In this document: positions 1-64,000 of the stretch, one piece after another
Layout of the letters: each line of letters begins with the position of its first letter
How positions within the stretch are numbered: position 1 is the first letter of the stretch
Source of the DNA: a virus
IMG/VR virus record: IMGVR_UViG_3300044632_001003
Span: 1 to 64,000 of that record
DNA: 64,000 nt
Strand: one strand, 5' to 3'
Position numbers and translations under genes: made by a program
Notes under the pieces: model-generated
Told to the model about the DNA's origin: nothing
Databases searched by the model: none
The model's input: the letters and a program-made list of their open reading frames with translations, nothing else

Positions 1-1876
1 CACGACCTTCCAGAACACGAATGCCAATGAAGTTAATATCGGCAAACTTGTCCCGCAGGTTGCGAAGAAAAACATCAGTCATATGATGCCATTCACAGTC
101 CAAAGAATAGGTACTTCCAGTCTTACGGTCACGCAAGAATGAACCAAACCCAATGCCAGCAGTTCCCATAAAAGGACCATCTTCCCAATTACGCTTGACT
201 TCACGGTGATACTTAATACCACACGCTTCACCATCAGTCAGAATGACACACTGAACTTTCTGAAGTTTGTTTTCCTTCTGAAACTTAGGCAGAATCTGGT
301 GAAGAGAAATAAGTGCCTCATTCAGGGGAGTGCCAGAAAGAGAAAGACCCAGAGGAATAGAATAACGGGTATAGCAGTTACGCCCAAAAGAATAAGCAAG
401 GCGGAAGATGTTCTTCATCTGTTCTTCCAAAGTCTTACCATTCACCTGACTGGTCAGCAGGTTCATCATCGAAAACCATTCACCGACTTGAATCAGACCA
501 TCCTTCTTTTGATAGGCAAGTTCCCGAATGGTTGCCTTACCATTCTCATCATAAGAAACCAAAGGATAGTCAGTCGTGAAGGCATAAACCTCAAACGGAA
601 TCGCAACTTTCTTGCAGAACCAAACAAGGTTGAAGAGTTGCTTGACCGTATCCAACATCACATCACACATCGAACCAGACCAGTCAAGAATGAACACCAG
701 ACCGTGATTCTTGCCGTTGGCAAGAGTAGTGACTTTCTTGAAGAGGTCTTCGTTGTATTTGTAGGTGTGAAGTTTGGAGCAGTCCAAAACACCAGTACGA
801 GCAGTTGTGGCACGGGCATAGGAGTCTGCTGCCTTACGACACTCAAACTCTTTCACCAGATAATTAACTTCCTTCTGAGCAGAACGCTTGAACTCTACAA
901 ACTGCTTATCCACCTCACCAAAGAGATCTTCATACTTATATCCAGTATTTTCCGAATAAGAGTCCCAAGACTCTTTACAATTAGAATGAATATCAGCATT
1001 TGGGACAATCACCCTTTTCAAGTCAAGTTTAGGCAGTTCCAGATAAACATTTTCAGGACCACTATTGTTAACAAGATCTTTCAGTGCTTCCTCCAAAGAA
1101 TCCATTGTCTTCACTTCAGGTTCCTCATTCTTCTCACCACCCCGTTCTTGAGTGGTATCACCCATTTCTGGGGTGGTTTCACTAGAAGCAGAACCTTCAG
1201 AATCATTAGACTCAGGTTGGTCATTCTCACCTTCCTGCTGATCACTAAAGTCGGAGGCAGGTTGATTATCAGCACCACTCTGCTGGGACTCAAGATTATC
1301 CAGAGAAATCTTAGTCTCTTCCTGCTGCTTTTGTTTGCAATACTTATAAAGTTCTTCTGCAGCAATCAGAACATCAGCAAAAGTCTCAGTATCAGCAATC
1401 AAATTAATAATCTCAGTTTCTTCACCACGCTCAATGGGAATATCAATATAGTTTCCGATCTTAAACCACAGGTTTGCACGGTCGGCAAGATTATAAGTTT
1501 CCAGTTTATCATCACCAATCTGGAAGAAATCATCATCGGCAAGTTCCTTGTAACCGTTATAGAAGGTCTTGGTGAGACCAGCATAACGACGCTTCATCAG
1601 TTTCTCAATACGAGCATCCTCTACCACATTCACAAACTGCGGGGGAACTTTTACCTTCTCCAACCAGTCTTCATCAGGAGTATAGAGAGCGTGTCCGACC
1701 TCGTGACCCACCAGAAGGTCATACACAGTGTTGCTTGCCTTCTCCCACATCGGCAGAGTCAGCACACGGGTATGAACGTTAAAGCAAGCGGTCTCCACCT
1801 TCTTGTGCTCAACCACAAGGTCTTCAGTGGCAAGAAGTTTAGCAAGTTGAGACTTGATTTCGTGGCGGACGGTCAT
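1..1876 (-). CDS. Zinc metallopeptidase-like protein with VWA domain (3' end outside window)
   Basis: The frame stays open from the ATG at 1876 to the window edge, giving 625 codons with the C-terminus missing. An HEVGH motif (HExxH zinc-peptidase type) lies at residues 58-62. A long acidic, Gln/Ser/Glu-rich linker lies around residues 190-270. A von Willebrand A-type MIDAS motif, DWSGS, lies near residue 398 after a hydrophobic strand. The pairing of a metallopeptidase-like N-terminus with a C-terminal VWA domain resembles CobT/CoxE-type proteins, and similar proteins are annotated as 'peptidase' in cyanomyoviruses. The substrate is unknown. The gene lies downstream of a strong terminator and has no clear Shine-Dalgarno sequence or late promoter. 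The plus-strand frame over this region is a shadow of this gene. Confidence 0.8.
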   Translation of the reverse strand, partial: MTVRHEIKSQLAKLLATEDLVVEHKKVETACFNVHTRVLTLPMWEKASNTVYDLLVGHEVGHALYTPDEDWLEKVKVPPQFVNVVEDARIEKLMKRRYAGLTKTFYNGYKELADDDFFQIGDDKLETYNLADRANLWFKIGNYIDIPIERGEETEIINLIADTETFADVLIAAEELYKYCKQKQQEETKISLDNLESQQSGADNQPASDFSDQQEGENDQPESNDSEGSASSETTPEMGDTTQERGGEKNEEPEVKTMDSLEEALKDLVNNSGPENVYLELPKLDLKRVIVPNADIHSNCKESWDSYSENTGYKYEDLFGEVDKQFVEFKRSAQKEVNYLVKEFECRKAADSYARATTARTGVLDCSKLHTYKYNEDLFKKVTTLANGKNHGLVFILDWSGSMCDVMLDTVKQLFNLVWFCKKVAIPFEVYAFTTDYPLVSYDENGKATIRELAYQKKDGLIQVGEWFSMMNLLTSQVNGKTLEEQMKNIFRLAYSFGRNCYTRYSIPLGLSLSGTPLNEALISLHQILPKFQKENKLQKVQCVILTDGEACGIKYHREVKRNWEDGPFMGTAGIGFGSFLRDRKTGSTYSLDCEWHHMTDVFLRNLRDKFADINFIGIRVLEGR

Positions 1877-1904
1877 AGGTTTGATTCGTATGAAACCATC
1901 ATAC

Positions 1905-1931
1905 AAAAAAAGAGGGTGGTTAGACCCTCTT
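1905..1931 (-). terminator. Rho-independent terminator
   Basis: On the minus strand an 8-bp stem (AAGAGGGT / ACCCTCTT, plus coordinates 1910-1917 and 1924-1931) with a 6-nt loop runs into a T7 tract at 1905-1911. It lies just after the gene ending at 1954 and before the peptidase/VWA gene, separating the two transcripts. Confidence 0.85.
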
Positions 1932-1953
1932 GTGTGCCAGTTTGGAAAGTGGT

Positions 1954-2328
1954 TCAGACACCTTCAATAATGGACTTCTTCCACTCTTCACTCATATTTG
2001 CCATAATAGCAAGAGCTGCCTTATTGTTATCAGCATAACCTTCGGCAACTAGATGCTCAAGAATGAAGTCGAAGAGGTCGGCACTCTCTTTCATTTCCTT
2101 TTCAGTTTCTTTACCTTCCTTTTCAGTTACCTTTTCACCCTTCTCTTCTTTACCTTTAGGGTGCTTACCTTCTTTATGCTTTCCACCTTCGTCTTTTCCA
2201 GATTCACCTTTTTCAGACTCGCCTTTTTCAGACTCCTTCTTTTCACCAGATTCAATTTCTACTTCTTCTTTCTTTTCGTAGATAGAAGAATATGCCTCTA
2301 AAAGGTCTTTAACTTGCTTTACTTCCAT
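1954..2328 (-). CDS. Highly charged virion-type protein with C-terminal helical module
   Basis: The protein has 124 residues. The N-terminus carries a DLLEAYSSIYE motif. Residues about 20-80 are low-complexity Lys/Glu/Gly. The C-terminal 40 residues form a predicted helical module (LFDFILEHLVAEGYAD, then AALAIMANMSEEW). Such C-terminal modules are common in hypothetical, often virion-associated, cyanophage proteins. The upstream neighbour (2358..3233) has a similar N-terminal motif and a comparable helical segment, so the two look like distant paralogues or users of one targeting module. A GATAAATA late-type promoter lies 21 nt upstream and a terminator follows, so it is probably a single late transcript. 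Function unknown. Confidence 0.8.
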   Translation of the reverse strand: MEVKQVKDLLEAYSSIYEKKEEVEIESGEKKESEKGESEKGESGKDEGGKHKEGKHPKGKEEKGEKVTEKEGKETEKEMKESADLFDFILEHLVAEGYADNNKAALAIMANMSEEWKKSIIEGV

Positions 2329-2348
2329 TTTATGAATAGTTTTTTAGT

Positions 2349-2356
2349 TATTTATC
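2349..2356 (-). promoter_or_regulatory. T4-type late promoter (GATAAATA)
   Basis: GATAAATA on the minus strand, 21 nt before the ATG at 2328. It matches the NATAAATA form of the T4 late -10 element read by gp55-containing polymerase. Confidence 0.6.
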
Positions 2357-2357
2357 A

Positions 2358-3233
2358 TTATGCAACTTTATAAGATTTGTTTCTCCAAGTAAAGGTAGAT
2401 CCCACTCCACTTTTTTCTTTTGCTGTCTTATATGCTTTATCAAAAGATTGAGCCCTAGTTAAACCCTCATCTGGATTTTTTGGTCCTTGTTTTGGTCTAT
2501 AATCTCCTCTTTTAAGAGCGCCAGTTAATGTAGCATCGCCAGTTGGTCTGGGTGCCATTACAGCAGCAGCAACACCAGCAGGAGTTATATTTTTCAACGC
2601 AGCAGCAGCACCAATAGTTTTAGCAGCTGGTTCAGCAACACGTCTTGCTTGACCAGCAAATCTTTGAAGTTCTGGAAACTTATCCATATTTGGTCCAGTT
2701 GCTCTAACTGTAGCACCAGGTCTATATGGATTTGGTTTTGTCGGTGCTGGTGGTTTTGCTGCTGGAGAAGCAACTCTTGTTAGTTTAAGAGTAGGTGGTT
2801 TTGGAGCCTTAACTTGCTGTGGTTTATTGGGATAAAGCATTTTTCTCAATCCCTGAGCAAAAACTTGGGTTGGATTGGGTTTATCAAATCCAAGAATATT
2901 TGCAATTCCTCTACCGATTACTTCTTGTGGATGCATTCCTTGCTCCACAACATAATTCATAATATACTTTGACTCCTCTAAAGTACACCCTTCACTAGTA
3001 AGATAATTTAAAACTCGATCATAAACATCTTCACCAAGATTATCACCTTCTGGTTCATAATGTGCTTTTTGTAGCGTGGACTTGAACGTATGAACTTTTT
3101 CTCCCTTAGGTATCATCTTCTCAAGTTGTTCTTTTGCGGCGCGATCGGTTGGTTCCCTTAAAGGAACTCCAATTTGCTGCTCATAAACTTTTTGATATGC
3201 TTCAACTAAATTTTTATATTCTTCCGATCTCAT
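2358..3233 (-). CDS. Virion-type structural protein with Pro/Ala-rich middle
   Basis: The protein has 291 residues from the ATG at 3233; the TTG two codons earlier is too close to the late promoter to be preferred. The N-terminus has NLVEAYQKVYE, similar to the DLLEAYSSIYE of the next gene. Around residues 70-110 is a helical segment (VYDRVLNYLTSEG, then ESKYIMNYV) resembling the neighbour's C-terminal module. A Pro/Lys/Ala-rich linker follows. The protein ends in AYKTAKEKSG...FTWRNKSYKVA, a C-terminal pattern (A..A......FtWR.K.Y) I associate with cyanophage virion proteins. It has its own TATAAATA late promoter, consistent with a structural or internal virion role. The exact role is unknown. 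Confidence 0.8.
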   Translation of the reverse strand: MRSEEYKNLVEAYQKVYEQQIGVPLREPTDRAAKEQLEKMIPKGEKVHTFKSTLQKAHYEPEGDNLGEDVYDRVLNYLTSEGCTLEESKYIMNYVVEQGMHPQEVIGRGIANILGFDKPNPTQVFAQGLRKMLYPNKPQQVKAPKPPTLKLTRVASPAAKPPAPTKPNPYRPGATVRATGPNMDKFPELQRFAGQARRVAEPAAKTIGAAAALKNITPAGVAAAVMAPRPTGDATLTGALKRGDYRPKQGPKNPDEGLTRAQSFDKAYKTAKEKSGVGSTFTWRNKSYKVA

Positions 3234-3246
3234 TTGCAAAGACTTT

Positions 3247-3390
3247 TTAGATATTTATAAATGAAGAAGCGCCCCCAGAGAGGCGCTTCTTGAGTGCTTG
3301 GCGACGTGCCTTTGCTTGTCGGAGTGCTTGCGGTTTAAGTTTCCGCTTCTGCTCCTTCTTGGAATGGTGATAGCGGTTGGGGACTTGCAT
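3247..3390 (-). CDS. Small very basic protein (47 aa) coupled to gp46
   Basis: Its ATG at 3390 overlaps the gp46 stop codon as TAATG, which suggests translational coupling. The product is strongly basic (HHSKKEQKRKLKPQALRQ, then AKARRQALKKR) and could bind nucleic acid, but no family is recognised. A perfect 10-bp inverted repeat falls inside the last third of the reading frame, and the stop codon overlaps the late promoter of the next gene. It may therefore be an authentic small gene, or a frame running through a terminator. I favour a gene because of the coupling and the consistent Lys/Arg content. Confidence 0.55.
   Translation of the reverse strand: MQVPNRYHHSKKEQKRKLKPQALRQAKARRQALKKRLSGGASSFINI
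3252..3259 (-). promoter_or_regulatory. T4-type late promoter (TATAAATA)
   Basis: Exact T4 late consensus TATAAATA on the minus strand, 19 nt before the ATG at 3233. It lies directly downstream of a hairpin at 3264-3291, a terminator-then-promoter arrangement. Confidence 0.75.
3264..3291 (-). terminator. Hairpin, probable terminator after gp46 operon
   Basis: A perfect 10-bp inverted repeat (AAGAAGCGCC at 3264-3273, GGCGCTTCTT at 3282-3291) with an 8-nt loop. Downstream on the minus strand the sequence is CATTTATAAATA, which is T-rich but lacks a clean T run, so termination strength is uncertain. It lies within the 47-residue frame. Confidence 0.55.
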
Positions 3391-5117
3391 TAGTCTTGTG
3401 CTGATGTGGACATCATACGAGAAAAACCTTTGACTTTCTCAAACCTTATGACACTTTCAAATTTGTCATGCAGTTCAGACTTATGGGAAATCACAAAGAT
3501 ATTAGCATCCTTAATGACATAACGGATAATCTTAAGAAACTCATCAGTTCCAAATCCATCAAGTGAGGAATCAAATACTTCATCCATAATCAGCAGATTG
3601 GTATTGACGGAATTTTTGACTCGGGCAACTTCTCTCCAGGTGAAGAGTAGGGCAAGGTCGATTCTCATTTTTTCACCCTCACTGAAAGAACTATAAGAAA
3701 AGTCTTCGTGAATGGGTGACTTTACCGTTTCGTTAAACTCTTCATCAAGATGGAAGTTAATATAAAAATCCATCATCTGAAGATAACGATTCACCTGCTG
3801 ATTTATGAACGGAAGATACTTCTTGATTATCTTCGTTTTAACGCCATCGTCCTTGAGTAAGGAATAGGCAAAATCGTAATAAACGATTTCTTCTTTTTTC
3901 TTTGAAAGGTCTTCGAATGTTTTTTGGAGATTGGTTTGAAATTCTTCTAACTTCTCATGCTCAGTATTTCTGTTTGCAAGGTTTTGGGTAATAGTTTGAA
4001 TTTCAGATTCAAGGTCTCGTATTTGTCTCTGGTTGAGGGAAATCCGAGTATTGTTTTGAGAAATCTCATGGTTGAGTTTCGTAATCTCCTTAGATAGAAC
4101 TGTGAATTGACGCTCTCGTTCCTGTTCTAACTTTATAGTCTCCTCAAGTTCCTGAAAACCTTTCTGGAGTTCCTTTGCCTTATTTTGAGCGTCTGCTATT
4201 CTATTTAACCGAAACTCTTCTTCTATAGTTTGAGTACAGGTAGGGCATACCGTATTTTCTGTGAAAAACTTATGTTCTTTCGTAATCACAGATACTTTCT
4301 GAGAAATCTTACCCTTTAGATTGTTAAGCTTTACTAACTTATCATCAGCACCAATGACTTCTTCCTGTTCCTTAGTGTAAGCAAAAATCTGCTCTTCGGT
4401 CTTAGAGTTTTCAGTCATATAAATGCCAACTTCGGCATCTAAATTGGCAATCTTTTCTTTATTGACATTAATATTGGCATTACCACGATTCTCAAGTTCC
4501 TCAATAAACTCCTGCTGCATCTTCATCTTATCCTTAAGAGTTTCTTTCTTAAGTTCAAGAGATTTAATCTGATCCTTTTTCTCACGAATCTTATCCTTAA
4601 TGAGATTATTCATCGCAGAGAAAATACGAATATCCAGAAGGTCCTCAATCACTTCCCGACGATTCGCAGTGGTCAATTGCATAAAGGGTACAAAAGTGCT
4701 AGAACCCAGAATCACAATCTGAGTAAAAGACTTGTAATTAACCTTGAGGATATTTTCTTCTAAAATACGTTGATTTGCTCTATCATCTGCTTCTTTATGC
4801 AGAGAAACGCCATTCACTTCAATGTCAAAAATATTTGGTTTGATGCCACGACGGACAAGATAGTCCCTACTATTCACAGAGAACTCAATCTCGACAAGAC
4901 AATCTTTCTCATTCGTAGTATTAACCAATTGAGGTTTGTTGATCTTACGAAATGGTTTATTAAAAAGTGCAAACGTTAGAGCATCAAGAACTGTCGATTT
5001 ACCAGCACCATTTGTACCAATAATCAAATTAGTATGATTTTTCTGAAAATCAATTTCGCTCCAATGATTTCCAGTGCTTAAAAAGTTTTTCCAACGAATT
5101 TTTTTAAAAGTTATCAT
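3390..5117 (-). CDS. 46: gp46 recombination endonuclease subunit (Rad50/SbcC-like ATPase)
   Basis: The protein has 575 residues (T4 gp46 has 560). The Walker A motif GTNGAGKST is at residues 34-42. Long coiled coils flank a zinc-hook CPTC near residue 293. The ABC signature SFSEGEKMR is near residue 470, followed by the Walker B segment LLIMDEVFDSSLD. With gp47 it forms the Mre11-Rad50-type complex that resects DNA ends for recombination-dependent replication and contributes to host DNA degradation. It sits in a gp47 / 89-aa protein / gp46 operon with 1-4 nt overlaps, and the start ATG at 5117 overlaps the end of the upstream gene. Confidence 0.95.
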   Translation of the reverse strand: MITFKKIRWKNFLSTGNHWSEIDFQKNHTNLIIGTNGAGKSTVLDALTFALFNKPFRKINKPQLVNTTNEKDCLVEIEFSVNSRDYLVRRGIKPNIFDIEVNGVSLHKEADDRANQRILEENILKVNYKSFTQIVILGSSTFVPFMQLTTANRREVIEDLLDIRIFSAMNNLIKDKIREKKDQIKSLELKKETLKDKMKMQQEFIEELENRGNANINVNKEKIANLDAEVGIYMTENSKTEEQIFAYTKEQEEVIGADDKLVKLNNLKGKISQKVSVITKEHKFFTENTVCPTCTQTIEEEFRLNRIADAQNKAKELQKGFQELEETIKLEQERERQFTVLSKEITKLNHEISQNNTRISLNQRQIRDLESEIQTITQNLANRNTEHEKLEEFQTNLQKTFEDLSKKKEEIVYYDFAYSLLKDDGVKTKIIKKYLPFINQQVNRYLQMMDFYINFHLDEEFNETVKSPIHEDFSYSSFSEGEKMRIDLALLFTWREVARVKNSVNTNLLIMDEVFDSSLDGFGTDEFLKIIRYVIKDANIFVISHKSELHDKFESVIRFEKVKGFSRMMSTSAQD

Positions 5118-5383
5118 GATTTAGGAATAGGAGGAATAACAATGTCATTAGATGTAATCACAGCATATTTGTAATTATGCATTTTACAAGTCTTTATTGC
5201 AATATCATCATCAACTTCAACGACTTCCATTTCTTTAGAATAATTGGCATCGTCTTCTAACATTAAGGCGTATCTTACTGCATCATCTTCTTCTTCAAAC
5301 ATAAAAAGAACTTTTTCTCCATACTTGTCATGGACTGCATAGGCACCATCATCCTTTCTATCTTTAAGAGTTAGAAGATACAT
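5114..5383 (-). CDS. Conserved cyanophage small protein between gp47 and gp46 (DUF3110-like)
   Basis: The protein has 89 residues. The ATG at 5383 overlaps the gp47 stop as TAATG and is preferred over a possible upstream non-ATG start. The sequence (YLLTLKDRKDDGAYAVHD, then a stretch rich in Glu/Asp, then KTCKMHNYKYAVITSNDIVI) resembles small DUF3110-type proteins of cyanobacteria and their phages. Function is unknown, but its conserved seat between the two nuclease subunits suggests a link to that complex or simply co-transcription. Confidence 0.8.
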   Translation of the reverse strand: MYLLTLKDRKDDGAYAVHDKYGEKVLFMFEEEDDAVRYALMLEDDANYSKEMEVVEVDDDIAIKTCKMHNYKYAVITSNDIVIPPIPKS

Positions 5384-6420
5384 TACTCGACTTCGCAAGC
5401 TTGCTTATACAAATCTTGAAATATTCCTTTGATAATGTTTTTATCAAAATCAAATTCTGCCTCATCAATATAGCGGTTCAGAATTGAAATGGTACTCTCT
5501 TCTTCATCAATGTCAAACTCTTCATTTTCTTGAATCTCAAAGTTCTCAACAATCTTGAGTTCTTGAATTCCAGCAGTATAGAGTTTATCAATAAACTTTT
5601 CAAAGTCTTTTGGTTTTGTCTTTTTACGAACAATCACCTTGACAATTTTATTCTCATATTCAGAAGCATCGAACAACTGATACGGAGTATCCTCATAATA
5701 AACATTATAAAACAATTTATAAGGATTATTAATTGGAGTGTGAGTGAGGGTTTCCGTATCAAAGATATGAAATCCGCGAGTATCATTCACATCTGTCCAG
5801 TACATTTCATAAGGATTACCGAGATAGAAAATGCGTCCATTATCAGAACGAGTGTGGTAATGCCCAGAAAATACTTTTGTGAAGTTCTTAAAAATATCTG
5901 CTTCCAGTCCATGCTCCTCCATAATCAAATTTCGATTCACACGAAAACCTTGAAGTTCCAAATGACCCATAGCAACTTTTGCTTTGGTCTTCTTGATCTG
6001 AACTAAAGACTCTTCATAATTCTCACTGCAAATCCATGGCAGCATCATGATATCAAGATTTCCAACTTTAGCAGTTTGAGGAGAACTATAAGTACGAATA
6101 TTAGGATAAGTCTGAAGTAGAAGGTTTGGAGAATTTACACTATTGGTATTCTTGTAATAACAATCATGATTACCAATAATCATATGGACTTCATACTTAC
6201 GCATGGGTTCAAATACAACACGCTTTGCCCACTCTAAACTTTGATAATCGATTGACTTACGACTATCAAAAGCATCTCCCATATGGATGACTGCTTCTAC
6301 CCCATGCTCCTCAAGGGCAGGGAAGAAGACATTCTTATAGAAGAGTTCAAAGTGATCATGAAGATACTTAGAACCCTTCCTTGCCCCATAATGCGTATCT
6401 GTAATGATGGCAACCTTCAT
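5383..6420 (-). CDS. 47: gp47 recombination endonuclease subunit (Mre11/SbcD-like)
   Basis: The protein has 345 residues (T4 gp47 has 339). Calcineurin-type phosphoesterase motifs appear in order: TDTHYG at residues 8-13, MGDAFDSR near residue 48, GNHD near residue 84 and GHYHTR near residue 190. These are the di-metal ligands of the Mre11 family. It is the nuclease partner of gp46. The ATG overlaps the end of gp55 by 4 nt, so gp55, gp47, the 89-aa protein and gp46 appear to form one transcription unit. Confidence 0.95.
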   Translation of the reverse strand: MKVAIITDTHYGARKGSKYLHDHFELFYKNVFFPALEEHGVEAVIHMGDAFDSRKSIDYQSLEWAKRVVFEPMRKYEVHMIIGNHDCYYKNTNSVNSPNLLLQTYPNIRTYSSPQTAKVGNLDIMMLPWICSENYEESLVQIKKTKAKVAMGHLELQGFRVNRNLIMEEHGLEADIFKNFTKVFSGHYHTRSDNGRIFYLGNPYEMYWTDVNDTRGFHIFDTETLTHTPINNPYKLFYNVYYEDTPYQLFDASEYENKIVKVIVRKKTKPKDFEKFIDKLYTAGIQELKIVENFEIQENEEFDIDEEESTISILNRYIDEAEFDFDKNIIKGIFQDLYKQACEVE

Positions 6421-6890
6421 CGGTTCCTGTATGTAATGTTATCTTTAATGGTATTATAGTCGCTACTGTGCCCAGAAAGCAAGCTATCATCAACCATCAT
6501 AACCTCATCAAACCCTGTTCTCTCAATAATTTTAGATTTGATATCGAGTTGCTTCTTCTCTTTCTGGATCCTACGGAGAAAAGCGTAGTGAATGATTTGA
6601 GTAAAATATGCAAAAGGATTTTGAGATTTCTCTGGATTAAAATTGTGAATATACTGAACACAGTTTTCTATGCCATCAGAAATCATATCATCCCGAAACA
6701 TATAATTCACAAAATTTGGTTTGTATGACAAATGAGTTGCAATCTTTAGAAAGCATTCGCCCAGATAGTTTGTAATGCGAGGTTTGGGTAATCCCTTTTC
6801 CTTGGCATCGGCAACTTTGTTCCTATAGACGATAAGTGCTTCTAATAACTCTTTGTTATTCACATAATGTTCTGATTTCTTCTTTGGCAT
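6417..6890 (-). CDS. 55: gp55 sigma factor for late transcription
   Basis: The protein has 157 residues (T4 gp55 has 185). It contains the sigma-region-2-like segment with FRDDMISDGIENCVQYIHNF followed by NPFAYFTQIIHYAFLRRI, which contacts core polymerase and the -10 element in the T4 paradigm. It directs host RNA polymerase to NATAAATA late promoters, many of which occur in this window. It is the first gene after a host-type sigma70 promoter (6926-6954), as expected for a regulator that must be made before late transcription begins. It is followed by overlapping gp47. Confidence 0.93.
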   Translation of the reverse strand: MPKKKSEHYVNNKELLEALIVYRNKVADAKEKGLPKPRITNYLGECFLKIATHLSYKPNFVNYMFRDDMISDGIENCVQYIHNFNPEKSQNPFAYFTQIIHYAFLRRIQKEKKQLDIKSKIIERTGFDEVMMVDDSLLSGHSSDYNTIKDNITYRNR

Positions 6891-6925
6891 TGCTTGTCAT
6901 CTTTATCCTAATATTAATTTTCTTA

Positions 6926-6954
6926 ATTATAGCACAAACACAGAGTCTTGACAA
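6926..6954 (-). promoter_or_regulatory. Sigma70-like promoter for gp55 operon
   Basis: On the minus strand, TTGTCA (6949-6954), a 17-bp spacer and TATAAT (6926-6931), a near-consensus host promoter 36 nt upstream of the gp55 ATG in the only clear gap of this gene cluster. No NATAAATA motif is present, so early or middle expression is inferred. Confidence 0.75.
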
Positions 6955-7004
6955 ATTAGAAAAATATGACTAGACTACGTTTGTTAAGGTTGAAGATAAT
7001 AATA

Positions 7005-7418
7005 TTAAAGATCTTTAGATTCCTTATTTTGATTAAAGAGTTTTTCAAGTTTCTTACGGGCTTCATCGACAGTAGAGACATATCCCATGTCTGTTGATAC
7101 TCCTACTTGACCAGAAGGTTTATAGACATCAATACTATCATCATCAATATAATCATTATAGATATCTATCATCTTTTTATCTCTTGTTTCAGTCATTGTA
7201 ATGACCTTATCATATTTGATTAGAAATACATCATCATCTGTCAATTCCATCCATGGTTTAACTTTGATAAATGAACCATGGGGACTATGAACGATTTTAA
7301 AACTTAGTGGATTTTGTGCGACTATGATGGGATCTCCATCGTTTTCATCAATGGAAATTAGTGAAAGAATTTCTTCTCCAGAAACTAATTTAATAACACA
7401 ATAAAACTCTTCTCCCAT
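7005..7418 (-). CDS. Conserved cyanophage hypothetical protein, Sm-like N-terminus
   Basis: The protein has 137 residues. The first half reads as a small beta-barrel (GEEFYCVIKLVSGEEILSLI, then DDVFLIKYDKVITM), reminiscent of LSm-like folds. The C-terminal part is charged and helical (VDEARKKLEKLFNQNKES). The ATG overlaps the uvsW stop (ATGGGAG region, shared base at 7418), so it is co-translated with uvsW. Such genes sit next to uvsW in cyanomyoviruses. The RNA-binding idea is inference; no catalytic motif is visible. Confidence 0.7.
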   Translation of the reverse strand: MGEEFYCVIKLVSGEEILSLISIDENDGDPIIVAQNPLSFKIVHSPHGSFIKVKPWMELTDDDVFLIKYDKVITMTETRDKKMIDIYNDYIDDDSIDVYKPSGQVGVSTDMGYVSTVDEARKKLEKLFNQNKESKDL

Positions 7419-8881
7419 TAGTTTTTAAGCGGTATGTTTACAATATCATAATTAAAGTTTTCTTCGTTATAAACTTTGATTCTTTCTATTAGATGATTGA
7501 GTGTATAATTTTTTCTTGACTTGTAACTAATATCATCGGCAATGTCATATAGAGTTGCCTTTGTTTTATTGTCACCTTTTCTTAGGACTCTTCCGATTGA
7601 TTGGAGGTTTCTGATTCTTGATTTACTAGGGGAAGCAAAGATGACATTATGTAGATTTCTTATGTTAATACCAGTAGAAAAAGTCCCGTAAGAAGCAACT
7701 ATTATTGCATTGTTTTCTTTTTCAGTAATTTCTCTGACTTTTTCTCGGTCCTCAGTATCTACACCGCCATGAACAAAGAAGACATGACGTTCTTCAACTG
7801 TGCTACTATTTATGAGTTCGTACAAAGGTTGTCCATGACCCTCTACTCTTGAAAATAGAATTAAAGTATTACCTTTAAGATCAATGGCAAGGTTTCTTAT
7901 AAACTTATTGCGCTTTTCATGGTTGATAATATACTGAACTTCTTCTTCAAAGTTTTCAAACTTATTTGGTGGATGTTTCAATAGAAGAATATTAATATCC
8001 AGTTTGGCAACGTGACCCTTCTGCATCAGTTCCTCTGTTCTGATGATTTTGTATGAAGGACCAAATAAACCTTCTAAAACCCACTTATGTGTTTGTGTGC
8101 CGTCTAGGGTTCCTGTAAAACCGTAACGATATTTTGCATCTGAAAGTTTTGTCATTATAGATACTAATGACTTTGATTTAAACTGGTGTGCTTCATCTCC
8201 AACGACCACATTAAATCTTGAGAAATATTGTCGGGGAAGTTTGTAGATGGACTGCCAGGTCGTAATGATTACCTGAGAGTCTGTTTCTCTTTCTTTACCT
8301 GCATAAATCTTGTGGCAATATGAACCCACATCCCACCCATAATCTGCAAAGTCTTTATACATCTGCTCTACAAGGGATGTCGTCGGCACGACTATCAGAG
8401 TATTTTGTCCTTTCTCAACGTAATATCTCACAATCGAATATATCATCAACGACTTTCCAGAGGCAGTTGGAGATATCAACAACTTTCGATTATGTTTTAA
8501 AGCGTCGTATACTCCCTCAACTTGGTATTCGCGGGGAGCATACTTGCAAATAGAAGTCATATAATCCTTGACTCCCTCTTTTGAGATCATATCATTGACT
8601 TCAAAAGGAAGACCATAAAACTTATTGTTTGTAAACTCATAAGTGTATTCATGAGTTTCACAGAAACGGGTAAGTTTATCTAATAGACCGACATAGATTT
8701 CGCCCGTCTGTGTATTGAATAAACGTATCTTTCCGTCCCAGTGTCTATTGCGAAACTGAGGCATGAATTTTGCTCCAGGCACATCAAATGTGAACTGATC
8801 CGCAAGTTCATAATAGACGTGTGGTTCTGCTTTTATCTGAAGATATACCTCATTCTTTTTCGATATAACCAAGTGTGACAT
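7418..8881 (-). CDS. uvsW: UvsW-like DNA/RNA helicase
   Basis: The protein has 487 residues. It is an SF2 helicase with Walker A (SPTASGKS, residues 137-144), the DEAH box (GDEAHQ, near 228-233) and C-terminal motif VI (QSIGRVLRKGD). The N-terminal domain (HLVISKKNEVYLQI...) matches the DNA-binding region of T4 UvsW. UvsW unwinds R-loops and branched recombination intermediates, switching replication from origin to recombination mode. A late-type AATAAATA promoter lies 22 nt upstream, as for T4 uvsW, which is a late gene. It follows a terminator that isolates it from uvsY. Confidence 0.93.
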   Translation of the reverse strand: MSHLVISKKNEVYLQIKAEPHVYYELADQFTFDVPGAKFMPQFRNRHWDGKIRLFNTQTGEIYVGLLDKLTRFCETHEYTYEFTNNKFYGLPFEVNDMISKEGVKDYMTSICKYAPREYQVEGVYDALKHNRKLLISPTASGKSLMIYSIVRYYVEKGQNTLIVVPTTSLVEQMYKDFADYGWDVGSYCHKIYAGKERETDSQVIITTWQSIYKLPRQYFSRFNVVVGDEAHQFKSKSLVSIMTKLSDAKYRYGFTGTLDGTQTHKWVLEGLFGPSYKIIRTEELMQKGHVAKLDINILLLKHPPNKFENFEEEVQYIINHEKRNKFIRNLAIDLKGNTLILFSRVEGHGQPLYELINSSTVEERHVFFVHGGVDTEDREKVREITEKENNAIIVASYGTFSTGINIRNLHNVIFASPSKSRIRNLQSIGRVLRKGDNKTKATLYDIADDISYKSRKNYTLNHLIERIKVYNEENFNYDIVNIPLKN

Positions 8882-8902
8882 AAGTTCATATCAATACAAA
8901 AA

Positions 8903-8910
8903 TATTTATT
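8903..8910 (-). promoter_or_regulatory. T4-type late promoter (AATAAATA)
   Basis: AATAAATA on the minus strand, 22 nt upstream of the uvsW ATG and immediately after the uvsY terminator. Confidence 0.6.
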
Positions 8911-8915
8911 GACAT

Positions 8916-8939
8916 AAAAAAGGGGGTCAATTGAACCCC
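8916..8939 (-). terminator. Rho-independent terminator after uvsY
   Basis: A GGGGT/ACCCC stem (8935-8939 with 8923-8927) closes a 7-nt loop and is followed by a T6 run (8916-8921). The uvsY stop codon lies in the stem-loop. Confidence 0.8.
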
Positions 8940-9358
8940 GCTTGGAACCTATGCCATTCAATAGCATTTTTGATTTGATATGTGCGATTAGAAATTGTCT
9001 TGATAACTTCCTCAAGAAACTTCAACATAATGTCATAGTATCTTATCTTGAGTTCTACCTTAGAAAGTTTTTCATCGCCATCCATATGCCTCTGTAATGC
9101 CTCTTTGTCCCTAACTTTATATGGAAAGGGTTCTTCTTCATACACCTCTATAGGTGCCTTTCCTGTGTAGTAATTATGACGTTCTAATTTAACTCTGTTA
9201 TAAGTCTCCCTTGCCCTTTCACGCAATAAAGTAATTGTGTTGTAGATTGTATAATACTTAGCATGAAGTTGCGGTATTTTTAAAGACTCATCATGTAAAT
9301 TGTCAGGGTCGATGACAGAATCTCTCTGCCACATCTCCTGAATTTCATCAAGATTCAT
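8927..9358 (-). CDS. uvsY: UvsY recombination mediator
   Basis: The protein has 143 residues (T4 UvsY has 137). The typical opening MNLDEIQEMWQRDSVID is followed by a long helical segment ending in a basic stretch (KFLEEVIKTISNRTYQIKNA). UvsY loads the UvsX recombinase onto gp32-coated single-stranded DNA. The ATG overlaps the end of the upstream tail-tube-like gene (ATGA type), and a strong terminator follows. Confidence 0.92.
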   Translation of the reverse strand: MNLDEIQEMWQRDSVIDPDNLHDESLKIPQLHAKYYTIYNTITLLRERARETYNRVKLERHNYYTGKAPIEVYEEEPFPYKVRDKEALQRHMDGDEKLSKVELKIRYYDIMLKFLEEVIKTISNRTYQIKNAIEWHRFQAGFN

Positions 9359-9900
9359 AGGGGTTTGCCGTTTTTATCCAGGATATTATAGACAGTATAC
9401 TTGAAAGTGGCATCTGCTGTAAAGTAGGAATAGTCCTGTTCCTTCGCATCAAAAGTCAAAGAACTTAAAGACACTGGGTATAAATCTTTAAATTTAATTA
9501 TAGCAATATCTCTAAAGTTGCTATTTAAAATATGAAGAGAACCATCACTGAAAACAAGATTTGGATCTCTTATATCATCTTCATTTGTTGTCAGTTCTTT
9601 ATATTGACTTGTGGATTCTGGAAATCCGATTCCAGTTAACCAATTATGTACAGAAGAATAATTTTCTAGATTTTCATCAACTATAAATGATAAACGAAGA
9701 TCTCCGTATGTTAATTTTTCCCCTGGAATATCAATATTTTTTAGGTATGATGGTTGTATTGCAGTTGCTAAGCTAATTTCTGGGATATTTGCGGAAGACG
9801 AAAAGAAATCAACCTTTGGATATTTTGCTAATGAAAATTTAAATCCAATTGGCGATAAAAAATTCCTATTCGAAATTTGTTTAGCAAAAGGTGATGCCAT
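9355..9900 (-). CDS. Tail-tube-fold protein (gp19-like; gp3 or gp48/54 position candidate)
   Basis: The protein has 181 residues. The central part (FKFSLAKYPKVDFFSSSANI, then GEKLTYGDLRLSFIVDENLE and VHNWLTGIGFPES) can be aligned by eye with this phage's own gp19 (the ANLP...TVPFRGR...WTITVINDTDF...FEKWMNSI region). It therefore looks like a tail-tube-fold paralogue, as tube-cap or baseplate-junction proteins gp48 and gp54 are in T4. In other cyanomyoviruses the gene between gp23 and uvsY is often labelled gp3. I am confident that it is a tail protein but not of the exact T4 counterpart. It follows the gp23 terminator. Confidence 0.7.
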   Translation of the reverse strand: MASPFAKQISNRNFLSPIGFKFSLAKYPKVDFFSSSANIPEISLATAIQPSYLKNIDIPGEKLTYGDLRLSFIVDENLENYSSVHNWLTGIGFPESTSQYKELTTNEDDIRDPNLVFSDGSLHILNSNFRDIAIIKFKDLYPVSLSSLTFDAKEQDYSYFTADATFKYTVYNILDKNGKPL

Positions 9901-9912
9901 TGTGTTTTATTT

Positions 9913-9920
9913 TTATTTAG
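9913..9920 (-). promoter_or_regulatory. Candidate late promoter variant (CTAAATAA)
   Basis: CTAAATAA on the minus strand between the gp23 terminator and the ATG at 9900. Only 12 nt separate it from the start, which would leave a very short leader. The same octamer recurs before gp20, the 682-residue gene and the 112-residue gene. Confidence 0.35.
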
Positions 9921-9922
9921 AT

Positions 9923-9948
9923 AAAAAAAGAGGGTCTTGCGACCCTCT
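9923..9948 (-). terminator. Rho-independent terminator after gp23
   Basis: A perfect 8-bp stem (AGAGGGTC / GACCCTCT, 9929-9936 and 9941-9948) with the loop GCAA on the minus strand, then a T7 run. Strong terminator behind the major capsid gene. Confidence 0.9.
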
Positions 9949-9968
9949 GAGTGATATGTGAATCGAGA

Positions 9969-11390
9969 TCACATTAGGTTGGTTACCTTTACTCTTCTGT
10001 AGTAACGGTTTGCGTTTGCCTTGAGGCGTCCTAGACCCGCAGTGGTTCCCTCAGCGAATGGGTTGGCAACTAGACCATAACGGGTCTTAAAGCCAATCTT
10101 AGGCTGGAAGGTGTTCTCACCAACGGCACGTACCATTTGGAGAGGAACATATGGGCAATAGAACAGACCAGCATCGTAAGGTGAAGAACCCTTATAACCG
10201 ACAACGTAGTACTGGTTAGCAGATACGTTTGCCGAATATGGGTCAATATATACACGATACTTGCCTTGGAGAACACCAGCGAAGGTGTTACCAGTGTCAT
10301 CAACGTTGAGGTTAGCGTTGAGTGCAGGGGTGTAATCAAGAACACCTGCCATGGTGAGTGCCGAAGCAACGTCAGCAGAGCAGAGGATCATGTTACCCTT
10401 GCCACGACGAGTTCTCTGGGCGATAGCGTTTGCATCACGCTCGATCTGGAAGATCAGACCCTTGAACTTCTCAACTGACCAACGACCGTTGGAGTCAACG
10501 TCGAGGTCGAAAGTACCAGCGGTTGCAGTATTAACAGCAGCACCAGACTCAGCAATCTTGTAGATGGTACGAATAACTTCGCGGTTGATTTCAGCAAGAA
10601 TCTCAGTTGAGAGAATGTTTGCTAATTCAGCCTCAGCATTCAGACCGTGGATTGCCTTGAGGTCTTGAGCGAGTTCTAGTGAGTACTCAGCTTTCAGAGC
10701 TCTTGACTTAGCGGTAACGGTGACTTTCTCGATCGAGAATGCCATCTGGTTGAACTGGTCGCCAGAGCCATCACCTAGGTCTTCTGCATAATCGGTACGC
10801 ATACCCTGACCAACAGGATATGTAGTAGCGGTTTGTGAACCTTCTGGGTTCAGGAGACCTGGGTTAGCAGCACTTGCGTGACCAGCGGTAGTACCGAAAC
10901 CAACGGAAGCACCGTCAGAACCAGCAACATAAAGACCAGACTCAAGATCGAATCCGTCGTTCTGACCTGAATATGCGGTATTTGCTTCGTCGAAGAATGC
11001 TTCGCCGTTAGCAGCAGCATCCATGGTTCCGTACTTGGAACGCATTGCGAAGATGAGTCCAGTAGGACCGTTCATTGGTTGAACGCCTGCGAGGTCATAA
11101 GCGACCAGGTTAGGCATTGAACGTCTGATTAGGGAGATCAGAACAGGGTCGAAACCTGCGACAGGTGAAGAAGCAGCACCACCAAAACCAGCATTACCAG
11201 TGCTTGAGAAGGTGTTTACGGTTGGAGCTTCATAGAGAAACTGACGCTCTTCGCGGAGAGCGGTCTCTTGGTTCTCTAGCAGGATAGCGGTAACAGCTCT
11301 ACGATGAGAATCTTTGATTGGATCAAGACCTTCGTAATCGAGAACTGGACTCCACTTCTCCTGCAATTGTTCTGCATTGAACATTTGCAT
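9969..11390 (-). CDS. 23: gp23 major capsid protein precursor
   Basis: The protein has 473 residues (T4 has 521). The N-terminal propeptide (MFNAEQLQEKWSPVLD) ends near FLYE|APTV at residues 51-58, which fits the gp21 protease consensus (L/I-x-E, then A/G/S), so cleavage after Glu54 is inferred. The mature part shows typical cyanophage gp23 sequence, including PNLVAYDLAGVQPMNGPTGL and the EKVTVTAKSRALKAEYSLEL segment. It forms the hexameric shell assembled around gp22. There is no NATAAATA motif directly upstream; AGAGGT just before AAACCCCC may serve as a ribosome binding site. A strong terminator follows. Confidence 0.97.
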   Translation of the reverse strand: MQMFNAEQLQEKWSPVLDYEGLDPIKDSHRRAVTAILLENQETALREERQFLYEAPTVNTFSSTGNAGFGGAASSPVAGFDPVLISLIRRSMPNLVAYDLAGVQPMNGPTGLIFAMRSKYGTMDAAANGEAFFDEANTAYSGQNDGFDLESGLYVAGSDGASVGFGTTAGHASAANPGLLNPEGSQTATTYPVGQGMRTDYAEDLGDGSGDQFNQMAFSIEKVTVTAKSRALKAEYSLELAQDLKAIHGLNAEAELANILSTEILAEINREVIRTIYKIAESGAAVNTATAGTFDLDVDSNGRWSVEKFKGLIFQIERDANAIAQRTRRGKGNMILCSADVASALTMAGVLDYTPALNANLNVDDTGNTFAGVLQGKYRVYIDPYSANVSANQYYVVGYKGSSPYDAGLFYCPYVPLQMVRAVGENTFQPKIGFKTRYGLVANPFAEGTTAGLGRLKANANRYYRRVKVTNLM

Positions 11391-11439
11391 GGGGGTTTAC
11401 CTCTTTTGAAGTTTAAGTTTGACTGGTATTATCTAAAAA

Positions 11440-12546
11440 TCACTTTTTAGCGACTCTACCAAGAGTCTGAAGATAAGCTTCCATCATTGTCGAAACTGAT
11501 TGAGTCTCTTCAGTAATGGTTTCTTCAGTAATGTGGTCAGAATCGTCTTTTTGAGCACCAGCATTTGATGGGAAGTATGATTCCCTCAGGGTTACTAGTT
11601 TCTCACGATAGGTATCTTCACTATCAAACTCAACATTTTCGGCAAGAGAAGCGAGCTTGTCCTTCTGAGAAAGTGCAAGACCTTCAGCGACATCTGCAAA
11701 GATTACATCAGCAACTGACTCGGCTAATCTTCTATTAAGAGCAACATTCTTTTCGATTTGCTCGTTGAGTTTAGACTCCATTTCATCTAGTTTATCTACC
11801 ATACTCTCTAAAACATCATATTTATCTTCAGGGATTGTTACATAATGATCTTCAAAAAGACTCTTCATTCCAGTGAGGAATGATTCAGTCATTTCGGTCT
11901 TCAGACCGTGCTCAACTGCGAGTTGATTTTCTTTAATCCACTCGTCAGCAACATACTCTAGGTAAGCATCAACTCTTTCAGTGAGTGATACTTTGATTTC
12001 TTCGATCTCTTCTACGATAGCAGCTTCATATGCTGCTTGCATCTCTTCTTTGACCGTGGCAACTTTTGCCTTGATTGCAGCTTCGAAGATTGTACGTGCT
12101 TTCTCTTGGAATTCCTCAGAAAGCTCTTCACCAGCAAGAAGGGCATTGACATCCTCTTCAATGTCATACTCTTCTTCGGTTTCTTCTTCAACAACTTCTT
12201 CAGCAGCCTCTTCAGACTCACCTTCAGCTTCGACTTCGGTTTCTGCTTCTGCTTCAACTACTTCAGCATCTTCCTCATCTTCTGCTTCTTCCTTCATCGC
12301 CTTCATAGGCTCAGCAGGCTTAGCACCACGATTAACGATATCATGAACAGTTTTGACTCTTGGTTCAGCAAGTTTTGCTGAATCGTCGTCTGCACGATAG
12401 TTATCTGGGGTAGGGCCACCTAAATCTTCCCAATTGCCAGTTTGCCCAGGTGCAATACCTGTGGTTAGCTTTGGCATTGGTTCGGCGGGGGCGGCTCCTT
12501 TGGTTACTACGTTTTCCATTTCTTGTAAATTGCTACCAACGGACAT
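11440..12546 (-). CDS. 22: gp22 prohead scaffold core protein
   Basis: The protein has 368 residues, longer than T4 gp22 (269). It is highly acidic in the middle (runs of Glu/Ala/Asp, residues about 85-135), followed by long coiled-coil helices. The pattern GAxPAEPM occurs twice near the N-terminus (about residues 17-24 and 74-81), a small internal repeat. gp22 is the main scaffold, degraded by gp21 during maturation; several L/I-x-E sites are visible. It has its own TATAAATA promoter and precedes gp23. The Ser-rich and Phe-rich plus-strand frames opposite it are artefacts of its biased composition. Confidence 0.9.
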   Translation of the reverse strand: MSVGSNLQEMENVVTKGAAPAEPMPKLTTGIAPGQTGNWEDLGGPTPDNYRADDDSAKLAEPRVKTVHDIVNRGAKPAEPMKAMKEEAEDEEDAEVVEAEAETEVEAEGESEEAAEEVVEEETEEEYDIEEDVNALLAGEELSEEFQEKARTIFEAAIKAKVATVKEEMQAAYEAAIVEEIEEIKVSLTERVDAYLEYVADEWIKENQLAVEHGLKTEMTESFLTGMKSLFEDHYVTIPEDKYDVLESMVDKLDEMESKLNEQIEKNVALNRRLAESVADVIFADVAEGLALSQKDKLASLAENVEFDSEDTYREKLVTLRESYFPSNAGAQKDDSDHITEETITEETQSVSTMMEAYLQTLGRVAKK

Positions 12547-12576
12547 TTGTTTAGATATTTGGATATAATCTATATT

Positions 12577-12584
12577 TATTTATA
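12577..12584 (-). promoter_or_regulatory. T4-type late promoter (TATAAATA)
   Basis: Exact TATAAATA on the minus strand, 30 nt before the gp22 ATG, in the gap between gp21 and gp22. Confidence 0.75.
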
Positions 12585-12586
12585 AA

Positions 12587-13237
12587 TTATAGATTTGAAA
12601 GAAATTCCTGGAACAATTCAATTTTGTTTTCCTGGAGTCTTTTTTCATCAACAAGAGTGTTGATTCTTTTCTGAGTTTGTTCGGCAAGTCTTTCACGAAG
12701 AATTCCACCTTCCCAAACCCACTCTTTACCTTCCATAATTCCCTGAACAAAAGCATCAGGAGCAGAAGGGTCGGCAACGATATCTGCCGCAGTTGCAAGC
12801 ATGAAATCTTCGCCAACAATTTTGTGACCTTCGTTGGTCATTTTTAATGAACCAACACCACGAGAAGAAACGCCGAGACAAACACCTTCACCAATGAGGG
12901 ACTTTGCAATCTTACCCATTGGAGTTTCTAGGAGTTGTGCCTTACCAATAAAATTAGTTCCCTTTTGCTCAAGAGAAACAATCTTATGAGAAACACGGTC
13001 AAGATTGACGGTAGGACCATCAGGATGGCCAAGTTCTCCTAAAGCACGACCTTTAGCAACAAAGGCTTCATTATATCTTTCGACTTCTCTTGAAAGAGTT
13101 GCCATTGGATACATTCTTCCATTGCGATTGCAAATATCACCTTGAAGGAAAATACCCTCAATATACATTTTCTTTTCAGCACCTTTTCCTTCGGTGATGA
13201 ATTTTACCTGTTGTACTTCTTCTGTGATGAGTTTCAT
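12587..13237 (-). CDS. 21: gp21 prohead core protease
   Basis: The protein has 216 residues (T4 has 212). It is a herpesvirus-assemblin-like serine protease: the conserved His lies in ALGELGHPDGPTVNLDRVSH and the nucleophile Ser in CLGVSSRGVGS. It processes gp23, gp22 and internal proteins at L/I-x-E sites once the prohead is complete. It sits between the core-protein genes and gp22, as in T4. Confidence 0.95.
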   Translation of the reverse strand: MKLITEEVQQVKFITEGKGAEKKMYIEGIFLQGDICNRNGRMYPMATLSREVERYNEAFVAKGRALGELGHPDGPTVNLDRVSHKIVSLEQKGTNFIGKAQLLETPMGKIAKSLIGEGVCLGVSSRGVGSLKMTNEGHKIVGEDFMLATAADIVADPSAPDAFVQGIMEGKEWVWEGGILRERLAEQTQKRINTLVDEKRLQENKIELFQEFLSNL

Positions 13238-13238
13238 T

Positions 13239-13502
13239 TTAGTTTGTAAATGCTACTTTATTTGCTTTAATTGCACTGCTAGACCAAATAACATCAGAAG
13301 GTGGTTTTGCTAAAAACTCAACAGATCCCCCTGGCATTGCAAAATAATTTGTTGATGCAGCACCAACTAAGGTACTAATTCCAACTGTCACAATTCCTGC
13401 AGTATTGTTATACAAACGAACGCAAGTTGCATCACTGATACTTGATGCAGCCCCTGCTGTCGTTGGTGTTGTTACTTCTGTTGCAACGATTTTGGTAAGC
13501 AT
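13239..13502 (-). CDS. Small beta-rich hypothetical protein in head cluster
   Basis: The protein has 87 residues and is Ala/Ser/Thr/Val-rich (ATCVRLYNNTAGIVTVGIST, then NYFAMPGGSVEFLAKPPSDV). It reads as a small beta-sandwich of the type seen in head decoration or tail-fibre proteins. The ATG overlaps the stop of the upstream 57-residue gene as TAATG. It occupies the place between the core protein and gp21 where T4 has gp68, but composition does not fit gp68. A virion role is inferred from context. Confidence 0.7.
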   Translation of the reverse strand: MLTKIVATEVTTPTTAGAASSISDATCVRLYNNTAGIVTVGISTLVGAASTNYFAMPGGSVEFLAKPPSDVIWSSSAIKANKVAFTN

Positions 13503-13675
13503 TATGCTTTTTCCTCTTCTGAATCTACTTCTTCCATACTGAATAAAGAGTTAGCTACTTCTGGGCGAAGTGCTTCAATCTTTTCCCCAGCTTTTGCAAA
13601 AAGTGCATCTTTAATTTGTGCTGAAATATCTGAGGGGGAAGCATCAGACACTACCATGTTAATAAGGTCTTCCAT
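13502..13675 (-). CDS. Prohead core protein, gp67/gp68-like candidate
   Basis: The protein has 57 residues: MEDLINMVVSDASPSDISAQ, then IKDALFAKAGEKIEALRPEV, ending in an acidic tail SMEEVDSEEEKA. It is helical and acidic, and directly follows gp20 in gene order (upstream is intergenic; transcription proceeds to gp21). This fits the small acidic prohead core proteins gp67/gp68 of T4. It is preceded by an exact TATAAATA late promoter and coupled by TAATG to the next gene. Confidence 0.65.
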   Translation of the reverse strand: MEDLINMVVSDASPSDISAQIKDALFAKAGEKIEALRPEVANSLFSMEEVDSEEEKA

Positions 13676-13697
13676 TTTTTTAATATAGTAATATGAT

Positions 13698-13705
13698 TAT
13701 TTATA
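13698..13705 (-). promoter_or_regulatory. T4-type late promoter (TATAAATA)
   Basis: Exact TATAAATA on the minus strand, 22 nt before the ATG at 13675, just upstream of the end of gp20. Confidence 0.75.
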
Positions 13706-13707
13706 TT

Positions 13708-15396
13708 TTAGATCTTCCCGCCTTTTGGTTCTGGTAAAACCCCTGCTTCAGTTGCATCACCACTTGGAGCTGGCGGTTCAATTGGAACTTCTCCCATTTG
13801 ACCATTTATTTGATCTCCACCTGCAGGTTGTTGAGGTAGAGGTTCTCCAGTAATTGGATCAACTTGAGATGGGTCTGGAAGAATTCCTTTTTTAATTTCA
13901 TCCTCAATTTGCTCATCAATCTCAATAATTTCAGAATCAGTTTGGCGAAGAATTCTTTTTCTTACATATTCTGTTGAGTAATACTTACCAATGTAAGGTT
14001 CTACTGTTGCAAGAATGCCAAGTCTATTTTGAATAAGTTCTGCTTCTTTAAGTTCAGCAAACTGATTATCATATAAAAAGTCATACTGAATATGATCACT
14101 GATTTTTTCCCAATCTTCTGCTGCAATAATGTTCTTGAGAATCAATTGCGTCTTCAATAAATCATTGAATAAATTTGCAAATCTTTTTCTAAGTCTTCCT
14201 ACAAATTTAGAGAAATTGAGTTCATCTCTGAGAATCTCTGATGAACGACCAAGATTGAATCCATCCCCACCGCCAGGTAGTCTTGATTCTGGAACACCTA
14301 ATGAACGATACAATTTCTTTTGGAAATATTCAATGTCAGAAAGTTCTCCAAGATTTTGCCCGCCAGGAAGAGTTGTGATTTCTGTACCACGACCACCCTC
14401 TCTTCTTGGAAGCCAAAAGTCTTCAAGCATGGACATCATTTTTTTATCATCACGAATCTCACCTGTATTTGCATCATAGACCATTTTATTTCTATAACGC
14501 ATCATCACATCTTTAAGGTATTGCTCTGCCTTTACCTTTGGAAGATTACCAACATCGATGTAGAAAATTCTGCGTTCTGGAGCACGAGATAATCTATAGA
14601 TAACCAAAGAGTCCTCAATCATTCTTAGTTGATTGAGTGCTTTGATTGCCTTATGTAGATATGAAAGAACTGTACTTTTATTTCTATCGATTAATCCAGA
14701 AGTACAATATGTAATTGAATCTTTTGCAATTTTGATTGTACCTTTTTGTCCAGTGAATCCTGAAAATCCACCAGGACCTTTCATACTATCTTGAGTATAT
14801 ACAAAATACTCTTCGATTTCAGGATAAGTAATACTTTCTTTAGTATAATTAAGATTGGCAGTTTGAAGTTTATTTGGATCTCTTTTCTTTTCTTGTCTAA
14901 TGTGCTTAATTTTTAGTGGGTCAATGTATCTTAATTCCTTGATGCCATCTGTTGGATTTTTAAGATCAATAACCTTTAGATAAAAAATTCTTCCATCAAC
15001 ATACCAATTTCTAAAAATTTCGTGACATTTTTTGTCAAAGTCTAAAATTTCTTTGATATATTTAAACTCTTCTCTAATTGCAGATTTTAATCTATCACTA
15101 GCATTCAAATTTGAAAGTTCAATCTCTACAGGGGAATCATACAAATCGCTAACGATTGCTTCATTTACAACATCTTCAATGGCTTTATCACATTCTGGGT
15201 GTAAAGCCATTTCACGATATCTTTTGATTAAATCAAACTCAGTTCTATATACCCCTTCTATATCAACATACTGACCATAAAATCCAGATTGGAGATAGAA
15301 ATCAACCCCGTCCTCATTATTAGGGGGGACGGGGGATGCTATGGATTTGGATTTTTGTTCTGAATCTTCAATCGAAAAACCAAAAAGTTTCGCCAT
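13708..15396 (-). CDS. 20: gp20 portal vertex protein
   Basis: The protein has 562 residues (T4 has 524). It contains characteristic gp20 segments used in cyanophage surveys: YREMALHPECDKAIEDVVNE, LRYIDPLKIKHIRQ and FYIDVGNLPKVKAEQYLKDV, then GGGDGFNLGRSSEILRDELN. It forms the dodecameric DNA gate at one capsid vertex, nucleates head assembly and docks the terminase. The C-terminal 70 residues are Pro/Gly-rich (DPSQVDPITGEPLPQQPAGG). Upstream lies a CTAAATAA motif and an AGATAAATT near-match to the late promoter. Confidence 0.97.
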   Translation of the reverse strand: MAKLFGFSIEDSEQKSKSIASPVPPNNEDGVDFYLQSGFYGQYVDIEGVYRTEFDLIKRYREMALHPECDKAIEDVVNEAIVSDLYDSPVEIELSNLNASDRLKSAIREEFKYIKEILDFDKKCHEIFRNWYVDGRIFYLKVIDLKNPTDGIKELRYIDPLKIKHIRQEKKRDPNKLQTANLNYTKESITYPEIEEYFVYTQDSMKGPGGFSGFTGQKGTIKIAKDSITYCTSGLIDRNKSTVLSYLHKAIKALNQLRMIEDSLVIYRLSRAPERRIFYIDVGNLPKVKAEQYLKDVMMRYRNKMVYDANTGEIRDDKKMMSMLEDFWLPRREGGRGTEITTLPGGQNLGELSDIEYFQKKLYRSLGVPESRLPGGGDGFNLGRSSEILRDELNFSKFVGRLRKRFANLFNDLLKTQLILKNIIAAEDWEKISDHIQYDFLYDNQFAELKEAELIQNRLGILATVEPYIGKYYSTEYVRKRILRQTDSEIIEIDEQIEDEIKKGILPDPSQVDPITGEPLPQQPAGGDQINGQMGEVPIEPPAPSGDATEAGVLPEPKGGKI

Positions 15397-15425
15397 TTTA
15401 TAACTTGAATTTATCTATTATTCTA

Positions 15426-15433
15426 TTATTTAG
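15426..15433 (-). promoter_or_regulatory. Candidate late promoter variant (CTAAATAA) before gp20
   Basis: CTAAATAA on the minus strand, 29 nt before the gp20 ATG and overlapping the gp19 stop codon. The same octamer precedes other virion genes in this window. A second weak match, GATAAATT, lies between it and the start. Confidence 0.4.
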
Positions 15434-16020
15434 TTGATGTTTTCTCCACCCGCTTGAGGAGCATTACCCTTGATAGCTTCCCACCAATGCACTTGCATCT
15501 CAACTGTGAATTCCTGAATGCCCTCAGTATCATACGAAAGGTTAATTGGAGCAATATTAGTTGGGAAGATATCATAGAAATGATATGCTCTCAGAGTTTC
15601 TCCACTACGATCTAACTGATAGACAAATGCATCTGCTTGATAAGATGCAGGATCAGTTGAACCAGTGTTATCAGATACTCTGTTGATTGAATTCATCCAC
15701 TTCTCAAATGCCGAACGAATTGCAAAATCAGTATCGTTGATAACGGTGATTGTCCAACTATCAAAGGTTCTGTCGCCAGCAACATGAAGAACACGACCTC
15801 TAAATGGAACGGTCACATCCGAAATGTTCGAAGCAGGTAAGTTTGCTGCTTTAACTAAGAATCTTGCTTTATCAAGAACTTCTGAACTTGCTGGAGCAAT
15901 ATCTGGGAATGAAAGTACAACCTCAAACAGGTTGCTTCTAGCACCACCACCAGTCAGCTTACTCTTGAAGTCGGTAATCTTTCTTAATGGGGGTGGATTT
16001 AATTGGGTTCTGGTAGCCAT
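15430..16020 (-). CDS. 19: gp19 tail tube protein
   Basis: The protein has 196 residues (T4 has 163). It contains the tube-fold core (RFLVKAANLPASNISDVTVP, then WTITVINDTDFAIRSAFEKW) and a C-terminal WWEAIKGN segment. It stacks as hexameric rings inside the gp18 sheath. It sits directly between gp18 and gp20 as in T4. The gap to gp18 is only 22 nt and has no promoter motif, so it is probably read through from gp18. Confidence 0.93.
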   Translation of the reverse strand: MATRTQLNPPPLRKITDFKSKLTGGGARSNLFEVVLSFPDIAPASSEVLDKARFLVKAANLPASNISDVTVPFRGRVLHVAGDRTFDSWTITVINDTDFAIRSAFEKWMNSINRVSDNTGSTDPASYQADAFVYQLDRSGETLRAYHFYDIFPTNIAPINLSYDTEGIQEFTVEMQVHWWEAIKGNAPQAGGENIN

Positions 16021-16042
16021 AGTTTTAAAACCTCTAAGTTAA

Positions 16043-18214
16043 TTAAACAGTACCGATTACTTCTTCAAAAGCAACACCAGTTCTGGTGGCAACAAAAGTT
16101 AGTCCGATGAAATTGATAGAACGAGCAGGTTTGATGTATATATCAGCAACAAACTCATTTGCATCAATGACAGCGGCAGTGTTGTTTGTTTCGTCACAAA
16201 CAACAACATAATCAAAGATTCCTCTCTTGGCTTGAACATCACGAAGGAATGGTTCAACAATATTTACAAAGTTAGTTCTTGTAATTTCATCGTTGAATTC
16301 AAAAAGTTGATCTCTAGCAGCTGCTGAGATTGCATCTTCCAGATAGAGGAATAGTCTGCGAACATTGATTCTATCAAATGCAGATGCTCTTGCGAGAGCA
16401 GTCTTATCACCAAAGAGAATGATTCCAGAACCAGGTGAGAAGATTACTGGATTAATTCTTGCAGAGTAGAGACGATCTCTCTGTGCCTTAGATGGATTAT
16501 ATGCTAGTTTAATAGCATTCAGGATAGTTCCTCTAGAAGTACCCGCTGGTGAGAACCATGGGAAATTGTTGATATCATTTCTGGCGCAGAGTCCAGCCAT
16601 GTCTCCATTTAGTGGAACATATCTAAATGTATTATTAAATCTATCAAACATGTACTTATATCCACTATCAAATACAGCATATGATGAAGAAGTCAGTGGA
16701 GCGTAGAAACTAAGTACATTATCTGTAATTGTTGAAGCAGAATTTACAGTAGCACTTCCAACTGCAGTTTCTGTAAGGAATGCACCCCTATATGGTGAGA
16801 TGAATGCAATGGCATCTTTTCTAATTTCAGCAACAGAAATTAGTTTGTTTGCTAATGCTTGTGCGTTTTCTTTTCCATATCCAGCTGAACCCATGATTAG
16901 GAAATTAATATTATATTCCTCAGTATTTTCAAATAAATCATATCCACCACTGATATCTGCAATCGAAGAACTTAAAGCACCTGTCGTTGCAATTCCACTG
17001 CTATAGTCATAGTTATATCCTTTTTCAAGAGTTAATGTGTTATTTCCAGTTGCTGAGAAAATAATACCCTCAGCTTCTTGGTCCCATGCATTATCTGATT
17101 GTAGAGTAAATCCACTGCTGAATCCAGTTGTAACGATTCCAGCAGGTTGGGAACCACCAAAGATATATGCTGAGTTATCTGCAAGATATCCTCTCCAATA
17201 TGATGGAGAACCTACAGAGAACTCTGCATCTTTTGCTTTGGAAAGTGAAAGATGCTTCTCAAGAATTGTCCCAACAGTGCCAGTAACTTCTCCAGTACCA
17301 TCAATTACAACCACATGAATTTCATCATGTCTTGCATTTCTAGTTTCTGCATATGCAGTTGTACCAGGTCTGCTTGCAATTGAATTCCATGCAATTGTTA
17401 CAGTTGTAATTCCAGCAGAAGAAATTACAATATTTTGATTGTCGAACCAATCTGAGACTCCACTATAAGAGGATGATGCATATGCGACGGACGAACCATT
17501 TGTGTGGAAACCAACCGATCCTGTTGCATTAAATGCATAAACTCCGCTTGGAGTATAATCTATTGGTGTTACAACTGATGTGGATGAGACTTTGCTCTGA
17601 ATCTTAACGCTAACGGTACTTTGTCCAATTCCAGTAACAACCCCTCTTAACGTAAATCCAGTTAATGAAGAAGTTGTACCAGCACCAATATCGGTTTTAC
17701 CATCAAGACCTTGAGTTACTCCGTAACCAACTGCAAGACCTGCAGTGCTAATTCCTGTCAGAATTTGGTCTGCTCTTGAGTCGATAAGTGCAACCTTTAG
17801 ACCATTTCCCCATGAACCTGGGTTTTTAGCTACCACAGTTACATTGGGAATGACATTCTCATCATATTGCTTATTTGTATAGTCGTCAAGACTATTAATT
17901 GTAACGCTAGTTGCTGCTCCTGCTAGAGCATTAGTTAAAGATGTTCCTGATGCTCTTACAACTCTTAGGGCTCCACCATATGCCAAATAAGATGAAGCAG
18001 TTAGCCACTGCTCATAGTGCTTATCAATTGTATATGGCTTACCAAAAACATTGAGTAGCTCCTGCTCATTTTGAATTAGTGTTGGCAAATTAACAGGGCC
18101 TTTGGCAAAAGGTGCAACAATAGCACCAACTTTATCAGAGGTTGGGTCTATCCTTCCATTAGTAAGATCAACCTCTCTTACTACAATTCCAGGAGATGCT
18201 AAATTTATAGGCAT
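16043..18214 (-). CDS. 18: gp18 contractile tail sheath protein
   Basis: The protein has 723 residues (T4 has 659). The N-terminus INLASPGIVVREVDLTNGR is the typical sheath start. The C-terminal sheath domain has FSPGSGIILFGDKTALARAS and NVRRLFLYLEDAISAAARDQ, then FEFNDEITRTNFVNIVEPFL. The variable, surface-exposed middle is rich in Ser/Thr/Gly. It contracts to drive the tube through the cell envelope. GGAG precedes the ATG, and an AATAAATA late promoter lies 35 nt upstream. Confidence 0.96.
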   Translation of the reverse strand: MPINLASPGIVVREVDLTNGRIDPTSDKVGAIVAPFAKGPVNLPTLIQNEQELLNVFGKPYTIDKHYEQWLTASSYLAYGGALRVVRASGTSLTNALAGAATSVTINSLDDYTNKQYDENVIPNVTVVAKNPGSWGNGLKVALIDSRADQILTGISTAGLAVGYGVTQGLDGKTDIGAGTTSSLTGFTLRGVVTGIGQSTVSVKIQSKVSSTSVVTPIDYTPSGVYAFNATGSVGFHTNGSSVAYASSSYSGVSDWFDNQNIVISSAGITTVTIAWNSIASRPGTTAYAETRNARHDEIHVVVIDGTGEVTGTVGTILEKHLSLSKAKDAEFSVGSPSYWRGYLADNSAYIFGGSQPAGIVTTGFSSGFTLQSDNAWDQEAEGIIFSATGNNTLTLEKGYNYDYSSGIATTGALSSSIADISGGYDLFENTEEYNINFLIMGSAGYGKENAQALANKLISVAEIRKDAIAFISPYRGAFLTETAVGSATVNSASTITDNVLSFYAPLTSSSYAVFDSGYKYMFDRFNNTFRYVPLNGDMAGLCARNDINNFPWFSPAGTSRGTILNAIKLAYNPSKAQRDRLYSARINPVIFSPGSGIILFGDKTALARASAFDRINVRRLFLYLEDAISAAARDQLFEFNDEITRTNFVNIVEPFLRDVQAKRGIFDYVVVCDETNNTAAVIDANEFVADIYIKPARSINFIGLTFVATRTGVAFEEVIGTV

Positions 18215-18249
18215 CTTTATTCTCCGTGCTATCCAGAATTATCTGAAAT

Positions 18250-18257
18250 TATTTATT
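18250..18257 (-). promoter_or_regulatory. T4-type late promoter (AATAAATA)
   Basis: AATAAATA on the minus strand, 35 nt before the gp18 ATG, in the gap after the small zinc-binding gene. Confidence 0.6.
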
Positions 18258-18298
18258 AAAAAGTCTATTTTGAATGGGGAAGCCATGCATGAGTATGA

Positions 18299-18529
18299 TC
18301 ACCAGTCAGGATATTCCCACTTTATTATTCCCCTTGGTCTCTTTCTAGTTTCTGTAGTCCTCTTAACAGTACATTCTTTGCATTCATAAGAATATGCAGA
18401 TGGAAAAGAACCTCTATCCTTGCGAGTTAAGTAAAAGTCTTCTAATAAATTTTTAACTTTTCCACAAACTCTACATCTCCTATCGAAAAATAATAAATGT
18501 TCTAATTCTATCTCCTTATCTAAATCCAT
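18299..18529 (-). CDS. Small zinc-binding protein, endonuclease VII-like N-terminus
   Basis: The protein has 76 residues. The ATG at 18529 overlaps the gp17 stop (TGATG), so it is preferred over a GTG 15 nt upstream. Two CxxC pairs (CRVC and CKEC, 30 residues apart) frame DFYLTRKDRGSFPSAYSYE, which matches the zinc-binding head of phage HNH/endonuclease VII proteins. The following HNH catalytic residues are absent, so it is either a stripped-down zinc ribbon or an unrelated zinc protein. Its place between gp17 and gp18 suggests late expression, perhaps a helper in packaging or DNA debranching. Confidence 0.75.
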   Translation of the reverse strand: MDLDKEIELEHLLFFDRRCRVCGKVKNLLEDFYLTRKDRGSFPSAYSYECKECTVKRTTETRKRPRGIIKWEYPDW

Positions 18530-20223
18530 CACATGTAGTCCCACATGTAGGACCTATCCCCATATTCATCAACATTCCATATTTCCAAAGTTTCCTGTCT
18601 ATTTGATTTGCTTGCAATCATCCAACGATCACCAGTATCTTGATCAATAATACTTTCCATATCATCTAAACCATCTGAAAGAAATCCAAATGGTGACATA
18701 TCTTGTTCTATCTGATTTTTTTGCTCCTCATAAATTCTTTTTCTTATATCATTGTCTGTCATCTCTTTAAAATAGTCTTGAGCAACAAGCCATGCAAAAA
18801 TAACCAAACACATTGCTAAGTCATCATTGCAACCTTCTTCTGCTTCGAACGATCTATTTTTTTGTATAAATGTTGTCAATTCTGAAATAACATCATAATC
18901 ATAAATCATCAACTTATCATCTTCAATAAGAGTTTTCAAGTTGGAGCATCCTAATTTTTTAACGGATGCAGTCATTCGAACTCCCAGCTGAGATTTCTTG
19001 CCACTAAATCCCGAACCAACAATCTGTCCCGCCCTACCTCTCATAGAGCACATAAGAATGTTGTCATATTCTAAATCAAAGTGAAGAATATTTGATACTT
19101 GGTCCCCAATATCATTTACTTCAATTAAAACCCAAGAATCATTATAACCTTTTGCTACTTCATGTATGATACTTGGAAATAGCATTGGTTTGATTTCATT
19201 ATTTTTATACTTACCAACAACTCGATAAGGAAACTCTGTAATATCAAAGATTACAAATGCAGAATAGTCATTGCCAATTCCACGAGCCACATCGACAGTC
19301 ATTAAATAGTTGTGCTCTTCTATTGGTTCTTCATAGATATCAAGACCTTTATTTCTTTTTATTGGGTCATTATATACTAAAGTTTTTAACTTACTTGGAT
19401 TAACTAGAGTATCAACAGATCCTAAGAATTCACACTCGAACTCAACTTTAAACTGTTGTTCTGAGGTGTTAGCAATCGTCTGCTCTTTCCATACAGCGTC
19501 TCTACCAGGTACTTCGGACCAATGAACGTCTGTTGGCACATATTCATTTCTACCGCGTTCAGAGTCATGCCACATACGGTAGAAGTGATTCATACCGCGT
19601 GGTGTAGAAACAATAATTACCTTTGTGCTTTGTCCAGAAGAAATAGTAGGATAAACAGAGGCAAAGAAGTCATCAGCAATGTGATTCGGGATGAAAGCGA
19701 ACTCGTCAAGAAAGATGATATTATAGGATCCGCCTCGGACAGCAGATGAAGAAGTAGAGTTAGCCGAAATCTTGGAGCCATTTTCTAGTTCTAAAGATCC
19801 TTTATTCCATGATATGATACCCTGTTGCATCCATTTAGGTAAGTTTTCATAAGCAAGTTGTAATCTTTGAAGTAAGTCTCTTGCTGTAGATGCTTTGTTC
19901 GCTAGAATAGCTATATTAACATTATCGTTGAATACTGCATAATGTAACAAATATGAAACACAAGTCGTAGATTTACCCGTCTGGCGGGGCATCTTACAAA
20001 TATTAAATCTGTTCTTGTGGAAATTATCAATTAATTTTTCTTGAAACGGATACATCTTAAATGGCACAAGACCGTGATCCAGAGAAACAATTTTAATATA
20101 ATTTCTGGCAAAATAAACAGGATTTTCTTTACACTTTAAGAACTCAATAATTTGTTCTTCGGTAAATTCAATTTGTGTATTTGCTTTTTTTAGATTAGGA
20201 TTACCAAGATAAACTTCACTCAT
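18529..20223 (-). CDS. 17: gp17 terminase large subunit
   Basis: The protein has 564 residues (T4 has 610). The ATPase domain has Walker A MPRQTGKS (residues 78-85) and Walker B IIFLDEFAF (near 169-177). The C-terminal RNase H-like nuclease contains MTVDVARGIGNDYSAF, WVLIEVNDIGDQV and CNDDLAMCLVIFAW, carrying the acidic metal ligands. It powers DNA packaging through gp20 and cuts the concatemer at headful. It lies downstream of a structural gene and is coupled to a small zinc-binding gene. Confidence 0.97.
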   Translation of the reverse strand: MSEVYLGNPNLKKANTQIEFTEEQIIEFLKCKENPVYFARNYIKIVSLDHGLVPFKMYPFQEKLIDNFHKNRFNICKMPRQTGKSTTCVSYLLHYAVFNDNVNIAILANKASTARDLLQRLQLAYENLPKWMQQGIISWNKGSLELENGSKISANSTSSSAVRGGSYNIIFLDEFAFIPNHIADDFFASVYPTISSGQSTKVIIVSTPRGMNHFYRMWHDSERGRNEYVPTDVHWSEVPGRDAVWKEQTIANTSEQQFKVEFECEFLGSVDTLVNPSKLKTLVYNDPIKRNKGLDIYEEPIEEHNYLMTVDVARGIGNDYSAFVIFDITEFPYRVVGKYKNNEIKPMLFPSIIHEVAKGYNDSWVLIEVNDIGDQVSNILHFDLEYDNILMCSMRGRAGQIVGSGFSGKKSQLGVRMTASVKKLGCSNLKTLIEDDKLMIYDYDVISELTTFIQKNRSFEAEEGCNDDLAMCLVIFAWLVAQDYFKEMTDNDIRKRIYEEQKNQIEQDMSPFGFLSDGLDDMESIIDQDTGDRWMIASKSNRQETLEIWNVDEYGDRSYMWDYM

Positions 20224-20226
20224 AAT

Positions 20227-21657
20227 TTAGTAAATCTCCCTCCACTGAAGAGCAGCAGCAACGCTAGCAGTGGCATTACCAGTAGTAGTGATGGTTCTTA
20301 CAACAAGCACATAAATTTCAGAGTTTGATGAATCTATATTTTGAACAATAATATTTTTCTTTGCCTGACTTAACGTACCAGAAGCAACTGGTGAAAGTGA
20401 GTTTTGTGATGCACCAGAAGGAACATAACCAGATGCAAAAACATCACCATTATTGTAAGTTGTTGCATTAATACAAAACTCAACACCACTATTATCAGAA
20501 GCAGAAGTCCAAGTTAAAGTTCCCGCATTACTCAAATAAGCAGAACTTGGAAGTTTTATAACTTTATAAACAATACTATTTGTTTCACAGAATAATGAAA
20601 TATTATTCAATTTAACTGATATTCTATTTGGATATCCCTGAAAAATATTTTTGAGACGAATGGCAACCAAAGGAAGTTCTGTTCCTGCTGGTGTTGGTGT
20701 GGTTCTTGTAGCAGTCATTGTATAAGCAAAGTCAATACCACTTTCTACATATCCACCTTCTGACATTACAGAAGAACAAATCTGATCAAATGATGCTCCA
20801 ATACCTACACCAGTATTTCGGAGTTCGCAACGAACTGGTAGGTTTGGATTTGCAATATAAACTGTGCTCTGATAGTTGGAATGGTTGAATTCGTGTGCGG
20901 TGATGAGTTGTCCATTATGAGCAAATCCACAACGAACTCTACCAACACCTAACCACTGAAAATCTATAAATGCAAGTTGAGTTTTTGTAATATCTAAATT
21001 GAACCCAGAAGTTCCCGTTCCATCACATTTATCTCTGTTCCATTGTGATTGTGGAATCCTGGTTTCGGTTGCAATACCACTTACAAAAGTTCTGATTACC
21101 CAATTGTTTGTTCCAATACCAGTATTTATTCCATCAGAAGTATTAAGACCCACCTGTTCAAAATAAATTCCGTCTCTATCATCAAAATATCCAGTTCTTT
21201 TAGTTGCATTTCGTTGAGGAGCATAGAAGTTAAAAGAACTAAAAATTAGTTGTCCTTTTCCTGGTTGATAGTGATGATAAAACTTCGTTTGATGAACACT
21301 AAATGCAGTTGTTCCAATACCAGTTTGTAATCTTGCACACGCTTGGTTTTGCAAAAATGATACTGTTGAACCTGCACCAGAAACACTATCCAAAAAGTTT
21401 GGGTCAATAGCATATAAGTGCTTGTAGTCGCCAAGAGTAAATGGTTCAGAAACTCTACTCCTACCAAATGCATCAACAGCATTTGTATCTGGGTTGATAG
21501 TAATAAGAGTATCTGATGAAATTCCAACAGTTCCAGTAACTGGAAATGGGTTGTCAAGTGTAACTACCTCGCCATTTTTATTGGCGATCATATTAACTTC
21601 AAAAAGAGTTCTCTCTTGATTTAAAAAATCTTGAGTACTTTTATTAAATTGTGCCAT
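20227..21657 (-). CDS. Virion structural-type protein of unknown role
   Basis: The protein has 476 residues. Predicted largely beta: it begins with a helical AQFNKSTQDFLNQERTLFEV, then shows VDAFGRSRVSEPFTLGDYKH, ARLQTGIGTTAFSVHQTKFY and HHYQPGKGQLIFSSFNFY. The C-terminal part is Ser/Thr/Val-rich and ends in AALQWREIY. I recognise no catalytic motif. Genes of this type occur near gp16/gp17 in cyanomyoviruses, and composition suggests a capsid-surface, whisker or fibre-like protein. It is separated from gp17 by 3 nt and from the upstream 102-residue gene by 3 nt, so it is co-transcribed with them. Confidence 0.75.
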   Translation of the reverse strand: MAQFNKSTQDFLNQERTLFEVNMIANKNGEVVTLDNPFPVTGTVGISSDTLITINPDTNAVDAFGRSRVSEPFTLGDYKHLYAIDPNFLDSVSGAGSTVSFLQNQACARLQTGIGTTAFSVHQTKFYHHYQPGKGQLIFSSFNFYAPQRNATKRTGYFDDRDGIYFEQVGLNTSDGINTGIGTNNWVIRTFVSGIATETRIPQSQWNRDKCDGTGTSGFNLDITKTQLAFIDFQWLGVGRVRCGFAHNGQLITAHEFNHSNYQSTVYIANPNLPVRCELRNTGVGIGASFDQICSSVMSEGGYVESGIDFAYTMTATRTTPTPAGTELPLVAIRLKNIFQGYPNRISVKLNNISLFCETNSIVYKVIKLPSSAYLSNAGTLTWTSASDNSGVEFCINATTYNNGDVFASGYVPSGASQNSLSPVASGTLSQAKKNIIVQNIDSSNSEIYVLVVRTITTTGNATASVAAALQWREIY

Positions 21658-21660
21658 AAA

Positions 21661-21969
21661 TCACTGACCCCAAGACAATCTCTCTGGTTGATATCTTTGT
21701 GCGTTTTTAATTCTTGAAGTATTTACCTGATTTGGATAAACGTTATGAACGATTGCTCCAGGATATTCTCCTTGGATTTGTTCTGCAAGTTCATTTTTGG
21801 GAAGCATCTTGCCTTCCACTTCCAAACGATACATCTTCCCTTCCCAAACAACGTCGGCAAAGAAAGACTCGGTTGCTTGTTCTGGTTGAGAGGAACCTAC
21901 ATTTAGAGTTCCATTGAAATCACCATTGATAGTGATACTTTCTGAAATAAATTGTTGAAAAGATTTCAT
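21661..21969 (-). CDS. Small protein with capsid-targeting-like N-terminus
   Basis: The protein has 102 residues. The N-terminus MKSFQQFISES closely resembles the capsid-targeting sequence of T4 internal proteins (MKTYQEFIAEA type), and ISE|S fits a gp21 cleavage site. The remainder is a beta-rich unit (FFADVVWEGKMYRLEVEGKM) and ends RYQPERLSWGQ, an ending shared by cyanophage proteins I have seen described only as hypothetical. Packaging inside the head before maturation, and possibly ejection with DNA, is inferred. It lies between the 682-residue mosaic protein and the 476-residue structural protein. Confidence 0.75.
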   Translation of the reverse strand: MKSFQQFISESITINGDFNGTLNVGSSQPEQATESFFADVVWEGKMYRLEVEGKMLPKNELAEQIQGEYPGAIVHNVYPNQVNTSRIKNAQRYQPERLSWGQ

Positions 21970-21970
21970 T

Positions 21971-24019
21971 TTAGTTACAGTTCCAACGACGTAGTGCTTT
22001 GTTAATTCTTGAATCTGGGTCTCTTGCAGTTTTTGCAGAAGTCAGTTTTGATTTCATGCCTTTCATTCGACGGCAGAAGTTAGCACGGCGTTTCGCTCTT
22101 TTACCTTTTGGTTTCTTCTCAGTTACTGCAGTCTGAAGTTTTGAACCAGGATTCTCACGACGATAAGCATCTACTGCTGCTTGACTCAATCCATCAGTTT
22201 TATCCTGACGATTGACTTTCTGCCAATCTTCCATAAACTGTTGGAAGGTTTTTAAGTCTGGTTCATAATGTGCAACCTGCATCTCTTTTTTAGGTTCTTT
22301 TTTAGCAAGTGGTGAATTGATTCCTTGTCTAATCTGTTGATATTTTTGATCTATTTTTCCAGCAGCACCAGGATTCCCTTGCTTCAGTCTATCAACATCT
22401 TGTGGAGTCATTCCACCCATACCTGTTGTCTTTTTACCACCAATTTCAAAACTAGGACCTTCACCAAGTAAGTCACTACCAATACCTTTAGTTGGTTTTA
22501 ATGGTTCTGGTTTGATGATATCAATAAACTCTGCGTAATGATTTCCATTAGCATCTTCAATAGATACGCTCTCCTTATTCATTTCACCACTATCAACATA
22601 ATCTGCTGCAGTGTCGATGTAATCAGCTGCTTTTGTAATCTTTGACTGAACCCATGCTTCTATCTCACCTTCACCTTTCTTCATTTTTTTCTTAAGTCTA
22701 TTTGCAGCCTTAATGATTGTTGAAAGTTCTGAACGAGCCATTGAATACTCGTGGTCATAGGCTTCATTAGCAGGATGGACCGTTGCAATATTAAATTTTT
22801 CTTGATTTGATGGTTCGTATGGTATTGAAAACATGGACCAATATTTTGGACCATATCTGCACTCACGCATCTTTTCCATTTTTTTGCACTTTGGACAATA
22901 TCTCATTTCATTTTCAAAAATTGGACCATCCCAATCATATGCAAGTGCATTAGTACTCTCTGATTTTGTTCCCCAGTTATCAGCACCTTTTTTGCGGCAT
23001 TGAACAAGTGCTCCAGATGCATATGCACTTGGCCAAACCTTAAATCTTGCTTTTACTTTGTGATAACAGGCATCTTTGTTACCACTACCTTTGCCTGGTT
23101 TATCTTTCGATGCTTCGTTGAGTTCCATTGCTTCTTTGATTCCTGGTTCTGCTTTGACGTAATTTTTATCTTTTTTGCCTTTAGCAAAAGTTGGAACATT
23201 TGTTGGTTTTGCTGCTCCAGATTTTTGTTGCTGCCCCTTATCTTTTTGACGCTTACGGCGAATTGCTGATCTAATTAACGCTTCACCTTTTTTACCTTTT
23301 TTCTTTAAAGACTTTAATCTTCCGCTACTAAAACATTTAGGAGTTTTAGTTTCACCTGGTTCATTTGCACATGGAGAACCATCTGCCTGAACCCATCCTG
23401 GTTTTCCACTTTTAGATTTGGAACCTTTAAACCAATGGTGAAGGGTTCCTTCATTAATCCAATCATCTGGAGTTTTTTGATGCTTATCAACAAATGCATT
23501 ATGCAATTGTTTAGCAGTCATATCATGCTTTTTCATAATTTTTCTCATGAGACCATCAATAGAATCATAAGAAGTATCATCTAATTTTTTTAATCCTGAT
23601 TCGAGTTCTTCAACAGCATCATCCTCACAACCACAATGCTCCTTTACATCTTTAAATTTCTTATGATGTTTTTTAGCATCTGCCTCCATTTTTTTCAAAC
23701 GAGTATAATAATCTGGAATTTCATCTAGATGCTGAAGAGCAATATCTGTTGCAAGATCTTTATCCTTTGTGTGTTCATGCTCGATTGGAATTCCCATTTC
23801 AAGTTGCTTTTTTATAAAAGAAACTTCAAGGCGATGTTTCTTTGCAATTTGTTCAACTGTCTTATGGGACTTTACTTCGTGCATTTCATTGAATGGAGAT
23901 TCGGATTTAGTCTCTTCACCACGTTGTCTTTTTTTACGAGCAGCACAATGAGCCTTTTGAGAAAATCCACTAGGATTATCACAATTTATTGATCTTTTAT
24001 ATTTGTCAGACCAACTCAT
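21971..24019 (-). CDS. Modular Lys/Cys-rich protein between gp16 and gp17 (DUF5661/DUF5872-like modules)
   Basis: The protein has 682 residues and is strongly basic. Visible modules in order: SWSDKYKRSINCDNPSGFSQ (1-25); a helical EHTKDKDLATDIALQHLDEI module (about 80-110, DUF5661-like); a CGC helical segment (about 130-180); WFKGSKSKSGKPGWVQADGS with Cys (about 195-240); DACYHKVKARFKVWPSAYAS with CRKKG (about 315-350, DUF5872-like); a CPKC motif (about 375); a KTFQQFMEDW motif (about 605); and FCRRMKGMKSKLTSAKTARD near the end. Several possible gp21 sites (IKE|A, LNE|A, LGE|G) separate modules, suggesting an internal virion polyprotein. Function is unproven. Confidence 0.8.
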   Translation of the reverse strand: MSWSDKYKRSINCDNPSGFSQKAHCAARKKRQRGEETKSESPFNEMHEVKSHKTVEQIAKKHRLEVSFIKKQLEMGIPIEHEHTKDKDLATDIALQHLDEIPDYYTRLKKMEADAKKHHKKFKDVKEHCGCEDDAVEELESGLKKLDDTSYDSIDGLMRKIMKKHDMTAKQLHNAFVDKHQKTPDDWINEGTLHHWFKGSKSKSGKPGWVQADGSPCANEPGETKTPKCFSSGRLKSLKKKGKKGEALIRSAIRRKRQKDKGQQQKSGAAKPTNVPTFAKGKKDKNYVKAEPGIKEAMELNEASKDKPGKGSGNKDACYHKVKARFKVWPSAYASGALVQCRKKGADNWGTKSESTNALAYDWDGPIFENEMRYCPKCKKMEKMRECRYGPKYWSMFSIPYEPSNQEKFNIATVHPANEAYDHEYSMARSELSTIIKAANRLKKKMKKGEGEIEAWVQSKITKAADYIDTAADYVDSGEMNKESVSIEDANGNHYAEFIDIIKPEPLKPTKGIGSDLLGEGPSFEIGGKKTTGMGGMTPQDVDRLKQGNPGAAGKIDQKYQQIRQGINSPLAKKEPKKEMQVAHYEPDLKTFQQFMEDWQKVNRQDKTDGLSQAAVDAYRRENPGSKLQTAVTEKKPKGKRAKRRANFCRRMKGMKSKLTSAKTARDPDSRINKALRRWNCN

Positions 24020-24031
24020 TGAAAAAACACA

Positions 24032-24445
24032 TTACTCTTTATTATTTAGAAAACCTTGTTTAAGTAGTTTTGACAAATCGGCAGTTGATCCAACAAATAG
24101 TGCATTATTGTTAGTAACATTTGTTGTTTTAACCTTATCTTCTTCTACTTCCTTAAGTTTCTTTTGAAGGTCAATCAACTTATCAGTTGTATCAGCAACA
24201 CTTTTAATGAGTTGTCCAGCAACTTCATATGCCCTAGGACTACCACCTTCTCCCGCAAGCTCCATAATGCCATTGATGGCCTCTTGACCTTTTTCAATCA
24301 AAGAATACAAATTGGCACGAGTATATTCATAATCTTTTTTAATATCATCTTTATTTCCACCAACAATTTCAACATCTGTTGGTTGTTTTTCAACGATGCT
24401 AGAATCTGTATTAAAGGTCAAATCTAAATTTTCATATCCAGGCAT
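24032..24445 (-). CDS. 16: gp16 terminase small subunit
   Basis: The protein has 137 residues (T4 has 164). The helical core DDIKKDYEYTRANLYSLIEK followed by GQEAINGIMELAGEGGSPRA and YEVAGQLIKSVADTTDKLID is the two-helix coiled coil of T4-type gp16. It recognises concatemeric DNA and stimulates gp17. As in other cyanomyoviruses it is separated from gp17 by accessory genes, here three. Confidence 0.9.
   Translation of the reverse strand: MPGYENLDLTFNTDSSIVEKQPTDVEIVGGNKDDIKKDYEYTRANLYSLIEKGQEAINGIMELAGEGGSPRAYEVAGQLIKSVADTTDKLIDLQKKLKEVEEDKVKTTNVTNNNALFVGSTADLSKLLKQGFLNNKE
24042..24049 (-). promoter_or_regulatory. Candidate late promoter variant (CTAAATAA)
   Basis: CTAAATAA on the minus strand, 22 nt before the ATG of the 682-residue gene and inside the last codons of gp16. 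Spacing is typical of the NATAAATA promoters elsewhere in the window. Confidence 0.4.
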
Positions 24446-24451
24446 GATATT

Positions 24452-25297
24452 TTATACATCTCCACCTTGAACAATATTGTATCTTCTAGAGTCTGTAAAG
24501 AATTCCGTTGTCTCTGAGAATCCAAAGTCATCATCTGGTCCAAGAAGTGCATCATCAATTTGTGTTATGACTCCATCATTGTTCAGATCTTCAAGTGCCT
24601 TTGGAGTGACAGTATATCTCATTTCCCTCTTAGCAGAGGTTGTATTTGTACCACTATATGTATCAACTTGAACTTTTCTGATAAGACCGTCTGTTGTATC
24701 GGAAATGGCACCAAACAGATATGTTTTAACAGTAAATGATAGTGTATAAATTAAAGCTCTTCTTGTACTGAAATCACCTTCATAATCATCTGTAAATGAA
24801 ACATTATTCAGAATGATTGGCATATCTCTTTTTTCTCCAATTGAATCCACTAAGTCAATTGTTAGATTCAATGCTGGTTGAAAGCATGGTAAAATTTGCT
24901 CAACGATTTGAAGAGCATCATCATTTAGTTTGCAATAAATTGATAAATCGAATCCAATATTATATGGAACTGGCATAAAAACTTTCTTCAAATTAGTTCC
25001 ATCAGAAGCTTTAAATGATTGGGTTACGCCTGCTTTTCTACTTGCATCATAACTTAGAGAAACCATTTCAAATGACATTCTTGGTAGAGTCATTGCAATT
25101 GGTTTATTCAATTCCGATTGCTCAGTCAATCTAGCAAGAAACTTTTGTCTAGGACCATATGATAAAGGAACTCTAAGTTCATCAACTACATTAACATCAT
25201 TTTTATCATAATGCCTAATGTAAATTTGATTAAACAGGGTTCCAAATCCTATAATAGTTTTTCTAATAATTTCGTGATAATAGTAAGTACCTAACAT
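24452..25297 (-). CDS. 15: gp15 tail sheath stabiliser / tail terminator
   Basis: The protein has 281 residues (T4 has 272). It begins LGTYYYHEIIRKTIIGFGTL and contains RVPLSYGPRQKFLARLTEQS and TLPRMSFEMVSLSYDASRKA, hallmark gp15 sequences. A hexameric ring caps the finished tail and connects it to the neck (gp13/gp14). The ATG overlaps the gp14 stop as TAATG. Confidence 0.95.
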   Translation of the reverse strand: MLGTYYYHEIIRKTIIGFGTLFNQIYIRHYDKNDVNVVDELRVPLSYGPRQKFLARLTEQSELNKPIAMTLPRMSFEMVSLSYDASRKAGVTQSFKASDGTNLKKVFMPVPYNIGFDLSIYCKLNDDALQIVEQILPCFQPALNLTIDLVDSIGEKRDMPIILNNVSFTDDYEGDFSTRRALIYTLSFTVKTYLFGAISDTTDGLIRKVQVDTYSGTNTTSAKREMRYTVTPKALEDLNNDGVITQIDDALLGPDDDFGFSETTEFFTDSRRYNIVQGGDV

Positions 25298-28200
25298 TAG
25301 TAATTTCCAAATGGATTCGATTCTGAGAAGTCTATAATTTGATCTGCTTCAAATTCAATTTCATCATTTTCTTCATAGTCATCTAAGTTTCTCAATGAAG
25401 CTGCAGCAGGAACTTCGCTGAGAGTTAAATATTCATCAACAACATATATAGCCGATGAAGCGGCGCCAACTAAAAGTTCGCCAGGAACAAACTTGCCATT
25501 TTCAATAGAAATCTGAATAATCCTATCATCAGCATCCCAACGCTTAACCCTTGCAGTGGTGCTTGAAATTGATCCAGTCACAACTTCATTAAACCAATAC
25601 GTACCAACTCCAATGATTACTGGAGGTGATCCAATCGTAACCGTTGGTGGTGATTGATATCCAGAACCTGGGTCATCAATCAAGATATAATCAATTTCAT
25701 TAGTAACAGAATTCAATACCGCTCTTCCTCTTGCAGTTGTAAATCCAGCGGTAAAGTCTCTATCTGTTACAGTATTTGCAATGCTTACCGTAGGAGCAAC
25801 TGTGTATCCAATACCTGGTTTTGTGATGACAACAGAAGTTATAGTGCCACTGACTCCAACAACGCCATAACCTTCTGGAATTTGTCCAAGAGGTCCAGAA
25901 ATAGTTACTGAAGGTGTTGCCGTATATCCAAGACCAGGATTTGTTATTAAAATCTGATTCAGTCTTCCTGAAGATCTTAGGTTTGCAATAGCAGTTGCTC
26001 TAAAGTTTGAACCAACTCCAGTTGGACCAGATACAGTTACATTTGGATTGGTTAGGTATCCATATCCACCATAAGTTAGAGTTACTGAAGTAAGAACTCC
26101 AGACGTGACGCTTGCTATTCCAGTTGCTCTGAAATCTGAAGGTGTTCCTGTTGGCGCTTCAATTGCAGCAGAAACAATTGATGTTACAATACCAGAAAGA
26201 GTAGTACTATTATTATCTAGAGATATTACTCTTCCGTTTGATATTGAGCATCCAATACTAATTGAATTCAATGTTCCAATACTATTTTCAAAATCATCAA
26301 ATAATACTGTATTGGAGTTTGGAACTGGAGTGGATGTTGGAACTGCAGATGTTCCTGTCGAAACCTTTGTCCCAAAAATATCGTCCAATAAAATTCCACT
26401 ATTTGTAGAATTTTTAATAACGGGTGGAGTTATATCTGCATTTGTTACCAGTTCAATAACAGTTACTGTTGGGAATGAGTATCCGCTAGTATCTGTTCCA
26501 TCAACGGTAAGTGTAACTGTCTGTACTGGAGGTGGATCATAGTCAGATGATAAGTATAGATAATGCCAAGTATCGTCAAGAGCATAGACATTTGAAGTTA
26601 ATGATATTGTTCCGATACCAACTTCAAAATATCCTGAAGAATTAACTCTCATATCAACATTGTTAGCATACCCACCATTGGATAATCTGTTCAGTTCTAT
26701 GAAAGTTGAAACACCTGATAATGTAGATGGAACTTTAACAAACATTTGAATAGAACCAGTTATTCCAATAGAGACGACACCTGCTCCAGAAATTGCTGGT
26801 CTAGTAATATTTCTATTCGGTTCTGTTGAAATTATTTTCCAAGAATTTGAACCAAATTTTGGTTGATTGACAAATCCAGGACTTAATACTAAGAAATCAA
26901 TATTTAATGATGGCTCAGTTGTATAGTACCTACCTGAGCTCAATAGTGAATATGAAATTGTAGATATACCACCAGATGAGACTAGTGAAGAAGATACTCT
27001 GGCAGTTGATGCTATACCTGTAGGGTTATCAAAGGTTAATGTTGGATTTGTGATGTAGAATTGTCCAGAAGATGCTATCGAAATGCTAGAGACAGTCTCT
27101 CCATAAACTAGCCCACCAACTGCGATAACTGTTGCAGTTGATCCAACTCCTGTTGGACTATCAATTGTAATAGTTGGAGCCTGACTATATCCTATACCAA
27201 TATTTGCAATATTAAATGAGGATAACTGCTCATTTTGAATATTTGCAGTGGCAATTGCCGTTACAAAACCAATTGGATTTGGGGGACTAAAAGTAACTCC
27301 TATACTTAGTTTTGGAGAGTAACTAGAACCACCATTATTAATTACTACTCTATCTAACGCTGTGTCTGCTATAACTGCGGTTCCTGCTGCACCAATAAAT
27401 GTGGGACCAGAGAAAGTAACACTTGGTGATGTGGTGTATCCTTGCCCACCAGAAGTTACAGGCACAAAAGATACCCCCTTTCGATAAACATCTATAGAGC
27501 AAGTTGCTGCCGCACCCGTACCACCTCCACCGCTAATTGTTATAGTAGGTATTGAAGTATATCCCCAACCAGCGTCTTTTAATACAATTTCTTTGATTGA
27601 ACGGACTCCAGCAACTGAAGTTGTAATTGCAACTGCTTGTGCAGTTCTTCCGAATGCAGGAGCATTAGAAAATGTTACAGTTGGAGTCGATGTATATCCA
27701 TATCCATCATTATTCAAATAGATTTTTCTAACATAATTGCTGTTTATATCTGCACCAAGAACTGCTGTTTGACCATAACCCACTAATCTGAGTGATAGAA
27801 TTTCTCCTTGATTTGCGATTACAGCATCTACATCTTCATTACCAGTATCAAAGACTTCATTCTCATATTCAAAGAGTTCGCATGATAACTCATACACATA
27901 ACCTTTTCCAAGTTGATAAAATGGTTTTTCATGCTCAACAAATTTAACTTCAAATAATCTTTGACCAAGTGGAAAATAAATTACATCACCTTCTCTAGGT
28001 CTTAAAGCTACTTCTACTTCATATGCATCTTCTTCCTGTAAAAATGGACTAATAAATTCTTCAAATCTTTCTCTTGAAATAACTAAATTCAATTCATCCT
28101 TTAAACTCATCCCAAATTTAGTTAAAATATCTCCAGCACCAGTATATCCCTCATAATTATTTACATATGCTTCTAGTAAATAAGAATCATCGAATTTTGA

Positions 28201-28356
28201 AGTTTGAACTTCTTCGATAATTGTTTTTTTATTAACAAAAAATCTAGGAACATATACAACTTCAACACCATACATTCTTAACTGTTCATTGATTAAATCC
28301 TGAACAAGTCTTTGTTCAGCAGCGGATCCTTGTAAGAAAAAGGGATTTAATGCCAT
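25297..28356 (-). CDS. 14: gp14 neck protein with ~700-residue internal insertion
   Basis: The protein has 1019 residues against 256 for T4 gp14. Residues 1-195 are canonical gp14 (LNPFFLQGSAAEQRLVQDLI, EDAYEVEVALRPREGDVIYF). The last ~90 residues also look canonical and end IDFSESNPFGNY. Between them lie repeats of the form GxGYTxxPTVTIxGPxGxG (near residues 262, 302, 390, 760, 808, 848 and 895). Around residues 485-630 is a LamG/concanavalin-like segment (DDTWHYLYLSS ... VTLTVDGT). gp14 joins head and tail; the insertion could form surface whiskers or a carbohydrate-binding collar. It is coupled to gp13 and gp15 by TAATG overlaps. Confidence 0.9.
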   Translation of the reverse strand: MALNPFFLQGSAAEQRLVQDLINEQLRMYGVEVVYVPRFFVNKKTIIEEVQTSKFDDSYLLEAYVNNYEGYTGAGDILTKFGMSLKDELNLVISRERFEEFISPFLQEEDAYEVEVALRPREGDVIYFPLGQRLFEVKFVEHEKPFYQLGKGYVYELSCELFEYENEVFDTGNEDVDAVIANQGEILSLRLVGYGQTAVLGADINSNYVRKIYLNNDGYGYTSTPTVTFSNAPAFGRTAQAVAITTSVAGVRSIKEIVLKDAGWGYTSIPTITISGGGGTGAAATCSIDVYRKGVSFVPVTSGGQGYTTSPSVTFSGPTFIGAAGTAVIADTALDRVVINNGGSSYSPKLSIGVTFSPPNPIGFVTAIATANIQNEQLSSFNIANIGIGYSQAPTITIDSPTGVGSTATVIAVGGLVYGETVSSISIASSGQFYITNPTLTFDNPTGIASTARVSSSLVSSGGISTISYSLLSSGRYYTTEPSLNIDFLVLSPGFVNQPKFGSNSWKIISTEPNRNITRPAISGAGVVSIGITGSIQMFVKVPSTLSGVSTFIELNRLSNGGYANNVDMRVNSSGYFEVGIGTISLTSNVYALDDTWHYLYLSSDYDPPPVQTVTLTVDGTDTSGYSFPTVTVIELVTNADITPPVIKNSTNSGILLDDIFGTKVSTGTSAVPTSTPVPNSNTVLFDDFENSIGTLNSISIGCSISNGRVISLDNNSTTLSGIVTSIVSAAIEAPTGTPSDFRATGIASVTSGVLTSVTLTYGGYGYLTNPNVTVSGPTGVGSNFRATAIANLRSSGRLNQILITNPGLGYTATPSVTISGPLGQIPEGYGVVGVSGTITSVVITKPGIGYTVAPTVSIANTVTDRDFTAGFTTARGRAVLNSVTNEIDYILIDDPGSGYQSPPTVTIGSPPVIIGVGTYWFNEVVTGSISSTTARVKRWDADDRIIQISIENGKFVPGELLVGAASSAIYVVDEYLTLSEVPAAASLRNLDDYEENDEIEFEADQIIDFSESNPFGNY

Positions 28357-29198
28357 TATCCAATAAAGTCGTAAGGTGGAAGTTCGTAATCCATTGACAT
28401 TCTCTTTGTTATTTCATCAATTTCTCTTTCTGCATCTTCATAAATCTCTCTACCATTTAATTCAATTCCACCAGGTAACTTAACGCCACGGAACTTGATT
28501 AGATTTTGTCCCCATTGTCTTTTGATCAATGCAGTTAAGTATCTTTTAACAAAACTATCATTATATACTTTAGAAAAATCTGTTGGGTCAAGTGCTCTAT
28601 AACAATCCATAACTAACCAAGTATCAACTGTTTTTGCCCCCCAATCAATATCTAAATATAATCTATTTTGCCTTTTATTAAATCTTATTTGCTTATCTGT
28701 TGAAAGTAAAAAATCAATATCTTCTAGATATGTTTTTACCATTGCATACTGTAAGAGTTCAACTGAATTAAAGTAGTATAAATCATTCAAGAATAGTTGA
28801 TACTTAATACTCCACATTCCAGATGAAACGGAACTCGTATCAAACTTATATATTTTTTCAATCCCAATTACAGAGTCTGGAACTTGAATATAGTTTGAAT
28901 TTTCGTAAAAGTTAAAAGATGTGGATCCATAACCCGTAATTGTAGAACTCGCAGTTGTAGTTACAATTCCAACACCATTGTCATTTTTTGCTCTTCCTCT
29001 ATCAATATCCGCTTGCGTTATCTTGTACTTTAAGTACATTCTTTCAACACCATCAAAATGACGCTCATTAAAAAATTGAATTGCATCATCAACCAGATCA
29101 TCAATCTGATCATCATCTACGTTTATTTCTAAAACAGGAGCTCCTAATTTTCTTAAACAATAGTCAATCAATTGTTGGCGTGTTGATGGTTTTGCCAT
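28356..29198 (-). CDS. 13: gp13 neck protein
   Basis: The protein has 280 residues (T4 has 309). The N-terminus STRQQLIDYCLRKLGAPVLE followed by DDQIDDLVDDAIQFFNERHF is characteristic, as are SVELLQYAMVKTYLEDIDFL and the C-terminal DEITKRMSMDYELPPYDFIG. It forms the ring joining portal to tail together with gp14. Start and stop overlap both neighbours as TAATG. Confidence 0.95.
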   Translation of the reverse strand: MAKPSTRQQLIDYCLRKLGAPVLEINVDDDQIDDLVDDAIQFFNERHFDGVERMYLKYKITQADIDRGRAKNDNGVGIVTTTASSTITGYGSTSFNFYENSNYIQVPDSVIGIEKIYKFDTSSVSSGMWSIKYQLFLNDLYYFNSVELLQYAMVKTYLEDIDFLLSTDKQIRFNKRQNRLYLDIDWGAKTVDTWLVMDCYRALDPTDFSKVYNDSFVKRYLTALIKRQWGQNLIKFRGVKLPGGIELNGREIYEDAEREIDEITKRMSMDYELPPYDFIG

Positions 29199-29563
29199 TA
29201 GAGTTCTCCCTCATTAGGTTTAGTATCTTCTATCAACTCAACATCCTCACTCGTAACTGTCTTTTTGATCTTTTTCTTTGGTGGCATAGAAACCAATCCA
29301 AATTGCATTTCTGACTCTACAGTTTCTAATAACTTCCTTTCTTCCTCCTCTAATCTTTCCATTTCAGCAATTTTCAATTCGGCAATAATTGCTTTTGCCT
29401 TTTCCAATTCAGCAATTAAATCTTGAACTCTTTTATTTAATCCATCAATAATTTGATTACTAGAAGAAACACGAGCTTCTAAAGCAATCACTTGATTTAA
29501 TAAATCAAAAGATTTCTGTTGATAAGAACCTAATAAAATTTTATAATCTACGTCTGAAGCCAT
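29198..29563 (-). CDS. Coiled-coil protein upstream of gp13
   Basis: The protein has 121 residues. Nearly all of residues 8-85 form a heptad-rich coiled coil (LLNQVIALEARVSSSNQIID, then AELEKAKAIIAELKIAEMER). A basic patch, PPKKKIKKTV, and an acidic tail follow. It is conserved in position in cyanomyoviruses as far as I recall, with no assigned function. It could act as a trimeric fibre chaperone or neck appendage. It has its own GATAAATA late promoter. Confidence 0.75.
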   Translation of the reverse strand: MASDVDYKILLGSYQQKSFDLLNQVIALEARVSSSNQIIDGLNKRVQDLIAELEKAKAIIAELKIAEMERLEEEERKLLETVESEMQFGLVSMPPKKKIKKTVTSEDVELIEDTKPNEGEL

Positions 29564-29585
29564 ATTAATGATTCCATAATAAAGT

Positions 29586-29593
29586 TATTTATC
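29586..29593 (-). promoter_or_regulatory. T4-type late promoter (GATAAATA)
   Basis: GATAAATA on the minus strand, 22 nt before the ATG at 29563; it starts the neck operon gp13-gp14-gp15. Confidence 0.6.
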
Positions 29594-29595
29594 TA

Positions 29596-31719
29596 TCAGA
29601 ATGCACCACCATCGATTGTGATATTTTGAAGGAATCTTTCTCCACCTACGCATGTAATAACTTGAGATTGACCAGCACAATCATTAACCCAAAGAGAACC
29701 AATTTCAATCGGTGCATAAACAACATCCGACATAACGCTTGAAGTTTCTGTTACAGATGATGCAACAGCAACTCTATTTACAGATTCATCCCAATAAATT
29801 GCAGCTTTTTTCGCTGATGTTGTGTAATAATGCATTACAACACCAACATCAATATTTTGATCGGTTGATGGTGGTACTAAGCTGCCTCCACTATTAACTA
29901 ATCCAAGTTCAATAATACTATCTTCAACTTTAAGTTGTTCAGTATTAACAATTGTTTGGGTTCCAAGTACAGTAATATCGCCTGTGATTGTGACACTACT
30001 TGCAAAACTTACATTACCAGTAGTATTTGAAACTGTGATTGAAGGAGACCCATCAGCAGCATTAATAGTTCCTGTTCTAATAATGGGAGCTGATAATGTA
30101 GTTGTATTTGCATTATATGATAGAGTTGGATCTACATATGCAGTTTGTCCTGCTCCAGCGGTTGATGAATCAACAAAGGTTAGATATCTTGTATTGGAAT
30201 CAACTACGGATGAGACATCAATTGATGATGATCTAGTTGCTGTTGAAATTGTACCTGTAATTGTACCAGTGATTGTACCAGTGACTACAAGGTCATCTTC
30301 AACACGAACTGTAGTTGCAACTTCTCCAGACTTAAGGATTAAGTTTCCAGAGTTTGTACTAATAATATTAGTACCTTCAGTTCCAACACCAATATTACCA
30401 ATTAATGCACCACCAGATGTTACCTTGATACCAGAAGTAAATGTTGCAAATCCAGTTGTATTTGTCTGTGCAGTAATATCAACTGTATTTGTTGCAGCAT
30501 CAAGTCTTAGATTACCTGAAGATGTATCAATTTGAGTTGTACTATTAACTCCTATTTGAATATTTTTGACGGTCTCGCTACCAACAATCGTAGAATTACC
30601 TTGAACATCAAGATTTCCTAATACACTAGCATCACCAACTGTTACTACTCTTGAATCTGCACCTGTTAAGAATAGAGACCCTGATGTTGTATTAATGGTT
30701 CTCGCTGAAGTAATACCAATAGTAACATTGGCACCCCTTAATCCACTAGTAGCCGATACAATTCCACTAAAGCTACCATTTAACCAGGTTTTTCCCTGAG
30801 TTGCATCACCAATATTATAAGCATTGTCGATATTTGGAAGCCAGTTTCCTTCTACATCAGCATTAACAATAATATTATCTGTCTCAGCATTTCCAAGAGT
30901 AATGTCACCATTGAAAACTGCATTACCCTCAAAAGTCGATGCTTGAGATACACTTAGAGCAGCACCAACATAAAGGTTTTGTGCAATACTAGCACCACCC
31001 TTAACATCTAACGCACCTTGACCAAGGTTTGTTGTGTTGGCAGTGCTAGCAATCGTTGTAACACCTGTAATAGAAGCACCAGCACCAACGAAAAGATTTC
31101 TCGCTAATCCTACCCCACCGTTAATAACAACTGCTCCAGTGCTCGTAGAAGTCGAGTCTGTGGTGCTTGTGACTCTAAGACCAGATACAAAAGTTCCTAA
31201 CCCAGAAACTTGAATCTGACCACCGATATTTGTATTCTTTTCTACTCCAAGACCACCATCTACAACTAAAGAACCAGTATCTTTATTAAATGAATCTGTA
31301 GTATCCGAAACATAAACTGCAGACTGGAATGTACTAAATCCAGTAACATATAGACTTGATAAATTAACTTGTGTTAATGCACTTGACCAGGATAACTGAC
31401 CATTTGCATCAGATTGCAGCAGACCACCAGCTACTGGTGTTGCTGGTAGTACATAAGTAGTTACACCTGCTAGTACATTGGGTGCCTTAAGACTTATTCT
31501 GTTCGAACCGTTTCTATCTACTAAGTTTAAATATGCAGACTCAATTCCGTCTTCTCTAGTCCAATATCTTTGACTTCCGAAGAATTTATTATTACCAATC
31601 GTATCATCAAGACCAATGTAGAAATCATAAAAGTCAGTTGTAAATCCTGGTTCCCCCGCTCCAAGTGCTGGCAATCCAGCGTAATTACCTCTTTTAAACT
31701 GAATTACGGCGGCTGTCAT
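29596..31719 (-). CDS. Tail fibre / receptor-binding-type protein with Mtd_N-like N-terminus
   Basis: The protein has 707 residues. Residues 1-40 (IQFKRGNYAGLPALGAGEPG, then FTTDFYDFYIGLDD) match the pattern of the N-terminal attachment domain seen in major tropism determinant and related fibres. Residues about 130-430 hold repeats of the form TGSLVVDGGLGVxKNxxxGG (seen at least at STGAVVINGGVGLARNL and GQGALDVKGGASIAQNL), predicting a beta-helical shaft. The C-terminus (VNDCAGQSQVITCVGGERFL) is probably the distal tip or trimerisation end. It is inferred to be a host-recognition fibre. A TATAAATA promoter lies 36 nt upstream. Confidence 0.8.
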   Translation of the reverse strand: MTAAVIQFKRGNYAGLPALGAGEPGFTTDFYDFYIGLDDTIGNNKFFGSQRYWTREDGIESAYLNLVDRNGSNRISLKAPNVLAGVTTYVLPATPVAGGLLQSDANGQLSWSSALTQVNLSSLYVTGFSTFQSAVYVSDTTDSFNKDTGSLVVDGGLGVEKNTNIGGQIQVSGLGTFVSGLRVTSTTDSTSTSTGAVVINGGVGLARNLFVGAGASITGVTTIASTANTTNLGQGALDVKGGASIAQNLYVGAALSVSQASTFEGNAVFNGDITLGNAETDNIIVNADVEGNWLPNIDNAYNIGDATQGKTWLNGSFSGIVSATSGLRGANVTIGITSARTINTTSGSLFLTGADSRVVTVGDASVLGNLDVQGNSTIVGSETVKNIQIGVNSTTQIDTSSGNLRLDAATNTVDITAQTNTTGFATFTSGIKVTSGGALIGNIGVGTEGTNIISTNSGNLILKSGEVATTVRVEDDLVVTGTITGTITGTISTATRSSSIDVSSVVDSNTRYLTFVDSSTAGAGQTAYVDPTLSYNANTTTLSAPIIRTGTINAADGSPSITVSNTTGNVSFASSVTITGDITVLGTQTIVNTEQLKVEDSIIELGLVNSGGSLVPPSTDQNIDVGVVMHYYTTSAKKAAIYWDESVNRVAVASSVTETSSVMSDVVYAPIEIGSLWVNDCAGQSQVITCVGGERFLQNITIDGGAF

Positions 31720-31755
31720 CTAGATTGCCTCGCTTTTGATACTCTTTCCTTTAGG

Positions 31756-31763
31756 TATTTATA
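31756..31763 (-). promoter_or_regulatory. T4-type late promoter (TATAAATA)
   Basis: Exact TATAAATA on the minus strand, 36 nt before the fibre-gene ATG at 31719. The leader contains AAAGGAAAGAG, a possible ribosome binding region. Confidence 0.7.
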
Positions 31764-31767
31764 TTTT

Positions 31768-32082
31768 TTACCAAGTTCCACCATCTAAATCAATATTATT
31801 TGCTCTAGATTGATCTGTATCCAAAGCATCGATAAAAGAACCTGGTAATCCAGCAGCAGAAGCTGTATTTACCGTTGCAGCGGCTGCTACTAAAATTTGA
31901 TCTGGATCTACAAATACATATTTGTTCAGAGCAGCATTATAAACCATAACAAACTTATCAGCTCTACCCGAGATATCTATATCTGATATATCAGATAATT
32001 TAATTCCAGATCCAGCAAATGAGTTGGATGCAATTACTCTAATTGTGTTTTGTTGTCCTACTCTAGCCTTTATAGATGTCAT
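31768..32082 (-). CDS. Small fibre-associated structural protein
   Basis: The protein has 104 residues: KARVGQQNTIRVIASNSFAG, then ISDIDISGRADKFVMVYNAA, with an Ala-rich linker and the ending NIDLDGGTW. The fibre protein downstream ends in a comparable NITIDGGAF, so the two share a C-terminal signature, perhaps a trimer tip or chaperone contact. It is coupled to the upstream gene by TAATG. Function inferred from context only. Confidence 0.7.
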   Translation of the reverse strand: MTSIKARVGQQNTIRVIASNSFAGSGIKLSDISDIDISGRADKFVMVYNAALNKYVFVDPDQILVAAAATVNTASAAGLPGSFIDALDTDQSRANNIDLDGGTW

Positions 32083-32420
32083 TAAGTTGTTACTCCTTCT
32101 CTGACTAAAGCGTTTCCTTCGATAACCCTTGTTTTGTATCCAGTAGAGCTAGTAATTACTATATCGTAAACATATCTACCTGGTTTTAAATCTGCGGTTT
32201 GACCAGAAGTTAAGGCAATTCCAACTGTACCATTAGCAGCATTACTTATTGTTGCTGTAAATGCTGTAGAAGAAGAACTGGCAGGATGTTTTTTAAGTTT
32301 GGATGCTATGGAATAATTTGTCAGATTAAAAGAAGTATCACCTTGAGTGTTAGTCAGATTAAATGTTTGGAAAAAGTCAGTACCACAATTAATCACTAAA
32401 TTTGATACATATACTGCCAT
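32082..32420 (-). CDS. Small beta-sandwich structural protein (BppU-like)
   Basis: The protein has 112 residues, all predicted beta: VINCGTDFFQTFNLTNTQGD, then NYSIASKLKKHPASSS and GIALTSGQTADLKPGRYVYD. This resembles the upper-baseplate/receptor-binding N-terminal folds in which 'G..F...f.l.n..G...dltgy...a.ir' precedes '..L.PG.Y.YDi'. It is probably a fibre-attachment or baseplate-decorating protein. It is coupled by TAATG to the 104-residue gene. Confidence 0.7.
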   Translation of the reverse strand: MAVYVSNLVINCGTDFFQTFNLTNTQGDTSFNLTNYSIASKLKKHPASSSSTAFTATISNAANGTVGIALTSGQTADLKPGRYVYDIVITSSTGYKTRVIEGNALVREGVTT

Positions 32421-32431
32421 CTACTTTTTGA

Positions 32432-32450
32432 AATAACATCTCATGTTATT
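32432..32450 (-). other. AT-rich hairpin at gene junction
   Basis: 8-bp inverted repeat (AATAACAT / ATGTTATT, 32432-32439 and 32443-32450) with a 3-nt loop, between the stop at 32449 and the ATG at 32420. It may be a weak terminator or a leader stem; there is no T run. Confidence 0.35.
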
Positions 32451-32456
32451 ATTTAG
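32449..32456 (-). promoter_or_regulatory. Candidate late promoter variant (CTAAATAA)
   Basis: CTAAATAA on the minus strand, 28 nt before the ATG at 32420 and overlapping the stop codon of the upstream 60-residue gene, an arrangement also seen at the gp19/gp20 junction. Confidence 0.4.
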
Positions 32457-32631
32457 TTCCGATAGACTCTAAAGAAATAATAGTCTCCTGGGTTTTCAAA
32501 AATAATTTGACATAGCATTTTGCAACATCTCGCATTTTCTCTAAATCATTACACGCATCAATTTCTCTTGAGATTTTTGCATATTCAAAATTTTTGTTTA
32601 GATTTTCTAAAGTAATTTCGTCAGGATTCAT
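32449..32631 (-). CDS. Small helical hypothetical protein
   Basis: The protein has 60 residues: TLENLNKNFEYAKISREIDA, then CNDLEKMRDVAKCYVKLFLK. It is all-helical with two Cys and no recognised family. The ATG lies 11 nt inside the end of the upstream 69-residue gene, so the two are likely co-translated. Position after the baseplate cluster suggests a late gene; a regulatory or chaperone role cannot be told from sequence. Confidence 0.65.
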   Translation of the reverse strand: MNPDEITLENLNKNFEYAKISREIDACNDLEKMRDVAKCYVKLFLKTQETIISLESIGTK

Positions 32632-32830
32632 TTTTTAAAAGTTGTACTAATAGAGTTTTAATTTCACTTAATTCATTTTTCAATTCCAATATTTCTTGTT
32701 TTTCTTTATTCCTTCTTTCCCTTTGTTTAATATACTGCGAATATTCATATTCATCTGTATTAATTATTGCACCAGAACTTGTATCTCTGTACAAGTTCTT
32801 TTCGCCTTCAACACGAATCATTTTTTTCAT
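32621..32830 (-). CDS. Small coiled-coil hypothetical protein
   Basis: The protein has 69 residues from the ATG at 32830 (KKMIRVEGEKNLYRDTSSGA...), which begins 1 nt after the upstream stop and is preferred over possible starts inside that gene. The N-terminal part (IRVEGEKNLYRDTSSGAIIN) is a short beta unit. The rest is a charged coiled coil ending in LSEIKTLLVQLLKNES. No function is recognised; a small baseplate or fibre connector is possible. Confidence 0.65.
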   Translation of the reverse strand: MKKMIRVEGEKNLYRDTSSGAIINTDEYEYSQYIKQRERRNKEKQEILELKNELSEIKTLLVQLLKNES

Positions 32831-32831
32831 A

Positions 32832-35800
32832 TTAAGCCAATGCAATAGCACGAATATCCTTAAATTTAGGAGATTTTGCCTCATTGGTTCCACTCATAAC
32901 AATTTTAATAGAATATCCAGTAAATTGCTCTAAATCATCAACACTGAATTGATATTCAATGAATTCATTTTCCCTACTAGAGCGAACTAGTTTATCTGGT
33001 TTTCCATTATTGTTTGCTTCATTAACAATAGTATCCCCAAAACCATCGTTATTTGTATCAGTTAAGTTATCATAACCAGGGAACAGATTATATGATTGTG
33101 CAATTTCACTAGAGTCTGCTTTAAAGAGTCTATAAAGAACTCTAAAATCTGCAGAGGAGTCTCTGTATGCTGAAACAAAGACTTTAAGTGAAGTTGCTGG
33201 TTGAGATAAATTAACTCTCTGAGACACATAGATAGCAGAATGAGGGTCTCCGCTTAGTTGATTAACTCTAGAGTCATTTGCATAGTCAAGTATTGGATTA
33301 TTGAGACGATTTCTTCCAAGAGCAACAAATGCTGTCTGAGTATCGATCGCAGGGGAAAGATTTGGATCATTAGACTTCATTGAAACATTAACAGTTAGAG
33401 ATCTGTTCTTTGGAAGTGTGGTTAATCTTGTTGTCTCATTGATTCTTGAACATACAATTCTTGGAGATGAAAGGTCATTAATTTGATTGAGTTGAACTGC
33501 TTCAAATCCATTATCCAAGAATGATACCTCTGAACCACCTGCACTTGTGCCAGAAACTGTTCTAATTGAACCAGAAACTGATGAAGACTGACCTGGTGTA
33601 ATTACATTGAATTGTGGGATAATAGAATTATACTGAATATTTTGAGAAACCGAAATATCATCTCCACCAACTTGAGACTCAAGTGAGAAGTTCAATTGCG
33701 ATTCTCCAGTGGAACGAGAACCCCTATCAATTTCAATATTATAACTATCGATATCATTGAGACTTCTTAACGTTGCATCAGAGGACATGTCATGGGTTTT
33801 ATTTACTCTTGTTAAAGAAACATCTCCAATTTCATACTTATAAACAGGGTCATTTACATAGTGTTTTCTAATAGCAGTTCCATCAACACCTCTGGTTGCA
33901 ATTCCAAGTACGCCACTGCCAATGCTATTATAGTAGATAACTTCATTATTAACTTTTAGATATCCAAATGCTGTAGTTATTCCTTCAAATCTTGAAAATC
34001 CAGTGGTATTAGCTAATGAAATTGTAGTATCTGTTATATCTAAATCAACGGTTAGGGAAGTTGGATTTGTATTTGGTTTAACTCCACTAATAGTAACTTT
34101 ATTATTATTGGAAGTCATGCCATGATTAAACTGAGTAACTTCTAGAACATTTCCAGAATATTGACCACCAACAGCTGTTGATGTAATAACTACAGTATTC
34201 GCATATGAAACTTGAGTTGTATCATTAGTATAAACTTGAAGACTGCCACCTAAAAGGAAATTGTCACCCTGTACATTAGTCAAATATAGTGTATCATATC
34301 CATCAATTCCACTGATAGACAGTCTAGCACCTGTACCAGAATTGCCAACATCTGCTGTAACAACTCCAACAACATCACCAACAGAAAATCCTTTTCCAGT
34401 TGCAATACCAGTTGTATTGATTACGACTTGATTAAGTTTTCCTGTATTGAAGAATGAAACTGATTGTGCAATTAAATCACTACCATTTCCTGTAATTGGG
34501 TATAGGCGAACATTTGGATATGAACCGCCAGAATAACCAGCACCAGTAGAAATCGTTGTAATTCCAGTGAATGAAACACCACCTCCAACTCTTTCAATGT
34601 ATCCATTAGCCAGAGAAGTGCTTGCCTTAACTCTCTTACCAGGTACTAATTGTTGTTTGATAGAGTTTAAATAAACAGTTGTAATACCAACATTAATTTT
34701 TCTTGGGAAGATTCTTATTGAATCTGGAATTAATTTTTGAATATTGGAGTCACCAACTTCTAACTTTGGATTGTAGAAGAATGCAGATCCAGATTGGGAA
34801 GTAAATTTCGCTTTATAAAGTTTGAATTTCAAATCTTCAAATTGGCTCGCTGTCCAAATAGTACCATTTTGGGATTTAAATAGACTTCCTCCAATATATT
34901 GTTTCGTTACCATTACAGACTCTGCATCTGGTAAATTCTGCCCATTTACAGTCTTTTCACCCATTCTCGCAACCCAAAGTTCATAATTATTCGTTGTAGG
35001 TGCAAGAACAACAATTGCATATTCTCTTTGTGGTTGTAAGTATATTGGTGATGGGAAAGTTACTTTTGTTGCAACAGATGCATCTGAAGATATTCCAATT
35101 TGACTTGGTTCTAAAATTACTCTCGCAAAATCTTGTACAAGTCTATCAGTAGGTGTTCCAAGTTCAACATCTCTAACTTCAACATAGCATTTTTCATTTT
35201 CATCTTTGCTTGCAAAGTATAAATCTACTGCAGTTAAGAAAGCACCCGTCTCATCAACAGTGAATGATTGTGCAAGTGGATCCTTTCCACCACCTCTATT
35301 AGGTGGTGGTGGGGGTGGAGTTCTTACAATAACAGTATCTTGTCTGTAAGTATCTACTATTCCGCTAGCAGAATATGTTGTTTCACCACTACTGATCAGC
35401 AAACTACCAGGAAGTGGAGTTGCATTTGTTGAGCTAGTTGTTAGTTTAAATGTTCTACTACCAGTTTGAATTCTTATTGATGGTGGAGGAGTTGTTAGTG
35501 GATCTCTAATGAAGAATGAACCAATTAAATCACCAAAAGTGTCAGCTACTAATCTAATATTCGAAACTATGCAGGTGGCACCACTAGTTTGTCCAACAAG
35601 AGTCATTCCACTTGTAACATAACCACTATATTTGCCTAGAACTTCTTCCGAGAGTGAAGCAATATCAATATTTAAAACCGTTGCAGATGCTGAATATTGA
35701 GTACTTAATGATAATGAGGTATTATATGGATTTGAATTGTACGTTGTTGTTGGTGTTAAATATGGTCCAGATTTGTGATCGGGTCTAGATGTTCTAAAAG

Positions 35801-38800
35801 TAATGAGTTTAGATGCACCTACAAACCCATCTACAGTCTCTCCGACTGAGAAAGTTCCAGATTGCATTTCAATTTCAAGTAGTTTGGGAACAACATCAAT
35901 ACCCGATATTCCATCAAGGAATGGGTAGTATCTTCCTAATGGTTTTAATCCACCAGATGCAAATTGTACGTTTCTAGAACGCATGTACGTGTCTGGTTCT
36001 GAACTAATTAGAACATTATCGATGTAGGAACCATTCCATCCACCAGTTATTGTTCTAGTTCCACCAGGGACATATACGTTTCTAACCCAGTTATCCGAAG
36101 CTGGTGAGAGAATAACTCTTCCAATATATTCAACCATTTGGAATGGATTTACATTTTCAACTCTTGAAGCTAATGGTTGCTGAATCCATTCCTTTTCTTC
36201 ATAATTGAGAGTGATTAAATCTCCAGTCTTCTTGACATTTGGATCTAGAAGTGCCAAATTGCTGCTAAAGTCTGCAGTATCGGAGTTAATGGAATCTGAT
36301 AATGCTGGTTCTAATTTTAATGAATAGAAATCAGTTGGTGTCTTTAATTCTTTGCTTTCAGTATCAACATCAGACTTTGAATCAAAGTTTGTCAAATCCA
36401 TTCTTCCATTATCAGAAAAATCATCTACAAAGAATCCTGACTTAAACCTTGATAGTCCATCAGCATCTTGTATTTGAAGACTCTTTGTATTAAGTTCTAA
36501 CAAACTTAAAGATGTTACTGTTTCTAAGGTTTCTATTCTGTCCTCTAGTTTTCCAATATCTCTCATCGTATATCTTCTATTATCAATTAAATTAATAGAA
36601 GCATCTTTTACATTGTATAAGTATGGTGGGTAAGATATTGTAGCGATTGTCATCGCTTCTTCAACATTTACTGGTTCTTTAGGTGGAGTTGAAGAAGTTC
36701 CTTTAACTACACTGATATTTCCTTGTTTATCTAAAACAACTTTATCAACTCTTGATAGATAATACTTATATCCTAAAATGGAACTTTCATTTGGAGAAAC
36801 AACCAAATTGGTATTTACTGATGACGAACCAAATGTGCGACTAGAAAAATCAAATGGGGAACTTGAAGTTGAAGTAAAATCGGAAACCCTTGGTCTAAAG
36901 TCAATTACATCAGAAGCTCTTGTATTATTTGCTAGTATTGGAATATCTTTTGTATATCTTTCTTTATCATAAGAATTTACTGTGTAGAAGTCACCAGTAT
37001 CGTTTGATGGGACAACATACTTATCAAATATAATCAGTAGCTTTCTGGAAGGTGATACAGTACCTCTATTTCTAACAATTCTAGAGTAATCGTAATATTG
37101 CTCTTTTTGACCCTTATCTAGAGAATATCTATCTGTAATGTTTAAATAACTTCCAGATGTAATTGCTTGAATTGATGATTGAATATTTGATTCACTAAAA
37201 GTAACTAACTCACCGACAACAAATTTATTTGAGTTTAGATAAACAAATTGAATATCTGTTGAAGATGGTTTATTTACAATTTGAGCAACAGATCCACTTT
37301 CAGAACCTGTAATTTTTTCACCAATAATTGCATTAATGTCAAGTCCTAACCCACTAACAAATTGTAAAGTATCTAAAGTTGGTGTTGAAGTTGATAAAGA
37401 CTCATAAACTGCAATCAGTTTTACAGCGTCTGGGACATTCAGTGATATTTCTCTATCTTCAACTCTTAGACCATAATAAGGACTCGTTGATAGTCCAGAA
37501 ATTGATGTTGAAACTCCAGAAGAAGTAGAACTTACGATTATCTGAGCACTTCTAATATAATCCTTTCTTTTACTTTTTACAGCCTGCCTCTTGATTGTTG
37601 TATTAACTGTTACGCTACCAATTCCAGATCTTAATCCAGTAAAGTTTATTTGTGAATTATTTGCAGATAACGATACTTGGTCTGAAGTTAGTTGTTCAAC
37701 TGCACCATCATTATAAATTATCGAATATCTATCGCTATCATAAGGTTCAAAAAATGCACTACTAAATCCTAAAGTATTTGTATTGAGACTTAAATTTCCA
37801 GAGGGGCTTGTAGATTGTCCATTTACTTGCTTTACAATTGTTACCGTAGATGAATTTAAATCTACAGTGGAAACATTTGGAGAAGATAATTTAGCATATA
37901 AAAATGCGTTATCTTCATTTTGAACTTTTGGAAGTCCGATGGTAAAAGTAGCATCAACTGTTCCCGATCCTGGAACTCCACCATCACATACTCCAAAAAC
38001 TGTGCTAACTCCAGTCAGATACAAATATTGTAAATCTGTTGATACTGCTGTTACTCTATTATATGTTTCAGTTGTGAATCCAGGTCTTTGATATCTAATT
38101 ATCGTATTGGTTGATATTCCACTGAAGGTTTTTCCAGCACATGTTGCAATACCAATGGAATTAACAGTAATTGTATCAGTTATTGAAAATCCTGTTGGGA
38201 TTTTTCTATCTAAAATAGTATCTGCAGAAAAATCTGTGGTTATTCCAGATGCAGTTGTATATGATTGATAAACCGATTTTATGTCCTTAATACTATTTGT
38301 TTCTACAGCAACAATGGATCTTCTATATTCAGAAGATTCATTAATTAAAACTTGCTCTCCAACAATAAAGTTTCCAGAAGTTTGAGAAAGATAGATTCCT
38401 GTGGTCCCAGATGGTCCTGGAGCTTGTACAAGATAACCTGAAGCTCCACTACTTAAACCTCTAATATAACTTGTCGCTGGACAAAATCCAGAAAATACAA
38501 GTTCATTTAAAGTTATTTTTGTATAAGTTTGGATATCAAAAAGATATAGATTAAATGCTGAGCTTTCATTTACATAATCTGAATTTGCTGAAAATGAATA
38601 AACTCTCGCTCTACCAATTGTTTCACCAGATGCTGCATTATTAGAAGTTTTTCTATATGTTTGTAGATCAACATAGTTATTATTATTATTTAATCCAACA
38701 AATGGGCATCCACGAACGTTATTGACTTTTACTAGATTTCCCATTTCAAATGGGATTGAAGCAGATGTTACTGTTTCTAAATCTCTAGGTTTTTCTACAT

Positions 38801-39920
38801 CTAAGATTGTTGTTCCTGGAAAATCAATATCATATCCTCTAACATAAGCTTTTCCTGGAGAAATTTTTACGCAAACTAAGTCATCAGATGGGGTATTATT
38901 TTGCTCTGTTTTTTGATCAGAATTATAAATTCCACCATTGGATAACCTATCATTTAAAGATTCTGCTAATTCAACGCCAAAAGCCCCAACGGAATAATCT
39001 CCAGATTCTTCAAAAGTTCTCTTTGCGAAATAATCTTTGATTATTGAATATGTTGATTTATCCTGCAGTTTTTTAATTTCACCATTATCAATTCTTACTA
39101 GTTCAATAAAATTCTTATCATCAAAATCTGTTAATACTTTTTTTGCTAAAACAGTTGAAATTTTTAATCTATCTGCTCCAGGAGCGGCATAGTTGGAAAA
39201 TCCACGAGCATTATCATAAAGGGAAGAATCATCGCCAGAAGAAATTAATTCTTCAGAAATATTAAATCCAACTCTATATGAAGATGAATTTGAGTATGGA
39301 TCTAATATAATAGTGTCTTTTTGTACTTGTACAAAAGTTCCTCTAATAAAATAAACACCCTCACTAACATGAACGGCTGAGGATACTGAAGTTGCACTGC
39401 TATCTACGCAAGAAGCAAAACTATCACCAACCTGGAGAGTTGTATTGCCATATGTTATAGATTCTTGAAGAATTAGAGTTTCCCCATCATTAAATGGTGC
39501 TGGTTCTAAATCTATATTTGCGTTTATATATTTTACATATATTGTAGGATATTCAATATCTAAATCTGGTGGAAGTAGAATCTTTTGTACAGATGCAGTT
39601 ACTCCAGATTCAGCACCTGTGATTTTTTTACCAACAATACTATTCAAATAAATTGAAATATCAATTCCAAAATGTTGTGGGTTTAATTTGACTGCATTGT
39701 AAAGTCTATCATATGTGACTCCACCAGGAATCACCATTGATCCATCTTTGAAAATATGACTACCAAAAGATTCAATTTGATTCTGTAGAATAGACTGTAG
39801 AGTCGTTAATTCTCTAGCTTGTACAGGATATCCTGGTTTAAATAAGACACGATAAAAATTATCATTCTTATCAAAATCATCATAATATGGATTGATATTT
39901 AAATTAGTTTTTTGTGGCAT
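32832..39920 (-). CDS. Very large baseplate/fibre-associated structural protein (DUF4815-like)
   Basis: The protein has 2362 residues. The N-terminus NLNINPYYDDFDKNDNFYRV, then LFKPGYPVQARELTTLQSIL matches the DUF4815 family of cyanophage virion proteins. Long Ser/Thr/Gly beta regions follow, with a PPPPPP tract near residue 1533 and a GxGYS repeat near 1797. Near 1950 is an EVIYYNSI...ATRGVDGT module also present in the gp7-type protein. The C-terminus (FSVDDLEQFTGYSIKIVMSG...) is a discrete beta domain. By position after gp8 it occupies the gp9/gp10 region of T4 baseplates. The role as fibre connector is inferred. Confidence 0.85.
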   Translation of the reverse strand: MPQKTNLNINPYYDDFDKNDNFYRVLFKPGYPVQARELTTLQSILQNQIESFGSHIFKDGSMVIPGGVTYDRLYNAVKLNPQHFGIDISIYLNSIVGKKITGAESGVTASVQKILLPPDLDIEYPTIYVKYINANIDLEPAPFNDGETLILQESITYGNTTLQVGDSFASCVDSSATSVSSAVHVSEGVYFIRGTFVQVQKDTIILDPYSNSSSYRVGFNISEELISSGDDSSLYDNARGFSNYAAPGADRLKISTVLAKKVLTDFDDKNFIELVRIDNGEIKKLQDKSTYSIIKDYFAKRTFEESGDYSVGAFGVELAESLNDRLSNGGIYNSDQKTEQNNTPSDDLVCVKISPGKAYVRGYDIDFPGTTILDVEKPRDLETVTSASIPFEMGNLVKVNNVRGCPFVGLNNNNNYVDLQTYRKTSNNAASGETIGRARVYSFSANSDYVNESSAFNLYLFDIQTYTKITLNELVFSGFCPATSYIRGLSSGASGYLVQAPGPSGTTGIYLSQTSGNFIVGEQVLINESSEYRRSIVAVETNSIKDIKSVYQSYTTASGITTDFSADTILDRKIPTGFSITDTITVNSIGIATCAGKTFSGISTNTIIRYQRPGFTTETYNRVTAVSTDLQYLYLTGVSTVFGVCDGGVPGSGTVDATFTIGLPKVQNEDNAFLYAKLSSPNVSTVDLNSSTVTIVKQVNGQSTSPSGNLSLNTNTLGFSSAFFEPYDSDRYSIIYNDGAVEQLTSDQVSLSANNSQINFTGLRSGIGSVTVNTTIKRQAVKSKRKDYIRSAQIIVSSTSSGVSTSISGLSTSPYYGLRVEDREISLNVPDAVKLIAVYESLSTSTPTLDTLQFVSGLGLDINAIIGEKITGSESGSVAQIVNKPSSTDIQFVYLNSNKFVVGELVTFSESNIQSSIQAITSGSYLNITDRYSLDKGQKEQYYDYSRIVRNRGTVSPSRKLLIIFDKYVVPSNDTGDFYTVNSYDKERYTKDIPILANNTRASDVIDFRPRVSDFTSTSSSPFDFSSRTFGSSSVNTNLVVSPNESSILGYKYYLSRVDKVVLDKQGNISVVKGTSSTPPKEPVNVEEAMTIATISYPPYLYNVKDASINLIDNRRYTMRDIGKLEDRIETLETVTSLSLLELNTKSLQIQDADGLSRFKSGFFVDDFSDNGRMDLTNFDSKSDVDTESKELKTPTDFYSLKLEPALSDSINSDTADFSSNLALLDPNVKKTGDLITLNYEEKEWIQQPLASRVENVNPFQMVEYIGRVILSPASDNWVRNVYVPGGTRTITGGWNGSYIDNVLISSEPDTYMRSRNVQFASGGLKPLGRYYPFLDGISGIDVVPKLLEIEMQSGTFSVGETVDGFVGASKLITFRTSRPDHKSGPYLTPTTTYNSNPYNTSLSLSTQYSASATVLNIDIASLSEEVLGKYSGYVTSGMTLVGQTSGATCIVSNIRLVADTFGDLIGSFFIRDPLTTPPPSIRIQTGSRTFKLTTSSTNATPLPGSLLISSGETTYSASGIVDTYRQDTVIVRTPPPPPPNRGGGKDPLAQSFTVDETGAFLTAVDLYFASKDENEKCYVEVRDVELGTPTDRLVQDFARVILEPSQIGISSDASVATKVTFPSPIYLQPQREYAIVVLAPTTNNYELWVARMGEKTVNGQNLPDAESVMVTKQYIGGSLFKSQNGTIWTASQFEDLKFKLYKAKFTSQSGSAFFYNPKLEVGDSNIQKLIPDSIRIFPRKINVGITTVYLNSIKQQLVPGKRVKASTSLANGYIERVGGGVSFTGITTISTGAGYSGGSYPNVRLYPITGNGSDLIAQSVSFFNTGKLNQVVINTTGIATGKGFSVGDVVGVVTADVGNSGTGARLSISGIDGYDTLYLTNVQGDNFLLGGSLQVYTNDTTQVSYANTVVITSTAVGGQYSGNVLEVTQFNHGMTSNNNKVTISGVKPNTNPTSLTVDLDITDTTISLANTTGFSRFEGITTAFGYLKVNNEVIYYNSIGSGVLGIATRGVDGTAIRKHYVNDPVYKYEIGDVSLTRVNKTHDMSSDATLRSLNDIDSYNIEIDRGSRSTGESQLNFSLESQVGGDDISVSQNIQYNSIIPQFNVITPGQSSSVSGSIRTVSGTSAGGSEVSFLDNGFEAVQLNQINDLSSPRIVCSRINETTRLTTLPKNRSLTVNVSMKSNDPNLSPAIDTQTAFVALGRNRLNNPILDYANDSRVNQLSGDPHSAIYVSQRVNLSQPATSLKVFVSAYRDSSADFRVLYRLFKADSSEIAQSYNLFPGYDNLTDTNNDGFGDTIVNEANNNGKPDKLVRSSRENEFIEYQFSVDDLEQFTGYSIKIVMSGTNEAKSPKFKDIRAIALA

Positions 39921-39922
39921 CT

Positions 39923-41497
39923 TTAAAATTCCAGGATAATTTTAACGTCTTCTTTTTGTCTAGAATTTCTTGAAACAAGAGGTCTATTATCTAAGTAAAT
40001 AATATCCCCTGTTCCTTTATTTATCTCAGATGCTGCAAGACCATTTGTAAATTGTATTCCAAGATTTATATTTTTATTTCCAGTTGGATTTGTAGTGATT
40101 CCAGTATATCCAGTATCAACAGAACCAGAGAACCCATCAGTAGTGGTTATTGTTCCTCCAGATGATGAGAATTCGTATCTTCTACCTAAGCTACTAACTC
40201 CAACATAATCCTGCTGATCATAAGTTGATGGGTGGTAGAATAAAGATCTATCTGTAAAGTATTTGATTACTTTAGTCTCTTCATCATATGAAGCAACATA
40301 ACCAACCGCAGTAACATTATTACCATCAACAACTACACTTTGGGATATTTCTTTTCCAATCGTTAAATAATTTTCACCACTGATAGTACCATCATTTCTC
40401 AACTTAATCGCATTTGTTGCAGAAAATTGACTTTCATCATAAACATTAGTTGAATTGACTCTTAATGGATTTTTTACAACTGAAACTTGGGCAAATGCAG
40501 TATCAGTTGGAAAATCTTTATTTGAATCATCAAATCTAGCATAAAGCAATACTCTATCAGTCCCTAATTCCTTATAGATATCATATCCATGACCTCTAGA
40601 TGGTGGAATAATTGGAATTAGTTTTGCTGGGTTGCTGATATTACCTGCTGGTTGTAGAGGTCCCAAATCTACCATAGCATAAGTATAATTCTTTCCTCCA
40701 GCAGATACAACAGCAGAAGTTATTTTTCCACCACTATCTACTGAAATAACTGCTTTACCACCAGTTCCATCTCCAACTATATTTACTTCACCTGAACTAT
40801 AATTTTGTCCAGGGTTATCGATATAGATTTTTTTAATTTGATTTTCATTAACAGTGGAATCACCGTTTTCTCTGACAGATTGGATTTGGGAATCTGTACT
40901 GGTGCTCCAATTTGAAGGAACAGAAATATATTCTGTAGAATCAAATTTTATAATATCACTTGGGGATACAGTAAATAAGTATTTCCAGGTATATCCATCA
41001 CCACTATTTCCAGCTACTGATGGTTCTAAATCAGTAAAAAGTGGTTCATCTTGAGATGCATTTCCAGTTGTATTGATTCCACTCGATCCATTATCAATGC
41101 AAATATAGACTCTATAATCACTATTCATTACATAATAATTTGCATCGTATAAACGACTTGATGAAGTTACTGGAGATAGGTTTGTTGTGCTATAATCATG
41201 TCTGTAGATTTCATATCTGCTTCCTCTAGTCCAATCAATTCTCCTTACCAATCTCCTAACATTTGAAGAAGTAACTTTTTTCCCAAAGAGAGAAGTATCT
41301 TGAACATGGGACAAATAACTAAAATTATCTGTTGGGGTTTCTACATTATCATTCCAGTTAGTCACTCTACCAAAACCGACTTGTGTTGGGTTTGGCAGTC
41401 CAACAACAATGTAATAGGAATTATTGGTACTATCTACCGATTCAACAAAATTGTTTGCATTTAATATTCTAAATTGATCAGTTATAATTGCCGACAT
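39923..41497 (-). CDS. 8: gp8 baseplate wedge protein
   Basis: The protein has 524 residues (T4 has 334). The N-terminal two thirds show gp8 features: YYIVVGLPNPTQVGFGRVTN, RRLVRRIDWTRGSRYEIYRH, NYYVMNSDYRVYICIDNGSS and GDGYTWKYLFTVSPSDIIKF. An additional GQNYSSGEVNIVGDGTGG repeat near residue 235 is of the type found in gp14 and the gp7-type protein and accounts for some of the extra length. It is part of the baseplate wedge with gp6, gp7 and gp10. An AATAAATA late promoter lies 19 nt upstream. Confidence 0.88.
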   Translation of the reverse strand: MSAIITDQFRILNANNFVESVDSTNNSYYIVVGLPNPTQVGFGRVTNWNDNVETPTDNFSYLSHVQDTSLFGKKVTSSNVRRLVRRIDWTRGSRYEIYRHDYSTTNLSPVTSSSRLYDANYYVMNSDYRVYICIDNGSSGINTTGNASQDEPLFTDLEPSVAGNSGDGYTWKYLFTVSPSDIIKFDSTEYISVPSNWSTSTDSQIQSVRENGDSTVNENQIKKIYIDNPGQNYSSGEVNIVGDGTGGKAVISVDSGGKITSAVVSAGGKNYTYAMVDLGPLQPAGNISNPAKLIPIIPPSRGHGYDIYKELGTDRVLLYARFDDSNKDFPTDTAFAQVSVVKNPLRVNSTNVYDESQFSATNAIKLRNDGTISGENYLTIGKEISQSVVVDGNNVTAVGYVASYDEETKVIKYFTDRSLFYHPSTYDQQDYVGVSSLGRRYEFSSSGGTITTTDGFSGSVDTGYTGITTNPTGNKNINLGIQFTNGLAASEINKGTGDIIYLDNRPLVSRNSRQKEDVKIILEF

Positions 41498-41516
41498 TTT
41501 TAAACGGTTTTCTTTC

Positions 41517-41524
41517 TATTTATT
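41517..41524 (-). promoter_or_regulatory. T4-type late promoter (AATAAATA)
   Basis: AATAAATA on the minus strand, 19 nt before the gp8 ATG and just after the stop codon of the giant gene. Confidence 0.6.
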
Positions 41525-41528
41525 AAGG

Positions 41529-44500
41529 TTAATCTGGTAGAATTTTTCTAATAGCTCCATTATCTCTCAATCCATACCCTCTTCTTTGAATTGTTGGGAA
41601 CGTTGATAGTCCAGAATTAATTGTTCTTCCAGATACACCAATAGATATTGGATTACTTGCTCTGGATAGAGAAGATAATCTACCCCATGAATAATATCCA
41701 TTAGGATTATAAATTGATGTTCCTAATGTTTGGATTCCAGTTGTCACTGTATTAGATCTGATATTACAAACAATTTCATTCAATGCTGGTAAAGCACTTA
41801 CTCTGTAAATGTTATCAACGTATTGAGTTCCTACACCAATAACATCATTATTATTTGAATAAATTGATGTAACTCCACTACCAACATTTGTACCAGATAC
41901 AAATATATGATATCCAACTTGAAGATCAGTATATGCATTAACAAAGAACTTGAGTGCAAGGGCAGTTCCAATTCCAGCGGTAGTTGTAATTCCAGTTATG
42001 ATTCCAGAGAAACCTTGAACTATAGAAATATCTTTTACTAGTTCTGAAATTACTTTTGGTTGTTCAACGAGAATTTGTGGTGGATTCGTGCTTGTATAAC
42101 CAAATCCAGGTTTTACCAAAGTTACTGAAGACACAGAACCATTTACAATTGTTGCAGTAGCACTTGCAATTGAAGTAGAATTTTGTGGTCCAGCAGTTGT
42201 GCCAACACCAACTGAAGATCTCTTAGGAGCTGAAAACTTAACAGAAACTGTTGCAGTTGTGTATCCAAATCCCGCATTGGTTATCGTTAATCCAGATATA
42301 GTACCAGCGACTGATACTGTTGCAGAAATTGCAGCAGCAACTGGAGACTTATCTTCAATTATTAATGCATCAAATGATGGAATGTTAATACTGGATTCAT
42401 CCTCTTCATAATTAAAGAATCTAGCGTTATCGACAAATATTTCATTATCTCCAGATTGAATTGTTTTAATAACTCTTGCTGTTGGATAAATTTGACCCTC
42501 TAAAGAATCCCTATCTTTATAAACAATATCACCATTAATAATTAAGTCTCTTTTCTGCTTAGACCAATCTATAGAGCGATAATTAAATTCATCAATTCCA
42601 ATATTTTGATAAAGATCTGTCTCTAGTGTATCTGAAGTTGGGATATCATAAACAGTTCTTTGAGAAATTTGAGACAATGACGTTGAAATTCCATTTGCCC
42701 TATTAACAAATACTGAATCTCCAATTTTTATCGTCTCTAAAATATCAGTCTGTTCGCTATCAACACCTCTAGTTCCATTATAGAAGAATATGGAAATATT
42801 ATCTTCAACTTTAGGTGCTGAAATAAACTGAATTGAAGAACCACCATCAAATATATAAGCAGATTTTGGTTCTTGTAATACACCATTTAAGAATACTAGT
42901 AAGACAGCATCTAAATCTATGAGTGCGGAATCATTATTTTTCTCATCTTTTTCAAAACTCACTAGCTCGGAATTGTATCTGAGTGGGAATACGGAGCGAG
43001 TTCCATTTTGAAGTGGTTTAATTGAATCAATAAAGTCTAATTGTCCAAATTGCCATGATGCAAATTTATCATAATAAACATCAAGGACTGTTAATTGAAA
43101 ATCTGCTACTGGAGAAACCAAACCTTTCGCGGTAACTAGACCAACTGGTTTAAATACATCTCCAATTTCAAATGCATATCCAGGTCTATTAATAATGAAT
43201 TTGGAAACTTCAAATAGTGATCCTGGCGCGATAGTTCTTGAACCAGGTATTGTTCCTAGACCGACAGCATATGTTACAATACCAACAAATGTTGTGATTG
43301 CTGAGGCAACATCAGCACAATCTCCAGGGTTATATACTCCAGGTAATTCAGAAATATCACCTTCAATAGTATAATCAAAGACTTGAGTTTCACTAGAGTA
43401 CCCACCAATGGTTATAGACTCATTTCTCATGGCTTGAATTGCCATATCTCTTGCTTGTTGGAATGCATAGATTGATTCTGCTTCCTCTCCAGCAAGGTAC
43501 GCATTGTCGATATAAATCTTACCAGCATCATATACTGAGTCATTACCACCATATTGGAGATTGTATGTAATACACTCTAAAACATCAACAATATCATCAA
43601 TACAATTTTGATTTCCACCTGGAACTGTAAATGCTGGGAATGCCGCTAACATTCTACCTACAGCAACTTCACCAATTAACGTCTTATTTGCAAGAATCAA
43701 TCTTGCAGCATCTGCATTTCTTCCAGAAGTTATTGGATTTGAATTTGGACCGACTTCTAAAGAAATTAATGCATTTAGTCCAGTAGTGGTAGTAGATCCA
43801 ATTCCTAATCTAGAAACCCCAGTGATTTGTAGATTTTCATAAGTTGGTTCGGAAACTAAAATATCAGGATTTGCTGTATATCCATTTCCACCAACAATAA
43901 CAGTAAATGATAGACTTCCACCAGCTCCAACATTGGCTCTAATTGAAGCTGCTACTCCAGTATGTCCAGGTTGATAAACACTAACACCAATTGCTGTAAG
44001 TCCATTATATCCAGATCCAAGAATATCTGTACTACCCAATCCAACAGATACAATCGAACCACCTGCACCAACCACAGCAGTCACAGAAGCACCAACAAGG
44101 GGTGCAAAACCTAATCCATTTGTTGATCCAAGAGAAACAATCAAACCGCCTCTTGGGAATTGATTTTGATTTACATCCGAAATAGATGTAACTTTTGTTC
44201 CATCAGTAGATGTAATACCAGTAAATGTTATACTGGATATTCCAGCACTTTCTCCATATAAGAAATTATTACCCGCATTATTTACAGTTGTTGGTGTCTG
44301 GAATAATCCATTGATTAAAACTAATCCACTTCCAGTCTCAATACCACTAGTATTGACGCCAGCAATAGTAAGTCTAAAAGTCTGCCCAATACCAGTGAAG
44401 TCTTGGGAAATATCATCATATATTAAATTATTTTCATAATTTTGTCTTAAGAAAACTCTACCATTAAATTTAGAAAATGGTCTTGGAAGTCCGCTATCAT

Positions 44501-47500
44501 CTAAAGTTACTAATCCACTTCCTTTTGGTGGATCTGTAAAGAATACTTTGTTTCCAACAATGTTGTAAGAACCTTTATAAACTCTAGCTGTTGAAGCATC
44601 CATATGACTGGTAGCTACTGTACCAACAAATCCCCTTTCAACATTGACTAATTTAATCATGCCCGTAGATATTGGACCAGTGCTGGTAGTTCCTAGTCCA
44701 ACTCCAGCGACTTTCATATACTCATCTTCAACTCTAATAATATCACCAGTCACAATTGAAGAAATTCCACTGATTGAGAAAACAGTTTCTCCTGTTCCAA
44801 TGAAACCACCATTACCATCAACTGTATATACTATTGGGGTCCAAGCGAGTGGAGACTGAATGACATCATCAACTGCAATTATGGTTTTTTCATTTTTCTT
44901 AACCATCTCAAATATATGTGCATTTCCACTACCTAAAGTCGTGAAAGTTACAGAAATTCCAGCGGTTGCATATTCTGGTCTTGTTGCAATTCTAAATTCG
45001 GTGTTATTATCTTTAATAGCCCACACTCTATATGGAAGTCTGTTTGTCACTACTCCAACAGAATCTGCAGTTAAACCAATGCCAACAGGCGCAGAAGAAA
45101 CTCCAGCAATAGTAGAACCAGGTTTATAAATTAAAGCTTCTCCAGTACTAAAGAAGTGATTTGGAATTGTGAATTTACCTGTTGCTGGGTTTAAAATTGA
45201 ACTATCTTGAGGATTAAATTCTTTTGTAAAAATTGGAGTGTTATTATACTCTAGTTCAAATTCCGTTTTATTGATTCTCTTACTATTAAATGAATCAAAT
45301 AATCCTATTCCGATACTTTGTGTTCTATTAAATCCATAGGTTATTTCTGGGTAAGAATTTTCTAAATCTAAATCGGTATAAATTATTTCATTATATGACT
45401 TAATAGTAACTATACCAGTTACTGATGCATCTGGGAAAAATCTTACTCGAACATTGCCAGATGAAATATCTGCACCAAAAGTACCAATACCCGTGGTACT
45501 TCCAACCGATAAGAAAGGATACTGTGTAGAAAATACATCGGTTCCATCGGCATTGATTGTTAGTATCTGATGTAGTGCATATGTTGAACCATAGCTAACA
45601 CTAACTAAAGATTTGATTGATGTAATCTCTGAGGATGTACATGTTAGGATAGTTGTAACACCAGTACCAACAACATAATTGGATTGGTATTTTGCACTTC
45701 TCTCCGTACCTTCTGGTTGGAAATCATTTATAAATCTAATTGTTCCAATTCCAGCAGATGTTGAACCAAATCCAACTGCATTAGTTAATACTCTAACTTG
45801 AGACGTAGTTGGATTTGTATATTTTAATGTTAATGTCCCACCCACTAAAGAAGCATCAAATTCTCCAAAATCATTAAAAGATATTCCTTCAGAAGAATTA
45901 GAATCAAAGTAATAATCTGCTAGATAAGTATTTGTTCCATCATGACTCAAATAAACTTCCACAAAATTCATTGTATTATCATTCAAGTTAGAAATATGGA
46001 ACATTGAATGGACAGCATCATATTGATTAGCTGGATATTCAAAAATAGTTGCAGTAGAACCAGCAGAAACTAAAGTATTTGTAGATAGGTTTTTAACCAG
46101 ACCAATAGAAGTTGATGCAACTCCAACAACATTTGGATTTAAAACTTCCTTAATAAATTTTATGTCATAATCAGTATCATATGGATCATTTGGTGTAAAT
46201 CTCAGGGAAAGAACATCAAATGTATCAATATTTCCAGTTACATCAGCAAATTCCTCTTCTTTCCATATAGTAGTTAATGCATCAGTTTCGAATCCAGGAG
46301 AGAATGTTATACCAAGTCCAGTATTTGATAAATATCCCTTTCTTAGAGTAAATACTGATTCCTGGTTATTATCATACATCAGCAATAATTCATATAGTGC
46401 TATTTGAGTTCCTGAGGTATTTCTAATCTGAACTAAGAATCTTGCAAAGGAATCTGTATATTCATCCAAATCAATAAATGTATCTGATACATTTTCTTTA
46501 TTTGTAAATTGATCGCTAACATCATCTATTGATAGAACTCTATTTGTTTTGCAAATCAAACCATCTACAAACTTTTTATTAAAAGTCTTTAAGAACTTAG
46601 ATGTCCCATTTTGAGTAGAAGTATCTTTTGATAATGCAAATCCGTAGATTGTATCAACTCTCTTATCTTCACTTACATCATAAATTATTAGACCATCTAC
46701 AGAAGTAGATCCGATCGAGACTTTTTTATTAGATATAATTTCAGTATCTACAAAGTTTTTAAGTCCAGTTGTATGTAAAAGTCTATTGATTGTATCAATT
46801 GAGTCTTTATATTGGATTGTACTCTTTACAGAATATGAGAGATTTTGGTAATAGTCATTATCTGGTAAAACCTGAATATCATTATTTAATTGCCCACTAT
46901 TTGTTTTCCAACCAAGAGAAGCAGTTACTCCATATCCAACATTGAATTTACCTCTACTATGGATAATTTCCGAAATAGTTCCCACAGAACCAGATTCTGT
47001 TCCCCTAACAATGTCAGATTCTTTAAATGAATCTCTACCAGATATTTTGATATAATCTTTTAGAACTGCAGAAATGTAAAGATCTGAAGGTAGATTATTT
47101 AAATATAAATTCTCCCCTACTAAAAATTCAGTTCTCTTTTGATTTACTTTGAATTTTGGATAGTTTGAGTATTTTGTAATTGTCGCATAAGAACCTTGTA
47201 TTGTATCAGCAATTCCTGGATTTGCTGTATATCCAGATAGATTAAATCTAACTATAGCTGGTATAAGATTTTCATAAGAAGAAACAGTGAAGAATGTATA
47301 TCCATAATCTTCGGAATTAAATCCAGATCCACCTACTCCATTTTTTGTAATACCCTCTACAAAAATTAAGTCTCCCGCATTAAACACGTTAGTCGTAAAT
47401 CCAACTAGAGGTGTAGTTAAGAAACAAGTTACTATGCCAGAAGCAGATGATTGTATGGTGGAAATACCGACTCCATTTGAGTTATTAGTCGTAAATAAAG

Positions 47501-50500
47501 TTTTTGAGTTGAAACTAAGTCCAGTTGGAGATTCAAAAATTTCAACAGATGATATTGAATTTGAATTTATTTTTGGAACTAATATTCCACTATTAACCTT
47601 TTCCCCAGTTTCGTCATCAACAATCACAATTTCTGGTGCGGAGCTATAATTTCTACCACCATCAATAACTTCAATGCTATCAATTGTTAATGAATCTTTT
47701 AATTTAATCGTTGGTGGAATATTTGCTTCAGGTCTAAGAGTATTATCAGAAGGATATTCAAAAGATTGTTCTATAATTCTTATATCTCTTACTTTACCTA
47801 TTTCATTAGATTTTACAAATAAATTAGCATCTCTTCCATTATCAGTGATGATACTTGTTATGCCAGGTAAAGTTTTATAAGTTTTTGTACTAAAATTAAC
47901 AGAAATTTTGTCAATAGGTCCAGATGCTGTTTTTGAGGTGGTAGAATACTCTAGAGCAGAAGTATTATTTTGGTTATATAAAGTATTTTCTGGTTGTGAT
48001 GATAGTGAGACAATAAACGTAGTTGTTCCTACACCAACAACAGAATAATTTTGATTATAGTAACTATTAATGAAAGAAATCTCACAATAATTTCTTACAC
48101 TAACATCAGCTGTAGAAATATATCCAGATTTTTCAATATTATAAAATAGAGAATTTGGAAGTAACTCTGAATAATTTAAAGTAAGTTTAGCAGTGCTAGT
48201 CACCCCAACTGTTCCAACACCAATTGTTGATATGATTGAAGTATTTGCTATTGATACAAATTTGTTATTAAAGTCTTTATCTGAGTATAGATTAAAATTG
48301 TAACCACTCAATGAAGAATCGCTTAGATCAAATACTAAATTATTTCCTTTGATTGGTTGTAATTTTGGATTAACTAAGGACAATGCTTGATTAGAACCAC
48401 CAGTAGATGCAATTGAAACTATTACTGGTGGGTTGGATACGGAGTCTTCATAAGTTATTGTTAATTTGATATTGTCTTTATCTACTCTATAAACATAATA
48501 AACTCCCGTCGATAGCCCAGAAGATACTAAATCAGATGCTGAATAATAAACTTTATCACCAGTTTTATATGAATGTGATGTTATGTTTATTGTATCTAAT
48601 GCTGGATTAACACGATATGAATTGAAACCTACTGGATTAACCAATAACTTTTGAATATCTGACGCAAATTTTAATTTAACCGCAGTAGAAGTTCCAATAC
48701 CTACAGATTGGTTAGGAACAACATTTAAAGTAACTGAATCACCTGGAATAAGTCCATGTGCTGTGGATACTGATACAACGGCATCATTTTTTTGAATGGT
48801 GCATGTTATTTGATTATATGTTGGTTCAAATGAATATTCAAAATTATTAGAACCATTTGTTCTAAAGAACAAACCCTTAGTATTTGTCGTTAGACCAACT
48901 TGAGTTACTATACCAATGTAGTCTTTTGATTTGTTAATAGCATAGACATATTCAAATGAAGAGTTTAGCAAATTAAATGGTGATGAAGTTTCTGTATTTG
49001 AAACAGAAATAGGATCTCCACTCTTCTTCCTAATGATAAGTCTTTGATTTGTTTTAAATGGGTGATCTGGTAAATAAATGCTTTGTGTAGGAATATCTAT
49101 TTGATAATTTAATTCTCCTAGAGAATAAGTAACTGCTACTCCAACTCCAGATGTTGTACCAACACCAACAGACTGATTTGGATTGAAATATACCTTTGAA
49201 TTTAAATCCGAATCAAAATATTGTAATGGTAATCCAATTTCAATAAAGTTGGGATATACAAATCCCAAAGTGCTAGTTGTGTGAGAAGTCCCACTTACAC
49301 CCCTTTTAACTCTTAATAATTTTCTTTCCGAAAAAATATTTAGTACTGACATTATTTCAGTACCTATTCCTATACTTGAACCTATAGAAAGGGTATTTGG
49401 TATAGTAGAAATATAAATGTCTGTTACTAAACCAGATTGAGTAACTGGATTTGATGGAATATCTTTAAATACGGTAAATCTATCTGTTGATATTGATACC
49501 TGTCTATTTCCAGCTATTTTTGGAACAAATGTTGATAGACCAGATATTGATACAATATCACGATTATTTAATACATGGAATGGTGTAATATAAACTCTTG
49601 CTTTATTTTTATCTTCCCAGGTTAGAACCGCATTAGAATATTCTATAGTTGATGATGCAATAGATGTTATTGTCTTACCCTTTAGAGAAGAAACTACAGC
49701 TGATGCACCTTCAGCATTTGAATTCGAATTATCAAATACTAATGCATCATTTAATTTATAGTCAATGCCGTTTTTTGTAACCTCAACTGTTTTTATTTGA
49801 CCCTTTTCAATAGATGTAATTATCGACTCTTGATTAAATTGTGAGTCATCTTCAATAATAAAATCATTTTGAGAGTATTCATCTGAAATTTTATATGGAT
49901 AAGTATTTCTAACTAGATCTGATTTTGAAAAATCAAAGTCTTGATCTAAATTATTTTCAGCATATAGAGACCTAAATCTATTGCCAATAAAATATGGGAA
50001 TTTTGGTTGATATAATCCATCCGTTGTTATTCCAGCAAAATATGCATATGTTCCATTTGGAAAGTCTGGAGTTTTGCAAAATCTTCCATTGTGTATATCT
50101 AAGTCTCCAGAATTATCAAATTTATAGTCTTCAACAAAGAATCCTGGCACAAATCCAGATGGTCTATCAACGATAACTGAAGTATCTTCAACATATCCTG
50201 GTTTTAATATGACTATACCTTGTGCTGAATTAATTGGATTTCTATATCCATATGGTCCATATATTGGATTTCCATCATATGCCCACCCAATAATTGGTGA
50301 ATGAGAAGACCCGTTATCATTGAATTCATTTGTTGCAAGTTCATTTAAGTAGGAAATATTGCAATATTCTAACCCAGTGTTTAATTTTGGATGTAGATAT
50401 TCAGATCCATATCTCTTTGCATCATTTAAAGTTAAATCTCTAACCTTTGTTTCTAGTTTTACATTTCTTCCAGCAGAAACTACCTTGATAGATGTTGTTG

Positions 50501-53500
50501 ATTGTGTATATCCTATTCCAGAATTAATTACAACAACATTAACAATTTGACCATTATTAATTATTGGGCGTAAGACTGCTCCACTACCTTCACCAACTAC
50601 CGTTAATGATGGGGTTGAATAATACTCAGTTCCCTTATTTCTTATATCTACTCTGACAATTTTTCCTGCAAGAACAACTGGATAAAGAGTAGCATCTTTA
50701 CCATTTTTAATTGATATGTTGGGTTTTCTTTCAAAGTTTAAAACTGTACTACCATATCCACTACCAGATTCATATAGGTACAAATCAACAATACTACCAC
50801 GAACAATGGGTGTGCATGTAATTACACCAACATTCGTCGATCCATATGCAACATTAACTGTGACACTGACATCTGGATATTTAAAAATATGATATCCACT
50901 TCCAGTATTTGAAAATTTAGTAAAAATATTTCTAGTATAATTTGTTGATATTGTTGCACCTATTCCAGCATCTGCCAATCTAAAGGAATCATTATCTTTC
51001 TTTATAATATAGTATCTGTTTGATGTTGATAGACCAGAAATTGGGGTGCCAGTATATTGATATTCAACAATATCACCCTCTTTAAAATTATGATCAGTAA
51101 AACTAATTGTATGCTCTATTGTAGAAATTCCTACTGGTTTAACATATAGTTTTCTATTTTGATATCCAGACCCAGAATCTAAGACTTTAATTGACTTTAA
51201 AGTCTTTTTACCGAGATAAGTTCTAAACTTATGGATTCCTGTATTTGACGCTGTTGTGAATCCAACTGTATTAATTCCAGTTATGTAATCATTAAAAGAT
51301 GGATACAATCTAACAGTTTTATTATTTAAAACCCTTACAAAATAAGTTGCATTTTCCAGCAGGAATCTATTTTGATCAGCATTTGAACCAAGATATGTTC
51401 CGATACTAACTGGAGAATTTCCGTTAGATTTATATACTACAGCTTCACCATTTGAAAATTCGTGATTCGATAGAAATGTTATTGTTTCTGCAGTTTCGCC
51501 AACGCCACCAAAATTACTCAGAAGTCTCGCATCAAAATCAACTTCTCTAAAAGTTTTTTCTACAATAGGTTCTAATAAACATCCACTACCATTACCACCT
51601 TGAATACTTAATGAAATAACTTTTTCAAGTTCAATATTTTGCGGATCTACTAGTACTTCTTTAACAGAACCACTTATAACTGGTTGAACAAGTGAAGTTG
51701 TACCAGATCCAGTTGGTGGTCCAGATACAATTATTTGTGGTGGATTAACTACATCATAATCAATTCCAGAGTTTAAAATGCTTATAGATTTTAATGGTCC
51801 ATAATAAATCTTATCTTGAGATTTATAATTTTTTATTTCGACACCATTGACCAACATTCCAATAAACTCTTTATCATTCTCTACTCCATCATTATCTTTG
51901 ATGACTTCTCTAAGTGGAAATTTCCTTAATAATTTTTGTGGTTCAATATTTTTATTAAATTTAGATTCCACTACAAAACTATGCTTTCCACCAACTCCAG
52001 GAGAAAGAGGATTGAATGTAATATAATCATCTATTTGAATAAATGAATTTGATGCATATAATTTTATTTGTTTTGGATCAGTTAATACTTTTACAAAATA
52101 TTTCCCTGTAGCAAGTCCAGATATTGGTGTTGTTTCTGGACTATAGATTACAGCATCTCCTGTCAAAAATGGTATAGAAGTTGGGAATGAAATAATAGAA
52201 TAATCATCATCTGATAGTTCTTTTTGAATTGCACCGCTTTGAGTAGTTGCTGCGCCAATAAAAGTCGAAGCTGTACCAACTCTTATTGATGGTTTGGATG
52301 GTGTTGCATCAAGTCTGAAAGTGTATGATGGCAAAGAATTCGATGCCACATACATAAATTCATTTGCATCATCGGAATACACATTCTGAACATCTGCAAA
52401 TAAAGTATCATTACCATACTTCAACGGTACTAATTCACTAGATGTTTTCTTAATGATTCTTCTTAATAGATGTGGTATCGAAGTCGAAGTGGTATATCCA
52501 ACATAACTTAAGGTAACTTCTTTTGTTCCCCCATCAATACCTGTTACTTTTGCATTGGAAATTCTAACAGAACCAGTAACAGCATTAATAATATCAACTC
52601 TATCATTAACCTTTAAACTAGAAGAATCTATATCAGATTTTAAAGTAAAAACTTTAGATGATAGATTAAAAGAATCAACTTCAAAAGTACAGCTAGTATT
52701 ATATACCCAAGAATTTGCAAAAATTTGCTTATAAGTTCTGTCGTTGGGGTTGCTTGGATTTTTTATTAAGTCACCTAGGTGTTTGATATAAATTTTTTCA
52801 TTTTCAAGATTTAAAGCTTTATCTTCAATCATCTGTAAATTTGAAATTATGGAACATACTTTTAATTCTACTTTCTTATCTAAATTTCCATTTTCAAATC
52901 CAAAAATTGTCTGATTTGATCTTATCGAATCTTTGTTCGAAATATTTTCAGATATACCTGAACAATTTAAAAGTTGATTTACAGTTTTATCTGTATATAC
53001 AATAGTATTATTTCCAGATATTGCTGTCCCAGATTTCTCAAATCCAATTGTCGAATCTACAGTAATAATTGAAGATCCTATTGAAACATCACCAATTACT
53101 TTAGTATTTGCTGTTACTGTAAGGTCACCTTCAATTAAGTCTTGATCGCTATACCCAATGAATAAACCTAGTTTATAATATACTTTATTTTTTCTGGTTA
53201 AAATTTCTACTTCAGATACAGCTGCACTTGTTTTAGTATCTAAAGAACTATAAATTGTTTGCCCAACTAAATTATTTGGATTTCCAGAAATTGCTTCGGT
53301 TAAAATAATAACTCTTCTAATGTACTCTGAATCAGATGGTTTAAAAAGAAATTGCTCTAGGTCAATTACTTTTGGAGTAACTCCATACAAAACTTTATAG
53401 AGGATTTTAAAAGATTCTTCAGTACCTTTTGACTGATAGAATGATCTTGCTTCTTTTAGAAAATTGCCAACATTTAAATCGGAAACAAAATCAACATTTT

Positions 53501-54038
53501 CCAAACCTGGAGCAATAGAATATTTGATTTTATTATAAAATTCTTTTAAAAATAGAGAGCTTAGATTTTGTACAGAAGAATATTGCGTATGTGAAGATGC
53601 GGTTGTTTCTGAAAAAACTAATTCTTCTGGATTATTTGAATCTCTATAACTAGTAATTCCACTAAATCCTCTAACACATCCAGTGAAAGAGTTTGTTGTA
53701 ATTCCAGTATATGTAATAATTTCATCATCAATCTTTAGCAAACCATAATATTGGGGAAATCCCTTTGTACTCAAAACATTGATTGTTGAGCTAGTAGAGG
53801 TGATTGAAGAAGTTATTGAAGTGAATCCAACAATAACTTCTGGAGTTAAGTTGTCAAGATTAATGTAAGAATTAAAATTCTCAGAAATATCCGATGGACC
53901 ACTTGGATATTCTTGAGAAATATAATATTGTTTTAAAAATTCAGATGCCTTTGGGCTTTCATCTAATATGAATGCAGGTAACTGATTTTCAATAATTTGA
54001 TATGCCTTTACCTTTGATTCGATACCAGTTTGAATCAT
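41529..54038 (-). CDS. 7: Giant gp7-position baseplate wedge protein (4169 aa)
   Basis: This is the largest gene in the window (T4 gp7 has 1032 residues). The N-terminus (KAYQIIENQLPAFILDESPK, FLKQYYISQEYPSGPSDISE, FLKEARSFYQSKGTEESFKI) is the conserved cyanophage form of this baseplate protein. The body is a chain of beta modules: a GDxVxYxxxxxPISGLSTGxYYVxxVD module at about residues 625, 860, 985, 1820 and 2965; GxGYT repeats near 1180, 3390, 3925 and 3985; and a YHYH-like domain at about 1235-1365 (GWAYDGNPIYGPYGY). Assignment as gp7 rests on order gp25-gp6-X-gp8. It lies 1 nt from gp6, so it is translated in one operon. Confidence 0.8.
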   Translation of the reverse strand: MIQTGIESKVKAYQIIENQLPAFILDESPKASEFLKQYYISQEYPSGPSDISENFNSYINLDNLTPEVIVGFTSITSSITSTSSTINVLSTKGFPQYYGLLKIDDEIITYTGITTNSFTGCVRGFSGITSYRDSNNPEELVFSETTASSHTQYSSVQNLSSLFLKEFYNKIKYSIAPGLENVDFVSDLNVGNFLKEARSFYQSKGTEESFKILYKVLYGVTPKVIDLEQFLFKPSDSEYIRRVIILTEAISGNPNNLVGQTIYSSLDTKTSAAVSEVEILTRKNKVYYKLGLFIGYSDQDLIEGDLTVTANTKVIGDVSIGSSIITVDSTIGFEKSGTAISGNNTIVYTDKTVNQLLNCSGISENISNKDSIRSNQTIFGFENGNLDKKVELKVCSIISNLQMIEDKALNLENEKIYIKHLGDLIKNPSNPNDRTYKQIFANSWVYNTSCTFEVDSFNLSSKVFTLKSDIDSSSLKVNDRVDIINAVTGSVRISNAKVTGIDGGTKEVTLSYVGYTTSTSIPHLLRRIIKKTSSELVPLKYGNDTLFADVQNVYSDDANEFMYVASNSLPSYTFRLDATPSKPSIRVGTASTFIGAATTQSGAIQKELSDDDYSIISFPTSIPFLTGDAVIYSPETTPISGLATGKYFVKVLTDPKQIKLYASNSFIQIDDYITFNPLSPGVGGKHSFVVESKFNKNIEPQKLLRKFPLREVIKDNDGVENDKEFIGMLVNGVEIKNYKSQDKIYYGPLKSISILNSGIDYDVVNPPQIIVSGPPTGSGTTSLVQPVISGSVKEVLVDPQNIELEKVISLSIQGGNGSGCLLEPIVEKTFREVDFDARLLSNFGGVGETAETITFLSNHEFSNGEAVVYKSNGNSPVSIGTYLGSNADQNRFLLENATYFVRVLNNKTVRLYPSFNDYITGINTVGFTTASNTGIHKFRTYLGKKTLKSIKVLDSGSGYQNRKLYVKPVGISTIEHTISFTDHNFKEGDIVEYQYTGTPISGLSTSNRYYIIKKDNDSFRLADAGIGATISTNYTRNIFTKFSNTGSGYHIFKYPDVSVTVNVAYGSTNVGVITCTPIVRGSIVDLYLYESGSGYGSTVLNFERKPNISIKNGKDATLYPVVLAGKIVRVDIRNKGTEYYSTPSLTVVGEGSGAVLRPIINNGQIVNVVVINSGIGYTQSTTSIKVVSAGRNVKLETKVRDLTLNDAKRYGSEYLHPKLNTGLEYCNISYLNELATNEFNDNGSSHSPIIGWAYDGNPIYGPYGYRNPINSAQGIVILKPGYVEDTSVIVDRPSGFVPGFFVEDYKFDNSGDLDIHNGRFCKTPDFPNGTYAYFAGITTDGLYQPKFPYFIGNRFRSLYAENNLDQDFDFSKSDLVRNTYPYKISDEYSQNDFIIEDDSQFNQESIITSIEKGQIKTVEVTKNGIDYKLNDALVFDNSNSNAEGASAVVSSLKGKTITSIASSTIEYSNAVLTWEDKNKARVYITPFHVLNNRDIVSISGLSTFVPKIAGNRQVSISTDRFTVFKDIPSNPVTQSGLVTDIYISTIPNTLSIGSSIGIGTEIMSVLNIFSERKLLRVKRGVSGTSHTTSTLGFVYPNFIEIGLPLQYFDSDLNSKVYFNPNQSVGVGTTSGVGVAVTYSLGELNYQIDIPTQSIYLPDHPFKTNQRLIIRKKSGDPISVSNTETSSPFNLLNSSFEYVYAINKSKDYIGIVTQVGLTTNTKGLFFRTNGSNNFEYSFEPTYNQITCTIQKNDAVVSVSTAHGLIPGDSVTLNVVPNQSVGIGTSTAVKLKFASDIQKLLVNPVGFNSYRVNPALDTINITSHSYKTGDKVYYSASDLVSSGLSTGVYYVYRVDKDNIKLTITYEDSVSNPPVIVSIASTGGSNQALSLVNPKLQPIKGNNLVFDLSDSSLSGYNFNLYSDKDFNNKFVSIANTSIISTIGVGTVGVTSTAKLTLNYSELLPNSLFYNIEKSGYISTADVSVRNYCEISFINSYYNQNYSVVGVGTTTFIVSLSSQPENTLYNQNNTSALEYSTTSKTASGPIDKISVNFSTKTYKTLPGITSIITDNGRDANLFVKSNEIGKVRDIRIIEQSFEYPSDNTLRPEANIPPTIKLKDSLTIDSIEVIDGGRNYSSAPEIVIVDDETGEKVNSGILVPKINSNSISSVEIFESPTGLSFNSKTLFTTNNSNGVGISTIQSSASGIVTCFLTTPLVGFTTNVFNAGDLIFVEGITKNGVGGSGFNSEDYGYTFFTVSSYENLIPAIVRFNLSGYTANPGIADTIQGSYATITKYSNYPKFKVNQKRTEFLVGENLYLNNLPSDLYISAVLKDYIKISGRDSFKESDIVRGTESGSVGTISEIIHSRGKFNVGYGVTASLGWKTNSGQLNNDIQVLPDNDYYQNLSYSVKSTIQYKDSIDTINRLLHTTGLKNFVDTEIISNKKVSIGSTSVDGLIIYDVSEDKRVDTIYGFALSKDTSTQNGTSKFLKTFNKKFVDGLICKTNRVLSIDDVSDQFTNKENVSDTFIDLDEYTDSFARFLVQIRNTSGTQIALYELLLMYDNNQESVFTLRKGYLSNTGLGITFSPGFETDALTTIWKEEEFADVTGNIDTFDVLSLRFTPNDPYDTDYDIKFIKEVLNPNVVGVASTSIGLVKNLSTNTLVSAGSTATIFEYPANQYDAVHSMFHISNLNDNTMNFVEVYLSHDGTNTYLADYYFDSNSSEGISFNDFGEFDASLVGGTLTLKYTNPTTSQVRVLTNAVGFGSTSAGIGTIRFINDFQPEGTERSAKYQSNYVVGTGVTTILTCTSSEITSIKSLVSVSYGSTYALHQILTINADGTDVFSTQYPFLSVGSTTGIGTFGADISSGNVRVRFFPDASVTGIVTIKSYNEIIYTDLDLENSYPEITYGFNRTQSIGIGLFDSFNSKRINKTEFELEYNNTPIFTKEFNPQDSSILNPATGKFTIPNHFFSTGEALIYKPGSTIAGVSSAPVGIGLTADSVGVVTNRLPYRVWAIKDNNTEFRIATRPEYATAGISVTFTTLGSGNAHIFEMVKKNEKTIIAVDDVIQSPLAWTPIVYTVDGNGGFIGTGETVFSISGISSIVTGDIIRVEDEYMKVAGVGLGTTSTGPISTGMIKLVNVERGFVGTVATSHMDASTARVYKGSYNIVGNKVFFTDPPKGSGLVTLDDSGLPRPFSKFNGRVFLRQNYENNLIYDDISQDFTGIGQTFRLTIAGVNTSGIETGSGLVLINGLFQTPTTVNNAGNNFLYGESAGISSITFTGITSTDGTKVTSISDVNQNQFPRGGLIVSLGSTNGLGFAPLVGASVTAVVGAGGSIVSVGLGSTDILGSGYNGLTAIGVSVYQPGHTGVAASIRANVGAGGSLSFTVIVGGNGYTANPDILVSEPTYENLQITGVSRLGIGSTTTTGLNALISLEVGPNSNPITSGRNADAARLILANKTLIGEVAVGRMLAAFPAFTVPGGNQNCIDDIVDVLECITYNLQYGGNDSVYDAGKIYIDNAYLAGEEAESIYAFQQARDMAIQAMRNESITIGGYSSETQVFDYTIEGDISELPGVYNPGDCADVASAITTFVGIVTYAVGLGTIPGSRTIAPGSLFEVSKFIINRPGYAFEIGDVFKPVGLVTAKGLVSPVADFQLTVLDVYYDKFASWQFGQLDFIDSIKPLQNGTRSVFPLRYNSELVSFEKDEKNNDSALIDLDAVLLVFLNGVLQEPKSAYIFDGGSSIQFISAPKVEDNISIFFYNGTRGVDSEQTDILETIKIGDSVFVNRANGISTSLSQISQRTVYDIPTSDTLETDLYQNIGIDEFNYRSIDWSKQKRDLIINGDIVYKDRDSLEGQIYPTARVIKTIQSGDNEIFVDNARFFNYEEDESSINIPSFDALIIEDKSPVAAAISATVSVAGTISGLTITNAGFGYTTATVSVKFSAPKRSSVGVGTTAGPQNSTSIASATATIVNGSVSSVTLVKPGFGYTSTNPPQILVEQPKVISELVKDISIVQGFSGIITGITTTAGIGTALALKFFVNAYTDLQVGYHIFVSGTNVGSGVTSIYSNNNDVIGVGTQYVDNIYRVSALPALNEIVCNIRSNTVTTGIQTLGTSIYNPNGYYSWGRLSSLSRASNPISIGVSGRTINSGLSTFPTIQRRGYGLRDNGAIRKILPD

Positions 54039-54039
54039 A

Positions 54040-55947
54040 TTATCCTCTCTTTAGCTCTCCGTTTGAATAACTTGAAGTTACTTTAAATCCTACTCCTGAA
54101 ATCTTCTCACCAGAAGAAATAGTATCCTTTACCATATTTATGGTGCTCTTTGAAACATCAAAATCCAAATACAAATCTTTTAATCCAATAACATCATTCG
54201 ATTCTGGATATGCTTGAATCTCAATAATATTGTTTTCTAGTTCAGTTTCTGTAATAACTGTAGTTGAAAGCATTATTTCTCCAGTAACATAATCAACAGT
54301 TCCAGCAGATTTAATAATTACTCTATTTGTATTATTTTCTTTGATTTGCTTTACGATTGATAAAATTCCAGTCTTCTTATCTGCATTTGGAACATCTGTT
54401 AAATAAACTGTTTCCAATTCTCCAGAAATTTTAAATCCAGTGGATTTAATATTAAATCCAGCAGAATCCACATGGAAAGCATTTCCAAAGCAAAGTTCAT
54501 ATTGAGCAGATTGATTAACTAATGCTTTTAAATTCCTTCTAATTCTTACTCGGGTAATATTTGAAGTAATTGATCTATCTACATTATCAATTACATTCAA
54601 AATTTTACTATACTTAAATCTACCACCAAACTTATTAACCTCAACAGAATTAGAATAAGATTGTAGTGAATTGGTAATATTAGTTTTTAAATCATTGACA
54701 TTATTAACTTGTGAAGAATTATAATAGACATATGAATCAATCTCAACATAAAGAACCTTCAGATCTATAATTTTTTGATTGATACCTGTCAGTGAATAAT
54801 TTTTTAATCGACTTAAAATAAAATCTTTATCGAAGTCAGATATAAAATCTCCATTTTTTGGTTTAATACTTATCTGAACTGTTCCAAATTGAGGTGGATT
54901 TAATTCTTCACCCCCAACAACAGATACTGATTCTGTATTTGGATAGATTGATTGAATAATCGCTTCATAATCTCTAGCTGTTACTGCCCTATATTGTGCT
55001 GAGTACAATCTTGGTGCAAAATATTTAATTGATTCTACTGGTTCAATGCTTGTTCCATTAGAAGACTTATTAACTGTAGTTAAGGTTGTAGAAGATACCG
55101 TTGCAGATCCTCCTAGAGAATCAACAAATGTACCTGCAAAAGCAAAATTTGTAGCTCCATTCCCCTCTTCACCATCAGTAACAATATAAGTTACTGTGAT
55201 GATTGTGCCATTTTCAAGTTTTTTACCAAAGTAACCATCACCAAAAAGTAATTCATACTTCTCATCCTGTATCTCTTGAATTAAATAAATTTCAGAAGTT
55301 GAATTAATGCTCAGAATATTATCAACTCTTTGATATTCTCTACCTACCCCTGTATCTGATGTACCTTTTACTTTAACTATAATAGTCTGAGTATCAATAT
55401 ATGAGTTATCTAAGATAAATCTTTGGTCTAAACTACCATCAACTGTAAAGGTCTTTTTCAGTAAAGTTCCTTGGTAAATCTCAATTGGTTCGTCAGCAGT
55501 TCCAAAAGTTGCTGTCTGATTTGTGACTGTGGTAGTTATATTTTCTGGGATTGAAAAGATATATGAATTCTCATTTGATGCCGTTCCAACGCACACAGGA
55601 CCCCTTGCTTCAAGAGTTAGGGTAGGGCTGGTGAATGAACTACTAACGCCCACCTGAAGCGTTACAGACGCTCTGGAGCATGTCCTAGAGCGAGGAACAT
55701 ATCCTATCGTTCTGGCAAGAGATACGACGTTTTCACGAAGAGTTGCTGAGTCAAGAAATGCCTCATTGGCTGCCATATTCGTGTTAAATGCATTAATATA
55801 AGTGTTATATGCTAGGGCATTTAACAAGACAGAGAAATTAGAACCTTCAAAATCAAAGTCCGTGAAGTTGCTGTTCGCACGGAGATAATCCTTGATTGAA
55901 GTCTTGATTTGATCGAAGTCTAGATTCGTAAATTTAGTGAAAGGCAT
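54040..55947 (-). CDS. 6: gp6 baseplate wedge protein (Baseplate_J-like)
   Basis: The protein has 635 residues (T4 has 660). The N-terminus DFDQIKTSIKDYLRANSNFT, DFDFEGSNFSVLLNALAYNT and AANEAFLDSATLRENVVSLA is the diagnostic gp6 helical region. The central ARLYSAQYRAVTARDYEAII is the Baseplate_J motif. Dimers of gp6 form the inner ring that holds the wedges round the hub. It sits between gp25 and the gp7-type gene, 1-2 nt from each. Confidence 0.95.
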   Translation of the reverse strand: MPFTKFTNLDFDQIKTSIKDYLRANSNFTDFDFEGSNFSVLLNALAYNTYINAFNTNMAANEAFLDSATLRENVVSLARTIGYVPRSRTCSRASVTLQVGVSSSFTSPTLTLEARGPVCVGTASNENSYIFSIPENITTTVTNQTATFGTADEPIEIYQGTLLKKTFTVDGSLDQRFILDNSYIDTQTIIVKVKGTSDTGVGREYQRVDNILSINSTSEIYLIQEIQDEKYELLFGDGYFGKKLENGTIITVTYIVTDGEEGNGATNFAFAGTFVDSLGGSATVSSTTLTTVNKSSNGTSIEPVESIKYFAPRLYSAQYRAVTARDYEAIIQSIYPNTESVSVVGGEELNPPQFGTVQISIKPKNGDFISDFDKDFILSRLKNYSLTGINQKIIDLKVLYVEIDSYVYYNSSQVNNVNDLKTNITNSLQSYSNSVEVNKFGGRFKYSKILNVIDNVDRSITSNITRVRIRRNLKALVNQSAQYELCFGNAFHVDSAGFNIKSTGFKISGELETVYLTDVPNADKKTGILSIVKQIKENNTNRVIIKSAGTVDYVTGEIMLSTTVITETELENNIIEIQAYPESNDVIGLKDLYLDFDVSKSTINMVKDTISSGEKISGVGFKVTSSYSNGELKRG

Positions 55948-55948
55948 T

Positions 55949-56350
55949 TTATCTTGCTGCCTCTAATATAAATGTGTATTCTTGTGTTGGTATTTCTTGA
56001 CCAATAATATCAAAATTAACGGTTACTTCAAAAGCATTATCATCTGGTCTTGCTTCTACAATAACAACTAAATTAGAAATTCTTGGTTCATAATTAGAAA
56101 TTGCTTCTGCAATTTCATTTTCAAGAACTGATGCTGTACCTGCATCAACAAATTCAAATAATGTAGAATAAACGTCAGATCCAAAGAGAGAGTCAAAAAA
56201 TCTCTCTCCTTGGATCGTTTCAACAATATTTCTCACTGAGCGACGAATAGCAGCTTCATTTTTCAATACAGGCAAGTCCTTTGTAACAGGGTGAGGTTCA
56301 AAGGACAAACTTATATCTTTAAATCCGCGTGAAATGCGTTGAACTGCCAT
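55949..56350 (-). CDS. 25: gp25 baseplate wedge protein (lysozyme-like fold)
   Basis: The protein has 133 residues (T4 has 132). It shows FKDISLSFEPHPVTKDLPVL, NEAAIRRSVRNIVETIQGER and FFDSLFGSDVYSTLFEFVDA, including the EPR-like core signature (NYEPRISNLVVIVEARPDDN). gp25 starts sheath polymerisation at the baseplate. It is the first gene of the operon gp25-gp6-gp7 and follows an exact TATAAATA promoter. Confidence 0.96.
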   Translation of the reverse strand: MAVQRISRGFKDISLSFEPHPVTKDLPVLKNEAAIRRSVRNIVETIQGERFFDSLFGSDVYSTLFEFVDAGTASVLENEIAEAISNYEPRISNLVVIVEARPDDNAFEVTVNFDIIGQEIPTQEYTFILEAAR

Positions 56351-56371
56351 TTAATGATTATTTCTTCACTT

Positions 56372-56379
56372 TATTTATA
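56372..56379 (-). promoter_or_regulatory. T4-type late promoter (TATAAATA)
   Basis: Exact TATAAATA on the minus strand, 21 nt before the gp25 ATG, directly after the stop of the 81-residue gene. Confidence 0.75.
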
Positions 56380-56380
56380 C

Positions 56381-56626
56381 CTATTGCCAGGGAGAACCAT
56401 AGTTTGGTTCTGTTCCATATTCCCAATCATCGTAACTTTCATCATTTCGAATTTTCTTATGTAAATCACTCTGTTCTTTAAGATGATGTTTTTTTCCAAG
56501 TTCATCATGCATAATTTCTTGAATGACTTTTGGTTTTTCAGTTGAAGAATAATCTGTAACCAATTTAGTTGTACCCCACATGTGGTACATGTAATTTTCG
56601 TCTCTATCTACTGGTAGATTTGACAT
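56381..56626 (-). CDS. Small charged hypothetical protein
   Basis: The protein has 81 residues: DRDENYMYHMWGTTKLVTDY, then HDELGKKHHLKEQSDLHKKI and DWEYGTEPNYGSPWQ. It is His/Asp/Glu-rich and no family is recognised. The start is supported by AGGAG 5 nt upstream of the ATG, after a hairpin in the leader. It is located between speD and gp25, at the boundary between metabolic genes and the late structural cluster. Confidence 0.65.
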   Translation of the reverse strand: MSNLPVDRDENYMYHMWGTTKLVTDYSSTEKPKVIQEIMHDELGKKHHLKEQSDLHKKIRNDESYDDWEYGTEPNYGSPWQ

Positions 56627-56634
56627 TTTAGCTC

Positions 56635-56655
56635 CTGTTTTAATGAATAAAACAG
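56635..56655 (-). other. Leader hairpin next to ribosome binding site
   Basis: Inverted repeat CTGTTTTA / TAAAACAG (56635-56642, 56648-56655) with a 5-nt loop, ending directly at the AGGAG of the gene starting at 56626. It could tune access to that site; function not shown. Confidence 0.35.
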
Positions 56656-56665
56656 AACTTTTATA

Positions 56666-56685
56666 AAGGAGGTTGCTATCTCCTT
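56666..56685. terminator. AAGGAG/CTCCTT hairpin, possible terminator
   Basis: 6-bp inverted repeat (56666-56671 and 56680-56685) between speD and the 81-residue gene. On the minus strand it is followed by TATAAAAG (weak). On the plus strand it runs into GTTTTTATTT, a better intrinsic terminator, although no plus-strand gene approaches it. Direction undecided. Confidence 0.4.
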
Positions 56686-56693
56686 GTTTTTAT

Positions 56694-57020
56694 TTAACGA
56701 TCTATCTCTCTAATCTTATAATCATCCGAATTTAAGTATTTTAAAATCTCTAAAGCAATTAATTTTGGGTTTCCTTCACCACAAGTATAGACATCTACAG
56801 CAATGCACCCATTTTCTGGCCAAGTATGGCAAGAAACATGACTTTCTGATAGGGCAATCACGACCGTACATCCTTGTGGAAGGAAACAATGTGAAAAAAT
56901 GTTTAAAATTGTCATTTTTGCTCTCTTTACTCCACTCTCCATCGCATTTTGGAGTGAAGTAACATCATTTAAAAGAGAGAAATCAACACCATGCACCTCT
57001 AACAGCAGGTGCTTGCCCAT
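56694..57020 (-). CDS. speD: S-adenosylmethionine decarboxylase (SpeD)
   Basis: The protein has 108 residues from the ATG at 57020 (GKHLLLEVHGVDFSLLND); a TTG five codons upstream is less likely. The self-cleavage site is SES|H-type: Glu59-Ser60 in ALSESHVSCHTWPENG, whose Ser becomes the pyruvoyl cofactor. His65 and Cys80 (YTCGEG) are the usual processing and catalytic residues. The enzyme makes decarboxylated SAM for spermidine synthesis, an auxiliary metabolic gene known in cyanomyoviruses. A late-type AATAAATA lies 38 nt upstream. Confidence 0.93.
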   Translation of the reverse strand: MGKHLLLEVHGVDFSLLNDVTSLQNAMESGVKRAKMTILNIFSHCFLPQGCTVVIALSESHVSCHTWPENGCIAVDVYTCGEGNPKLIALEILKYLNSDDYKIREIDR

Positions 57021-57058
57021 CGAAAAGTGTTCCAATTCAGTTTTAGCAACAAAAAATG

Positions 57059-57066
57059 TATTTATT
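57059..57066 (-). promoter_or_regulatory. Possible late promoter (AATAAATA) before speD
   Basis: AATAAATA on the minus strand, 38 nt before the speD ATG at 57020, overlapping the stop codon of the upstream gene. Confidence 0.5.
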
Positions 57067-57572
57067 TACGATTTCCAGTGGTTATTTGGTTGCTCCCACC
57101 AAAAATGAAGGTCCTCTACAGTGTCGTCATAGTACAAACTGACAAAATCACTCTTGAAAGCACTATGAACGTTCTCACAGAGGGCAACTGTATAGATGTT
57201 TCCACCTGTCATACGACTCATGATCTCTGTAATCCAGGTATAATTACCTCCACGAATGACTCCTGCTTCAATCAAGACGAAATTATCCCATCTTGTCTGC
57301 CATTTCATGAAGTTTTGAGTAAATTCTAACTTATAATCACGTACCTCTTCATCAGGGAAAGGTACATTAACTGCTTCAATATGAAAAATCTCCCCATCCA
57401 TGGTCAATGAATGAGAGAGATGTTGTGTAACGATTGCTGAGTAGTCAGGAGAGACCATTAGAAAGCAAGTATTAGACGGATGAATGTCTAAATTTGCCAT
57501 TTTGAGTCTATAGGTCATCTCCTGAATTAAAGACTTTTCCTTATCTTCCGAGATAAAGAGGAGTTGTTTCAT
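57066..57572 (-). CDS. Conserved cyanophage hypothetical protein (168 aa)
   Basis: An alpha/beta protein: DKEKSLIQEMTYRLKMANLD, PDYSAIVTQHLSHSLTMDGE, then RWDNFVLIEAGVIRGGNYTW. The last segment (FVLIEAGVIRGGNYT) has the shape of a phosphoribosyltransferase PRPP loop (hydrophobic strand, acidic, Gly-Gly-Thr), but the usual Asp-Asp is not present, so this is only a suggestion. The ATG overlaps the stop of the upstream 51-residue gene (ATGA). It is co-transcribed with the glycosyltransferase group. Confidence 0.75.
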   Translation of the reverse strand: MKQLLFISEDKEKSLIQEMTYRLKMANLDIHPSNTCFLMVSPDYSAIVTQHLSHSLTMDGEIFHIEAVNVPFPDEEVRDYKLEFTQNFMKWQTRWDNFVLIEAGVIRGGNYTWITEIMSRMTGGNIYTVALCENVHSAFKSDFVSLYYDDTVEDLHFWWEQPNNHWKS

Positions 57573-57724
57573 CCTTTTCCTTGTCCTCTATACTTTTTAC
57601 GAGCCGAGTTACGCGAGGTAGCGGCATATTTAGTTCCTCCACCTTGTCCTTGCCGAGATCTTTTAGGAGGACCTGGAATATAAGTCTTACCTTTACTTAA
57701 TCCGCCTACTTTGGGTTTTGCCAT
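57569..57724 (-). CDS. Small basic Gly/Lys-rich conserved cyanophage protein (51 aa)
   Basis: It reads MAKPKVGGLSKGKTYIPG, then PPKRSRQGQGGGTKYAATSR and RKKYRGQGKG. It is strongly basic, Gly-rich and probably disordered, suggesting nucleic-acid or ribosome binding. I recall proteins of this pattern in many cyanomyoviruses, without function. It overlaps the upstream 67-residue gene by 32 nt in another frame and the downstream gene by ATGA. Confidence 0.7.
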   Translation of the reverse strand: MAKPKVGGLSKGKTYIPGPPKRSRQGQGGGTKYAATSRNSARKKYRGQGKG

Positions 57725-57896
57725 ATCGTGTGACTCCTATAATTTCAGTTTCAAGTTCGTCGGGACTTGGAGAACCTGTCTGATAGAATTGAATCGCCAG
57801 GCCCTCCATAATATCGAAGTACTCTTCCTCTGTGAGGTCTGAGTAAATCTTACGACCTTTACAAAGTATATTGTAAGTTTCGTAAGTTTCTTCCAT
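57693..57896 (-). CDS. Small acidic conserved protein (67 aa)
   Basis: It begins at the ATG at 57896 (EETYETYNILCKGRKIYSDL, then TEEEYFDIMEGLAIQFYQTG). The motif Y.iicKGr.IYSDLTEEEYFd.ME.LA..FY is familiar from cyanophage hypothetical proteins. An alternative ATG at 57923 inside the glycosyltransferase gene would add MKNPASSDT. No function is recognised. Confidence 0.7.
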   Translation of the reverse strand: MEETYETYNILCKGRKIYSDLTEEEYFDIMEGLAIQFYQTGSPSPDELETEIIGVTRYGKTQSRRIK

Positions 57897-57900
57897 TGTA

Positions 57901-58656
57901 TCAGATGATGCGGGATTTTTCATGGCCAACACGAATACGAGGATCACACCAGATTTCAAATCCTGCCTCTTTTGCATCTAGACAGAATGAAACGTCCTCA
58001 CCGCACATATCCTGCACTTCTCCTGATTCGAAGACTTGCATCTTGGGTGCGAACCAGGGATACTTCATTTCAGGGTGCTCAAAGACACCGTGCTTAATCA
58101 GCAACCATCCGAAACCAGTGTAATCAACAGTGAAGGGACTACGACGCTTTTGAATGCTGTCAAGAGTTTCATGATTCATCACGCCACCATTGGAGCGGAA
58201 GTCATCTTCTTCCAGCCAATGTGCAACTGATGTAGTGTGACCATCTTCAGTACAATACCAACCAGCAGCGATATCTTGCTCCATCAGAACGAGTTGATAG
58301 AACTTCTCTGTATTGAAGACAATATCAGAGTCAATCCAAAGTTGCCAATCATATTGTAGTTTTCCATCCCAAGGAAGTTGGTCTGGACCACGAAGAACGT
58401 TTGCACCAAGACACTTACAGCGGGCGAAATTCACCATTGAACTGTAGTCTTGGGAAATTTGAATACTTGCACCTGCTTGTACAAGATCGAAACAGAGTTG
58501 TACAAATGCTTTCAGAAAGATATAAGATACCCCACGTCCAGGCAGACAAAAGACTACGGTTTTACCTCTGACTAGTTCTTTTGCCTTATCATAATCCCAC
58601 TCAGGTTCTTGAGACTTAACAGGTGTTTTTGCTTTTACTGTGAATCCTTTAGCCAT
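57901..58656 (-). CDS. GT-A-type glycosyltransferase
   Basis: The protein has 251 residues. A nucleotide-sugar-binding start (GKTVVFCLPGRGVSYIFLKA), a DxD-type motif in QLWIDSDIVFNTEKFYQLV near residue 110, and a C-terminal GEDVSFCLDAKEAGFEIWCD with acidic catalytic-type residues match small GT-A glycosyltransferases common in cyanophages. The target could be virion proteins, DNA or host surface sugars; none is indicated by context. It is the first gene after a sigma70-like promoter and so is probably early. Confidence 0.82.
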   Translation of the reverse strand: MAKGFTVKAKTPVKSQEPEWDYDKAKELVRGKTVVFCLPGRGVSYIFLKAFVQLCFDLVQAGASIQISQDYSSMVNFARCKCLGANVLRGPDQLPWDGKLQYDWQLWIDSDIVFNTEKFYQLVLMEQDIAAGWYCTEDGHTTSVAHWLEEDDFRSNGGVMNHETLDSIQKRRSPFTVDYTGFGWLLIKHGVFEHPEMKYPWFAPKMQVFESGEVQDMCGEDVSFCLDAKEAGFEIWCDPRIRVGHEKSRII

Positions 58657-58679
58657 AATTGTGTTGAGTTTTCAATCGA

Positions 58680-58708
58680 ATCATAACATATTATATAGAG
58701 ACTGTCAA
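58680..58708 (-). promoter_or_regulatory. Sigma70-like early promoter before glycosyltransferase
   Basis: On the minus strand, TTGACA (58703-58708), a 17-bp spacer and TATGAT (58680-58685), 23 nt before the ATG at 58656. The -35 box overlaps the stop codon of the upstream 58-residue gene. Confidence 0.75.
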
Positions 58709-58881
58709 TGAGAAGAGATTGTGAATTCTTCATAACTTAAGTCCTCTACATTATACTCTGTTTGAATCAATCCGACCATATGTGTTAAGGTACTCCAAGT
58801 TGAAGAAAAGTCCTCTTCCGCCACCGAATCAAACAAACACTTATCCTTAGCGTAGATACGATATCTTTTTAGATTAGCCAT
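58705..58881 (-). CDS. Small hypothetical protein (58 aa)
   Basis: It reads MANLKRYRIYAKDKCLFDSV, then STLTHMVGLIQTEYNVEDLS. The pattern KRYRIYAKDKCLF..v.E.dF..tW..l..MVGL is one I associate with hypothetical cyanophage early genes. Its ATG lies within the last codons of the AbrB-like gene (8-nt overlap), so translation is coupled. The stop codon lies in the -35 box of the next promoter. Confidence 0.7.
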   Translation of the reverse strand: MANLKRYRIYAKDKCLFDSVAEEDFSSTWSTLTHMVGLIQTEYNVEDLSYEEFTISSH

Positions 58882-59053
58882 TTTTTGCGTCTTCTGTAAT
58901 GATTAACTCATTCCCTTCGATAGTTAATCTTACAGAAGTATCTTCATACCACTCCAATTCATTAACTACAGATTCTGGTAAAGTGATATAATATTCTCCC
59001 GTAATTGGATCGACCTGTACAGACTGAAAATTTTCCGCGAAATTTTTTTTCAT
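58874..59053 (-). CDS. SpoVT/AbrB-like transcriptional regulator (59 aa)
   Basis: It reads KKNFAENFQSVQVDPITGEY, YITLPESVVNELEWYEDTSV and RLTIEGNELIITED. This fits the swapped-hairpin AbrB/MazE fold: a strand, 'hTLPesvl.eLgw.e...v.l.', then two strands (normally about 50 residues). It probably binds DNA as a dimer. A 7-bp inverted repeat 13 nt upstream could be its own operator. Antitoxin relatives share this fold, but no toxin-like partner is evident; the coupled 58-residue gene is the only candidate. Confidence 0.75.
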   Translation of the reverse strand: MKKNFAENFQSVQVDPITGEYYITLPESVVNELEWYEDTSVRLTIEGNELIITEDAKNG

Positions 59054-59065
59054 CTCATGTAAATT

Positions 59066-59094
59066 GATTCCTAATTTTCATTTATATAGGAATC
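59066..59094 (-). promoter_or_regulatory. Inverted repeat around TATAAATG promoter-like box (operator candidate)
   Basis: GATTCCT (59066-59072) and AGGAATC (59088-59094) flank a minus-strand TATAAATG box (59079-59086), a 7/8 match to the late consensus and also a possible sigma70 -10. Placement just before the AbrB-like gene suggests an operator for autoregulation. Confidence 0.45.
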
Positions 59095-59240
59095 GATAGA
59101 TCTCTCGCGTTTTCAAAGTTTTGTAGGTTAGGGGGACCCATTGATTTTATATAGGGGGGGGGTAACGCTTAACGCGCCCGCGAGGGCGCACCCCCCGCGC
59201 AGGGGGACTGCTGCCCCACGCACGAACGCACAGGGGGGCG
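59095..59240. other. Gene-free composition boundary with G9 tract and GC hairpins
   Basis: I see no gene here. AT-rich DNA changes to GC-rich DNA at a nine-G run (59154-59162). Two perfect hairpins follow: GCGCCC-GCGA-GGGCGC (59174-59189) and CCCCC-GCGCA-GGGGG (59192-59206). An AACGC direct repeat adjoins the first. The hairpins could end transcription from the GC-rich block, although no T run follows on the minus strand. Confidence 0.6.
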
Positions 59241-59432
59241 TCACCGCCACTGCACCCCCCGCCCCTCATCAGCGTGTGCCTCAGCGTACTGGGCGGCGAT
59301 GGTGGTGGCGGGCAGTCCCCAGTGAATGTAGGAGGAGGGGCGGGAACCGTTCTTCAACTGGTCAGCGCGGGAGATCCATTTGATTTGGCGGGTCTCCAGG
59401 TCAGAGCACATGGCGAGCGGGAAGATGGTCAT
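59241..59432 (-). CDS. Small hypothetical protein (63 aa)
   Basis: Starts at the ATG at 59432, directly behind a leader element. It reads TIFPLAMCSDLETRQIKWIS, then SRPSSYIHWGLPATTIAAQY. No family recognised. Upstream in-frame codons exist but the leader marks this start. It is the last gene of the GC-rich block before the composition change. Confidence 0.6.
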   Translation of the reverse strand: MTIFPLAMCSDLETRQIKWISRADQLKNGSRPSSYIHWGLPATTIAAQYAEAHADEGRGVQWR

Positions 59433-59461
59433 GGGGTGTCGGTTGAACTGCTGATAGTGTA
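59433..59461 (-). promoter_or_regulatory. Promoter-leader element 1
   Basis: TACACT -10-like box (59456-59461) preceded by TGC (extended -10 look), then ATCAGCAGTTCAACCGACAC-CCC to the ATG. Divergent member of the repeated family. Confidence 0.55.
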
Positions 59462-59493
59462 GCACGTACCGTGGCACACGAACGGGGTAGGGG

Positions 59494-59682
59494 TCAATAC
59501 CCCAACCACACCAGGAACTCACCCGTATCGACAGGACCGAAGCGGGCGGTCACCCCATAGTCGGTGCGGAAGTCATCCCACAGACCGTGCTCCTTTGCTG
59601 CCTGGCAGGCGGTGCTCCAGGGGATGGTCCCGTTGCTGGGGTCGGTGCAGTTCCAGAGGATGTCGGAGAATGTGGCGTTCAT
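59494..59682 (-). CDS. Small hypothetical protein (62 aa)
   Basis: ATG at 59682 directly behind a leader element. It reads NATFSDILWNCTDPSNGTIP, then ACQAAKEHGLWDDFRTDYGV and ends VDTGEFLVWLGY. Trp-rich, acidic, cytosolic in appearance; no family recognised. Confidence 0.65.
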   Translation of the reverse strand: MNATFSDILWNCTDPSNGTIPWSTACQAAKEHGLWDDFRTDYGVTARFGPVDTGEFLVWLGY

Positions 59683-59713
59683 CGGGTCGGTTGGTTGAAC
59701 TGAGAGAATTGTA
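59683..59713 (-). promoter_or_regulatory. Promoter-leader element 2
   Basis: TGCTACAAT extended -10 (TACAAT at 59708-59713), then TCTCTCAGTTCAACC and AACCGACCCG to the ATG at 59682. Class with the GTTCAA core. Confidence 0.7.
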
Positions 59714-59721
59714 GCACGGGG

Positions 59722-60069
59722 TCAGACGGCACACCAGGCACAGTAGCGGTCGGCGTAGACCTGCTCCAGGCGGTACGCTTCGGATTCGCGGGCGTCGTCG
59801 TCGTGGTTGCCCTCCAGGGATTGGCGGCAGTGAATCAACTCATGGATCAGGGTGGTGACATACTCCAGATGGGGCAGGTCGCGCTCAACATCAATCAGGA
59901 ACTCATGAGCATCCTCCTGCTGCTGCCACCCCACCACACCCTCAGCGTTCAGGCGGCGATGATGGACGGTGACGGTAGCAGCGCCCAGGAGCGGTTCCTG
60001 ATCCAGCATGAAGCGATAGACCTGCTGGGCGAGGCGGGGGCGTTGCTTCTGTCCTGAGGTGAGCAGCAT
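59722..60069 (-). CDS. Small zinc-metallopeptidase-like protein (HELIH)
   Basis: The protein has 115 residues. An HELIH motif (near residues 76-80) in VTTLIHELIHCRQSLEGNHD is followed about 15 residues later by ESEAYRLEQVYADRYCAWC, giving the HExxH...E arrangement of minimal gluzincin or SprT-like domains. The N-terminal half (RPRLAQQVYRFMLDQEPLLG) is helical. The substrate is unknown; an attack on a host protein is possible but is speculation. It is the largest gene of the GC-rich block. Confidence 0.7.
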   Translation of the reverse strand: MLLTSGQKQRPRLAQQVYRFMLDQEPLLGAATVTVHHRRLNAEGVVGWQQQEDAHEFLIDVERDLPHLEYVTTLIHELIHCRQSLEGNHDDDARESEAYRLEQVYADRYCAWCAV

Positions 60070-60096
60070 GGGTCCGTTGCGGTTGAGAGTATTCTA
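60070..60096 (-). promoter_or_regulatory. Promoter-leader element 3
   Basis: TAGAAT (60091-60096), ACTCTCAACCGCAACGGACC-C, then the ATG at 60069. Class with the ACCGCAACGG core. Confidence 0.65.
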
Positions 60097-60113
60097 CAGG
60101 GTCGCCGCGGCCA

Positions 60114-60320
60114 TCAGGCGGGCAGGCAGTGCCAGTTGATCCATTGACCCTTGCTGCCCTTGCTGTTCCACAGGAGCGACAGAATCTCACGGCGCGATGC
60201 CACGTAGCGGTAGCAGGTCGTGGGGCTGTTGAACCAGCGGACGCGAACGCTGCCCGTGATGGGGTTGGCGCTCAGGCTCCAGACGCTGGTGGAATCGTTG
60301 CAGTTGATGGGGTAGCGCAT
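60114..60320 (-). CDS. KTSC-domain-like small protein (68 aa)
   Basis: ATG at 60320 behind a leader element. CNDSTSVWSLSANPITGSVR, CYRYVASRREILSLLWNSKG and QWINWHCLPA follow the pattern of the KTSC domain (sS.v..vgYd...g.l.v.f..g..Y.Y..v......ll.a.SkG.fin). KTSC domains have been linked to nucleic-acid-associated proteins but have no firm function. Frames extending upstream of the leader are not supported. Confidence 0.55.
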   Translation of the reverse strand: MRYPINCNDSTSVWSLSANPITGSVRVRWFNSPTTCYRYVASRREILSLLWNSKGSKGQWINWHCLPA

Positions 60321-60347
60321 CGGGTCGGTTGCTTTGAGAGTATTGTA
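60321..60347 (-). promoter_or_regulatory. Promoter-leader element 4
   Basis: TGCTACAAT extended -10 (TACAAT at 60342-60347), ACTCTCAAAGCAACCGACCC-G, then the ATG at 60320. Confidence 0.7.
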
Positions 60348-60360
60348 GCAGGTCGGGGGC

Positions 60361-60528
60361 TCACTGCCCGTTGGTGTAGTCTCCGATGATGATGCCCGTC
60401 TCATTGTGGCGGACCTGGGCGTAACCGAATTCCTCAGACAGGGAGAGGCAGAGGTCCCAGGCGCGGTCCTCATCGGTGGTGGTGTTCTCCCAGGGAGCGG
60501 AGGGGCAGATCACGTCGTAGCGGGTCAT
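60361..60528 (-). CDS. Small hypothetical protein (55 aa)
   Basis: It reads MTRYDVICPSAPWENTTTDE, then RAWDLCLSLSEEFGYAQVRH, ending IIIGDYTNGQ. It begins like several other genes here (MTRY/MRY/MALTRY), which may reflect a common translation-start context or distant paralogy. A compact alpha/beta unit with no recognised family. Confidence 0.65.
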   Translation of the reverse strand: MTRYDVICPSAPWENTTTDEDRAWDLCLSLSEEFGYAQVRHNETGIIIGDYTNGQ

Positions 60529-60557
60529 GGGTCGTTTGCTTGTGTCCCCATAGTATA
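60529..60557 (-). promoter_or_regulatory. Promoter-leader element 5 (divergent)
   Basis: TATACT box (60552-60557), then ATGGGGACACAAGCAAACG and ACCC to the ATG at 60528. Retains the spacing and the AACGACCC end but not the CTCTCA core. Confidence 0.55.
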
Positions 60558-60596
60558 AGACCCCCAGCGGCGAACCGTGGGGGGCAGTGGTCAGAT

Positions 60597-60740
60597 TCAG
60601 AATTGGATGGGTTCGGCAGTCGGTTCGGCGTCACCCTCCTGGGCGATGCGTTGGCCGTCTGCCAGTCCGTCCAGGATGCTCAGAATCTGGGAACCGTTGC
60701 GACCCTGGCGGAGCAGGGAGAGGGCAAGGTCAAGGGTCAT
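60597..60740 (-). CDS. Very small hypothetical protein (47 aa)
   Basis: It reads MTLDLALSLLRQGRNGSQIL, then SILDGLADGQRIAQEGDAEP. Helical, with an acidic tail. The pattern LSLLrqGrnGsqIL.iLD is common in small cyanophage frames. No function recognised. It is preceded by a TACAAT box at 60798-60803 with a longer leader of about 57 nt. Confidence 0.6.
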   Translation of the reverse strand: MTLDLALSLLRQGRNGSQILSILDGLADGQRIAQEGDAEPTAEPIQF

Positions 60741-60803
60741 GGGTCGTTTGAATCAGTGTGGTTTGGTGTGGGTGTCTTTCAGGGCGCACCCGCTCCCATT
60801 GTA
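60741..60803 (-). promoter_or_regulatory. Promoter with long leader (element 6, atypical)
   Basis: TACAAT at 60798-60803 overlaps the end of the upstream gene. The 57-nt leader lacks CTCTCA but still ends CAAACGACCC before the ATG, suggesting an insertion within an ancestral element. Confidence 0.45.
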
Positions 60804-60980
60804 TCAGGCAGCGATCAGCAGGTCATCCTCCCAGCGGGCAGTGGTCAGAATCTCATCGTAGATCCGATCGGCAACCTGATCAACGTAGCGGCGCTCATCC
60901 GCTTTCAGGATGGCAGCGCGGCACTGGGCGGCAATCTCATCAATGCTCAGGGCGCGGTCGGTGGCGGGGTTGTAGCGCAT
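60804..60980 (-). CDS. Small helical hypothetical protein (58 aa)
   Basis: It reads MRYNPATDRALSIDEIAAQC, then RYVDQVADRIYDEILTTARW. All-helical, acidic. No family recognised. The ATG is positioned by its leader element. Confidence 0.65.
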   Translation of the reverse strand: MRYNPATDRALSIDEIAAQCRAAILKADERRYVDQVADRIYDEILTTARWEDDLLIAA

Positions 60981-61008
60981 GGGGTTCGTTTGAACTGAGA
61001 ATATTGTA
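60981..61008 (-). promoter_or_regulatory. Promoter-leader element 7
   Basis: TACAAT (61003-61008), ATTCTCAGTTCAAACGAACC-CC, then the ATG at 60980. GTTCAA class. Confidence 0.7.
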
Positions 61009-61049
61009 GAGCAGTTTAGGGTCGGTGCTCAGGACATTGTGCCAGTGCC

Positions 61050-61232
61050 TCAGGCGGCACAGAGGGCGGATTCCAGGCAGACCTCCCGCACTTCCAGGCG
61101 GGAGTAATCATAGAGACCCCGCTGCAGCTCCAGTTCATAATCCTCAGCGGTGGAGCGGCAATCGAACAGGCGCAGGGAATCGAAGTCGGTGCCTTCATAA
61201 TCCCAACCACCGATCACAGCATAGACTTTCAT
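61050..61232 (-). CDS. Small conserved cyanophage-type protein (60 aa)
   Basis: It reads MKVYAVIGGWDYEGTDFDSL, RLFDCRSTAEDYELELQRGL, then VREVCLESALCAA. A beta-alpha-beta unit whose MKVYAViGGwdYEG..f.SLRLFDC pattern I associate with Synechococcus phage hypothetical proteins. This argues that the GC-rich block is phage DNA, not a host contaminant. Confidence 0.7.
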   Translation of the reverse strand: MKVYAVIGGWDYEGTDFDSLRLFDCRSTAEDYELELQRGLYDYSRLEVREVCLESALCAA

Positions 61233-61262
61233 GGGCGGGTCGTTTGAACTGAGAGTATTGTA
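61233..61262 (-). promoter_or_regulatory. Promoter-leader element 8
   Basis: TACAAT (61257-61262), ACTCTCAGTTCAAACGACCC-GCCC, then the ATG at 61232. GTTCAA class. Confidence 0.72.
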
Positions 61263-61305
61263 GGGGATGGAGGTGGGGGGTTGGTGCCCCCCGTGTGCCA
61301 GTGCC

Positions 61306-61482
61306 TCAATCGGCATAGAGGGAGATGAAGTCCTCCACAAACTCCCGCGCCTCATCGCCTGACATGCGGGAGATCATCTCACGGGCGACGGTCTCCCAGG
61401 AGAAGTCGTCTGCCAGGTCAAAGATGGCGACCCGTGCCTCAGAGGCGGAGAGTTCGGAGGCGGTGATCTGGGCGTAGGTCAT
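61306..61482 (-). CDS. Small helical protein (58 aa)
   Basis: It reads MTYAQITASELSASEARVAI, FDLADDFSWETVAREMISRM, then SGDEAREFVEDFISLYAD. A helical bundle-like acidic protein of the type seen in Synechococcus phages. No function recognised. Confidence 0.7.
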   Translation of the reverse strand: MTYAQITASELSASEARVAIFDLADDFSWETVAREMISRMSGDEAREFVEDFISLYAD

Positions 61483-61509
61483 GGGGTTGTCTGAACTGAG
61501 AGTATTGTA
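61483..61509 (-). promoter_or_regulatory. Promoter-leader element 9
   Basis: TACAAT (61504-61509), ACTCTCAGTTCAGACAACCC-C, then the ATG at 61482. GTTCAA class. Confidence 0.72.
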
Positions 61510-61522
61510 GGGGGTCAGGGGG

Positions 61523-61711
61523 TCAGAATCCTGCCTGCTGTTCCAGTTCCTCAAGTGTCACACGGTTCCAGGCACTGAACAGGGTAACGTGATCCAGGAC
61601 GCGGCCCATCGTCTCAGGACCAGTCTGGGGGTCGTCCAGGACCTGATCCATGCCAATGCTCATCAGGCGGTGGATCACGGCGTAGGTCTCCTGGCTGATG
61701 GTGATCTCCAT
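61523..61711 (-). CDS. Small helical hypothetical protein (62 aa)
   Basis: It reads MEITISQETYAVIHRLMSIG, MDQVLDDPQTGPETMGRVLD, then RVTLEELEQQAGF. The start follows its leader; upstream in-frame codons would cross the -10 box. No family recognised. Confidence 0.65.
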   Translation of the reverse strand: MEITISQETYAVIHRLMSIGMDQVLDDPQTGPETMGRVLDHVTLFSAWNRVTLEELEQQAGF

Positions 61712-61739
61712 AGGGTCCGTTGCGGTTGATCCTATTATA
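61712..61739 (-). promoter_or_regulatory. Promoter-leader element 10
   Basis: TATAAT (61734-61739), AGGATCAACCGCAACGGACC-CT, then the ATG at 61711. ACCGCAACGG class with a consensus -10. Confidence 0.68.
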
Positions 61740-61753
61740 GGGGGTGGCACCCC

Positions 61754-61993
61754 TCAGAATGCCACCAGTTGGTCCAGATCCCATTGTGGCACAGTCTGGA
61801 CGGTGCCCCCGCAGTTCTTCCGCAACCATGCGTTGATGTGCTTGCTGGTGGTGGCGCTCCACTGCTGGGCGGTGCGGATCCAACCCTTGCCAGGCACCAG
61901 GGCGGCAACGGGAGTCACGTAGGAGAACAGGATGCAGGTCCCGTCTGCCAGTTGAACCTCAGTCTGGTTGCTGCCGATCTGTTGAACGATCAT
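61754..61993 (-). CDS. DUF8033-like small protein (79 aa)
   Basis: It reads SNQTEVQLADGTCILFSYVT, PVAALVPGKGWIRTAQQWSA, then TTSKHINAWLRKNCGGTVQT. The pattern fSY.TPVAa...g......ws.TTSKHIN.WL matches a domain found in archaeal, cyanobacterial and viral small proteins (DUF8033 as I recall). Function unknown. The ATG is placed by its leader. Confidence 0.65.
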   Translation of the reverse strand: MIVQQIGSNQTEVQLADGTCILFSYVTPVAALVPGKGWIRTAQQWSATTSKHINAWLRKNCGGTVQTVPQWDLDQLVAF

Positions 61994-62021
61994 GGGGTTC
62001 CTTCGAACTGAGAGTATTGTA
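61994..62021 (-). promoter_or_regulatory. Promoter-leader element 11
   Basis: TGCTACAAT extended -10 (TACAAT at 62016-62021), ACTCTCAGTTCGAAGGAACC-CC, then the ATG at 61993. GTTCAA class. Confidence 0.72.
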
Positions 62022-62026
62022 GCAGG

Positions 62027-62242
62027 TCAGCGGCGGGCAGCGGCTAGCAGCAGGTCCAGTAGGACAACTGCCACAACCGCCTTCCAAAAGCCCAGGGCGG
62101 TGATTCCAAACCACCCCAGCACCAGCACCAGGAGCCACGCTTTCAGGGCAACGACGCCAGCGACGCCAACGATCAGGATACCTGCCAGAGCCACCATCTG
62201 CGGGGTGCTGAGGTCCTCAATCCAGGGGTAACGCTTGCTCAT
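62027..62242 (-). CDS. Small membrane protein, two helices (71 aa)
   Basis: Two hydrophobic segments, MVALAGILIVGVAGVVALKA and a second one running through LLVLVLGWFGITALG, WKAVVAVVLLDLLLAAARR, would place it in the inner membrane. The N-terminus (SKRYPWIEDLSTPQ) is soluble. Could be a holin-like or envelope-modifying protein, but nothing specific is recognised and it is far from any lysis gene. Confidence 0.65.
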   Translation of the reverse strand: MSKRYPWIEDLSTPQMVALAGILIVGVAGVVALKAWLLVLVLGWFGITALGFWKAVVAVVLLDLLLAAARR

Positions 62243-62269
62243 GGGTGCCTTGCGGTTGAGAGTATTGTA
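62243..62269 (-). promoter_or_regulatory. Promoter-leader element 12
   Basis: TACAAT (62264-62269), ACTCTCAACCGCAAGGCACC-C, then the ATG at 62242. ACCGCAACGG class. Confidence 0.72.
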
Positions 62270-62311
62270 AGGGGTCAGCGGTGCCCTTTGGGGCAGGGAG
62301 TGGACAGTGCC

Positions 62312-62470
62312 TCAGGTGTCCTCATCCTCCCCCAGAATGAACCCATCAACCCATCCTGCTGTGTATCCGTCATCTTTGGTGAACAGGCGGATCTTAAGAA
62401 GTTTGGCGATTGCAAAGGGCAAACCGATCACCAGGGCTCCAGGGATGAGAATGGCAAGCAGTTCGGTCAT
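62312..62470 (-). CDS. Small single-helix membrane protein (52 aa)
   Basis: A hydrophobic N-terminal segment (LLAILIPGALVIGLPFAIAK) is followed by a basic KLLKIR stop-transfer-like stretch and an acidic tail (GWVDGFILGEDEDT). No family recognised. The ATG is placed by its leader. Confidence 0.62.
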   Translation of the reverse strand: MTELLAILIPGALVIGLPFAIAKLLKIRLFTKDDGYTAGWVDGFILGEDEDT

Positions 62471-62498
62471 GGGGTTCCTTTGAACTGAGAGTATTGTA
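62471..62498 (-). promoter_or_regulatory. Promoter-leader element 13
   Basis: TACAAT (62493-62498), ACTCTCAGTTCAAAGGAACC-CC, then the ATG at 62470. GTTCAA class. Confidence 0.72.
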
Positions 62499-62503
62499 GC
62501 GGG

Positions 62504-62671
62504 TCAGCGGGCGATCAGGTCGCCTGCAGTGTACAGTGCCTGAGCTGTCACATGGCGGACGGGGCGAATCGGTTCCCATAGTATCCAGAGCAGCAGAGCG
62601 GCAACGGTCAGGCGAAGCATGGTAGCACGGTGGAACTCAGGGGAACGGGAACGGGTCAGGGAGCGGATCAT
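62504..62671 (-). CDS. Small membrane-type protein (55 aa), coupled
   Basis: The ATG at 62671 overlaps the upstream stop as ATGA. The sequence starts basic (IRSLTRSRSPEFHRAT), then MLRLTVAALLLWILWEPIRP is hydrophobic. An alternative ATG at 62620 would give 38 residues starting MLRLTV. It has no leader element, unlike most neighbours, which supports translational coupling. Confidence 0.55.
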   Translation of the reverse strand: MIRSLTRSRSPEFHRATMLRLTVAALLLWILWEPIRPVRHVTAQALYTAGDLIAR

Positions 62672-62811
62672 GCGATGTGAGCAGGGGAACCACAGGAACG
62701 GTAGAATTCTACCATACGTTCCGCCTCTGCCAGGGTGGGGAACCATTGCGACCGCCACTCACAGTGGTTGTAGGGGACCTGGTAGCGGACTTCGTAGCGG
62801 GTCAGTGCCAT
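62668..62811 (-). CDS. Small hypothetical protein (47 aa)
   Basis: It reads MALTRYEVRYQVPYNHCEWR, SQWFPTLAEAERMVEFYRSC, then GSPAHIA. A beta-beta-alpha unit with a pattern (RYEVRyqvp....eWrSqWFpTlaEAErMv.FYRSCG) familiar from Synechococcus phage small proteins. Just upstream the leader ends CTTTCAACTGACCC, a partial match to the repeated leader, but no clear -10 is seen. Confidence 0.65.
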   Translation of the reverse strand: MALTRYEVRYQVPYNHCEWRSQWFPTLAEAERMVEFYRSCGSPAHIA

Positions 62812-62968
62812 GGGTCAGTTGAAAGACTTTGGGGTGGCGGGTCCGTGACCTCCCGCCTACGGGGTCAAGGGGTCTGTGGGGTTGCCCCCGCCGTTCCTCC
62901 CCTTGTTGAACATAGTATGGCACGGCAGAGGGGGCAGGTCTATGGGGTGTGTGCCACATTCTGAACTG

Positions 62969-63553
62969 TCACAGCACCTCTTTGCCGAACTTGCCACACA
63001 GGTAGAATGCCATTCCTTTATCTTTCAGGGTGCAACCTGCAAAGGTGAGAGGAACATAGGCGCCGTTAGTTTTAGATGCTTTGGTGCGAATTTGCAGCAG
63101 TCCGTTAGGACCAGTGATGGTGCTCAGTTGCTCACCAGCATTGAACTTAGCACGAATGGTATCACAAATGTGGTTGTAATCCTCCGCCAGTTCCTGATAG
63201 TGTTCGGGGTGAGTTTCAGGGTTCAGAACCTCAGTGCCCACATAATCGTTGGAGCGGGTGAAACCAACGTAGATGGTTTGAGAGAGTTTCTCACCGACTT
63301 TGCTGTCAGCGAAACTAACACTATCCTCCAGAATCTCAGAGAGGCAATGCTTCAGTTGGGTGACAGCGATAGACTCACCAACCGTGAAGGTCTTCAGTTC
63401 TCCATCCACCAGATCTTTCAGGTTGGAACTGTTAGGAATGCCCAGGGCAGTTTCAATCAGTTGCCCACGGGATCCTTTGTTCTTCCCAGGTTTGGCGAAC
63501 GCAGCGAAGTTAGTTACCTTCAGTTGGGCAGCGACTTGCAGGGTGTTGAGCAT
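62969..63553 (-). CDS. MutH/Sau3AI-family endonuclease-like protein
   Basis: The protein has 194 residues from the ATG at 63553. KNKGSRGQLIETALGIPNSS followed by NLKDLVDGELKTFTVGESIA reproduces the MutH/Sau3AI core: Glu in the LIE helix, Asp in KDLVD and Glu-x-Lys in GELKTF. SQTIYVGFTRSNDYVGTE follows, as in the family. MutH nicks hemimethylated GATC and Sau3AI cuts GATC. A phage copy could attack host DNA or act in repair. A TATACT box and a leader ending AACGCACCCG precede the ATG. Confidence 0.6.
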   Translation of the reverse strand: MLNTLQVAAQLKVTNFAAFAKPGKNKGSRGQLIETALGIPNSSNLKDLVDGELKTFTVGESIAVTQLKHCLSEILEDSVSFADSKVGEKLSQTIYVGFTRSNDYVGTEVLNPETHPEHYQELAEDYNHICDTIRAKFNAGEQLSTITGPNGLLQIRTKASKTNGAYVPLTFAGCTLKDKGMAFYLCGKFGKEVL

Positions 63554-63581
63554 CGGGTGCGTTGCTGATGAGATTAGTATA
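63554..63581 (-). promoter_or_regulatory. Promoter-leader element 14 (outlier copy)
   Basis: TATACT (63576-63581), AATCTCATCAGCAACGCACC-CG, then the ATG at 63553. Same layout as the block elements; ATCTCA and GCAACGxACCC recall the ACCGCAACGG class. Confidence 0.58.
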
Positions 63582-63619
63582 GGGCACCAGGGGCACCCCA
63601 CAAGGGGGTCTGTGCCACT

Positions 63620-64000
63620 TCAACGATTGGCACACTGGAAGCGACCGCTGTTGAAGTTAGCGTTAGAAAAGACCTCACGATTCACCAGTTTGAACATACC
63701 AAACTGATTCACCAGAACGTAACCCTCAGCGTCGATTCTGTTACCGTACAGATAAGCAGCAGGACCATCATTGCGGCAGAGGAACAGGCAGTCATCTTTG
63801 ATAGACTTCACCAATGCCCACAGACGCAGCAGGTTAGCATCACAATCAAAGTCCTCAGGATTCACCTCTTCACCAGCACGAATGCAGGCATTGATCTGTT
63901 GTTTGATCTTTGCCGCTTCCTTCTCACTCACAAAGGTGGCAGTTTGTGCCATCTGACGGGCGAACTTGCACACCTCTTCAACATCAGCGAACGACTCCTG
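63620..64000 (-). CDS. Unknown protein, 5' end outside window
   Basis: The frame is open to the window edge (127 codons including the stop) and the true start is not visible; the GTG inside it is not a convincing start. Segments: ADVEEVCKFARQMAQTATFV, EKEAAKIKQQINACIRAGEE, DANLLRLWALVKSIKDDCLF, then YLYGNRIDAEGYVLVNQFGM. Helical N-terminal part, beta C-terminal part; a possible relation to the MutH-like neighbour is only positional. No family recognised. Confidence 0.7.
   Translation of the reverse strand, partial: QESFADVEEVCKFARQMAQTATFVSEKEAAKIKQQINACIRAGEEVNPEDFDCDANLLRLWALVKSIKDDCLFLCRNDGPAAYLYGNRIDAEGYVLVNQFGMFKLVNREVFSNANFNSGRFQCANR

Follow-up and report, generated by a model that had tools for sequence, protein, structure and literature searches.

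A sigma-70-like promoter-leader element as the probable joint of single-gene exchange in a small-gene island of T4-like cyanophages

Promoter-early stem-loops (PeSLs) are said to be composite elements, a sigma-70-type promoter with a stem-loop, situated between small, non-essential genes of T4-like phages. They reportedly mark hyperplastic regions in which copy-to-copy recombination shuffles genes, and mini-circles are reported to arise by exchange between neighbouring copies. In cyanophages, small hypothetical genes between gp46 and gp25 have been described as a hot spot (Sullivan 2010, PMC3037559); the part of that paper available to us yielded neither a promoter-leader element nor a mechanism by which genes at this hot spot are exchanged. 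For another gene cluster of the cultured cyanophage S-PM2, at 5-17 kb, the authors weighed a PeSL mechanism, rated it unlikely and described PeSLs as sparse there, and the accessible part of this paper on the S-PM2 'ORFanage' does not mention the element island described here (PMC4503421). According to the available part of a study on the halovirus HF2, intergenic repeats of this virus carry promoters, the activity of which was tested (PMC8707807). The present analysis addresses the open question of how the many small orphan genes of T4-like cyanophages are gained, lost and expressed.

The DNA analysed here (the window, 64,000 nucleotides) comes from a virus record of 205,009 bp, of which it makes up the first 64 kb, and all genome-wide statements for this record come from pattern searches. 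Reaction-centre genes of the psbA/psbD type are present in the record, as they are in three related records of more than 200 kb, and T4-type gp25 and gp6 are encoded in it as well. These genes identify the record as a T4-like cyanophage. The genome has a GC content of roughly 35% overall, and the window remains at 29-44% nearly throughout, compared with 59-61% at 59-63 kb. This GC-rich island (59241-62811, minus strand) contains about 15 small genes of 47-115 aa, mostly of unknown function. A conserved 251-aa gene (phrog_1574; 57901-58656, minus strand) lies directly downstream of the island, and the gp25 baseplate wedge gene (55949-56350, minus strand) is a fixed landmark on the same side.

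Twelve of the island genes are preceded by an element that ends at the ATG and one by a decayed copy, while the two genes at the upstream end have no clear element. Each element is 27-32 nt long and consists of a -10 box, CTCTCA, a leader that lacks a Shine-Dalgarno (SD) sequence, and the ATG. All copies in the window are on the minus strand. The ten copies listed in the preliminary description proved to be exactly located: TACAATTCTCTCAGTTCAACC... at 59683-59713 (preceding gene 59494-59682; 34.6 bits in the weight matrix described below), TAGAATACTCTCAACCGCAACGGACCC at 60070-60096 (gene 59722-60069, HELIH metallopeptidase-like; 28.4 bits), TACAATACTCTCAAAGCAACCGACCCG with TGC ahead of it at 60321-60347 (gene 60114-60320; 42.9 bits), the copy at 60981-61008 (gene 60804-60980; 23.7 bits), the copy at 61233-61262 with a GGGGGGCACCAACCCCCC stem-loop ahead (gene 61050-61232; 41.4 bits), the copy at 61483-61509 (gene 61306-61482; 45.9 bits), the variant TATAATAGGATCAACCGCAACGGACCCT at 61712-61739 (gene 61523-61711), and the copies at 61994-62021 (gene 61754-61993; 46.9 bits), 62243-62269 (gene 62027-62242; 39.5 bits) and 62471-62498 (gene 62312-62470; 51.4 bits). 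The array of near-identical elements is therefore real, and its extent had been understated. Four copies were added: two variants, TACACTATCAGCAGTTCAACCGACACCCC at 59433-59461 (gene 59241-59432) and TATACTATGGGGACACAAGCAAACGACCC at 60529-60557 (gene 60361-60528), the latter immediately following a GC-rich stem-loop; a decayed element, CACACTGATTCAAACGACCC at 60741-60760 (gene 60597-60740), seen in the sequence and under the matrix threshold; and an outlying relative, TATACTAATCTCATCAGCAACGCACCCG at 63554-63581 (9.8 bits), which precedes gene 62969-63553 (phrog_15364). A MutH-like identity for this last gene, based on a remembered motif and the annotation of one phage record, was rejected, as Pfam and PDB searches with the protein minus its first Met gave no support.

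When up to three mismatches were allowed, the pattern TACAATACTCTCAGTTCAAACG was found at six sites of the 205-kb genome, every time inside the island, and the reversed pattern, used as a control on the same genome, gave no occurrences. For comparison, about 170 loci were used, which are partly redundant and mostly selected via the motif. Another criterion, similarity to the metallopeptidase-like protein of the island, was used to select 38 loci, and 36 of these contain elements. A weight matrix 38 nt wide was built on 266 elements and applied with a cut-off of at least 6 bits. It scored 906 sites across the retrieved loci, and local shuffling of these loci left 0, so the similarity did not vanish as chance in the shuffling test that had been named at the outset. 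Matches to the two leader types were found in 63 (TACAATACTCTCAGTTCAA) and 85 (TACWATWCTCTCAACCGCAAC) IMG/VR stretches. A pattern close to the first, TACAATWCTCTCAGTTCAM, had one match among 84,980 bacterial and archaeal species genomes (257 Gb). This lone match is in a proteobacterial bin and, from its context, looks like a chance match. Judged by these searches, the element is virus-specific. The same search bears on the idea that the elements form a captured host regulon, copied from a cyanobacterial promoter or leader. Both the -10 box and its extended form match the host sigma-70 type, and the GC content of the island is one that we take to resemble GC-rich picocyanobacteria, so both features would suit a host origin. 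With a single, apparently accidental proteobacterial match in all of these species genomes, we consider such a capture very improbable.

Aligning 290 unique copies on the -10 box gave the consensus CCNCYGACCTGC-TACAAT-A/T-CTCTCA, followed by GTTCAAACGACC or ACCGCAACGGACC and then by CCG/C-ATG. Counted from the -10 box, the conserved block starts near -12 and extends through the ATG, and information content is low in both flanking coding sequences. This agrees with the earlier claim that the promoter and the whole leader are conserved and the coding sequences are not. About half to two thirds of the copies have TGn ahead of the -10 box (194/290 and 139/262). A -35-like hexamer at the correct spacing is found at 45 of 262 junctions, compared to 2.6 in shuffles. 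These hexamers occur at 13 of the 139 junctions with a TGn extended -10 and at 32 of the 123 without it (p=0.0005). Such a trade-off is expected of real sigma-70 promoters and supports the sigma-70-type reading. The element thus looks like a host sigma-70 promoter, and its timing is presumably early.

Another possibility, raised in the preliminary description as a signal for a phage-specific factor, is that the element is the site of a phage transcription factor, as in a middle- or late-type promoter, and not an early host-type promoter. Conservation of CTCTCA and the leader goes beyond what sigma-70 requires, which would be explained by such a factor. However, the trade-off of the -35-like hexamers with the extended -10 is that of sigma-70 promoters, and canonical TATAAT boxes, often located after stem-loops, are found in the marine relatives. 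The T4 late box TATAAATA was not seen, the consensus being TACAATNCTCTCA, and no strongly conserved hexamer stood out near -30, the MotA box region, in the general alignment of the 290 copies. The phage-factor proposal is thus not supported, and we rate it as improbable.

The leader has a mean length of 18 nt when counted from the A of CTCTCA, the assumed transcription start, and is composed of 43% C and 32% A (75% A + C). A structured RNA was considered and rejected, since Rfam returned no match and the leaders fold more weakly than shuffled sequences. An SD-like tetramer is present in only 12 of 262 leaders, compared to 11 of 27 long ORFs from other parts of the window. The leader had been described as lacking a Shine-Dalgarno sequence and this holds; translation from it would be SD-independent. 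As promoter and leader are complete up to the ATG, a single element should suffice to express a single small gene.

Two styles of junction were distinguished. In the first, the promoter is fused to the stop codon (TGA-YCTGC-TACAAT) and a hairpin is rare. In the second, the stop codon is followed by a GC-rich stem-loop and then by the promoter. A GC stem of at least 5 bp is present at 91% of the junctions with a stop-to-promoter gap of at least 25 nt (31% in shuffles), and at 7% of those where the promoter abuts the stop codon. U-tracts are rare in the freshwater copies, and some marine copies have a stem plus a T-run.

From the approximately 170 loci, 481 distinct gene-element pairs were obtained, which fall into 68 protein families with a median length of 62 aa and are arranged in 81 non-redundant gene orders. 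The position of the island is fixed, with gp25 on the downstream side in 93 of 93 loci and, on the upstream side, DUF6267 in 93 of 100. Within each locus, all elements have the same orientation. The preliminary description had included several divergent copies; this is correct in the sense of sequence divergence and not in the sense of the opposite strand, on which none of 879 elements in the comparison loci lies. Relative gene order was retained in 91.5% of comparisons, shuffled orders giving 68%, suggesting that genes come and go at matching places as opposed to moving randomly. The same gene families tend to be retained at both ends of the array, and one gene family may carry either leader type in different phages. 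Strong homogenisation within genomes (concerted evolution) was rejected, since element identity is 0.645 within loci and 0.630 between loci, a marginal effect only.

One gene per repeat, a single orientation, and the insertion or deletion of single cassettes are also what would be expected if the core were the attachment site of a recombinase and the island an integron-like cassette array. Several findings make such a site-specific system highly unlikely. The four records of more than 200 kb contain no tyrosine integrase or resolvase; PF00589 (tyrosine integrase) was absent from all four, and the control genomes were all positive. No inverted repeat or conserved hairpin was found in the core consensus of the 290-copy alignment. 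In addition, retained families at the array ends and retained order are unlike insertion at one end.

The location of the joins was examined by comparing pairs of junctions. In pairs that share only the downstream gene, identity is at baseline upstream of the -10 box and rises at +12. Conversely, in pairs that share only the upstream gene, identity is high through -1 and falls to baseline by +14. No such switch appeared in control pairs in which leader length or gap had been matched. Identity of at least 90% downstream and 28% upstream was found for 59 pairs, and 37 pairs had the reverse pattern, with a median end of homology at +17; as contigs can be related, the pairs are not independent, and these counts describe the pattern and are no formal test. 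Nine distinct insertion/deletion triples (A-B-C vs A-C) were also found, with a hybrid element at each join. For instance, gene families 6-23-8 in locus L142 correspond to 6-8 in L146, and 28-13-17 in L029 corresponds to 28-17 in L160. Together, the junction profiles and the nine hybrid-element triples place the crossovers in or near TACAATNCTCTCA, and by this comparison the crossover zone is the 13-nt core and its immediate surroundings. The proposal of a portable cassette with which small genes are added one at a time gains from the shuffled orders, the switch in the core and the insertion/deletion pairs; what needs correction is the boundaries of the mobile unit. Since the boundary of exchange falls within the core of the promoter, this unit would be the leader, the gene and the upstream half of the next promoter, and not promoter, leader and gene as first proposed.

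The same pattern could be produced by selection only. In this explanation, genes arrive by illegitimate joining, similar upstream regions are kept or evolved because they are the best promoter-leader, and the element has no role in recombination. Conservation is sharpest at the functional promoter positions, and S-T4 has gene families of this kind without the element (see below). Illegitimate joining followed by selection for working promoters could also give a switch point in the core. On the other hand, the hybrid joins are seamless and located in the core, the leader goes with the downstream gene and the -35 half with the upstream gene, two rather different leader types are both maintained, and relative order is conserved as exchange at matching sites predicts. 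We therefore find selection alone an unlikely explanation.

The explanation that we consider likely is that a sigma-70-type promoter and an SD-less leader form a one-gene cassette that is exchanged via recombination within the core of the promoter. A promoter of the host sigma-70 type, presumably an early one, would be fused to a short, A/C-rich, unstructured leader that reaches the ATG. Copies ahead of unrelated genes would provide a common sequence at every gene border. Because the copies share runs of sequence, recombination in the -10/CTCTCA core, between the copies of co-infecting phages or within one genome, could remove, insert or swap single genes, and a working promoter would be rebuilt at each join. 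The joining is presumably homologous; the most-shared stretch of 13-17 nt is short for RecA-type recombination, and some pairs of copies share at least 30 nt. The weak concerted evolution within genomes and the presence of the gene families without the element in S-T4 count against this explanation. A more speculative extension, which we doubt, is that recombination has its hot spot in the core of the early promoter as such. Transcription early in infection would open the DNA there, and strand exchange by the recombination-dependent replication of the phage would follow. If true, the one-gene cassettes of a population-wide pool would remain interchangeable and the promoter would serve as their joint.

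Cultured phages carry related sequences. S-PM2 has an island of 50-61% GC at about 21.5-25 kb, immediately upstream of gp25-gp6, with identical or near-identical copies (e.g., G(C/T)AGGATAAC(C/T)TCAGTTCAAACGAAACGACCCATG three times and CTAGACTTCTCTCAGTTCAACCGACACACAGACCCATG twice). Its small island genes and those of the freshwater phages fall into the same families (40-88% identity), and the S-PM2d record retains the element island of about 21.5-25 kb. A blastn search of the whole island against cultured phages returned a conserved flanking gene only. In S-WAM2 and S-T4, gene families are shared at or near the locus, with few or no recognisable element copies. As S-T4 has island gene families without a recognisable repeated element, the element is not required for keeping the genes. 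Elements are also found elsewhere, as a TATAATNACTTCAGTTCAAAC element precedes cobS in S-SM2, Bellamy and S-SCSM1 and a close form of it precedes a peptidase gene in Sf-FR1, with a stem-loop directly ahead in three of these four phages. The promoter-leader thus also occurs outside the island, and it is widespread among these phages. A table in an RNA-seq study lists the element-led S-PM2 gene p241 as up-regulated when phosphate-starved cells were sampled at 3 h (PMC10976474), indicating transcription of at least one element-led gene. In that table, CCTATACT GAT CTCAGTTC is given as a candidate Pho box of another gene (PMC10976474). This candidate box is identical to an element core.

These results provide a concrete joint, at nearly base resolution, for the exchange of single-gene cassettes across many freshwater phages. 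Since the cultured phage S-PM2 carries the same island, the idea is open to experiment. The element is also a predicted short, SD-less cyanobacterial expression element, and its motif helps to find small early genes of phages, which are frequently overlooked in annotation and which are host-takeover candidates for testing.

The locus itself was already known, as the island occupies the position of the cyanophage hot spot, with small hypothetical genes upstream of gp25, as far as the available part of PMC3037559 describes it; no published description of the element was found in the open literature. Like the S-PM2 'ORFanage', the island is a dispensable orphan-gene cluster in a cyanomyovirus, but going by the accessible part of that paper (PMC4503421), the ORFanage is a separate stretch from the element island at about 21.5-25 kb. 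The halovirus HF2 likewise has repeated intergenic sequences with promoters in the available part of its description (PMC8707807), but it is an unrelated archaeal virus and is likened by description only. Similar to an integron, the island consists of co-oriented one-gene cassettes, but it has no integrase and no structured attC-type site, and every cassette has its own promoter. Compared to PeSLs, the conserved unit of the island element runs via the SD-less leader to the ATG and serves single genes, its switch lies within the -10/CTCTCA core, and its stem-loop is optional, being absent where promoter and stop codon adjoin. Nevertheless, it is what appears from its sequence to be a sigma-70-like promoter between small genes, its surroundings in this T4-like phage are a hyperplastic region (81 gene orders at the fixed DUF6267-gp25 locus), and the junction profiles and insertion/deletion triples suggest that genes are shuffled between its copies. 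In these respects, the element appears to work like the PeSLs of other T4-like phages.

The small gene at 59722-60069 of the window encodes a HELIH protein with a weak match to DUF6782, a putative metallopeptidase family. Relatives of this protein were found in 41 IMG/VR loci, and their genes are usually preceded by the ACCGCAACGG leader. In marine cyanophages, a related leader with the sequence TATAATNACTTCAGTTCAAAC, or one close to it, precedes cobS in S-SM2, Bellamy and S-SCSM1 (loci L180, L181 and L183) and a peptidase gene in Sf-FR1 (L177). In L180, L181 and L177, this leader is preceded by a stem-loop.

Some small cyanophage genes follow what may be a second class of promoter-leader, TATACTAAGG...GGGA...ACCC-ATG, with sites at 74455-74487 of G000:C1 and at 2775 and 3768 of the S-RSM4 locus (L182). 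The island's upstream end holds two small genes (62504-62811) that lack a clear promoter-leader element, overlap by ATGA and may be translated jointly.

A candidate Pho box published for S-PM2, CCTATACT GAT CTCAGTTC (PMC10976474), is identical to the core of the promoter-leader element, at about 3480-3520 in the S-PM2 locus (L176). This match may not be due to PhoB binding. The GC content of the window is also raised at 10001-11000 (0.495). The island (59241-63500) has a GC content of about 60%, compared to about 35% for the surrounding phage genome, and S-PM2 shows the same contrast between island and genome.
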